DNA of 35,171 bases from Planctomycetota bacterium (lineage in GTDB: Bacteria > Planctomycetota > Phycisphaerae > Phycisphaerales > SM1A02), in assembly GCA_016873115.1 (NCBI GenBank), contig VGYB01000021.1:1-35171 (forward strand), given 5' to 3'. The notes below the pieces were generated by a model that saw nothing but the letters and a program-made list of their open reading frames with translations, made no database searches and was not told the DNA's origin. Positions 1 to 35,171 of the stretch are shown one piece after another; the stretch's first letter is position 1, and each line of letters opens with the position of its first letter. The translations under genes and the position numbers were made by a program.

Positions 1-632
1 GTGAATGACAGCGCTGGAGAGTTGCCGAACCACACTGCGGTTGTGTTCTGAAGGAATGCACCTGTGATGGTGACGGTTCCGCCACCCTGTGCAGAACCAA
101 TGCTCGGAAAAACGCTGCTGATCGATGAGTTGCTGTAGGAGTAACCACTAGCGAGTGATCCTGTCCGACCATTTGCTGTCACCGAGACGGCAGCCGACCC
201 TGCTGCGCCTGCTGGCGTGATCGCATTGATCGTGGTGGCACTCACAATCTGGACTCCGGTCGCAGCCACTCCACCGATCGTGACTGATGTCGTGCCGAGG
301 AAGTAGTTGCCGCTGATCGTGACCGGCGTACCGCCGACGATCGTTCCGACATTGGGGGTGACCGAGGAAATCACCGGCACGCAGGGGCCCCAGCCACTGA
401 GGATCACCGCAAGGTCGGCGCCGTTGACGATGCCGTCACCATTGAGGTCCGTGACGAGCGCCCCTTGGCCGTTCGTGCCCCATGCGCCCAGGACAGCTGC
501 AAGGTCGGTCCCATCGATGCCGCCCGTGGCGACAACATCCCCCGGGCACTGGGCGCTTGCGGGCACCGTGGCCATCAGCGCTAAAAGCATGACGCACGCA
601 AAACGCACGGTTCGAATCGTCCCGGTCAGCAT
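1..632 (-). CDS. Secreted dockerin-like / TIG-domain protein (3' end outside window)
   Basis: This reading frame stays open from an ATG at 630-632 to the window edge, giving about 210 residues of a longer protein. It starts with a Sec signal peptide (residues 1 to about 27, cleavage after ASA). Two EF-hand/dockerin-like motifs follow (GGIDGTDLAAVLGAWG and DLNGDGIVNGADLAVILSGW), then an IPT/TIG immunoglobulin-like domain from about residue 82 (PVISSVTPNVGTIVGGTPVTI) and the beginning of a second TIG repeat. A Shine-Dalgarno AGGAG (641-645) lies 8 nt before the ATG, and TACTCT at 655-660 is a plausible -10. The product is probably an exported, calcium-binding surface or adhesion protein. The dockerin-like doublet is at the N-terminus, whereas the two other tagged proteins in this window carry it at the C-terminus. 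Substrate and partner are unknown. Confidence 0.85.
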   Translation of the reverse strand, partial: MLTGTIRTVRFACVMLLALMATVPASAQCPGDVVATGGIDGTDLAAVLGAWGTNGQGALVTDLNGDGIVNGADLAVILSGWGPCVPVISSVTPNVGTIVGGTPVTISGNYFLGTTSVTIGGVAATGVQIVSATTINAITPAGAAGSAAVSVTANGRTGSLASGYSYSNSSISSVFPSIGSAQGGGTVTITGAFLQNTTAVWFGNSPALSF

Positions 633-1001
633 GATGAAATCTCCTGGAATCAGAAGAGTACCCCCGCTCGCTCATCGCGCAAACACCATCCTGCGTCCGG
701 GCCGCACATATTCCGCTCCGCGAACCGAGCCCCGCCGCTCGTCCGGAGCGACCGAGGGGTCCCATGCTGCGCGGCTCCGGGAGTCGCGAAGGCGGCGCGA
801 ACGATCACGCTTGATGGCGGGTGCCAGCCCCGCCGAGCGACGGACGAAGAGCGCGCGCGAAGCCGGGTGCAGCGCGCGCGTCCGCGCGGCAGGGACCCGA
901 GGAAGCGGGAGGACGAGCGCACGCGCACGATGCATGCGGGGCCGCTGCGCGTCCGCGCAGCAGGGACCCGAGGAAGCGCAAGGACGATCGCGCGTCCTCG
1001 C
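633..1001. other. Non-coding interval upstream of smpB 3' end
   Basis: This 369-base stretch has no convincing gene. It holds the promoter and leader of the leftward TIG-domain gene (about 633-660) and a very GC-rich, CG-dinucleotide-rich segment with an imperfect direct repeat. Several overlapping open frames run through it, but they are compositional: they are Arg/Ala-rich and have no domain-like pattern. No tmRNA-like structure was seen despite the adjacent smpB. Confidence 0.6.
876..991. repeat. Imperfect direct repeat, two copies about 71 bp apart
   Basis: Copy 1 (about 876-920) and copy 2 (about 947-991) share the core CCGCGC(G/A)GCAGGGACCCG followed by AGGAAGCG and then an AGGACGA-type end. 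They differ at only a few positions over about 40 bp. The repeat lies just beyond the smpB stop codon. No open frame or mobile-element feature explains it. Confidence 0.6.
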
Positions 1002-1490
1002 TCACAACCGCCGGCGCGCGCCAGTCGCGCGCTGCATGTCGCGCTTGGCTTCCTTCTCCTTGATGTGCTCGCGCTTGTCGCCCTTCTTGCGGCCGAAGCC
1101 GACACCCACCAAGACCTTCGCGCGGCCCTTCACGAAGTAGATCTTGAGCGGGATCAGGGATGCCCCCTTGGCCTTCTGCTGGGTGGCGAGCTTGTCGATT
1201 TCGCGCCGATGGGCCAGGAGCCGCCGGACCCGGGTCGGCGCGTGCTGGTGCTGGGGCAGCGCTTGGGGGTACTCGGCGATGTGGACCCCGTGCAGTTCCA
1301 GGCTGACCGGGACGGCCTTGGCCATCACGAACCCCTGGTCGAGCTGAACTTGGCTGTTCCGGAGGCTCTTGACCTCGGTCCCCAAGAGCTCGATGCCGCA
1401 CTCGAGCGTGCCCTCGATGGCGTAGTCATGGCGCGCCCGACGGTTCTCGATCGTCGGCTCCCGGGTCGTGGAGCGCTCCTTGGCGGCCAT
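1002..1490 (-). CDS. smpB: SsrA-binding protein SmpB
   Basis: SmpB binds tmRNA and delivers it to stalled ribosomes for trans-translation. The 162-residue product matches the usual family length. Diagnostic stretches are the N-terminal beta-barrel segment TIENRRARHDYAIEGTLECG, the GTEVKSLR motif, and the lysine/arginine-rich C-terminal tail starting near FGRKKGDKREHIKEKEAKRD. The start at 1490 is chosen because homology begins at MAAKERS, and because a -10 hexamer TAGCCT (1498-1503 on this strand) ends 7 nt before the ATG. The frame stays open further upstream, but that extension does not look like SmpB. The partner tmRNA gene is not in this window. Confidence 0.96.
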   Translation of the reverse strand: MAAKERSTTREPTIENRRARHDYAIEGTLECGIELLGTEVKSLRNSQVQLDQGFVMAKAVPVSLELHGVHIAEYPQALPQHQHAPTRVRRLLAHRREIDKLATQQKAKGASLIPLKIYFVKGRAKVLVGVGFGRKKGDKREHIKEKEAKRDMQRATGARRRL

Positions 1491-1652
1491 CGGGCGAAGG
1501 CTACCCCTGAAATGGCCAAAAAGTGCCCCCTGAGCGGTCGCCAAACCCCCTCTCACGGGCAATACTCCACAGGTCCGGACCGCGGTGTACCCGGACCAAG
1601 CCCACATCGACCGGCATCACCCCAGCCGGTTGTTCATCACACGGAGAAACGA

Positions 1653-4433
1653 ATGCGCCCCACGCTCGGACTCATCGCCGCACTGACCCTCGCCCCCACC
1701 GCACTCGCGCAGGTCGGACAACTTCCCCGGACCAGCCCCGCCGAGGCGCGAACTGCGTTCTTGGAAGCCAACGCCGGAACGGGCTTCTTCATCAACGATC
1801 ACGGCAACCTCACGCGCGTCTATGGTCGCGCGTTCAGTCAGGGCAACAGCCCGGTCGAAAGCGCCACGGCGTTCATCGCGCAGCATGCGTCGATCTGGGG
1901 TGTCGAACCATCGCAACTTCTGCCGATCGGACCGTGGGGCGAAGGCGAACACCTGATCCCGCTGATGTGGGATGCCGTCACCGACACCTACAACTTTTCG
2001 CTCGTGGGCTACACGCAGGCCGTGCACGGCGTGCCGGTCTTCCGCAGCAGCCTGCGACTGCTCGTTCGCAACGAAGCTGGCTTCCCGCTCGTGCTCGCCT
2101 CGAGCGACCTGAAGGATCTTGGCACCTTCCCCGAGACCGTGAAGGCGTACATGGCACTCGGTGCTCCGCTCGATCCTTCGCGCTACGCATCGAAGCTGCA
2201 GAAGCGGCTCGCCGCCGGCGCTGCTGATGTGCCCGCGGAACTGGTGATCTTCGCCGGCGAAGACGACTTGAAGGTCGCACCGCGACTGGGCGTGAAGTTC
2301 ATCGTCGATCACGGCATGCCCGGCGACGCCGACTACGCTCGCCTGCTCTACATCACCGATCCCGCCACGGGCGAGGTGTTGTTCGAGGAAAACCAGGTGT
2401 GCTACGCCGATGCCACCGGCACCGTGCAGGGACAAGCGACGCAGGGCTATGCCGCTGACGCGTGCAATCCCGAGGCGTTGACGGGGCTGCCCTACGCGGG
2501 CGTGACCCTTGGGACCTCCAGCATCTTCGCGAACGCCGACGGATCGTTTGCGTTCCCCAATCAGTCTGGCTCGGTCACGATCAACAGCACGCTCGCTGGT
2601 CGATACTTCAAGGTCGTGAACGCTGCGTCCGGCAACTCCACGCCAACATCAAGTGCGACAGGGTCGGTCGGCTCCCCGATCAACCCGGTCTTCAACTCCG
2701 CCAACACCGACTCCGCTGCGCGCGCCGAGGTCAATGCCTACCTGCACGCCAACATCGTTCGCGACTTCGCGCTGGCCAACAATCCGTCCTACCCGACGAT
2801 CGCGAATCAACTGAACTTCACGGTCAATGTCCAGGTCAACGGCACCTGCAACGCGTTCTACAACGGATCCTCGATCAACTTCTACCCAGCTGGCGGCGGG
2901 TGCAACAACACGGCCTTCAGCACCGTGGTGCACCACGAGTACGGCCACCACATGGTGGCCTCGGGTGGCAGCGGCCAGGGCGCCTACGGCGAAGGCATGG
3001 CCGACTGCATGTCGCTGCTCATCAGCGACAGTCCTCTACTCGGGGTGGGCTTCCAAAGTTGCAGCTCGGGCATCCGCAATGCCGACAACACCTGCACCTA
3101 TTCGTCCACTGGCTGCAGTTCCTGCGGCAGTGCGATCCACAGCTGCGGCCAGCTGATCTCTGGTTGCGTCTGGGACACGCGCGAGGCCCTGGGCATCAAG
3201 CTCGGCAGCGCGCCGGGCCTGGCGCACACGAGCCTTCTGTGCGTGAACAGCATTCCCCTGCACACGGGTACGACGATCGCCGGTGACATCACCATCGACT
3301 TCCTGACGCTGGACGACAACAACAGCGACATCGCCGACGGAACGCCGAACTACCAGGAGATCAACGGCGCGTTCACGCTTCACGGCCTGCCCGGCCCGGC
3401 GCTGCAACTCCTGGCCTTCTCGTTCCCCAATGGGATCCCGGCCACGGTGTCGCCGGCTGGAAGCAGCACGCTGGCCGTCACTGTGGCGCCCCTCTCCGGC
3501 ACCCCGCAGCCCAACAGCGGCAGGTTCTACTGGCGCAACGGCGGCACCGGTTCATTCACCGCCGTATCGATGACGCAGGGTGCATCCAACCAGTACACCG
3601 TGCAAGTCCCCGCGACAGCGTGCCTGAGCACCGTGCAGTGGTATGTCTCCGCCTCCACCACCACTGGATCGACGGTCACGAGCCCGAGCACGGCACCTGC
3701 CGCGTTCTACAGCTCGCTCAGTGCGACGACCGTGGACCAGGTCTTCGCGGATTCGATGGACACCAACACCGGTTGGGTCGCTGGCGCAACGGGTGACACG
3801 GCCACCACTGGCATTTGGGTCCGCGTGGATCCCAACGGCACCGCTGCCCAGCCCGAGAACGACGCCGGCGCCGGCACGATGTGCTGGATCACCGGCCAGG
3901 GAGCGGTGGGCGGTTCACTTGGTGAGGCGGATGTCGACGGCGGCACCACCACCTTGACCAGCCCAACATTCAACCTCTCGGGCTACGAGGGCGGCATCGT
4001 GTCGTATGCGCGCTGGTACTCCAACAACACTGGCGCCGCGCCGAACGAGGACTCGATGCCGATCGAGATCAGCAACAACGGCGGCTCGACCTGGGTGCAG
4101 ATGGAACTGGTCACGGAGAACTTGAACGCGTGGGCGACCAAGAGCTTCAGCATCGGACAGTTCGTCACGCCGACCGCCACCATGAAGGTCCGCTTCCGCG
4201 CGCGTGACGAGGGGAGCGGCTCCTTGGTTGAAGCCGGTGTCGATGACTTCCGCGTCGAGGGCATCGGCTGCACGGCCGCTGATCCCGCCGACATCAACGG
4301 TGATGGCATCGTCGACGGCGCCGACCTTGGCCTGCTGCTGGCCGGGTGGGGCGCGGCTTCTCCCGACATCAACGGCGATGGCATCGTCGACGGATCCGAC
4401 CTCGGTCTCCTGCTGGCCGCGTGGGGCAGCTGA
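1653..4433 (+). CDS. Secreted M36/thermolysin-like metallopeptidase with dockerin-like tail
   Basis: This is a predicted exported zinc endopeptidase of 926 residues. A signal peptide (1 to about 20, ending ALAQ) is followed by an FTP-like propeptide region (about 25-200). The gluzincin active site is H428-E429-Y-G-H432, and G-E447-GMAD supplies the likely third zinc ligand, as in fungalysin- and thermolysin-type enzymes. The C-terminal half has a beta-rich region, a MAM/jelly-roll-like segment from about residue 690 (VFADSMDTNTGW), and two terminal dockerin-like motifs (DINGDGIVDGADLGLLLAGW and a near copy). The start at 1653 is supported by the signal peptide and by GGAG at 1643-1646. The frame is open far upstream, but only antisense to smpB. 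The role is probably extracellular protein degradation. Confidence 0.9.
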   Translation: MRPTLGLIAALTLAPTALAQVGQLPRTSPAEARTAFLEANAGTGFFINDHGNLTRVYGRAFSQGNSPVESATAFIAQHASIWGVEPSQLLPIGPWGEGEHLIPLMWDAVTDTYNFSLVGYTQAVHGVPVFRSSLRLLVRNEAGFPLVLASSDLKDLGTFPETVKAYMALGAPLDPSRYASKLQKRLAAGAADVPAELVIFAGEDDLKVAPRLGVKFIVDHGMPGDADYARLLYITDPATGEVLFEENQVCYADATGTVQGQATQGYAADACNPEALTGLPYAGVTLGTSSIFANADGSFAFPNQSGSVTINSTLAGRYFKVVNAASGNSTPTSSATGSVGSPINPVFNSANTDSAARAEVNAYLHANIVRDFALANNPSYPTIANQLNFTVNVQVNGTCNAFYNGSSINFYPAGGGCNNTAFSTVVHHEYGHHMVASGGSGQGAYGEGMADCMSLLISDSPLLGVGFQSCSSGIRNADNTCTYSSTGCSSCGSAIHSCGQLISGCVWDTREALGIKLGSAPGLAHTSLLCVNSIPLHTGTTIAGDITIDFLTLDDNNSDIADGTPNYQEINGAFTLHGLPGPALQLLAFSFPNGIPATVSPAGSSTLAVTVAPLSGTPQPNSGRFYWRNGGTGSFTAVSMTQGASNQYTVQVPATACLSTVQWYVSASTTTGSTVTSPSTAPAAFYSSLSATTVDQVFADSMDTNTGWVAGATGDTATTGIWVRVDPNGTAAQPENDAGAGTMCWITGQGAVGGSLGEADVDGGTTTLTSPTFNLSGYEGGIVSYARWYSNNTGAAPNEDSMPIEISNNGGSTWVQMELVTENLNAWATKSFSIGQFVTPTATMKVRFRARDEGSGSLVEAGVDDFRVEGIGCTAADPADINGDGIVDGADLGLLLAGWGAASPDINGDGIVDGSDLGLLLAAWGS

Positions 4434-4537
4434 CCGCCCAGTCCCGTGGACGCGATCAGTGGGCTCTGGCGAGACCGCGACCCGCTCGCCTTATCCGGAC
4501 ACGCGAAGCCACTGGCCGGTGATGCTGTGCGCGGCGT

Positions 4538-4543
4538 TATACT
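4538..4543 (+). promoter_or_regulatory. -10 element of tRNA-Leu
   Basis: TATACT lies 17 nt before the mature tRNA 5' end, giving a short 5' leader. No good -35 match is visible at 16-18 bp spacing. Confidence 0.55.
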
Positions 4544-4560
4544 CCGCGACCCTGCTTCCT

Positions 4561-4642
4561 GCGCATGTGGCGAAATTGGCAGACGCGCCAGCTTGAGGTG
4601 CTGGTGGGGCAACCCATGGAGGTTCGAGTCCTCTCGTGCGCA
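4561..4642 (+). tRNA. tRNA-Leu (anticodon GAG)
   Basis: The acceptor stem GCGCATG pairs with CGTGCGC (one G-U pair). The anticodon stem CCAGC/GCTGG encloses loop TTGAGGT with anticodon GAG at 4595-4597. A long variable arm typical of class II tRNAs and a T-arm with TTCGAGT are present. CCA is not encoded. It should decode CUC and, by wobble, CUU. CUU is the slippery codon of the prfB frameshift site in this same window. Confidence 0.96.
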
Positions 4643-4644
4643 TT

Positions 4645-4677
4645 GACCGTCGCAGACCCTGCGACGGTCTTTCTCTT
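4645..4677 (+). terminator. Intrinsic terminator after tRNA-Leu
   Basis: A perfect 11-bp inverted repeat GACCGTCGCAG / CTGCGACGGTC (4645-4655, 4659-4669) with a 3-nt loop is followed by TTTCTCTT. It begins two bases after the mature tRNA end, so tRNA transcription should stop before queE. Confidence 0.9.
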
Positions 4678-4740
4678 GGTGCACGCAGCGGCGCCCCGCG
4701 CCGCCGTGCGGCGTCCGACTTCCAGACCAACTCACCCGGC

Positions 4741-5445
4741 ATGACCAGTCTCTCCGTCACCTCCGAGCCCACACTTCGCGTGAACGAGGTCTTCCACTCG
4801 ATCCAGGGCGAGAGCACCTGGGCCGGCGTGCCGATGGTCTTCGTGCGGCTCACCGGCTGCCCGCTGCGCTGCCACTACTGCGACACGAGCTACGCCTTCC
4901 GCGACGGTACGACCATGCCGGTGATCGCTCTGCTTGACCGCGTGCGCGCGTTCGGCTGCTCGGCCGTCGAGTTCACAGGCGGAGAGCCGCTCGCCCAGCG
5001 CAACGCATTCCAGGCCATGGCCACGCTCTGTGACGAGGGCTTCACGGTCCTCGTGGAGACCGGCGGCTCGATCGACATCACGCCTTGCCACCCGAGCGTG
5101 ATCCGAATCCTCGATCTGAAGACGCCAGGCAGCGGTGAGGTGGATCGCAACCGCTGGCAGAACCTCGCTGACCTGCGGCCGCGTGATGAAGTGAAGTTCG
5201 TGATCACCGATCGCACCGACTACGAGTGGGCCCGCGACATCGTGCTGCGAGAGCGGCTCGACCAGCGCTGCAACGCCGTGCTCTTCAGCGCCGCCCACCG
5301 ACAGGTCGGCGACACCGACATCCGCGGCTGCGAGGGTCTCTCGCACCGCACGCTCGCCGAGTGGATCCTGGAGGACCGCCTGCCGGTGCGACAGCAAGGC
5401 CAACTCCACAAGGTCATCTGGGACCCATCGACTCGCGGGGTCTGA
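4741..5445 (+). CDS. queE: 7-carboxy-7-deazaguanine synthase (QueE)
   Basis: QueE is a radical SAM enzyme that converts 6-carboxy-tetrahydropterin to 7-carboxy-7-deazaguanine in queuosine precursor synthesis. The 234-residue product has the early substrate motif FHSIQGE and the cluster-binding motif CPLRCHYCDT (CX3CX2C). It also has the radical-SAM glycine motif FTGGEP, and LVETGGS and DLKTPGSGE further on. The start at 4741 gives a family-like N-terminus (VNEVFHSIQGES). The frame is open upstream, but only through the tRNA and terminator. There is no clear Shine-Dalgarno. No other queuosine gene is adjacent. Confidence 0.95.
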   Translation: MTSLSVTSEPTLRVNEVFHSIQGESTWAGVPMVFVRLTGCPLRCHYCDTSYAFRDGTTMPVIALLDRVRAFGCSAVEFTGGEPLAQRNAFQAMATLCDEGFTVLVETGGSIDITPCHPSVIRILDLKTPGSGEVDRNRWQNLADLRPRDEVKFVITDRTDYEWARDIVLRERLDQRCNAVLFSAAHRQVGDTDIRGCEGLSHRTLAEWILEDRLPVRQQGQLHKVIWDPSTRGV

Positions 5446-5577
5446 ACCCGCAGCAGCCGTCCCGCCACCCAGCCCTCGATGCGCCACAGCCGTGGACGGC
5501 CATCGGCTGCGCTCGTGCGAATTCGCTCGAGCGAACTCCTTTGGCCGGCGCGCTCGAACTGCACCGGCGAGGTACGA

Positions 5578-5598
5578 CCGCATCGAGTGGCGATGCGG
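5578..5598. terminator. Hairpin in the queE/fmdB-like convergent gap
   Basis: CCGCATCG and CGATGCGG form a perfect 8-bp stem around the loop AGTGG. The hairpin lies between two converging 3' ends (gap 5446-5633), so it could terminate either transcript, although neither side has a T-tract. A separate perfect 14-bp palindrome TTCGCTCGAGCGAA is at 5522-5535. Confidence 0.35.
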
Positions 5599-5633
5599 AT
5601 CGTGTGTGCGCCCAAGGTCGAAGACGAATGCGC

Positions 5634-5864
5634 TCAATTCATCGAGCCACAGCTGCCGGCGTTCTTGCCGCACGGGCAGCAGCTGCCGGTGTGCACATGC
5701 GTGCTGCCGACGGGCGAGCCACCGACGCCGAACACGCTGTGCCGCCGCTTGAATGTGCGGCCCTTGCCAGCGGGATCCTCGACAGGACCATCGGCATCCT
5801 TCATCGGGCGAAGCAATTCGATCACCTCGCCATCCTCAAGGCACTCGTACTCGTACAGTGGCAT
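5634..5864 (-). CDS. FmdB-like zinc-ribbon protein
   Basis: This 76-residue protein begins MPLYEYEC, like the FmdB/CxxC small zinc-ribbon family, and ends with the C-terminal SCCPCGKNAGSCG seen in many planctomycetal members. The first half of the ribbon is degenerate: the usual CxxCG after YEY is C-L-E-D-G, so one ligand cysteine is missing. A classical four-cysteine N-terminal ribbon therefore cannot form, unless the C-terminal cysteines take over. A -10 TATCCT (5872-5877, this strand) ends 7 nt before the ATG. The function of the family is poorly defined (putative regulatory protein). Confidence 0.75.
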   Translation of the reverse strand: MPLYEYECLEDGEVIELLRPMKDADGPVEDPAGKGRTFKRRHSVFGVGGSPVGSTHVHTGSCCPCGKNAGSCGSMN

Positions 5865-5869
5865 GGCGC

Positions 5870-6988
5870 TCAGGATAGGCGAGGACGATGGTCACGCGAA
5901 GCATCGTCCCGGGAAGCGCGCGCAGGCCGGCCCTTCTGGGCCTTGCCGCGGACCGGCGCGCCGCCACGCCGGTCAGCGCCGGTACGCGCTGCCGATCCTC
6001 GGCGATCCGAGCCCCGCTCCGCGCTGGATCTCGCCAAGCCCCGCCCTGCGCGGACCTTCGCCGACAGGTCGCGCGTGCGCTGCGCTCGGCGCTCAAGGCG
6101 ATCGCTCTTCTCGTTGCGACGCGATGCATGGATGCCACGACGCTTGCGGACCGGGGCACCGCCCTCGTTGCGCTCAGCCCGCTCGCGGCGACGATGGATG
6201 GTGGCAGCATCGGCGAAGGCATCACGACGAACCCGATCGAGTTCCTCGGCCGTGAGGTCGCGCCACTCGCCCACTGCAAGGCCCTTCAGCCGCAGCGGGC
6301 CCATCTTCACGCGGCGCAACTTCTTCACCGGATGCCCCAATGCGAGCAGCATGCGGCGGATCTGGCGATTGCGGCCCTCGAAGAGCTCCATGTAGAGGAT
6401 CGTCTTCTGGCGATCGCGCGCGATCACATCGAGCCGACCGGTCTTGGCCTTGCGGCCAGGGCCTCGCTCACCATCACTGAGGAAGACCCCGCGCTCGAGC
6501 CGTCCGAGGTCATCATCGGAGAGCTGGCCCGCGACAGTCACCTCGTAGCCCTTGTGCATCTCGTAGCGCGGGTGCGTGAGCCGGTTGGCGAGCTCACCGT
6601 CATTGGTCATGAGGAGCAGCCCCGATGAGTCCATGTCGAGGCGACCAACCGGGTACAGGCGCAAGCCGCTCGGATGCTCGACGAGGTCCACCGCACAGGA
6701 GCGCCCTTCCGGATCGCTGTTCGTGCAAACCACGCCCTTGGGCTTGAAGAGCAGGACATACGCCACGCGCGAGTCGCGACGCACGCGACGGCCATCGGCG
6801 ATGACCTGATCTTTGACCGGATCGATCCAGGCAGGCAGGCTCGCCACCAGCGTGCCATTCACCTCGACGAGGCCCTCGGCGATCATCTCCTCGCATCGTC
6901 GACGGCTGGCCACGCCCGCATCAGCGAGGAACTTCTGCAGTCGGACGCCGCGCGCGGCATCGGTGAAGGGGTGATCGGCCTTGGGCAT
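5870..6988 (-). CDS. rluB: RsuA/RluB-family 23S/16S rRNA pseudouridine synthase
   Basis: This enzyme isomerises a specific rRNA uridine to pseudouridine. The 372-residue protein has an N-terminal S4 RNA-binding domain (about 15-60, RLQKFLADAGVASRRRCEEM), then the catalytic domain with GRLDMDSSGLLLMTNDGELA (catalytic aspartate D118), LLFKPKGVV, and the C-terminal family signature EGRNRQIRRMLLALGHPV. After about residue 250 a 110-residue tail follows that is extremely Arg/Ala/Gly-rich and probably disordered, which suits RNA binding. The start at 6988 is supported by homology and by the -10 CATACT (6996-7001, this strand) 7 nt before the ATG. The choice of RluB over RsuA, RluE or RluF is less certain than the family. 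It stops 5 bp upstream of the fmdB-like start. Confidence 0.9.
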   Translation of the reverse strand: MPKADHPFTDAARGVRLQKFLADAGVASRRRCEEMIAEGLVEVNGTLVASLPAWIDPVKDQVIADGRRVRRDSRVAYVLLFKPKGVVCTNSDPEGRSCAVDLVEHPSGLRLYPVGRLDMDSSGLLLMTNDGELANRLTHPRYEMHKGYEVTVAGQLSDDDLGRLERGVFLSDGERGPGRKAKTGRLDVIARDRQKTILYMELFEGRNRQIRRMLLALGHPVKKLRRVKMGPLRLKGLAVGEWRDLTAEELDRVRRDAFADAATIHRRRERAERNEGGAPVRKRRGIHASRRNEKSDRLERRAQRTRDLSAKVRAGRGLARSSAERGSDRRGSAARTGADRRGGAPVRGKAQKGRPARASRDDASRDHRPRLS

Positions 6989-6995
6989 TCGTGCA

Positions 6996-7012
6996 AGTAT
7001 GACGGCTATTCT
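6996..7012. promoter_or_regulatory. Divergent -10 elements, rluB and GDD-repeat gene
   Basis: On the minus strand CATACT (6996-7001) sits 7 nt before the rluB ATG. On the plus strand TATTCT (7007-7012) sits 6 nt before the ATG at 7019. The two coding starts are only 30 bp apart, so both transcripts must be nearly or fully leaderless. Confidence 0.6.
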
Positions 7013-7018
7013 CATGAC

Positions 7019-8989
7019 ATGCATGTCGAATTGCCGCTGGTCCTGATGCTCGCTGTGCAGGATGCACCCACAGGCACGCTCGGTACGGGTGAGCGGATCG
7101 CCCCCGCTGCTCGAGAGGCCGCGGTGCTGGTCGATCCATTCGATGCCAGCTCGATCGTCGGTGCCGGCGTGGCTGCGCACCGACTCTCGGAACCGCTCCG
7201 TGCCACGGCGGGGTTGATCCGCCGGTTCGGCGTGGAGCGACGCGATCCCAACGATTCGCCCTGGGTCGTGCGGTGCTTCGACGAGCCGTGGCTCGTAGCC
7301 GACATCGCCCGCGCTGCCACCGCACCGATTCGCTCGGGATTGCCGCCGCTGCAGAGCTTGGCCGTGACCGCCGCGCAGGCCCTCGGGCAGCGCTTCGAAC
7401 CCTCTGCCGGCCAGGGCACGCTGCCCATGGCCGACACGCAGGGGGCAGTCTTTGCCCTGGACTTCCTCGCCAACGGTGCACGCGTCCATCGCATGGCCCT
7501 GCTCGAGCCAGTGCTCCAGCGACTCGCGTGCGATCGGGCCGAACTCCGCCGCCGGGCGATCGGGCTTGCCGAGCGCAGTGCTCAATCCGTGCTGCTCGAA
7601 GGTCCGGACTTCGAGCAGGATCTGGCGCTGATCCGCGCGAGCACGGCCGCGGGATGGGCAGCGATTCCTGCGTTGCTCGTGCACCTCGACGCCGAGCTGC
7701 CGCGGAACATCGACTGGGCGACCCAGGAATCCGCAGTGATTCCCGAGCCGCTCACAGGCAAGATCGATGGCACGATCCTGGCTGCCGAGGCGATCGATGG
7801 CCTCGGTTGGGTCGTGGTGGGTGGCACGGGGGCGAATCGCTACGACATGGACTGCATTGCCGCCGTGCTCGATCCGGCCGGTGACGATCGGTATCTCTGG
7901 ACCAACGGCGGTGCGGTCGACTCCGTCATCGTCGATCTCGGCGGCAACGATCGCTACGAGGGCGGTGCCGTCGGCGGTCCCGGCTCGGGGATCGCCTGCC
8001 TTGCAGCGATCGATGATCATGGCGGCAACGATCACTATCGAGGCGGCGTGCTGTCGATCGGCGCAGGTGCGTTCGGCGTGGGCCTGATCCGTGATCGCAG
8101 CGGTGACGACCGCTATGAAGGCGGTGCGTGGAGCATCGGGGCAGCGATGTATGGTGCCGGCATCCTGCTTGATGAAGGAGGTTCCGACGACCTGCGCGGC
8201 GGCACGCTCTCACAGGGAGTCGGTGGTCCTCGCGGCATCGGCATGCTCATCGATCGCGGGGGCGACGATCGCTACCTCGCTGACTTCGGCGCACCGAGTG
8301 CCTATGGCACGCCCGCGACCAATCGTGCCTTCAGCCAAGGCGTGGGCTACGGGTTCCGGCGCTTTGCCGCCGGCGGCATCGGGATCCTCTTCGACGCCAG
8401 CGGCGATGATCGTTACGAAGGCGGCGAGTTCGCCCAAGGCGGTGGCTACCTGCACGGGCTCGGCGTGCTGCACGATGCTGGTGGCCGCGACCTCTATCGT
8501 GCCGATCGCTACAGCCAGGGATTCGCGGCGCACATGGCCTTCGGTGCCCTGCTCGACGATGCGGGGAACGATGTCTACTGGGGCCGTACCGCCGCCAACC
8601 AAGGTGCCGCATGGGATGCCTCGAGTGCGGTGCTCGTTGATGCCGCCGGCAATGATCACTACCGCGGCAGCGTGCTCGCGCAGGGATCCGGTGCGATGCA
8701 GGCGATCGGCATGCTGCTCGATCTGGCCGGCGACGATCGCTACGACGCTCCGGGGCCGTACGCGCAAGGCGAGAGCGGCAACAACACCTACCATTGCGAC
8801 ACCGGCGTGCTGTCCTTCAGTCTCCTGCTCGATGCCGGACCGGGCGCTGCACGGATCGCCGAGGTGCAGGCGAGCGGCACCACCGTCACGGGCTCGGCCA
8901 ATGCAGAGCAGCCGTGCGAGAGCAGGCTCCACGGTCTTCGCATCATCACCCCATCCGCCGTGGCGTGGCCCACGCGCACCTTGCCATAG
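7019..8989 (+). CDS. GDD-repeat beta-solenoid-like protein of unknown function
   Basis: This 656-residue protein has an N-terminal part (about 1-275) without a recognised domain. A tandem array of about 11 units of roughly 26 residues follows (about 280-610), with consensus D-x-x-GDDRYEGG-x(5)-G-x(4)-GIGxLxD. Examples are DRSGDDRYEGGAWSIGAAMY and DASGDDRYEGGEFAQGGGYL. Regular Asp/Gly turns every 26 residues suggest a right-handed beta-helix or RTX-like calcium-binding solenoid. One unit carries an extra ~20-residue loop (around AFSQGVGYGFRR). The start at 7019 is supported by the -10 placement. The N-terminus is only weakly signal-like (MHVELPLVLMLAV). It is followed after 1 nt by the YihY-family gene, suggesting cotranscription. 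No function is assigned. Confidence 0.85.
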   Translation: MHVELPLVLMLAVQDAPTGTLGTGERIAPAAREAAVLVDPFDASSIVGAGVAAHRLSEPLRATAGLIRRFGVERRDPNDSPWVVRCFDEPWLVADIARAATAPIRSGLPPLQSLAVTAAQALGQRFEPSAGQGTLPMADTQGAVFALDFLANGARVHRMALLEPVLQRLACDRAELRRRAIGLAERSAQSVLLEGPDFEQDLALIRASTAAGWAAIPALLVHLDAELPRNIDWATQESAVIPEPLTGKIDGTILAAEAIDGLGWVVVGGTGANRYDMDCIAAVLDPAGDDRYLWTNGGAVDSVIVDLGGNDRYEGGAVGGPGSGIACLAAIDDHGGNDHYRGGVLSIGAGAFGVGLIRDRSGDDRYEGGAWSIGAAMYGAGILLDEGGSDDLRGGTLSQGVGGPRGIGMLIDRGGDDRYLADFGAPSAYGTPATNRAFSQGVGYGFRRFAAGGIGILFDASGDDRYEGGEFAQGGGYLHGLGVLHDAGGRDLYRADRYSQGFAAHMAFGALLDDAGNDVYWGRTAANQGAAWDASSAVLVDAAGNDHYRGSVLAQGSGAMQAIGMLLDLAGDDRYDAPGPYAQGESGNNTYHCDTGVLSFSLLLDAGPGAARIAEVQASGTTVTGSANAEQPCESRLHGLRIITPSAVAWPTRTLP

Positions 8990-8990
8990 C

Positions 8991-9968
8991 ATGCCGCGCG
9001 TGTCCGATGCCGACCGTTCACTGGTCACGCTGAAGCCGAGCCTCAAGGGCACGGTGCGCTTCCTCGCTGCATCATGGCGCAGGTTCCGGTTGACGGATCC
9101 AGCCGAGATGGCTGCGGCCCTGAGCTTTCGAACGCTCTTCAGCCTGTTCCCACTGCTCGTGGTCGCCACGCTGCTGACGCGAGCGATCATGGCCGACCGA
9201 TTCGAGACCTTCGTGGGCGGACTGATCTCCGAGGTCGGTCTTGATGATCTGCGGATCGGTGATGAAGGCGCAGTCGCCGGCGAGTGGCTGCGCGGCCTGG
9301 TGCGCGATGCGGCCGGCATCAACCTGTCTGGTCTGGGGCTCGTCGGCGGCGGCGTGGTGGTCTTCTCGGCGATCTGGCTGCTGGTCGCGGTCGAGCACAG
9401 CTTCGACCGGGTGGCCGCGACGAATGCGCGTCGGCCACTGCGCCGGAAGCTCCTGGTGTATTGGACCGCCCTCACGCTCACGCCGATCCTCTTGGGCGCT
9501 GTACCGCTTGGCGTGCGCTTGGTCCTGTCGATTTCGAAGTTGCCCGATCTGATGCCGGCGCTGGCCAGTTTCATCAGTGGGACAACGGGCTTCCTGTCGA
9601 TCTGGGCGCTGCTGTTCGCGACCTACGCCTTCATTCCGAATCGAAGGATGTCGTGGAAGGCAACGCTCACCGGTGCCTTGGGTGCGGCAGTCGCGATCGT
9701 CGTCGGCAAGGCTGCGCTCGGCTCGCTCGCTGCGCGGAGCTTCGGCGCCAGCAAGCTCTTCGCGAGCCTCGGGCTGCTGCCGGTCCTGATGTTCTGGATC
9801 TACCTGATGTGGATGGTCGTGCTCTACGGCCTCCACCTGGCGGTGCTCATCGACTGGACCCTGCCGCGCCTGCGGGTGGGAGCCCTGCGCCACGCGCGAC
9901 GGGAAGCGATCGATGATCCCTGCCGCCCCCGTGCTGCCAGCCGGACCCACACACGCCGCGTGCGGTGA
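8991..9968 (+). CDS. YihY/BrkB-family inner-membrane protein
   Basis: This is a polytopic membrane protein of 325 residues in the YihY/BrkB (UPF0761) family. It shows the characteristic segment DPAEMAAALSFRTLFSLFPL (family AaalaYytlfSlfPll), an amphipathic/soluble part (about 65-105), then five further hydrophobic helices. FWIYLMWMVVLYGLHL matches the family's last membrane helix (yifWlyls..vlLlGa). It starts one base after the stop of the GDD-repeat gene, so the two are probably one transcript. The molecular role of the family is not settled; old RNase BN and virulence-factor labels are not supported. A GTG at 9000 is an alternative start. Confidence 0.9.
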   Translation: MPRVSDADRSLVTLKPSLKGTVRFLAASWRRFRLTDPAEMAAALSFRTLFSLFPLLVVATLLTRAIMADRFETFVGGLISEVGLDDLRIGDEGAVAGEWLRGLVRDAAGINLSGLGLVGGGVVVFSAIWLLVAVEHSFDRVAATNARRPLRRKLLVYWTALTLTPILLGAVPLGVRLVLSISKLPDLMPALASFISGTTGFLSIWALLFATYAFIPNRRMSWKATLTGALGAAVAIVVGKAALGSLAARSFGASKLFASLGLLPVLMFWIYLMWMVVLYGLHLAVLIDWTLPRLRVGALRHARREAIDDPCRPRAASRTHTRRVR

Positions 9969-10000
9969 GTCGGCAGCGCCACTCGACCCCTGCCGTGGGC

Positions 10001-11260
10001 TCAGGGAGCAGGCGAGTGCTGGGGCAAGGTCGCTGGGTGCGGGGCAACGGCGGGAGCCGCTCCGGGCGGAGCGGACTTCTCGCTCGGCGCTGTCTTCTCC
10101 TGCTCGGGGTTGCTGCTTGTCCCCGGTGGCGGTGGCACCGCCCGACCATCGGTCGTCCATCGCTCCACATCCTTGAACAACACCGTCCGCTCGGACCCGG
10201 GGATCTGCTCGCGCAGCCACAGCACATAGGAACGCTGCACCGAATCGATCGATCCAAAGCAGGACTCGAAGATCGTCTCGGGCGTCTGCCCGGGCTTGGC
10301 GTCGCGACATGCCGTGAGCAACGCCTTGAATTCCGATGGCCGCTCGAGCATGCACCAGCGCACGAGCATGCATGACTGGGCGTAGAAGTCCTCCTGCGCC
10401 TGCAGTGCAGTCTGCGTCCCGCCGCCCGAGGGCAGGACGCCAGTTGTCACGAGGAGGCGGACCGGCATCAAGCCGTTGGACAGGAGTGCCTTGCGGAAGG
10501 TGCCGAAGGGCTCATCCCGCATCGATTCAGGGCCGCCCGGCCGCCGCACATCCTTGGTCTCGTAGGCCACCGCGAGACCTTCCGCGAGCCAGAGCGGATT
10601 GAGACCCGTGGGCGACTGCACGCCGCACTCGAAGAGCAACTGGTGCGTGGCCTCGTGGACCACGACGACCTTGAGGTTGTCATCCACGGCTGCCTCACGC
10701 TGCGCGCGCTGCGACGCCAGCTTGGCGCGGGCCTGATCGACCTCGCGCTGGGCCACCGCGGCTTCCTGCCTGCTGAGTCGGCTTGCACGCATGCGGTTCA
10801 CGGCATCCTGCCGAGCCTTGATCGCGGCTTCGTTCTTGGCAATCGTGGCGTCAGCCTCGCGTACGGCATCGGTGCTCTCGGGATCGAAGAGCTGCAGCCG
10901 GCGACTGGAGGGCTGGTAGTAGCCCAGGGTGTTCGCCAAGGCCTGGCCGTCGACCTCACGCGCGAATCGACGGAAGGCACCCTCATCGGAGAAGAGGATG
11001 GCCAGATGCCGCATGCCGGGATCGGTCGCCGGCAACCCACGCCGCGCCAGGTCAGCCAGCAGCGAGGCCCGCGTCCGCTCGAGGGCGTTGAGCGTGTTGG
11101 CGATCGCGGACGGGGGTGCATCCGACACGACCAGATAGTGATCCGAGGCGTGGCGTTCGGCCTTGGGCATGTAGGTCGCCAAGGCATCCGGAATCGGTGG
11201 CGTGACCACCGAGGGGTCTTGGGCCAGCGCCGCCAGGACCAGGACGAGGGCGTGCAGCAT
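10001..11260 (-). CDS. DUF1570-like secreted HExxH protein with coiled-coil insertion
   Basis: The 419-residue product has a short N-terminal signal sequence (ending about ALAQ), then an alpha/beta region with the metallopeptidase-type motif H202-E203-A-T-H206-Q. WLAEG (E227) 25 residues after H202 fits a gluzincin third ligand. This layout resembles DUF1570, a family common in planctomycetes. Residues about 132-198 form a highly charged Ala/Glu/Lys/Arg/Gln coiled coil just before the HExxH helix. The last about 50 residues are Pro/Ala/Ser-rich and low complexity. The start is chosen for the signal peptide and for the -10 TATAAC (11267-11272, this strand) 6 nt before the ATG. Peptidase activity is inferred only from the motif. 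Confidence 0.78.
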   Translation of the reverse strand: MLHALVLVLAALAQDPSVVTPPIPDALATYMPKAERHASDHYLVVSDAPPSAIANTLNALERTRASLLADLARRGLPATDPGMRHLAILFSDEGAFRRFAREVDGQALANTLGYYQPSSRRLQLFDPESTDAVREADATIAKNEAAIKARQDAVNRMRASRLSRQEAAVAQREVDQARAKLASQRAQREAAVDDNLKVVVVHEATHQLLFECGVQSPTGLNPLWLAEGLAVAYETKDVRRPGGPESMRDEPFGTFRKALLSNGLMPVRLLVTTGVLPSGGGTQTALQAQEDFYAQSCMLVRWCMLERPSEFKALLTACRDAKPGQTPETIFESCFGSIDSVQRSYVLWLREQIPGSERTVLFKDVERWTTDGRAVPPPPGTSSNPEQEKTAPSEKSAPPGAAPAVAPHPATLPQHSPAP

Positions 11261-11266
11261 GTTGGC

Positions 11267-11310
11267 GTTATACGCGCAGCGCTTGGATCCATGTTCGCTC
11301 CGCCTATCAT
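11267..11310. promoter_or_regulatory. Divergent -10 elements, DUF1570-like gene and lipoprotein gene
   Basis: TATAAC on the minus strand (11267-11272) and TATCAT on the plus strand (11305-11310) face outwards. They end 6 and 7 nt before the respective ATGs (11260 and 11318). The plus-strand -10 selects the ATG at 11318 over the in-frame ATG at 11291, which would lie upstream of the promoter. Confidence 0.6.
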
Positions 11311-11317
11311 CGACCGC

Positions 11318-11626
11318 ATGCTTCGCGCGGCGATCCTCCTCTGCTGCCTCCTGCCCTGCGCGGGCTGTTACAAGCATGTCGTCCGGACCTCTGCTGACCC
11401 GAGCATGCCGCGGCAGACCTATGACCCCAATGTGGACGACACGGATCCGGGCTTCTTCGATCAACTGTTCTGGGGGGATCCACCCGCTGGACAAGACCCT
11501 GTCGAGTACTACCGACTCAAGCGCGCCGGCAAGGACATCCCGCCGACCCGGGTGCCGCAACCGCTGCCCACGCCGACGGCGGTTCCCGTGCCGACGGGCA
11601 CCGGCACGAACGAGGCTGCACCCTGA
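11318..11626 (+). CDS. Small putative lipoprotein
   Basis: This 102-residue product has a hydrophobic N-terminal segment ending LLPCAGC, a lipobox-like site with C17 as candidate lipidated cysteine (Cys at -3 is non-standard). The mature part is short, polar and proline-rich: it contains DPNVDDTDPGFFDQLFWGDP and ends with repeated P-T-P-V and G-T elements. No domain is recognised. It precedes nuoB by 57 bp but has its own start-proximal -10, while nuoB has its own -10 and leader, so a shared transcript is possible but not required. Confidence 0.7.
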   Translation: MLRAAILLCCLLPCAGCYKHVVRTSADPSMPRQTYDPNVDDTDPGFFDQLFWGDPPAGQDPVEYYRLKRAGKDIPPTRVPQPLPTPTAVPVPTGTGTNEAAP

Positions 11627-11683
11627 CCGGGCGCGAGCACGGGTCCGGGCATAGGATTTGCCACTCTCAAGGACGACCTCACC

Positions 11684-12253
11684 ATGGGCATTGAAGCAGC
11701 ACTCCCCACCGACAGCATCCTGACGACCCAGCTCCAGCGCGTGGTCAACTGGGCCCGACGCTCAAGCGTCTGGCCCATGCCCTTCGCCACCGCCTGCTGC
11801 GGCATCGAACTGATGGCGACGGCGTGCAGCCGATTCGACCTTGCCCGCTTCGGTGCCGAAGTCATGCGCTTCAGCCCTCGCCAAGCCGACCTCATGATCG
11901 TGGCGGGCCGAGTGAGCGTGAAGACGCTGCCCGTGCTGCAGCGCATCTACATGCAGATGGCCGAACCCAAGTGGGTCATCTCGATGGGCGCGTGCGCCAG
12001 TACCGGCGGCGTGTTCGACACCTACGCCGTGGTGCAGGGAGTGGATCAGTTCATTCCCGTCGATGTCTATGTGCCTGGCTGCCCGCCCCGGCCCGAAATG
12101 CTGATCGAAGGCATCATGGCCATCCAACGCATCATCGACGAGGACCAGCTGCCGCGCGATCCCACCGGCAAGCGCCTGCCGCTCAACATCGCGCTTGAGC
12201 CCAACTATGTGCCGCGGCCTCAGCCGGTGCCGGTGACCGTCGGGATCTCCTGA
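11684..12253 (+). CDS. nuoB: NADH-quinone oxidoreductase subunit B (solitary)
   Basis: NuoB carries the N2 [4Fe-4S] cluster of respiratory complex I next to the quinone site. The 189-residue protein has all four ligands: C38 and C39 in [12 protein letters not shown]104 in GACASTGG, and C133 in VPGCPPRPE. Length and N-terminus fit the family. Translation is Shine-Dalgarno-led (AAGGA about 11 nt upstream), with a -10-like TAGGAT about 26 nt before the ATG. No other nuo gene lies in the window. A bicistronic nuoA/nuoC context is normal elsewhere, so this is an orphan location. Its 3' end overlaps the convergent aminotransferase gene by 34 bp (12220-12253). Confidence 0.95.
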
Positions 12254-13479
12254 CGGATCCCGGCAACGAAGGCCGCCACACGCTCCATCCCCTTGGTGAT
12301 CTGCTCCTCGCTGCACGCGAAGGAGAAGCGGACATGGTTGCGGGCGCAGTGTCCGAAGTCCTCGCCGGGCACGATCGCCACGGCATGCTCTTCGAGGAGC
12401 GCCTCGGCGAACGCCTGTGCCGAGTCGAGCACGCGTCCGCCTGCGGTGTGCCCGCCGAGCAGCGAGGCGATCGACGGGAAGGTGTAGAAGGCCCCTGAAC
12501 TCGGCGGCGCGACAAGACCCGGAATCGCGGCCTGCAACCGACCGATGAGCTGGGCACGCCGGGCGAACACGGCCCGCATGCGCTCCACTTCGGCCGCACC
12601 GTTGGTCAACGCCTCGACGATGGCCGGAAGCGCAAAGCTCACGATCGAGTTCGTCATCTGCCCCTGCAACTTGATGGTCTCGCGCGTGAAGGCTCCGCGA
12701 TTGCCGGGTGCACAGAGCCAGCCAATGCGCCAGCCGGTCATGGCATACGCCTTGCTCATGCCGTTCACCGTGATGGTGCGGTCGGCCAATCGGGGGTCGC
12801 TGCCGATGCTCCAGTGCGCGATGCCCGGGGTGACCTCGGGGTAGACGAGTTTCTCGTAGATCTCATCGCTGATGACGGTGACCCGGGGATGCCGCGCCAG
12901 CACATCGGCGATGGCACGCATGGACGCCGAAGGCAGCGTGATGCCACAGGGATTCGACGGTGAGTTCAGGATGATCCCGACGGTGCGCGGCGTGATCGCT
13001 CGATCGATCGCCTCGGGCTGCACGATCAGACCATCCTCGAGCCTGGCCGGCACCTCGATGCAGCGTGCGCCGGCGAGTTCCACCAGCGGGCGGTAGCTGA
13101 CCCACGCTGGCGTCGGCACGATGACCTCGTCGCCTGCACCACGCTCGACGAGCACCTGCAGGGCCATGTAGATCGCGTGCTTCGCTCCCGCGGTGATCGT
13201 GACATGCTCGAAGGAGCAGTCGATGCCGTTCTCCGTGCGGTGCTTGTGCGCAATGGCCTCGCGTGCAGACCGATCGCCGGGGGTCGGTGCGTACTTGGTC
13301 TGCCCGGCCTCGAGTGCACGGATCGCCGCGCGCTTGATCGGCTCCGGCGTGTCGAAGTCCGGTTCGCCAACACCGAAGCCCACCACATCGACCCCCTTGG
13401 CCTTCAGCGCCGCGGCCTTCGCGCTGACGGCCAAGGTTGCACTTTCCTTCATGCCCGAGATCGCGCTGCTCACCTGCAT
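12220..13479 (-). CDS. aspC: Class I aspartate aminotransferase (AspB type)
   Basis: This is a pyridoxal-phosphate enzyme that transfers the amino group between aspartate and 2-oxoglutarate. The 419-residue protein is a fold-type I, AspB-like (subgroup Ib) aminotransferase. It has [10 protein letters not shown] near the N-terminus, N176 in NSPSNPCG, D205 and Y208 in ISDEIYEK, the Schiff-base lysine K243 in [15 protein letters not shown], and the substrate-carboxylate arginine in HVRFSFA near the C-terminus. A -10 TACGCT (13487-13492, this strand) ends 7 nt before the ATG. It is divergent from prfB and convergent with nuoB, so it is probably monocistronic. Exact substrate (aspartate versus broader) is inferred from family only. 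Confidence 0.93.
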
Positions 13480-13486
13480 AGACCCA

Positions 13487-13524
13487 AGCGTACAGCCGGA
13501 TGGCCACGCACTGCCCGCTACACT
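13487..13524. promoter_or_regulatory. Divergent -10 elements, aspC and prfB
   Basis: TACGCT (minus, 13487-13492) and TACACT (plus, 13519-13524) each end exactly 7 nt before their ATG (13479 and 13532). The 52-bp gap leaves no room for 5' leaders of ordinary length. Confidence 0.6.
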
Positions 13525-13531
13525 TCAAGCC

Positions 13532-14642
13532 ATGCACTTCGACGCACATGGCCCCGTGCTGGCCGACCTGGGGGCGCGGATCAACGCCATCCGCGACTCC
13601 CTTTAACTACCCGATCAAGGCACGCGAGCGCGACGAGCTCTCCGCGCGCATGAACGAGGCGGACTTCTGGAACGAACCCAAGCGTGCGCAATCGGTCATC
13701 GCCGAGCTGAAGGTCAAGCGCGCCCAGATCGAGCCCCTGGAAGAGGTCATGAAGGGCCTCGAGGATGCCCAGGTCGGCTACGACATGGCCAAGGAGGCCA
13801 ACGATGCCGAACTGCTCGGCGAGATCGACGAGCTCCTCTTCGGCCTCGTGGGCAAGATGGAGAAGGTCGAACTGCAGTCCCTGCTGAGTTCCAAGCACGA
13901 CCACCGCGGCTGCTTCGTCACCCTCCAGGCTGGCGTGGGCGGCACGGAAGCCAACGATTGGGCAGAGATGCTCGAACGCATGTACCAGTACTACTGGACC
14001 ACGATGGGATTCAAGGTCGAGGAGATGAGCCGGACCTATGGCACGGAGGTCGGGATCTCCGAAGTCTCGTACGCCGTCCGCGGACCCTTCGCGTACGGCT
14101 ACATGAGCTGCGAGCACGGCTCGCACCGGCTTGCCCGAGTGAGCCCGTTCAATGCCGAAGGCAAGCGCCAGACGAGCTTCTGCACGGTTGACGTGACGCC
14201 TGAGTTCGAGGAGAGCGATCTGGACATTCCCGAGCGAGACCTCGAGATCGTGCCGTTCGTGCGCGCGAGCGGACCGGGCGGGCAGAACGTGAACAAGGTC
14301 GCGACGGCCATCCGTGTCACCCACATCCCGACGGGGATCCAGGTCGTGGCCAGCACATACCGCGACCAGCCGCAGAACCGCAAGCAGGCCCTGAGCGTGC
14401 TGCGCTCCAAGCTCGAGCAGCTCGAGCAGGATCGTCGCGATGCCGAGATCCTCGCGGCCAAGGGCGGCAAGGTCGAGCGCGGATGGGGCACGCAGATCCG
14501 GTCGTATGTCTTCTACGACAATCGGGTGAAGGACCACCGGACCAACTACGAGGAGGGCAATCCTTCCCATGTCCTGAACGGCCACCTCGAAGCGTTCGTC
14601 GACGCCGAGCTCAAGCGTCGACGAGCCGAGCGCGAGACCTGA
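13532..14642 (+). CDS. prfB: Peptide chain release factor 2, programmed +1 frameshift
   Basis: RF2 terminates translation at UGA and UAA. The gene is in two frames: codons 1-24 (13532-13603) run into an in-frame stop at 13604-13606, and the rest is in the +1 frame from 13605 to 14642. The joined product is 369 residues. The slip site reads CTT TAA C, placing Leu24 next to Asn25-Tyr26, which aligns with the Leu-Asp-Tyr junction of E. coli RF2. The stop-recognition tripeptide SPF is at 204-206 and the catalytic GGQ at 249-251. The stop codon is UAA instead of the usual UGA, and the nearest G-run (13570-13574) is 26 nt upstream, too far to act like the normal Shine-Dalgarno stimulator. The -10 TACACT ends 7 nt before the ATG. 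Confidence 0.95.
13601..13607 (+). promoter_or_regulatory. prfB +1 recoding site CTT-TAA-C
   Basis: Leu-tRNA on CUU can slip forward one base to UUU before the stop codon is read. In the window tRNA-Leu(GAG), which would decode CUU, is encoded at 4561-4642. The stop is UAA, readable by both RF1 and RF2. Confidence 0.85.
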
Positions 14643-14645
14643 CGG

Positions 14646-17552
14646 ATGCGCATCACCCCCAGCGCACGGCTGGTCTGGCCAACCTTGGCCATCCTCGCCA
14701 TCGCAGCGGGCCTTGCGCTGCAACTGCCGTTCCTGGTGCCGGCGACGGTAGAGCGCGATGTGGCCACCCTGCTCGGACTCGCCATCATGGCCTTCGGCTG
14801 CGTGGTGGCCTTGCCGCGACAGCCGGTCTGGAGCCAACCCAACCTCGTGCTGGGCGGGGTGTTGGTGCTCGGGGCGTTGCTCGCCTCCCTCCTGGCCGAT
14901 CAGCCCCTGTCGGCAAGCGTCGCCATGCTGCTGTTGGGGCTCTCGGCGCTCGCCTCCGGCCGCGCAAGGCTCGAAGGCCGCGCGGTCGCCGTGCTGCCTG
15001 CCGTGCTGCTGGGCACGCTGGCGCTGGTCATGATCCTCGAACCCTGGCACGAGCAACCACTCCACCACCCATGGCTCGACTTCGTGGGCGACTTGCCCTT
15101 GGCGGCGGAGTTCGCGCTTCTGCTGGCTGCGGCCGCCGCGGTCGCGCGTGGGTGGTACTTCGCCGTTCCATTGTCGGGTGGCATGCCGGGTTGGCTTGGG
15201 CTGCTCTGCAGCGGGTTGACGGCAGCGCTGACGATCGGTGGATGGCAGTTCCTGCAGGACATCGAACTGCGCAACCAGAGCAATCGCGCGGCCGAACACG
15301 AGGCCGCGCTCGAGACCCTGGTCCGCTCGGAGTTCGAGCTCAACCTGAGGGCATTCCAGCGCTTGGCCGACCGATGGTCGAACCGTGCCGCGCTGTTGCC
15401 GCCAGCACTGCAACTGGATCTCGATGCCTACCGACGGGACTTCGTCGGCGTCGCAGGGATCGCCCTGCTGCGTCCCGATGGGTCACCGCTCGTGTCATCC
15501 TGGGGCAATGGTGCCCTGCCGCTTGACCATCCGACCATCTCCACGCTCGTGCAGGAGTGCACCGACCTCAACACCACCCGAACCAGTCCATCGGTTGCCG
15601 TGGGGGCCATCGCCCACGGTCTCGTGGCGATATCCCTGCCCCTGGGCTCGGATGCCGGCCATGGTGTGATGGTGATCGATCAGATCCTCGACTCCACGCT
15701 CAAGGCACTGCTCGGGAACTTCGTCGGTGCGTTCGATGTGGAGATCTATGACGGATCTGTCCTGATCTTCGAATCCGGCGGCGAGGCGGGACCAACGATC
15801 ACAGGCCCGGGTGTCAACGGCAATGTGACTGGTCGCCCTTGGATCTTCAAGGCACGGCCACATGGCGGTGGCTTCACGGTCGACCAAGGTCCCCTGCCGC
15901 TCGTGCTGCTGGGCAGCGGGCTGATCGGCGCACTGCTCGTCGGCACCACGATCCACTTCGCCCAATCGTCCACGCGCCGGGCTCGCACGGCACTCGATGC
16001 CCGCAGCCAGCTCGAGGCGCTCCTCGATGCCACAGACCAAGTGGCAATCATCGCTACCGACCTCAGCGGCGACATCACTGTCTTCAACGCCGGCGCCGAG
16101 GCACTCACGCAGCGCCGCGCCGAGGATGTCCTCGGAGCGGACACCCCGCTGCTCATGCTGGCGCCTCAGGAGCGCGAGGCGCTCGAGAAGGATCACCCCA
16201 ACCTCGCCTTCCGCGCCCTGATCGATGCGTTGCGCGGAGACCGGAGGCATCTGCACACCTGGGCCGTCCAGCGTTCCGACGGCACCGTCCGGCGGGTCTC
16301 GATGGCCGCGAGTTCCTGGACAGGGACCGATGGCACACCGCTGGGCCACCTCATCGTCGCCGTCGACATGACCGACGAGGTGGCAGCGCTGGCGGAAGCA
16401 ACCTCGGCGCGCGAGAACGCCGAGCGTGCCAACGCGGCAAAGAGCCAGTTCCTTGCCAATGTCAGCCATGAGATCAGAACGCCCATGTCGGCGATCCTGG
16501 GCTACGCGGATGTGCTGCTCGACCCTGCAACCTCGGACATGGAGCGCGACGAGTGCGTGCGCGTGATTCGCCGCAACGGCAATCACCTGCTGGGCATCAT
16601 CAACGACATCCTCGACATCTCCAAGATCGAGGCCGGGCGCATGTCCGTCGAGCGCATCGAGGTGCGCCCCGTGCAGCTCATCGATGATGTCGTGTCACTG
16701 GTCCGCGGCCGTGTGCAGGCAAAGGGCCTTGAACTGCGCGTGGAAGCAGAGCCCAGCGCAAGCGCCCTCGTGGTCACCGACCCGCTGCGGGTCCGCCAGA
16801 TCCTCATGAACCTCGTCGCCAACTCGATCAAGTTCACGGAGTCCGGCTCGGTCGCCGTGCGTGCGCGGGTGAAGACCGATGACGCATCGAGCGAGCTGGA
16901 ACTGGTCGTGGCCGACACGGGCATCGGCATGAGCGCGGAGCAGGTCGTCAGGCTCTTCCGCAACTTCGAGCAAGGCGATGCCTCGACCAGCCGAAAGTTC
17001 GGCGGTACTGGACTTGGCCTCGCGATCAGCCACAAGCTCGTCGACTTGCTTGGCGGTTCCATCGATGTGACCAGCGAGCCCGGCGTCGGCAGCACCTTCA
17101 CCGTGCGCATCCCCGTCGGGCTGCCCGGGGCAAGCGCACATGTCCAGTCACTCGCCGGCTGTCGGATCCTGCTGGCCGAGGATGGTCCGGACAATGCGCG
17201 CCTGCTCGCTGCACTCCTGCGCAAGGCCGGTGCGATCGTGACGCTCGCCGATGACGGTGCCGAGGCGATCAACGCCGTGAGCCGGGCAGGCACCGATGGC
17301 TTCGATGTCGTGCTGATGGACCTCCAGATGCCCGGTATCGATGGCTACGAAGCCTGCCGTCGTCTTCGATCGCTCGGTATGGCATCACCCATCATCGCCC
17401 TGACCGGGAACGCATTCGAGGAGGACCGCGACCGCTGCCTCGCCTCAGGCTTCAACCACTACGCCGTCAAGCCGATCCCCCGCGACCAATTGCTGCAGTT
17501 GTGCGAAGACGCGATGAGGCGCTCTCGCGGCCCCTCCCCCAGCGGCGGCTAG
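14646..17552 (+). CDS. Hybrid sensor histidine kinase (7TM-like, PAS, HK, receiver)
   Basis: This 968-residue membrane kinase has several hydrophobic helices in residues 1-205 and an extracytoplasmic region of about 205-415 with no clear domain name. A further membrane helix follows at about 415-440, then a PAS domain (about 452-575). HisKA carries phospho-acceptor H608 in NVSHEIRTPM. HATPase has N-box LMNLVANSIKF, G1 VVADTGIGM and G2 FGGTGLGLAIS. The C-terminal receiver has phospho-acceptor D892 (VVLMDLQMPG) and the conserved K in YAVKPI. It lacks a separate Hpt domain, so a partner phosphotransferase or response regulator must be elsewhere. It begins 3 nt after the prfB stop, so it is probably cotranscribed with prfB. 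The signal sensed is unknown. Confidence 0.93.
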   Translation: MRITPSARLVWPTLAILAIAAGLALQLPFLVPATVERDVATLLGLAIMAFGCVVALPRQPVWSQPNLVLGGVLVLGALLASLLADQPLSASVAMLLLGLSALASGRARLEGRAVAVLPAVLLGTLALVMILEPWHEQPLHHPWLDFVGDLPLAAEFALLLAAAAAVARGWYFAVPLSGGMPGWLGLLCSGLTAALTIGGWQFLQDIELRNQSNRAAEHEAALETLVRSEFELNLRAFQRLADRWSNRAALLPPALQLDLDAYRRDFVGVAGIALLRPDGSPLVSSWGNGALPLDHPTISTLVQECTDLNTTRTSPSVAVGAIAHGLVAISLPLGSDAGHGVMVIDQILDSTLKALLGNFVGAFDVEIYDGSVLIFESGGEAGPTITGPGVNGNVTGRPWIFKARPHGGGFTVDQGPLPLVLLGSGLIGALLVGTTIHFAQSSTRRARTALDARSQLEALLDATDQVAIIATDLSGDITVFNAGAEALTQRRAEDVLGADTPLLMLAPQEREALEKDHPNLAFRALIDALRGDRRHLHTWAVQRSDGTVRRVSMAASSWTGTDGTPLGHLIVAVDMTDEVAALAEATSARENAERANAAKSQFLANVSHEIRTPMSAILGYADVLLDPATSDMERDECVRVIRRNGNHLLGIINDILDISKIEAGRMSVERIEVRPVQLIDDVVSLVRGRVQAKGLELRVEAEPSASALVVTDPLRVRQILMNLVANSIKFTESGSVAVRARVKTDDASSELELVVADTGIGMSAEQVVRLFRNFEQGDASTSRKFGGTGLGLAISHKLVDLLGGSIDVTSEPGVGSTFTVRIPVGLPGASAHVQSLAGCRILLAEDGPDNARLLAALLRKAGAIVTLADDGAEAINAVSRAGTDGFDVVLMDLQMPGIDGYEACRRLRSLGMASPIIALTGNAFEEDRDRCLASGFNHYAVKPIPRDQLLQLCEDAMRRSRGPSPSGG

Positions 17553-17555
17553 ACT
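17550..17555 (+). promoter_or_regulatory. Candidate -10 of tRNA-Ser overlapping the kinase stop codon
   Basis: TAGACT includes the TAG stop of the histidine kinase gene and lies 12 nt before the mature tRNA 5' end. No convincing -35 is seen, so read-through from the kinase transcript is an alternative. Confidence 0.4.
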
Positions 17556-17567
17556 CGAGCGCCCACC

Positions 17568-17654
17568 GGTGGGGTGGCAGAGTGGTCGAATGCGCCGGTC
17601 TTGAAAACCGGTAAGCCCTCAGGGGCTTCGCGGGTTCGAATCCCGCCTCCACCG
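17568..17654 (+). tRNA. tRNA-Ser (anticodon UGA)
   Basis: The acceptor GGTGGGG pairs with CTCCACC (one G-U pair). The anticodon stem CCGGT/ACCGG encloses CTTGAAA with anticodon TGA at 17602-17604. A long variable arm (TAAGCCCTCAGGGGCTTC) gives the class II shape, and the T-arm is GCGGG-TTCGAAT-CCCGC. CCA is not encoded. It begins only 15 nt after the histidine kinase stop codon. Confidence 0.96.
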
Positions 17655-17727
17655 TTACCATCCGCTCCCAACTGTGCAACAGCGGGGCTGAAGCCACCGC
17701 CATGTGTGCGCCTGCCGAAGGAGACGG

Positions 17728-18288
17728 ATGACCGAGGCCGAGTCCATTCTGCACCGGGTCGCCGAGGGCGATCAGGGTGCCATCCAGGAGTGCATGGATC
17801 GGTTCGGGGGCTTGGTCTGGTCGCTTGCACGCCGATTGGCCGGCAACGCCGCCGAAGCCGAGGATGCCGTGCAGGAGATCTTCATCGATGTGTGGCGCAG
17901 TGCCGGGCGATTCAATCCCTCGATTGCCAGTGAAACCACATTTGTCGCGATGATTGCGCGCCGTCGGTTGATCGATCGAGGTCGCCGCCGTGCGCGACGC
18001 CCCGAGGTCGCCGCCATTCCCGAGACCATCGAGTCGGATGCACCGGATCTGGATCCGGGAGAGGTCGAGGAGACCGCGAAGGCGGCACTCGCTGCGATGG
18101 AGCGTCTGCGGCCCGAGCAGCGCAAGGTGCTTGAGCTTTCGATCCAGTTCGGGCGAAGCCATGAGCAGATCGCCAGCACCACCGGCTTGCCGCTGGGCAC
18201 CGTCAAGACGCATGCTCGTCGTGGTCTGATCCGCTTGCGAGAGATCCTCGCCGACGAGGGCGTCGAGCCGCCGCCGACTGACCAGTAA
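17728..18288 (+). CDS. ECF-like RNA polymerase sigma factor
   Basis: This 186-residue two-domain sigma-70-family protein redirects RNA polymerase to alternative promoters. Region 2 shows AEDAVQEIFIDVWRSAGRFNP, and region 4 shows LRPEQRKVLELSIQFGRSHE and the helix-turn-helix GLPLGTVKTHARRGLIRLRE. A 25-residue acidic linker separates them. The start at 17728 is set by AAGGAG (17718-17723), 4 nt upstream. An in-frame ATG eight codons earlier (17704) would place the Shine-Dalgarno inside the coding region. No anti-sigma factor gene is adjacent: the next gene is a protease, and the sigma stop is 81 bp before it. What controls it is therefore not visible here. Confidence 0.92.
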   Translation: MTEAESILHRVAEGDQGAIQECMDRFGGLVWSLARRLAGNAAEAEDAVQEIFIDVWRSAGRFNPSIASETTFVAMIARRRLIDRGRRRARRPEVAAIPETIESDAPDLDPGEVEETAKAALAAMERLRPEQRKVLELSIQFGRSHEQIASTTGLPLGTVKTHARRGLIRLREILADEGVEPPPTDQ

Positions 18289-18369
18289 CCAGTGGTCAGA
18301 CCGTTGCCTTCCAGCATGGATCGACAACCGAGTCCGCCCCGGTGGCGTGCGCGTCCGTAGGATCCTGTC

Positions 18370-21300
18370 ATGACCACTGCTTTGCTTCTCGTTGGATCGT
18401 TGCTGGCCTCCGGGATTCCTGCCGCAGCGCCCGCCGACGCCAACCGGGGCCTTTGCCGCTACCCCGATGTCAGCCGAGACTCGATCGTCTTCATCTACGG
18501 CAACGACCTGTGGCTGGTGCCCAAGACCGGCGGCATCGCGCGACCAGTGGCCAGCCCACCGGGCTTCGAGGGCTCGCCCCGCTTCAGCCCCGATGGCCAG
18601 ACCATCGCCTTCCGCGCCAACTACGACCAGTCGTTGGATCTCTACACGATCCCCGCCACGGGCGGCATCCCCAACCGTGCGACGCATCATCCTGCTCCCG
18701 AAGGCCTGTGCGACTGGATGCCCGATGGCAAGAGCCTGATCTTCATGACGGGCGCCATGGAGGGGCTTGACCGTGCCCAGAAGCTCTACACGATTCCCGC
18801 GTCGGGCGGCCTGCCGGCGAAACTGCCCGTGCCATACGGCACGAACGGTGCGATCGACCGAACCGGCGAGTGGCTCGCCTACACGCCACACTCGACCGAC
18901 AACCGGACATGGAAGCGGTATCGCGGTGGCATGGCGACCGATGTCTGGCTCATGAACCTCAAGACCGGGGAGAGCCGCAGGATCACCGACTGGGAGGGGA
19001 CCGACACCCTGCCGATGTGGCACGGACGCAAGGTCTACTTCCTGAGCGACCGCAGCGCACCCCAGGGGTACACGCTCAACGTCTGGAGCTACGACCTTGA
19101 GAGCCGCAAGACGGCCCAGGTCACCACGCTCGACACCCATGATGTCCGCTGGCCGGCCATCGGGCCCGATGATGCCAGCCCGGGCGAGATGGTCTTCCAA
19201 CACGGCGACCGGATCATGCTGCTGAACCTGGGCTCGGGGATCTCCTCAGCCGTCAACATCGAGGTCCCGGGAGACCGTGACACGCTGCGCACCACCACGG
19301 TCGATGCCGCGGGCATGATCCAGGACGCGAGCATCTCTCCGTCCGGAAAGCGTGTCGCCGTCGTCGCGCGCGGCGACATCTGGTCTGCACCTGCAGAGAA
19401 TGGCACGCCCCGCAACCTCACCCGGACCGACGGGATCTATGAGCGCAGCGCATCATGGAGCCCCGATGGCAAGACGATCGCCTACTTCAGCGACGCCACC
19501 GGGGAATACGAGCTGTGGACGATGCCGGCCGACGGCAAGGGCGAAGCCCGGCAGGTCACCAAGGGTGGCACATGCTTCCGGACCAGCATCTCGTGGGCGC
19601 CGGACTCGAAGCACCTTGTCATCACCGACAAGACCGGCGCGATCGATCTCGTGAAGCTGGAGGACGCCTCGATCCGTCGCATCGATCGCGACCCGGAGGC
19701 GCGCGCCGTGGGCGTCTCGTTCAGCCATGATTCGCGTTGGATGGCGTGGGCACGCTCCGCGGACGACAGCGAGATGGAGGTGATCTTCATCTTCGACACG
19801 ACCGCTGAGGGTGCAAAGCCCGTGCAAGTCACCAGCGGCTACTTCAACGACGGAGAACCGGTCTTCGATCGCAAGGGGCAGTGGCTCGCCTACACCAGCC
19901 AACGCAATTTCGCCCCGACCTACAGCGAGTTCGACACCACCTGGATCTACGGTTCCTCGCAGGTGCTGATGGCGGTGCCGCTGAAGAAGGACATGGCCCT
20001 GGCGTGGCTCCCCAAGAGCGATGAGGAAGGTCAGAAGGATGAGGCCAAGCCATCTCCCGCAGGCGATGGCGGCGCTCCTGCCGCCGGCCCGGGCGCGGAC
20101 CCAAACCGCCCGGCAGGTCCGCCAGCCGGTGGACGGCGTCGACGCGGCGCTGAAGGCCCGGGTTCGGATCCGGTGACTGCACTGGCTGACGATGACGACG
20201 ACAAGAAGGATGAGAAGAAGGACGACGAGGACCAGCAGGACGACGACGCCAAGACGCCGGCCGGACCGACTGGCTCGTGGAAGGGAACGATCACCTTCGG
20301 CGGGGGTGAGCCGGTCGAGTTCACGCTCGAACTCACCGTGGCCGAGGACAACTCCGTCAAGGCAACCTCGATCACGAAGGACGGCACAGTCGAGTTGACG
20401 GGCACCTGGGACGCTGCCACGAAGGTGATGAAGCTGCGCGGCATGCTCGGTGAGATGACCTACGAAGCCGAACTCACCATCGATGGTGACACGATGCGCG
20501 GCAGCGCCTCCTCGACGGCGAAGGATGGGACCTCGACCAAGATCGAGCTCACGGCGTCCCGCGTCAAGCGCGAAGGCCGCGCCGCTGGCGGTCGGGGCGA
20601 GCGTGCGCCCGAGCCCAAGCGCGTCGAGATCGATCTCGATGGGTTTGAGGCGCGGGCCGTCGAGTTGCCCGTGCCGAAGGGCTCCTTCGGATCATTGGGC
20701 TTCAACGACCGCAACGAGTTGCTGTTCGGTCGCGACGGATCCGTGCGCATGCTCGACCTGAAGGAGGCGAAGCCCACCGAGAAGGCCGGGCCTGCCGGCA
20801 TGCGCTTCGATGTCTCGGCCGACGGCAAGAAACTCCTCATGGGTGGCCGCGGCGGCGCATCCATCGCCGCGGCCTCGGCTGGCGCCACGCCCAAGCCGAT
20901 CGTGACCAGCCCGATGCTCGTTGCGGTCGATCCGCGCGATGAGCACCGCCAGATTCTCGCCGACTGCTACCGCATCATGCGCGACTGGTTCTACGACGAG
21001 GGCATGCATGGCATGGACTGGAAGGCCATACACGACCGCTACGCGGGCATGCTGCCCTCGGTCGTCACGCGTGAGGACCTCAACTACCTGATCAGCGAGA
21101 TGATCAGTGAGCTCAATGTCGGCCACGCCTACCTGCGTGGTCCCGGCGATGTCGAGGAGATCGCCAGCCGCTCCGTCGGCATGCTCGGCGTGGACTTCGC
21201 GGCGGCAACGCTTGAGGATGGATCTCCCGCGAAAGCCTGGAAACTCGCCCGCTTCCCCAGTGGCGGTCCCTTCGACAGCGAGGCGCGCAGCCCGTTGGCG

Positions 21301-22182
21301 ATGCAAGGCTTGGGCATTGCCGAAGGTGACTACCTGCTCGCCGTCAATGGCGTGGCGGTGGACACCTCGAAGGACCCTTGGGCTCCGTTCGTCGGCCTGG
21401 CCGGCAAGTCGACGGTGCTGACCATCTCGAAGAAGCCCGTGCGCGATGCCGATGCCAAGGACATCGTCGTGACGCCGACAGGCAGCGAGTCGGGCCTTCG
21501 CTACCGAGCGTGGGTCGAAGCCAAGCGCAAGCGCGTCGAGGAACTCTCGGGCGGGCGGATTGGCTACATCTATGTGCCCAACACGGGTGTCGATGGCCAG
21601 ACCGAGCTCGTGCGCGGGTTCTACGGCCAGCGCATGAAGCCCGCGCTGCTCATCGACGAGCGCTGGAATGGTGGCGGCCAGATCCCGACGCGCTTCATCG
21701 AGCTGCTCAACCGGCCGGTGACCAATTACTGGGCGCGCCGCGATGCGCGCGACGGTGCGTGGCCGCCGGATGGCCACCGAGGTCCGAAGGCCATGCTCAT
21801 CAATGGTCTCGCGGGATCCGGCGGCGACATGTTCCCCTGGCTCTTCAAGGCGAACAAGCTCGGACCCATCATCGGCACGCGTACTTGGGGCGGGTTGGTC
21901 GGCATCAGCGGCAATCCCTCGTTCATCGATGGCGGCAGCATCAGTGTGCCGACCTTTGGCTTCTACGAGATCGACGGCACCTGGGGCGTCGAAGGCCACG
22001 GCGTCGATCCGGACATCGAGGTGCTCGATGACCCGGCGAAGATGAAGGACGGCGGCGACCCGCAGCTCGAGAAGGCCGTCGAGGTCCTGCTGAAGGAACT
22101 CGAGTCGGGTGCCTGGAAGCCAGTGCCGCAGCCCAAGGGACCCGACCGCCGGGGCATGGGACTGCCGAAGGCCGATCGCTGA
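18370..22182 (+). CDS. Tricorn-type S41 protease with inserted beta-barrel-like domain
   Basis: This 1270-residue exported protein is related to the Tricorn core protease, which degrades oligopeptides. A signal peptide (1 to about 22) is followed by beta-propeller repeats with WD40/TolB-like motifs (FSPDGQTIAFRA, WSPDGKTIAYFS), a PDZ-like region and a C-terminal S41 core. The nucleophile is S1150 in AGSGGDMFPW, with H919 in LNVGHAYLRG and E1208 in WGVEGHGVDPD. The S1150-E1208 spacing (58) equals that of Thermoplasma Tricorn S965-E1023. The residue before His is Gly918, where Tricorn has Ser745. An acidic/lysine linker (about 606-630) and a roughly 100-residue lipocalin-like beta segment (about 634-733) are inserted in the second propeller region. 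A -10 TAGGAT (18358-18363) ends 6 nt before the ATG. Confidence 0.9.
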   Translation: MTTALLLVGSLLASGIPAAAPADANRGLCRYPDVSRDSIVFIYGNDLWLVPKTGGIARPVASPPGFEGSPRFSPDGQTIAFRANYDQSLDLYTIPATGGIPNRATHHPAPEGLCDWMPDGKSLIFMTGAMEGLDRAQKLYTIPASGGLPAKLPVPYGTNGAIDRTGEWLAYTPHSTDNRTWKRYRGGMATDVWLMNLKTGESRRITDWEGTDTLPMWHGRKVYFLSDRSAPQGYTLNVWSYDLESRKTAQVTTLDTHDVRWPAIGPDDASPGEMVFQHGDRIMLLNLGSGISSAVNIEVPGDRDTLRTTTVDAAGMIQDASISPSGKRVAVVARGDIWSAPAENGTPRNLTRTDGIYERSASWSPDGKTIAYFSDATGEYELWTMPADGKGEARQVTKGGTCFRTSISWAPDSKHLVITDKTGAIDLVKLEDASIRRIDRDPEARAVGVSFSHDSRWMAWARSADDSEMEVIFIFDTTAEGAKPVQVTSGYFNDGEPVFDRKGQWLAYTSQRNFAPTYSEFDTTWIYGSSQVLMAVPLKKDMALAWLPKSDEEGQKDEAKPSPAGDGGAPAAGPGADPNRPAGPPAGGRRRRGAEGPGSDPVTALADDDDDKKDEKKDDEDQQDDDAKTPAGPTGSWKGTITFGGGEPVEFTLELTVAEDNSVKATSITKDGTVELTGTWDAATKVMKLRGMLGEMTYEAELTIDGDTMRGSASSTAKDGTSTKIELTASRVKREGRAAGGRGERAPEPKRVEIDLDGFEARAVELPVPKGSFGSLGFNDRNELLFGRDGSVRMLDLKEAKPTEKAGPAGMRFDVSADGKKLLMGGRGGASIAAASAGATPKPIVTSPMLVAVDPRDEHRQILADCYRIMRDWFYDEGMHGMDWKAIHDRYAGMLPSVVTREDLNYLISEMISELNVGHAYLRGPGDVEEIASRSVGMLGVDFAAATLEDGSPAKAWKLARFPSGGPFDSEARSPLAMQGLGIAEGDYLLAVNGVAVDTSKDPWAPFVGLAGKSTVLTISKKPVRDADAKDIVVTPTGSESGLRYRAWVEAKRKRVEELSGGRIGYIYVPNTGVDGQTELVRGFYGQRMKPALLIDERWNGGGQIPTRFIELLNRPVTNYWARRDARDGAWPPDGHRGPKAMLINGLAGSGGDMFPWLFKANKLGPIIGTRTWGGLVGISGNPSFIDGGSISVPTFGFYEIDGTWGVEGHGVDPDIEVLDDPAKMKDGGDPQLEKAVEVLLKELESGAWKPVPQPKGPDRRGMGLPKADR

Positions 22183-22192
22183 GCGGGCGCGA

Positions 22193-23638
22193 TCAACGCG
22201 TCGAGTTCGTGACGATCCACTCCACCATCGCCTTGAGCGTGGCGGGGTCGATCGTCGTTTCGATCTGCGCGTACTCAGCGACGCCACCTGTCGTGCACGG
22301 CTGGAAGAGGTGATTCACGCCGGGCACCACGCGGATGGTGGCGCGATCCCCGAGCCCGGTCTTCCCAAGCGCAGCTTGGGCCAGCGGTTCGTTCGACGCC
22401 GCAGACACCTGCAGGTCGCGCTCACCGAAGAGAGCCAGCGTGGGGCAGCGCACCCTCTCGAGCGTGGGCGCCGGGTCGTAGGCGAGAAAGGCCCGCATCC
22501 ATGGTGACGAGAGCATCTCCGGATAGCGGTCAAAGACTTCGACGAGGCCCTCGGGCAGCTCCGACGCCTTCGCGAGCAAGGCACCCCGCAACTTCCCCTG
22601 CAGCTCGGCCTGCGGCACCGCGGGATCCTTGGCCTGCGCGATCAAGTCAGCCAGCGTGCGGCACATGACCTCGACCATCGCCGCATCGGCGCCACCCGCG
22701 GCAGCGAGCAGGCCCGTCTGCTCGACCAAGAGCGCATCGCCCTGCTGCGCAGGCCCTGCCAAGAGCACCATGAACGCCACATCGTCACGCGAGGTGGCGA
22801 GCATCGGGGCGATCATGCCACCCTCGCTGTGACCGACGAGCCCGATGCGCTTGGCATCGATGCCCGGCTGCGTCGATAGCCAATCGATGGCGGCGGCCGT
22901 ATCGCGCGCGAGATCGACCGTGGTCGCCGTCTCGAGCGAGCCGGTCGAGCCACCCACGCCGCGATCGTCGAGCCGCAGCACGGCCACCCCCGCGCGCGTG
23001 AGCGCATCGGCGATCACCAAGAATGGCTTGTGTCCCATGAGCGTCTCATCACGGTCCTGGGGGCCGGAACCCGTGATCAGGATCACGGCGGGCGCGGGCG
23101 AGGTCGACTCCGGCATCGTGAGCGTGCCGGCCAGCGTGAGGCGATCCGTGGTCTGCTCGATCTTCGCGTCGATCACGCGATACGGGAACGGGGGCTTGGG
23201 TTCCTGCGGACGCTTGAGTTCGGGTGCCTCGCCGCGCACGAGCAACAGCGGGAACTCCTGCCCACCCTGCGCCCAGGTGCCATCGATCTCGCTGGCATCG
23301 GCGTTCAGTGTGCCGGTGAACTCGCCGCGCACCACGCTGCAGCGCAAGGTGACCGATCGATCCGCGCGCAGCACAATCGATTCGACAGGGATTCCCATCG
23401 CGCCCTGATCGAGCGAATCCATCGTTCCGACACCACGCTCGCCGCCACCACGCTCGATGCGGAAGACCAGTCGAAGTCTCGCTGGCCCCGCCTGCAGCGT
23501 GCCGAGAAAGGTGCCGAGCGCAGGCTCGATGTCGATGACCGCGGCCTTCGGTGGTGGCGCATCATCCTGCGCTGAGCAAGGCACGGCAACAGTCAAGGCA
23601 AAGGCAAGGCACACGATGATGAGCGATTGATGCAGCAT
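22193..23638 (-). CDS. Secreted alpha/beta hydrolase
   Basis: This 481-residue exported serine hydrolase has a signal peptide (1 to about 23, ending CSAQ). A beta-rich N-terminal domain (about 38-140) contains GEFTGTLNADASEIDGTW. The alpha/beta-hydrolase domain carries nucleophile S271 in GHSEGG, acid D408 in LFGERDLQV and base H443 in VNHLF. The oxyanion-side motif ITGSGPQDRDE is typical of the YcjY/FrsA-like peptidase-esterase group. Substrate is unknown; ester or peptide hydrolysis in the periplasm is inferred. A -10 TAGGAT (23645-23650, this strand) ends 6 nt before the ATG. It converges on the Tricorn-type gene with a 10-bp gap, and no terminator hairpin is evident between them. Confidence 0.9.
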   Translation of the reverse strand: MLHQSLIIVCLAFALTVAVPCSAQDDAPPPKAAVIDIEPALGTFLGTLQAGPARLRLVFRIERGGGERGVGTMDSLDQGAMGIPVESIVLRADRSVTLRCSVVRGEFTGTLNADASEIDGTWAQGGQEFPLLLVRGEAPELKRPQEPKPPFPYRVIDAKIEQTTDRLTLAGTLTMPESTSPAPAVILITGSGPQDRDETLMGHKPFLVIADALTRAGVAVLRLDDRGVGGSTGSLETATTVDLARDTAAAIDWLSTQPGIDAKRIGLVGHSEGGMIAPMLATSRDDVAFMVLLAGPAQQGDALLVEQTGLLAAAGGADAAMVEVMCRTLADLIAQAKDPAVPQAELQGKLRGALLAKASELPEGLVEVFDRYPEMLSSPWMRAFLAYDPAPTLERVRCPTLALFGERDLQVSAASNEPLAQAALGKTGLGDRATIRVVPGVNHLFQPCTTGGVAEYAQIETTIDPATLKAMVEWIVTNSTR

Positions 23639-23672
23639 CGGTGCATCCTAGATCACGAGCCACCGGCTTGAA

Positions 23673-24812
23673 TCACTCTGCGCTGAAGCGATGCACCATG
23701 CGATGGTCGTATCGCTCGCCGGGGCGCAGCACCACGGTGGGCCAGCCCGGCTTGCCCTGCTTGTTGATGCTGTCGGGATAGGCCTGCGTTTCCAGGCACA
23801 GGCCATCGTGCTTGCGGTAGGTGGCACCGCCCTTGCCGGGGATGCCATCGAGGAAGTTGCCCGAATAGAACTGGATCCCGGGTTGGTTGCTCGAGACGAG
23901 CATCGTGATGCCGGTCTTCGGGCTGCGCAGGAGTGCCGCCGGCCGCATGGCGCCTGCTGCGCCGTCCACGCACCAGTTGTGGTCGAAGCCACCAGGATCA
24001 TCCTTGGTGGCGGGAAGCTGGGCGATGTCGCGGCCGATCGCCTTGGCCACGCGGAAGTCCAGCGGCGTCCCGTCGACGGCCTTGATCTCGCCCGTCGTGA
24101 TCAGCGCCGCATCGACCGGCGTGTACTCGCTGGCCATGAGTTGGAGCTCATGATCGAGGACCGATCCCGACGCATGACCCGAGAGGTTCCAGTACGAGTG
24201 ATGTGCCATGTTCACGACCGTCGGGGCATCGGTCGTTGCCGACATGTCGACGAGCAACTGGTTGAGCGGCGTGAGGGTGTAGGTCACCGTGGCCATGACC
24301 GTGCCGGGGAATCCTTCCTCACCGTCCTTGCTCGTGTAGGTGAAGACGACCTTGGGCATGCCTTGCTCGAGGCTCGCCTTGCCCTCCCAGATGACCTTGT
24401 CGAAACCCTTGGCTCCGCCGTGCAGGCAGTTGGGGCCGTTGTTGCAGGTGACCTGGAACGGCTTTGCATCGATCGTGAACTGGCCCTTGCCGATGCGATT
24501 GGCGCAGCGGCCGGCGGTACAGCCGAAGTACTGCGTCCGCTCCACATAGTCCTGCACGGTCGGTCGACCGAGCACGACATCGATCGGCTTCCCGCTGCGA
24601 TCAGGCACATGGAGTTCGGTGATGATCGTGCCGTAGTTCGTCACGCACATGCGCATGCCGGAACCGCTGTCGAGCGTCCACAGTTGCACGGGCGTGCCAC
24701 CGACGGCTCCCCACTCCATGACGGAAAACGCGGCTGCAGGGTGGCCCTTCTGGTCTGGCGGCATGGTGGTCATGATGGCTCCGGCGAGGAGGGTTGCGGT
24801 GATCAGGCTCAT
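23673..24812 (-). CDS. galM: Aldose 1-epimerase (galactose mutarotase), probably exported
   Basis: GalM interconverts alpha and beta anomers of aldoses. The 379-residue protein has a hydrophobic N-terminus (about 1-16) consistent with export. Conserved sites are N105-R106 (GRCANRIGKGQF), H131 in CLHGGAKGFDK, H205 in NMAHHSYWNL, FDHNW, and the catalytic glutamate E341 in CLETQAYPD. Translation is Shine-Dalgarno-led (AAGGAG on this strand at 24820-24825, 7 nt from the ATG). It begins 20 nt after the short-chain dehydrogenase stop, so the two form an operon, suggesting a linked sugar oxidation or conversion step. Confidence 0.92.
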   Translation of the reverse strand: MSLITATLLAGAIMTTMPPDQKGHPAAAFSVMEWGAVGGTPVQLWTLDSGSGMRMCVTNYGTIITELHVPDRSGKPIDVVLGRPTVQDYVERTQYFGCTAGRCANRIGKGQFTIDAKPFQVTCNNGPNCLHGGAKGFDKVIWEGKASLEQGMPKVVFTYTSKDGEEGFPGTVMATVTYTLTPLNQLLVDMSATTDAPTVVNMAHHSYWNLSGHASGSVLDHELQLMASEYTPVDAALITTGEIKAVDGTPLDFRVAKAIGRDIAQLPATKDDPGGFDHNWCVDGAAGAMRPAALLRSPKTGITMLVSSNQPGIQFYSGNFLDGIPGKGGATYRKHDGLCLETQAYPDSINKQGKPGWPTVVLRPGERYDHRMVHRFSAE

Positions 24813-24832
24813 GCTGTGGCTCCTTGCGGGAT

Positions 24833-25594
24833 TCAGAAGACGGTCATGCCGCCGTTGACGTGGATCGACTGCCCCGTCACGAACCGGGACGCATCGCTCG
24901 ACAGGAAGACGACGGCACCGCCGACATCGTCGGGGGTGCCGAACTTGCCCATCGGGATGAGCCGTTCATAGGCATCCTTCTCGTGCTGCGGATCGTCGGC
25001 GTGGCGCTCGACCGGGATCCAGCCGGGAGCGATCGCGTTGACGGTGATGTGCCACGGTGCGAGCTCCGTCGCCATGCTGCGGGTCCAGCCGATCTGCGCA
25101 CCCTTGGCCGCCACATAGGCGCTGAAGTTGCCGACGCCGCGTGAGAAGACCTCGCTCGTGATGTTGATGATGCGGCCTGCCTTGCGCTGCTTCATCCCGG
25201 GCAGGACCGCGCGCGTCAGCAGGTACGGGCTCTTGACGAAGTAGTCGAGCATGGTCTCATAGAAGGCCCAGTCGTACTTCTCGATGGGCTTGAGCGGCTG
25301 CTTCGGCGTGGCGTTGACCACCAAGGTATGCACCGCTCCAAGCGTGCGCTCGATGTCGGCCACCATGTGGTTCACCTCGCGCTCGTTGGTGACATCGGCG
25401 CGAAAGAGCGCGCCCTCGTAGCCGTGAGCCTTGAACTCGGCGAAGGTGCGCTCGGCCCACGCCCCATCGTTGGCATAGTTGAACGCCACGCGTGCGCCGG
25501 CCTTGCCGAGCGCGAAGCCCATGGCCTTGCCAAGTCCCTTGCTGCTGCCGGTGACGAGCGCGACGCGCCCATGCAGATGGAAGTCCTGCGACAT
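24833..25594 (-). CDS. Short-chain dehydrogenase/reductase
   Basis: This is an NAD(P)H-dependent classical SDR of 253 residues. The nucleotide-binding motif TGSSKGLG is at 15-22, NAT replaces the usual NAG at about 94-96, and the catalytic set is S147, Y160 and K164 (SAYVAAK). The C-terminus is GQSIHVNGGMTVF. It resembles FabG-type 3-oxoacyl-ACP or sugar/glucose dehydrogenase-type members; the pairing with galM makes a sugar substrate plausible but unproven. The start at 25594 follows homology and the -10 TAGCCT (25602-25607, this strand) 7 nt upstream. An in-frame ATG at 25669 would lie upstream of this promoter. Confidence 0.9.
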   Translation of the reverse strand: MSQDFHLHGRVALVTGSSKGLGKAMGFALGKAGARVAFNYANDGAWAERTFAEFKAHGYEGALFRADVTNEREVNHMVADIERTLGAVHTLVVNATPKQPLKPIEKYDWAFYETMLDYFVKSPYLLTRAVLPGMKQRKAGRIINITSEVFSRGVGNFSAYVAAKGAQIGWTRSMATELAPWHITVNAIAPGWIPVERHADDPQHEKDAYERLIPMGKFGTPDDVGGAVVFLSSDASRFVTGQSIHVNGGMTVF

Positions 25595-25661
25595 GTTCGG
25601 AAGGCTAGTCCAATGCGGCGCAGGGGCGTTCTCGGACTCCATCCACGATGGATCCAAACAC

Positions 25662-25689
25662 TTGCGCAACCATGCGGGAACGGTATAGT
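25662..25689 (+). promoter_or_regulatory. Promoter of tRNA-Gly(GCC)
   Basis: TTGCGC (25662-25667), a 16-bp spacer and TATAGT (25684-25689) lie 34 nt upstream of the mature tRNA. The -10 is near-consensus, the -35 only half. Confidence 0.6.
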
Positions 25690-25723
25690 TCCCGTCCCTC
25701 CAGTGAGTCCTGGCGGGTTTAGT

Positions 25724-25795
25724 GCGGGTGTAGCTCAGCGGTAGAGCGCTACCTTGCCAAGGTAGATGTCGAGGGTTCGATCCCCTTCACCCGCT
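25724..25795 (+). tRNA. tRNA-Gly (anticodon GCC)
   Basis: The acceptor GCGGGTG pairs perfectly with CACCCGC. The anticodon stem CTACC/GGTAG encloses TTGCCAA with anticodon GCC at 25756-25758. The T-arm contains GGTTCGATC. CCA is not encoded. It is the natural comparator for the second tRNA-Gly at 33144. Confidence 0.97.
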
Positions 25796-25805
25796 TGCCA
25801 TGCTC

Positions 25806-25841
25806 GAAGCCGAAGGACAGGCCTTCGGCTTCGTCGCTTTT
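25806..25841 (+). terminator. Intrinsic terminator after tRNA-Gly(GCC)
   Basis: A perfect 11-bp stem GAAGCCGAAGG / CCTTCGGCTTC (25806-25816, 25822-25832) with loop ACAGG is followed by GTCGCTTTT. Confidence 0.8.
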
Positions 25842-25974
25842 GCGCGCGGGTGGCCCGCTGCGCGGGCAGCGGCCGATGGCCGCCAGGGTCTGCGGGCCTC
25901 TTATAGGACGACCATGGCCTCGTCATTCCTGACCGCAGCCGCGACAGGAAGCGGCGGGTCGTATCATCTCCGGC

Positions 25975-26181
25975 ATGAAGCCCATCGCCCGACTCGTACT
26001 CGTTGCTGCCACGCTGATGGCCTGCGACAGCGATCCTGATTCTGTCAACCGGGTCTTCGGGACCGAGGACGAGCGTGCCCGCGAACAGGAGCAACTCAAC
26101 GCCATCTCCGAGCAGGATGATGCCAACAACGCCGACGCCGGGATCACCAACGACGCCGAGATGCAGCCGTTGAACCCCTGA
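25975..26181 (+). CDS. Small putative lipoprotein, acidic
   Basis: This 68-residue product has a signal peptide with lipobox LMAC (candidate lipidated C17) followed by a short, acidic Asn/Asp/Glu-rich mature part. No domain is recognised. A -10 TATCAT (25962-25967) ends 7 nt before the ATG, identical in sequence and spacing to that of the other small lipoprotein gene at 11318. Confidence 0.7.
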   Translation: MKPIARLVLVAATLMACDSDPDSVNRVFGTEDERAREQEQLNAISEQDDANNADAGITNDAEMQPLNP

Positions 26182-26308
26182 CCAGGAGCCGGCGCTGACC
26201 CGGCTGGCGAGTCGGTTCGGCGGGTGCTGATCGTGGTGCGCGGGAAAATCTTTCGCGGATTCGAACCTCCGGTGTGGCCCCACCCAAAACCGTACCTACC
26301 TTGACGGC

Positions 26309-28561
26309 ATGACCAGTCGATCAATCGCTGCCCCCACGGCGTGCTGTGCCATGGTGCTCGGCTTGGCGACCCACGCCCAAGCGAGCGGCGGGTCGGGCGC
26401 TCCACCCATGCAGGACTGCGGGCTCGAACGGATCACCCACTTCATTCCGTATGAGCCACTCCTTCCCCACGACCTTCCCGCGACCTTCACTGTCGAGGCA
26501 CCCTTGGGCGTGCAGGTGGTCACGCTCGAACTGACCAAGCACTCCGTCCGCAGTGACCGATTCAAGGTGCTCGTGGACGATGGCCGCACGCTTCGAGAAG
26601 TCGATGCGCCAGCGATCCGGACCTACCGAGGTTCGATCGCTGGGCGTCCGGGAACATCCGTCACCGGCTCGCTGCTGCCGACCGGGTTCAGCGGGATCGT
26701 GACCTTCGAAGATGGATCGGCCTTCGGCATCCAGCCGCTGCATGAGTTGTGTGCCGACCTGCCCGCATCGTCGGTGCACGCGACCTATGCAGCCTCCGAT
26801 GTCACCATCGATGAAGCAGGCTGCGCACTCGGGCGCCCGGGCTTCGACACCGAGCTCTACCGCGTGGCGCCGGAGTCCGGAGGCGGTGGATCGCTGGCCG
26901 GCACCACCCCGCAGCAGGTCGAGGTCGCGTGCGAGACGGACTACGAGTTCTTCCAGAAGAACGGGAGCTCGGTCACCAACACGGTGAACGACATCGAGAA
27001 CATCATCGCCAATGTCAACACGATCTACGACCGCGATGTCAACATCGTGCACGAGATCAGCGTGATGGTGATCCGATCAGCCTCCACCGATCCGTATGCC
27101 GGAACCACCATCGATGCCCGACTCAATGAGTTCGATGCCCTGTGGGGCGCAACGCCCCTCAGCGGCGCCTTCCGCGACATCGCGCACATGTTCAGCGGCT
27201 ACAACTTCTCGGGCGGCGCGATCGGGCTTGCATACCTGGGCGTGGTCTGCCAAGCCGCGTCGGGCGTTGGCTATGGCATCGTGGAGAGCCGCTACACGAC
27301 GACGCTGACCTTCCGCGTGTCGCTCTCGGCGCACGAACTTGGCCACAACTGGAACTGCACGCACTGCGACTCGGACGGAAACGACAACTGCCACATCATG
27401 TGCTCGGCGAACGGGGGATGCGGCGGGCTGAACGGAAGCAACCTGAAACTCGACACCCGAGCCATCAACGAGGCTACCGGCTTTGTCAATGCGGTGACCT
27501 GCGACTTCACACGGCCCCTCCCCTCCTCCCCGCCATTCATCGACGACTTTGATCTTGGCACCGCGCTGGCGACCTTGCGGTGGACCTACAACGATGGCGT
27601 GACCATCTCTGCAACCGCGCTCAATGAGCCAACTGCACCGAACTCCATGAACCTTGGGTCGACCGGCACCGGCGAGTACGACGATGACGAATGTCGCACG
27701 AACACCGTGCAGCTGGGCGTCCTTGCGGCGGCCAGCGTGAGTTACTTCACATCGCGGCTGGGGGTCGAGTCGGGCGAGCAGCTCTTCGTCGAGTACCTCA
27801 ACAGCGCACTGGACTGGGCGGCCCTGAACACCGTGACCTCCGACGGGGTGTCCGTCACCGGCTTCACGTTCCACGAGCACATCCTTCCTGCCGATGCGCG
27901 GCACAACCAGTTCCGGCTGCGCTTCCGCGTGAACGGAAACGACACTGCAGACAACTGGTACGTGGACAGCGTGCGCGTGCTCGGGCCGCCAGCGAACGAT
28001 GGGTGCGCCGGCGCCATCGATGTCGGCCTCGGCACGACCCCGTTCACCACCGCGCCGGCAACCGACTCGATCGGCTCGCTGCCTGCGTCGTGCAACGATG
28101 GAGCGGGCACCGTGTGCGCAAAGGACATCTGGTTCCGCCATGTGGCGACGTGCGACGGCACGCTGACGGTGGAGACCTGCGGATCGCCGACCTTTGACTC
28201 GCGGGTGGCGGTCTATGCCGGCAGCGCCTGCCCGACCGCAACCACGGTCCCTGCGGGCTGCGATGACACGACTGCCGGATGCTCCGGCAACGGTGGGCGC
28301 GTCACGCTCGATGTCACCGCGGGAAGCACATGGCTCATTCGCGTCGGTGCACCGGTGGCGGGCGTCGGCGGGTCAGGTGCGCTCTCGATCACGTGCGTGA
28401 CGGCATGCGCCGCTGACCTCAATGGCGACGGGCTGGTCGATGGCAACGACCTCGGCGTTTTGCTCGGGAGCTGGGGAACTGCTGGCGGCGACCTCGATGG
28501 TTCCGGCATCACGGACGGTGCCGATCTGGGCGTCATGCTCGGCTCGTGGGGACCGTGCTGA
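26309..28561 (+). CDS. Secreted metzincin metalloprotease with dockerin-like tail
   Basis: This 750-residue exported zinc protease has a signal peptide (1 to about 25) and a reprolysin-like propeptide region (about 35-190, including TYRGSIAGRPGTSV). The catalytic domain follows from about residue 205 (VEVACETDYEFFQ). The active site is HELGHNWNCTH (342-352), the metzincin HExxHxxxxxH form, with CHIMCS as probable Met-turn. Beyond it are a beta-rich domain (about 410-565) and a pre-peptidase-like domain (NDGCAGAIDVG to about 700). Two terminal dockerin-like motifs (DLNGDGLVDGNDLGVLLGSW and a second copy) end the protein. TACCTT (26297-26302) lies 6 nt before the ATG. It probably degrades extracellular protein alongside the M36-like enzyme at 1653. 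Confidence 0.9.
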   Translation: MTSRSIAAPTACCAMVLGLATHAQASGGSGAPPMQDCGLERITHFIPYEPLLPHDLPATFTVEAPLGVQVVTLELTKHSVRSDRFKVLVDDGRTLREVDAPAIRTYRGSIAGRPGTSVTGSLLPTGFSGIVTFEDGSAFGIQPLHELCADLPASSVHATYAASDVTIDEAGCALGRPGFDTELYRVAPESGGGGSLAGTTPQQVEVACETDYEFFQKNGSSVTNTVNDIENIIANVNTIYDRDVNIVHEISVMVIRSASTDPYAGTTIDARLNEFDALWGATPLSGAFRDIAHMFSGYNFSGGAIGLAYLGVVCQAASGVGYGIVESRYTTTLTFRVSLSAHELGHNWNCTHCDSDGNDNCHIMCSANGGCGGLNGSNLKLDTRAINEATGFVNAVTCDFTRPLPSSPPFIDDFDLGTALATLRWTYNDGVTISATALNEPTAPNSMNLGSTGTGEYDDDECRTNTVQLGVLAAASVSYFTSRLGVESGEQLFVEYLNSALDWAALNTVTSDGVSVTGFTFHEHILPADARHNQFRLRFRVNGNDTADNWYVDSVRVLGPPANDGCAGAIDVGLGTTPFTTAPATDSIGSLPASCNDGAGTVCAKDIWFRHVATCDGTLTVETCGSPTFDSRVAVYAGSACPTATTVPAGCDDTTAGCSGNGGRVTLDVTAGSTWLIRVGAPVAGVGGSGALSITCVTACAADLNGDGLVDGNDLGVLLGSWGTAGGDLDGSGITDGADLGVMLGSWGPC

Positions 28562-28590
28562 CGCGGGACCACGGCGCTAGAGTCGGGCGC

Positions 28591-28734
28591 ATGACCAGCG
28601 CCATGCACGCCGGGAAACGATGTTCTGTCCTGGCTGAGCTGCCCATGGGAATCGGATTGGCCACTGGCGTCGCCACGACATGCAGCGTTCGATCAACATC
28701 CTGCTCGGCAGTGCGCTCGCGACGATCGGCCTGA
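28591..28734 (+). CDS. Possible short ORF overlapping the small membrane protein gene
   Basis: The ATG at 28591 is preceded at 7 nt by TAGAGT (28578-28583), the spacing seen at other starts in this window. The encoded 47 residues are Ser/Arg/Cys-rich, without recognisable features, and overlap the start of the 28680 gene in another frame. It could be a translated leader controlling that gene, or the promoter may simply drive an mRNA with an untranslated leader of about 85 nt. Confidence 0.25.
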   Translation: MTSAMHAGKRCSVLAELPMGIGLATGVATTCSVRSTSCSAVRSRRSA

Positions 28735-28949
28735 CGGTGTCGGCCATCCTCGGCATCCGGTTCGCGACAGGCGTGACGCCGCAACTGGGCCTCGAACCCC
28801 CGTTCATCGTGCTGCTCTCGTGCACCTTCTTGGTGACCGCGCTCAGCCTTGCACGCGGCCGCGTCAGCATCATGCAGGGAAAGGTGCACATGATGCTCTT
28901 CCTTGCGTGGATTGTCACGATCCTCGATGAGGCGAGCGCGCCCGCCTGA
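28680..28949 (+). CDS. Small membrane protein, unknown
   Basis: This 89-residue product has three hydrophobic stretches (about 5-28, 40-58, 69-83) separated by short polar loops, so it is probably a small integral membrane protein. No family was recognised. There is no Shine-Dalgarno and no start-proximal -10 directly before this ATG, and an in-frame stop just upstream (28635-28637) excludes a longer version. Its 3' end faces the agmatinase-like gene, 38 bp away. Confidence 0.5.
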   Translation: MQRSINILLGSALATIGLTVSAILGIRFATGVTPQLGLEPPFIVLLSCTFLVTALSLARGRVSIMQGKVHMMLFLAWIVTILDEASAPA

Positions 28950-28987
28950 ACCCGGGTCGTTTCGGTCGGTCTGCGAGGCGCCAGGCT

Positions 28988-30046
28988 TCAGATCGCCTTC
29001 CGGCTCCGGAGCGCGCACCCTGCGAGCTTGTAGAGCACCCGGGCGCCCACGCAGCCGTTCCATTCATCATCCGGGGCGCCGGGCGCGACCTCGCAAAGAT
29101 CAAAGCCGATGACGCGGCGCCCGCTCGCCGCAAGCAGCTCGAGCAGGTGGCAGACTTCGGGGAACGACAGGCCGCCGGGGACGGGCGTGCCGGTGCGGGG
29201 ACAGAGATCGGCGGTCAGGCCATCGATGTCGAACGAGACATGGACCTCGCGTGGCAAGGAGGCGATGATGTCCTTGCAGACGGCGGTCCAGGTCGCACCG
29301 CCGAACTGGCGATCGCGCAGGCGCTGGTCGAAGAAGGTCTTCACGCGGCCCTTGGATTGCTTGATGAACTCGACTTCCCGCGAGCCGACATCGCGGATGC
29401 CGACCTGCACCAGCCGCTTCACGCCCGGCAGACGGGTCATCACATTGTGGAAGATGCTCGCGTGGCTCCACGCGAAGCCCTCGAACGAGTCGCGCAGGTC
29501 GGCGTGGGCATCGATCTGCAGGATCCCCATGCCCGGATGGCGGAGCGAGAGCTCGGCGATGAGACCGAACGGACTCGCATGGTCGCCACCGAGCACGGCG
29601 GGAATCGCGCCACGGTCGAGGATGCGTGCCGACTCCGCCGCGACGAATCCGTGCACCAGTTCGCTTGCCGCGTTGACTGCCGCAACGGCCTTCTGGTGCG
29701 CCCGGTTGCCCGGTACCGCCCCACCCGCGCGGATGATCGGTTCGGCTGCCTTGCGCGCGCGCTTGGAGAGCGCGGCGATCGGCTTGGGGATCGGCAGCAT
29801 CCCGATGCCCCCCTGCCAGATCGGTCCGTACTGGATGTCCTCGAGGTCGACCTGCTTGCTCGCCTCAAGCACATGCTCGGGGCCGCATGCGGTGCCGGCT
29901 CGGTAGCTCGTCGTGGCGTCGAAGGGAACCGGGATCACCACGAGCCGTGCATCCTCGGGGCGGGTGTCGAGTCCGAAGAGGCCATCGCCGGTGGCAGCGG
30001 CATCGGGGTCGAATCCAGCGGGCACGATCGGCTTGCGTGAGGGCAT
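28988..30046 (-). CDS. Agmatinase/arginase-family ureohydrolase
   Basis: This 352-residue manganese enzyme of the ureohydrolase fold cleaves a guanidino group to urea (agmatine to putrescine is the commonest activity). All metal ligands are present: H156 in LGGDHASP, D179/H181/D183 in QIDAHADLRD, and D273/D275 in SFDIDGL. The downstream TGTPVPGG loop also fits. The substrate-specificity loop reads FEGFAWSHASIFHNVM, agmatinase-like, while the DIDGLTADLCPRTGTP segment is variant (usually DGLDPxxAPGTGTP), so the exact guanidino substrate is uncertain. Start 30046 is supported by the -10 TACGAT (30053-30058, this strand), 6 nt away. The open frame extends 84 codons further, but that part has no homology-like features. 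Confidence 0.9.
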   Translation of the reverse strand: MPSRKPIVPAGFDPDAAATGDGLFGLDTRPEDARLVVIPVPFDATTSYRAGTACGPEHVLEASKQVDLEDIQYGPIWQGGIGMLPIPKPIAALSKRARKAAEPIIRAGGAVPGNRAHQKAVAAVNAASELVHGFVAAESARILDRGAIPAVLGGDHASPFGLIAELSLRHPGMGILQIDAHADLRDSFEGFAWSHASIFHNVMTRLPGVKRLVQVGIRDVGSREVEFIKQSKGRVKTFFDQRLRDRQFGGATWTAVCKDIIASLPREVHVSFDIDGLTADLCPRTGTPVPGGLSFPEVCHLLELLAASGRRVIGFDLCEVAPGAPDDEWNGCVGARVLYKLAGCALRSRKAI

Positions 30047-30199
30047 CGCGGGATCGTAGTGATGGTGATGGCTCGTGTGGAGTGCATGGTCACGACTCAT
30101 CGATCGCTGGAGGATTATGTCCAAACACACCTCTCGGGAGCACTCCGGTGAATTGGCCATCGAGCCATGGATCCCTTCTGCACTCGATATCCTCTCTCC

Positions 30200-30703
30200 A
30201 TGGTCAATGTGATCTGCATGCGATGGGGCACGAAGTTCGGGCCTGAGTATCCGAATCGGCTGCACACCATGGTGTCGAGGCACCTCAAGCGCCCCCACCG
30301 ATTCATCTGCATGACCGACGATGCCCGCGGCATGTCCGCTGGCATCGAGGCGCGACCACTTCCCGACTTCGACGACCTAGGCGGTCCCGAACGCGGATGG
30401 CGGAAGATCTCCACGTTCAGGCGCCCGCTGTTCGATCTCGTGGGCGCCACGCTCTTCCTCGACCTGGACATCGTCATCGTCGACTCGATCGATCCGCTCT
30501 TCGACCACCCGGGCGAGTTCCTGATCATCAAGGACTGGGTGCAGCCTTGGCGACCGACCGGGAATTCCTCGGTCTACCGCTTCGAAGCGGGTGCACATCC
30601 CGAGCTCTTGGACAGGTTCCAGGGCGAGGCCATGGACGGGATCACCACGAAGATCACCCGCCACGTGCATCCCGCGCCGTGGGTGGCGCAGCACTGGGGA
30701 TGA
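30200..30703 (+). CDS. GT-A-type glycosyltransferase, apparently internally shortened
   Basis: The 167-residue product begins like a GT-A glycosyltransferase family (VNVICMRWGTKFGPEYPNRL) and has the metal-binding DxD in FLDLDIVIVDSIDPLF and the acceptor-side GNSSVYRFEAGAHPELL. Family members as I recall them are about 250-290 residues, with a HEQ-type segment and an FHG motif before a C-terminal PTPWIAEHW. Here HPAPWVAQHWG follows GITTKITRH directly, so roughly 100 residues appear deleted in frame. TATCCT (30188-30193) ends 6 nt before the ATG, choosing 30200 over the upstream ATG at 30167. It overlaps the next gene by ATGA. Confidence 0.75.
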   Translation: MVNVICMRWGTKFGPEYPNRLHTMVSRHLKRPHRFICMTDDARGMSAGIEARPLPDFDDLGGPERGWRKISTFRRPLFDLVGATLFLDLDIVIVDSIDPLFDHPGEFLIIKDWVQPWRPTGNSSVYRFEAGAHPELLDRFQGEAMDGITTKITRHVHPAPWVAQHWG

Positions 30704-31782
30704 GCGGGGCGCTACGCATCCTCGAGCCGAACCTGGTAAGCAACGCCGGGCACTATGCCGAGTTCGCACGGGCGTTGGCGGAGCGCTGTACGCCGCGATT
30801 CGATCGACTTGAGGTGCATGGCGGTGCAGGCATGCACCGTGTCGGTCTCCTCGACCACGAATTGATTACAGCCGTGCCATCGTGTGCCGAGACTTCAGAG
30901 TCACGCGTGCTCAGGCGCCTCTCGGCGGACTGCCAAACGCCGCTGCTGATCCTGACCGCCAAGGCTCGTCACACCTTCGAACTCGAGCTCTTGCACTTGG
31001 GGCTTCGACATGACCCGGCACACATCACGCTGTGTTTCCACTGGCAAGAGGCTGGAACCCTTCAGCGAATCGCCATGTCATTGGCGCGTTCGGTGCGGCG
31101 CAAGGCCACAGCGCTCGCCTTCACGGCAACCACCGCCGCGTTTCTGCGATGTGGAGGCTGGCGAAACGTGGTCCAGATTGCCTACCCCGCTCGAGCACCG
31201 AGTGCGCTGCCCGATCTGCTACCCGTGCCAACACGCCTGCTCGTCGCCGGCACTGCACGGCTCAACAAGGGCATCCACCTCATCGCCCAACTCGCAGATC
31301 GGTACTCACAGAGCCAACCAGAGATTCCCATGCTGGTCCAGACCACCGGCAAGCGCGCCGGCCGCCACAGTGCCGCGGAGCATGCGCCATTGGAACAACT
31401 TGGGCAATGCGCCTGGAGAGGACTTCACCTCGATGCCAGTGCACCGAACCGCGACGAGTATGCTCGACGATTCAGCGGCGCACTGGTGCTCACTCCCTAC
31501 GATCCAGTGCATTTCCGGGACAACGTCAGCGGAATCGCTCTGGATGCCTTGCTGCATGGCGCGCCGATCATCGCCACGGCGGGCACATGGCCAGCGCGCC
31601 TCATCGAGCGCTTCGGTTGCGGTGTGTGCATGAAGACATGGGACGCAGAGTGTTTTCAGAAGTCCATCCAACAAGCCGTTCGCCAGTGGACCGACATCAG
31701 CGAGGCAGCACACCATGCGGCAGTCGCGTTGGCTGCCGAGCACGACCCGCGCCACGTGATTCATGCGATTCCTGCAGGTTGA
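30700..31782 (+). CDS. GT4-like glycosyltransferase (GT-B fold)
   Basis: This 360-residue sugar transferase has two Rossmann-like halves: an N-terminal acceptor domain (starts ILEPNLVSNAGHYAEFARAL) and a C-terminal donor domain with LLVAGTARLNKGIHLIAQLA and the nucleotide-sugar loop NVSGIALDALLHGAPIIATA. The ATG overlaps the stop of the upstream glycosyltransferase in ATGA, so translation is coupled and the two probably act in one glycan pathway (donor and acceptor unknown). Its 3' end abuts or overlaps the transporter start. Codon and base use looks slightly less GC-rich than the neighbours, hinting at separate origin; this is impressionistic. Confidence 0.82.
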   Translation: MSGALRILEPNLVSNAGHYAEFARALAERCTPRFDRLEVHGGAGMHRVGLLDHELITAVPSCAETSESRVLRRLSADCQTPLLILTAKARHTFELELLHLGLRHDPAHITLCFHWQEAGTLQRIAMSLARSVRRKATALAFTATTAAFLRCGGWRNVVQIAYPARAPSALPDLLPVPTRLLVAGTARLNKGIHLIAQLADRYSQSQPEIPMLVQTTGKRAGRHSAAEHAPLEQLGQCAWRGLHLDASAPNRDEYARRFSGALVLTPYDPVHFRDNVSGIALDALLHGAPIIATAGTWPARLIERFGCGVCMKTWDAECFQKSIQQAVRQWTDISEAAHHAAVALAAEHDPRHVIHAIPAG

Positions 31783-31792
31783 ATCAGGACTT

Positions 31793-33073
31793 ATGCCCCT
31801 CCCCCACGCACTGCTCGGCCTTGGCGTCCTCCTCGCGATCGCCGTGGCGCTGTCGGAATCGCGCCGGCACATCCCGTGGCGACTCGTCGGCGCTGGGGTC
31901 GCGCTCCAAGGGCTGATCGCCTTCCTCTTCCTGCGATTTCCCCCGGCGGTCGCGGCGGCCGATTTCGTGGCCGCGGGCGTGGCGCGCATCATCGGCTTCG
32001 CCGACGAAGGCACGCGATTCATCTTCGGCAACATGAGCGATCCAGACGGCGCATGGGGCTTCATCTTCATCGTGCGCGTCCTGCCGATCATCATCTTCTT
32101 CGCGAGCCTGATGAGCGTGCTCTACCACCTCGGCATCATGCAGCGCGTGGTGGCGGGCTTTGCGTGGGGGCTTCGCCGCGCCATGCAGGTCAGCGGCGTC
32201 GAGGCGCTCTGCGCCGCCGCCAACATCTTCGTGGGCCAGACCGAGGCCCCGCTGATGATCCGGCCGTTCATCCCGTCGCTCACGCGCTCGCAGCTCATGA
32301 CGGTCATGGCAACGGGTTTCGCGACCATCGCCGGCAGCGTCCTCGGTGCCTATGTCTCGATGCTCGGCGGCGACAGCGAGGCGGGGCGCATCATGATGGC
32401 CAAGCACCTGCTCACGGCGAGCCTGATGAGTGCACCCGCGGCGATCGTCTTCGCCAAGATCATGGTCCCCGAGCGCGAAGCGGTGCCGCCCGAGACGCTC
32501 GCCGCCACCTCGACCTTGCCACGCACGACGGCGAATGTGATGGACGCCGCCGCCGAGGGCGCCACCGACGGCCTGAAGCTCGCACTCAATGTGGCCGCGA
32601 TGCTGGTCGCCTTCGTCTCGCTGATCGCGCTGCTCAACTGGCCGCTGGCCGCGCTGTCGATGCAGCCCGGCATCGAGGCGTTCCGCATCGAGCACGGCAT
32701 CCCCGTGCTGACCTTCCAGAACATCCTCGGTGTGGCATTCACGCCCATCGCCTGGTGCATGGGCTTCGATCGAGGCGATGTCGGCACGGTCGCCGCGCTC
32801 ATGGGCACGCAACTCGTCGCAACGGAGTTCGTGGCGTACCTCGACCTCGCGGCAGCGATCGAGGCTGGCTCGATCAGTTCCCGATCGGCGCAGATGGCTG
32901 CGTATGCGCTGTGCGGCTTCGCGAACCTTCCCTCGATCGCGATCCAGATCGGCGGTCTCAGCGCCATGGCACCCAATCGCCGCGCCGATGCTGCATCGCT
33001 TGGCCTGCGCGCCATGACCGCGGGCGCCCTGGCCTGCTGGAGCACGGCGACCATCGCGGGTGCGTTCCTCTGA
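31793..33073 (+). CDS. Concentrative nucleoside transporter (NupC/CNT family)
   Basis: This 426-residue membrane symporter imports nucleosides with H+ or Na+. Family marks are the N-terminal helix followed by SESRRHIPWRLV, GFIFIVRVLPIIIFFASLMS, and the substrate/ion site SGVEALCAAANIFVGQTEAP. The second half has ATEFVAYLDLA and CGFANLPSIAIQIGGLSAMAPN. An ATG at 31793 gives the usual CNT N-terminus with AGGA 3 nt before it. An in-frame ATG at 31763 would overlap the glycosyltransferase by 20 bp and add ten residues. It is read in line with the two glycosyltransferase genes, but a functional link is not evident. Confidence 0.93.
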   Translation: MPLPHALLGLGVLLAIAVALSESRRHIPWRLVGAGVALQGLIAFLFLRFPPAVAAADFVAAGVARIIGFADEGTRFIFGNMSDPDGAWGFIFIVRVLPIIIFFASLMSVLYHLGIMQRVVAGFAWGLRRAMQVSGVEALCAAANIFVGQTEAPLMIRPFIPSLTRSQLMTVMATGFATIAGSVLGAYVSMLGGDSEAGRIMMAKHLLTASLMSAPAAIVFAKIMVPEREAVPPETLAATSTLPRTTANVMDAAAEGATDGLKLALNVAAMLVAFVSLIALLNWPLAALSMQPGIEAFRIEHGIPVLTFQNILGVAFTPIAWCMGFDRGDVGTVAALMGTQLVATEFVAYLDLAAAIEAGSISSRSAQMAAYALCGFANLPSIAIQIGGLSAMAPNRRADAASLGLRAMTAGALACWSTATIAGAFL

Positions 33074-33110
33074 CCGGGATCTTTCGGTGGAGCGTGGCAT
33101 GTGCTCCCGG

Positions 33111-33116
33111 TATGAT
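33111..33116 (+). promoter_or_regulatory. -10 element of tRNA-Gly(CCC)
   Basis: TATGAT lies 27 nt before the mature tRNA. A -35 match at normal spacing was not found. Confidence 0.5.
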
Positions 33117-33143
33117 TCCCGCCCCGGAATGCTCCGGTGCCTT

Positions 33144-33216
<73 letters not shown>

Positions 33217-33231
33217 TTCATCTAAACGCCT

Positions 33232-33254
33232 GGAAACACTAGCGAAGTGTTTCC
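33232..33254. repeat. Inverted repeat next to the tRNA, possible att/core or terminator
   Basis: GGAAACACT and AGTGTTTCC are a perfect 9-bp inverted repeat around AGCGA, 15 bp after the tRNA 3' end. No T-tract follows (AACCG), so a recombinase or excisionase site is at least as likely as a terminator. Confidence 0.55.
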
Positions 33255-33257
33255 AAC

Positions 33258-33285
33258 CGATGCGCCGCATCGAGGGGCTACCTCG
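33258..33285. repeat. Two further inverted repeats upstream of integrase
   Basis: CGATGCG-C-CGCATCG (33258-33272) is a perfect 15-bp odd palindrome. It is directly followed by CGAGG-GGCTA-CCTCG (33271-33285). Confidence 0.5.
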
Positions 33286-33286
33286 C

Positions 33287-33318
33287 GAAAGTCTGTACCG
33301 GAAAGTCTGTACCGGTAC
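33287..33318. repeat. Tandem 14-bp direct repeat plus palindrome
   Basis: GAAAGTCTGTACCG occurs twice head to tail (33287-33300, 33301-33314). The second copy runs into the palindrome GTACCGGTAC (33309-33318). The array ends 1 bp before the integrase Shine-Dalgarno and is a candidate binding site for integrase, excisionase or a repressor. Confidence 0.6.
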
Positions 33319-33330
33319 TGGAGGCCTCTC

Positions 33331-34416
33331 ATGCACCGTGTTCCGAAGCTCCGCATCCACCGCTCAAAGCGTCTCGCCTATGTCTGCCTCGATGGCCGCC
33401 AGGTCTATCTAGGTCGAGCCCATTCACCCGAGGCGCAAGCCCGCTACGCCGCGCTCCTGGCCGACCTCCGCGCCGGCATCCGCCCAACGGCCGCCCCGCC
33501 GGCGAGTGCCATCCACCGGCTCACGGTCGCCGAGATGGCCGAGGCCTACCTCCTGCATTGCATCGAGAAGTGCGGGCCGAGCCACCAGTCAACCTATGAG
33601 GCGCGGTACATCGCCCGCGAGCTCATCGCCGAGCACGCCGCCGCCCGCGTCGGCGACTTTGGCCCTCGGGCATTCAAGGCCATCCGCGATCGACTCCAAC
33701 GCCAGGAGAAGACTCGCCAATGGACGAACCGCCTTATGAATGGAATCCGCCGGTGCATCCGGTGGGCCGTCTCGGAGGAGATGGCACCGCCCGACCGCCT
33801 CCAGGCTTTGGAGTGTGTGGCCGGCCTCCGGCACGGCGACGCGCCCGAAGCTCCTCCGCGAGAGGCCGCCGATCCGGTGGCCGTCGAGGCGTGCATTCGC
33901 CATATGGAAGCGACCGGGCAAGCCGGCGCGGCCGCCATCGTGCGATTCCTGCGGGCGACCGGGTGCCGGCCGAGCGAGGCGTGCTCGGCGCGTTGGCCCG
34001 AGTTCTCTCTCGCCGGCGAGATTCCAACCTACCGCCCCTGCCACCATAAGACGGCGAAGCACGGCATCGATCGCGTGGTGCCCTTGAATGCCGATGCCGT
34101 CGCCGCGGTGCGTGCCTCGATGCGGCTCGGGGCCGCGGATGGCACCGTGTTCCTAAATACCAACGGGCAACCGTTCACCGCCAATGCGATCCTCCTCGCG
34201 GTGAATCGAGCGATCGAGGCGACCGGGTGCGCGAAGTGGTGCCCCTACGGCCTCCGGCACCTGGCCGCGACCGCCGCCCTCGCCGCCACCGGCTCCGAGA
34301 CGGCCGCCGCCGCCCTCCTCGGGCATACCCCGCGGAGCACGATCATCCAACGCTATTCGCGTGACCGGCTCACCCTGGCACATCAAGCCGCCAAAGCCAT
34401 CGAGCGCAGGGCGTGA
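33331..34416 (+). CDS. Tyrosine recombinase / integrase
   Basis: This 361-residue site-specific recombinase probably integrates and excises the element at the adjacent tRNA. The N-terminal part has an arm-binding-like basic segment (about 1-35) and a SAM-like core-binding domain (about 65-155). The catalytic domain shows Arg in RATGCRPSEACSARW, Lys in HHKTAKHGIDR, YGLRHLAAT, GHTPRSTIIQRYS and the nucleophile Tyr in QRYS. The usual HxxR box is Y-G-L-R, with Tyr at the His position. The start at 33331 has TGGAGG (33319-33324), 6 nt upstream. The open frame extends upstream through the repeat array, which argues for the later start. The downstream gene overlaps its stop as GTGA. Confidence 0.93.
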   Translation: MHRVPKLRIHRSKRLAYVCLDGRQVYLGRAHSPEAQARYAALLADLRAGIRPTAAPPASAIHRLTVAEMAEAYLLHCIEKCGPSHQSTYEARYIARELIAEHAAARVGDFGPRAFKAIRDRLQRQEKTRQWTNRLMNGIRRCIRWAVSEEMAPPDRLQALECVAGLRHGDAPEAPPREAADPVAVEACIRHMEATGQAGAAAIVRFLRATGCRPSEACSARWPEFSLAGEIPTYRPCHHKTAKHGIDRVVPLNADAVAAVRASMRLGAADGTVFLNTNGQPFTANAILLAVNRAIEATGCAKWCPYGLRHLAATAALAATGSETAAAALLGHTPRSTIIQRYSRDRLTLAHQAAKAIERRA

Positions 34417-34868
34417 CCCGTCACGGTCTATCGTTGCGGGCGTTGCATATGTCGATGGCACACACACCCGAGCGGCGCAGGATCCCTCACCTCGATGATC
34501 GGTGGTCGATCGACCAATCCGGACAGGTCTACGGCGCAAGTGATGCGCCGAAGATGATGAGCCTCCGAGAGGCGATCGCGATGGCCCGGAAACGCTTGCG
34601 GTGCACCGATCCACTAGCCGCTACGGGCACCGTCCAATGGTTGTGGTACCCGGTTCGGGAATCGCAATGGTCAGCGGCCGTAGATCGCGAGGTAGTCCCT
34701 GGTAAGAGGATGCGTACGCTCGTCGCCGCCACCGGTATGACCATCGAGGCCCGAGGCGATGTCGATTCAATGTGGTTCACGCTTCATGCCGACCAGGGCA
34801 AGCCCGAGGAGACGGTGCACCTCCTCCACGGCCCGAGCGTGGCGGCCATCGTCTTCCAATCCGCTTGA
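34413..34868 (+). CDS. Island protein of unknown function, coupled to integrase
   Basis: The GTG at 34413 overlaps the integrase stop (GTGA), implying translational coupling and giving 151 residues; in-frame ATGs at 34449 and 34455 are alternatives. I do not recognise the family. The first 80 residues are basic with DRWSIDQSGQVYGASDAPK, reminiscent of a small beta-hairpin motif, and the rest alternates hydrophobic and charged residues without membrane or signal features. A soluble cargo or recombination accessory protein is possible. The stop codon overlaps the -35 of the next promoter. Confidence 0.6.
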   Translation: MTRHGLSLRALHMSMAHTPERRRIPHLDDRWSIDQSGQVYGASDAPKMMSLREAIAMARKRLRCTDPLAATGTVQWLWYPVRESQWSAAVDREVVPGKRMRTLVAATGMTIEARGDVDSMWFTLHADQGKPEETVHLLHGPSVAAIVFQSA

Positions 34869-34896
34869 CAGCGATGAATGCGGCGATATAGTCGCC
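34865..34896 (+). promoter_or_regulatory. Near-consensus sigma-70 promoter with operator-like inverted repeat
   Basis: TTGACA (34865-34870), a 16-bp spacer and TATAGT (34887-34892) form the best sigma-70-type promoter in the window. The -10 is centred in the inverted repeat GGCGA-TATAG-TCGCC (34882-34896), as expected for a repressor-controlled element promoter. Confidence 0.75.
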
Positions 34897-34897
34897 G

Positions 34898-34975
34898 ATG
34901 ATTAGCCGGATGATTCCGGCTCCGGCCGGGCCTCACCGGCGACAGCAACGCCACGAGCGATTGCAAGGCTATTGA
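34898..34975 (+). CDS. Possible 25-codon leader peptide
   Basis: The ATG lies 5 nt after the -10 TATAGT, so the transcript would begin at or near this codon. The 25-residue product is very basic (several Arg and His) and no family applies. It is followed by a structured leader, so a translation-sensing role is conceivable. It could also be fortuitous. Confidence 0.25.
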   Translation: MISRMIPAPAGPHRRQQRHERLQGY

Positions 34976-35023
34976 CGGCCGGCTCCAGGGAGCTTCCTAG
35001 ATCCCCCGCAAAGGGATCGGAAG
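34904..35023 (+). promoter_or_regulatory. Structured leader between island promoter and next gene
   Basis: AGCCGG-ATGATT-CCGGCT (34904-34921) is a perfect 6-bp hairpin. At 34993-35023 CTTCC-TA-GATCCC pairs with GGGATC-GGAAG around CCGCAAA. The second hairpin ends 11 nt before the GGAG of the 35045 gene, so it could modulate its translation; no T-tract marks it as a terminator. Confidence 0.45.
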
Positions 35024-35044
35024 TGACCCTATCGGAGCACACTC

Positions 35045-35171
35045 GTGCAACCCAATCCAGTACCGAGCCAGGGCGATGCCCTGGCTATGGCCGGCATCGT
35101 TCGTTTCATCTATGAGGAAACCGGACACAAGCCACACCGTGCGTCCATCTTCCGTTGGACTTGCCAGGGCC
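35045..35171 (+). CDS. HTH/DUF1580- or excisionase-like protein (runs off window)
   Basis: An open frame starts with GTG, with GGAG at 35034-35037 (7-nt spacing), and continues to the window end (42 residues seen). The segment GHKPHRASIFRWTCQG resembles the recognition-helix region of DUF1580 and MerR/excisionase-like winged helices (typically KRPHxSTIYRWxxRG), which often accompany planctomycetal integrases. The assignment rests on this short stretch only. Confidence 0.5.
   Translation, partial: MQPNPVPSQGDALAMAGIVRFIYEETGHKPHRASIFRWTCQG

Follow-up and report, generated by a model that had tools for sequence, protein, structure and literature searches.

A conserved, covarying hairpin as the likely replacement of the Shine-Dalgarno stimulator at the prfB frameshift sites of the planctomycete class Phycisphaerae

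What drives the ribosome into the +1 frame at a prfB site that has UAA in place of UGA and no Shine-Dalgarno (SD) sequence beside it? The question is raised by the RF2 gene on the stretch of DNA analysed here (the window: 35,171 nucleotides, positions 1 to 35,171 of contig VGYB01000021.1 of assembly GCA_016873115.1), which comes from a planctomycete of the order Phycisphaerales in the class Phycisphaerae. Direct reading of the sequence agrees with an earlier note on this DNA that frame 0, opened by the ATG at 13532, ends CTT-TAA-C at 13601-13607 and that the body of the gene is in the +1 frame (table 1). This body scores 376.5 bits against a curated RF2 cut-off of 370, and its product would require an obligatory +1 programmed frameshift at CUU-UAA-C. 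The tRNA-Leu(GAG) for CUU that the same note had placed at 4561 is indeed encoded there (called from 4560). The window's genome very likely has an RF1 gene as well, judging from a prfA-like gene on contig 4 (877-1938) that scores 351.9 bits for prfA (curated cut-off 423.25) and 190.1 for RF2.

Table 1. Features of the prfB frameshift region, and the tRNA gene that reads CUU, in window coordinates
Feature	Position	Strand	Remarks
tRNA-Leu(GAG)	4560-4643	+	reads CUU
-10-like hexamer TACACT	13519-13524	+	7 nt before ATG
prfB ORF1	13532-13606	+	24 sense codons and TAA; peptide MHFDAHGPVLADLGARINAIRDSL
GGGG	13571-13574	+	possible stem extension with CTCC 13597-13600; lineage-specific, weakly supported
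Hairpin 5' arm CGCGGAT	13575-13581	+	
Hairpin loop	13582-13588	+	7 nt, sequence variable
Hairpin 3' arm ATCCGCG	13589-13595	+	stands where relatives have SD-like sequence
Spacer ACTCC	13596-13600	+	5 nt, from stem to P-site codon
CTT	13601-13603	+	P-site codon of the slip; with T13604 forms slippery CTTT
In-frame TAA	13604-13606	+	predicted to be bypassed by the +1 shift; followed by C13607
RF2 body, +1 frame	13605-14642	+	345 codons; coordinates include its stop

A sequencing error at the slip site is ruled out: CTTTAAC is present in all eight prfB genes read in the window's genus (the window's own and seven others; G001, which is without an RF2 match, is left out of this count). The check that the earlier note had proposed, a comparison of prfB 5' regions in related genomes, therefore refutes the error it had feared. 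Its other doubt, that relatives might have a UGA or an uninterrupted prfB, is borne out in part, in other genera of the family, whereas the genus members read are all TAA. The family's 27 sites comprise 12 TGA and 15 TAA, and two more members lack one altogether, which makes TAA a variant of the lineage and not an isolated occurrence. Among the 41 genomes of close relatives (the window's own included) we read 38 prfB 5' ends, of which 35 have CTTTRAC and three have no site. All 35 sites have an inverted repeat directly upstream, mostly CGCGGAT-N7-ATCCGCG at 5 nt from CTT, and each of the 35 stems forms at least 6 of its 7 pairs.

Our wider comparison covers 183 genomes from the class and 69 from the phylum's other classes. 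The former are the ones read among 207 with a usable RF2 match (17 listed genomes and 7 fragments were left out), and the latter were read among 106 with an RF2 match; G001, G018 and G022 have no RF2-level match. The class has 173 frameshifted prfB genes (141 with TGA and 32 with TAA) and 10 genes without a site; the other classes have 51 sites (50 TGA, 1 TAA) and 18 genes in which no CTT-stop site stands where one would be expected. In the class, 170 of the 173 frameshift genes, the window's among them, have a C directly after the stop. ORF1 has 23 codons ahead of CTT in 45 of the 48 order members scored and 22 in the other three. The E-site codon is TCC in the window and TCT in 122 of the 173 class genes; TGG occupies this position in 23 of the 173, and is frequent in families f18, f20, f23, f24 and f26 (L047 and L235, for example).

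The earlier note's statement that the SD stimulator is missing before CUU is correct. No SD-like hexamer precedes CTT in the window, where the best anti-SD duplex over positions -16 to -4 reaches -0.3 kcal/mol, compared with -10.7 kcal/mol for the E. coli prfB motif in the same measure. The anti-SD itself is intact, since the 16S rRNA of the window's genome ends in the canonical GGATCACCTCCTTT. Median duplex energies over the same positions are -0.5 kcal/mol in the window's order, -4.0 in the rest of the class and -5.7 in the other classes. GGG or AGG at -8 to -6 is found at 38 of the 51 other-class sites, whose upstream sequences are for example AAGGACTCTCTT, AAGGAGTCTCTT or GGGGGTATCTT, and in 98 of the 124 class genes outside the order, so that SD may still have a role in that part of the class. 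At the starts of the window's ORFs anti-SD pairing has a median of -4.0 kcal/mol, against -3.5 when shuffled; this near-shuffled value from a small sample (19 crudely called ORFs) agrees with low use of SD.

Upstream of the slip site in the window is a hairpin of 7 bp, CGCGGAT-N7-ATCCGCG (13575-13595), which ends 5 nt before CTT, roughly at the place of the SD duplex in E. coli. The only G-run, 26 nt upstream at 13570-13574, is where the earlier note had located it, but the covarying hairpin whose 5' arm it adjoins was overlooked there; the run may extend this arm. In the window, GGGG could also pair with CTCC and so leave no gap between stem and CTT, an extension that is not general. An outer GAG/CTC extension was tried as a general part of the stem and dropped, as it adds no covariation and is a lineage feature only. 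The stability of the segment 13571-13600 is -15.6 kcal/mol (z -3.12); in longer contexts of 69 or 109 nt the stability is ordinary (z 0.00 and -0.83, respectively), and the hairpin persists in the predicted fold. Rfam covariance models gave no match up to E 5 in 13440-13720.

Stems of at least six of the seven pairs are present in 153 of the 173 class genes (137 have all seven) and in none of the 51 frameshifted prfB genes read in other classes (Fisher p 2e-34, kinship ignored). The 20 class genes with fewer than six pairs belong mainly to families f7, f8, f16 and f19. If any hairpin of at least 6 bp that ends 3-9 nt before CTT is counted, the class has 156 in 173 against 19.7 expected from codon-shuffled sequences, and the other classes have 8 in 51 against 6.3 expected; in at least 138 of the class genes the best one stops 5 nt short of CTT. 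The 3' arm in much of the class is ATCCGGGAC, which keeps GGGA, and in the order it is ATCCGCGAC or ATCCGTGAC with a matching 5' arm. We infer that a weak ancestral SD was first overlaid by the hairpin and later superseded by it.

The hairpin is associated with the frameshift site. Class prfB genes without the site form 4-6 of the 7 pairs (none of the ten has seven and one has six), so that full stems differ between genes with and without a site at a Fisher p of 4.5e-7 (kinship ignored), and site-less prfB genes of other classes form 0-4 pairs in the 15 scored of 18. Presence and absence of the site require at least 3 changes on a tree of 84 RF2 proteins, and the uninterrupted genes are thus the result of few independent events.

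A scan of named genomes was made with one sequence pattern, which largely fixes the stem and leaves one of its pairs as N..N. Each of the 120 matches listed is located where an RF2 reading frame begins; this frame extends to GGQ in 106 cases, runs off the stretch in 13, and is broken in one (L160). The free pair is standard in all 120 matches listed (GC 55, CG 44, GU 16, AU 3 and UG 2). The listed matches bear titles of Phycisphaerae in 73 cases (42 Phycisphaerales, 6 Sedimentisphaerales and 25 with no order) and of Planctomycetota only in 36. The remaining 11 of the 120 listed have titles of another class, another phylum or no phylum; L115, L150, L151, L166 and L226, titled Singulisphaera, Isosphaera, Verrucomicrobia or Actinomycetota, carry hairpin-type prfB genes. 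Eight of the nine outlier-named rows in the RF2 tree are nearest to members of the class, at distances of 0.17-0.63 (L186 and L211 are outside the tree), which suggests that the outlier-titled records are mis-named bins of this class; L226 ("Actinomycetota") is far from all rows at 1.13. In L160 the body frame of a hairpin-type prfB stops after 186 codons and GGQ is in another frame, so it is either a broken copy or an assembly error.

Pairing in the stem is maintained through changes in both arms. In 140 distinct rows 90.9% of the cells are paired, and 62 cells are changed on both sides, compared with a shuffle mean of 20.8 and none of 500 shuffles as high; when the partner is slid by 1-3 columns as a control, pairing falls to 15-49%. 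Two other measures on these rows do not clearly rise above the shuffles, because only two stem pairs vary on both sides: pairs in which both partners have changed number 2 (2.1 in shuffles), and further pair types number 10 (8.1 shuffled, 50 of 500 as high). The two variable pairs change repeatedly. Pair -25/-7 occurs as C-G, G-C, A-U, U-A, G-U or U-G; at -22/-10, A-U occurs in six families and C-G likewise in six, numbers that become five and four once stems of fewer than six pairs are set aside. RNAalifold proposed no structure for all 140 rows, and returned five pairs when rows of fewer than four pairs were left out.

Such a stem might still be a by-product of coding ARI...IRD, if selection acts on the RF2 N-terminus as protein or on a nascent peptide that stalls the ribosome. 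The encoded ARI..IRDSL is conserved, and under a synonymous-codon null (which took 50 of the 51 other-class rows) stems of at least six pairs are already expected in 23 of the order's 49 genes and in 48 of the 124 others of the class, so the encoded residues by themselves favour complementarity. Full seven-pair stems, however, are found in 47 of 49 genes where 3.6 are expected in the order, and in 90 of 124 where 9.3 are expected in the rest of the class, about 13 and 10 times the synonymous expectation, respectively. In addition, there are compensatory double changes at two pairs, and site-less class genes with similar residues (for example RIASIRDSL in L015) do not have full pairing, all of which makes this explanation quite improbable. 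It is likewise unlikely that the stimulator is still an SD, either a GAGG about 27 nt upstream that the hairpin brings near, or the GGGA of the 3' arm paired with the anti-SD. GAGG does directly precede the stem in 39 of the order's 49 members, and the GGG or AGG of the 98 genes in the rest of the class is kept in the 3' arm; but the arm has GCGA or GTGA in 49 of 49 order members, where even the strongest duplex has -4.1 kcal/mol (the median is that given above), GAGG is missing in 10 of the 49 (the window, with GGGG, included) as well as in many stem-keeping genes elsewhere in the class, and the outer GAG/CTC pairs gain nothing from covariation. An upstream SD bridged by the hairpin was rejected as a general solution on account of the many stem-bearing genes that have no GAGG.

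Two further readings, in which the hairpin would have no part in frameshifting, fare worse than these. RF2 could be started in the +1 frame with no shift at all, for example from the ATG at 13500 (an ORF of 380 aa) or from an ATG overlapping ORF1 codons 6-7, given how far the body frame extends upstream without a stop, namely 42 codons or more in 7 of the 8 prfB genes read in the genus and 20 or more in 64 of the 173 genes of the class. In the other 109 of the 173 that frame meets a stop less than 20 codons upstream of the slip, and what is conserved instead is the frame-0 codons and the CTTTRAC site, down to the C after the stop, so that we can very nearly discount this possibility. The hairpin could also be a transcription attenuator, or act on mRNA stability or initiation, as it is near the 5' end of a probably leaderless mRNA and a pyrimidine-rich stretch comes next. 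Our terminator scan found no terminator-like site, which eliminates a transcription terminator as a candidate, and the spacing of 5 nt to CTT is widely kept and full pairing is absent where the slip site is absent, which leaves an attenuating role highly improbable.

The leaderless transcript postulated in the earlier note is plausible in part. The sequence TACACT precedes the window's prfB ATG (table 1), and the best -10-like hexamer starts 11-16 nt before the prfB ATG in 33 of the 48 order genes scored (of 49 members, one has too short an upstream stretch), which suggests that prfB mRNA is leaderless; a scan with the strict sigma-70 consensus found no promoter.

The UAA, which the earlier note had read correctly, is held by all eight members read of the window's genus and by all four sampled members of genus g18, and TAA is at the slip site in 28 of 49 order members. 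TAA and TGA require at least 11 changes on the tree of 84 RF2 rows and at least 17 on one of 171 (which leaves out G156), and the many changes needed on both trees mean that the two flip readily. In the class TAA is found in 31 of 75 genes without a G-run but in 1 of 98 with one, and among the matches listed in the named-genome scan the corresponding figures are 30 of 74 and 1 of 46. When judged by independent pairs on the 171-row tree, this association between TAA and a missing G-run finds no support (12 pairs, median p 1), and for this reason we claim no causal link between the two. L041 and L042 of family f18, outside the window's order, have TAA with a G-run-free stem CGCGAAT/GTTCGCG, apparently a separate case. 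The sole TAA among the 51 other-class sites (L343, genome G256, family f29) keeps an SD-like AAGGAG before AGT CTT.

The recoding stop is not the common stop of the window, since 16 of its 19 crudely called ORFs end in TGA, 2 in TAG and 1 in TAA. High TGA use alongside a kept prfB frameshift, as in the window, runs against a published trend (PMC12421855). That source, a 2025 survey of 12,753 genomes, reports that the SD is hyper-conserved and that 1.4% of 8,164 prfB sites have TAA; in the part of it available to us TAA is described as poorly tolerated and not broadly fixed in particular clades, and the argument is made that in most taxa RF2 may be the principal reader of UAA (PMC12421855). A consensus published for the prfB site is YTT_TRA_C (PMC3711429). 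UAA that is common to all members read of two genera, and that switches elsewhere, speaks against the view, as worded in the available part of the survey, that there is no broad clade fixation (PMC12421855).

The earlier note's guess that the recoding mechanism may differ in this lineage thus finds a candidate, in that the conserved covarying hairpin upstream is the likely replacement stimulator. Given the sites, their conservation and covariation, the association with frameshifting and the low SD complementarity described above, we consider it very probable that this hairpin, by refolding, mimics the SD duplex in driving +1 shifting at CUU-UAA-C. For the refolding on the ribosome, the stimulation of slipping, the feedback and the direction of evolution we infer the following course. 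The stimulator would be an intramolecular hairpin 5 nt upstream of the P-site codon and not an SD:anti-SD duplex. A ribosome reading ORF1 would unwind it, and the hairpin would form again on the side where the mRNA leaves the ribosome, once CUU has reached the P site and the stop codon the A site. Given slow termination, this re-forming duplex would pull or strain the mRNA, like the SD duplex in E. coli, and tRNA-Leu(GAG) would re-pair from CUU to UUU, as is presumed from the E. coli case. The hairpin probably arose in the class with its 3' arm in register with the SD-like sequence of other classes, and in the window's order the stem would have been kept through matched changes in both arms, the 16S-pairing G-run being absent. 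UAA is a recurrent, reversible variant, with which the loop would sense both release factors, or mainly RF2 if RF2 reads most UAA; the earlier note's expectation that UAA blunts the feedback unless RF1 is limiting may thus apply in the first case.

A more sweeping version, which we offer tentatively and which may well prove too strong, is that the whole class has swapped its mRNA:rRNA stimulator for a hairpin in which the former SD is the 3' arm. In the CCGGG lineages this arm might pair by turns with 16S rRNA and with its partner arm; in the order it would have lost the SD function, and UAA would make the circuit sense total release-factor capacity and not RF2 alone.

If a hairpin has indeed taken the place of the SD in most of a class, the requirement would seem to be for a duplex at the exit side, whether or not rRNA is one of its strands; the many natural variants in the class could serve to test how that duplex causes +1 slipping. 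Genes of this type may be mis-called by annotation software built to look for an SD or a UGA. Our literature search, which lacked most subscription papers, turned up no report of a hairpin-type prfB site in titles or abstracts, a result that does not prove its absence from print. A 2016 review gives a 3-nt SD spacing for +1 sites, and its relevant section makes no mention of an RF2 hairpin type (PMC5009743).

Effects of upstream hairpins on +1 shifting have been described in artificial systems. An artificial upstream hairpin gave about 60% of the +1 stimulation by SD at CUUUGA on E. coli ribosomes, and only without RF2 (PMC6321510). In yeast, and at CUUUGA with 70S ribosomes, +1 shifting is promoted by a hairpin that refolds behind the ribosome close to the E site; more stable hairpins have a larger effect, and in the related -1 attenuation assay widening the spacing from 2 to 5 nt removed about half of it (PMC3639245, PMC6321510). 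By this last measure the natural 5-nt spacing of the 7-bp core would be suboptimal. These artificial or viral refolding hairpins share with prfB a position just upstream of the shift site, but their +1 cases are engineered reporters, whereas the prfB hairpin is natural and class-wide (PMC3639245, PMC6321510). The prfB genes of Bacteroidia are like the present ones in that a low-SD lineage keeps the frameshift; there, however, the SD is retained, and is perfect in F. johnsoniae, whereas in the window it is absent and a hairpin is present instead (PMC8710568).

The SD-type prfB of E. coli (AGGGGG UAU CUU UGA C) has the same gene, place, CUUU slip, A-site stop followed by C, tRNA-Leu(GAG) and +1 body. 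It differs in that the window's order has no SD-like sequence beside CUU, has a covarying hairpin there, and uses UAA in 28 of 49 members. Gene 60 of phage T4, where bypassing covers about 50 nt and draws on a nascent peptide and a take-off loop as well, differs from prfB, where the shift is 1 nt. Its 5' stem-loop is nevertheless a parallel, in that there too a pulling action on the mRNA, with a stop codon in the A site, has been ascribed to a stem on the exit side (PMC5009743).
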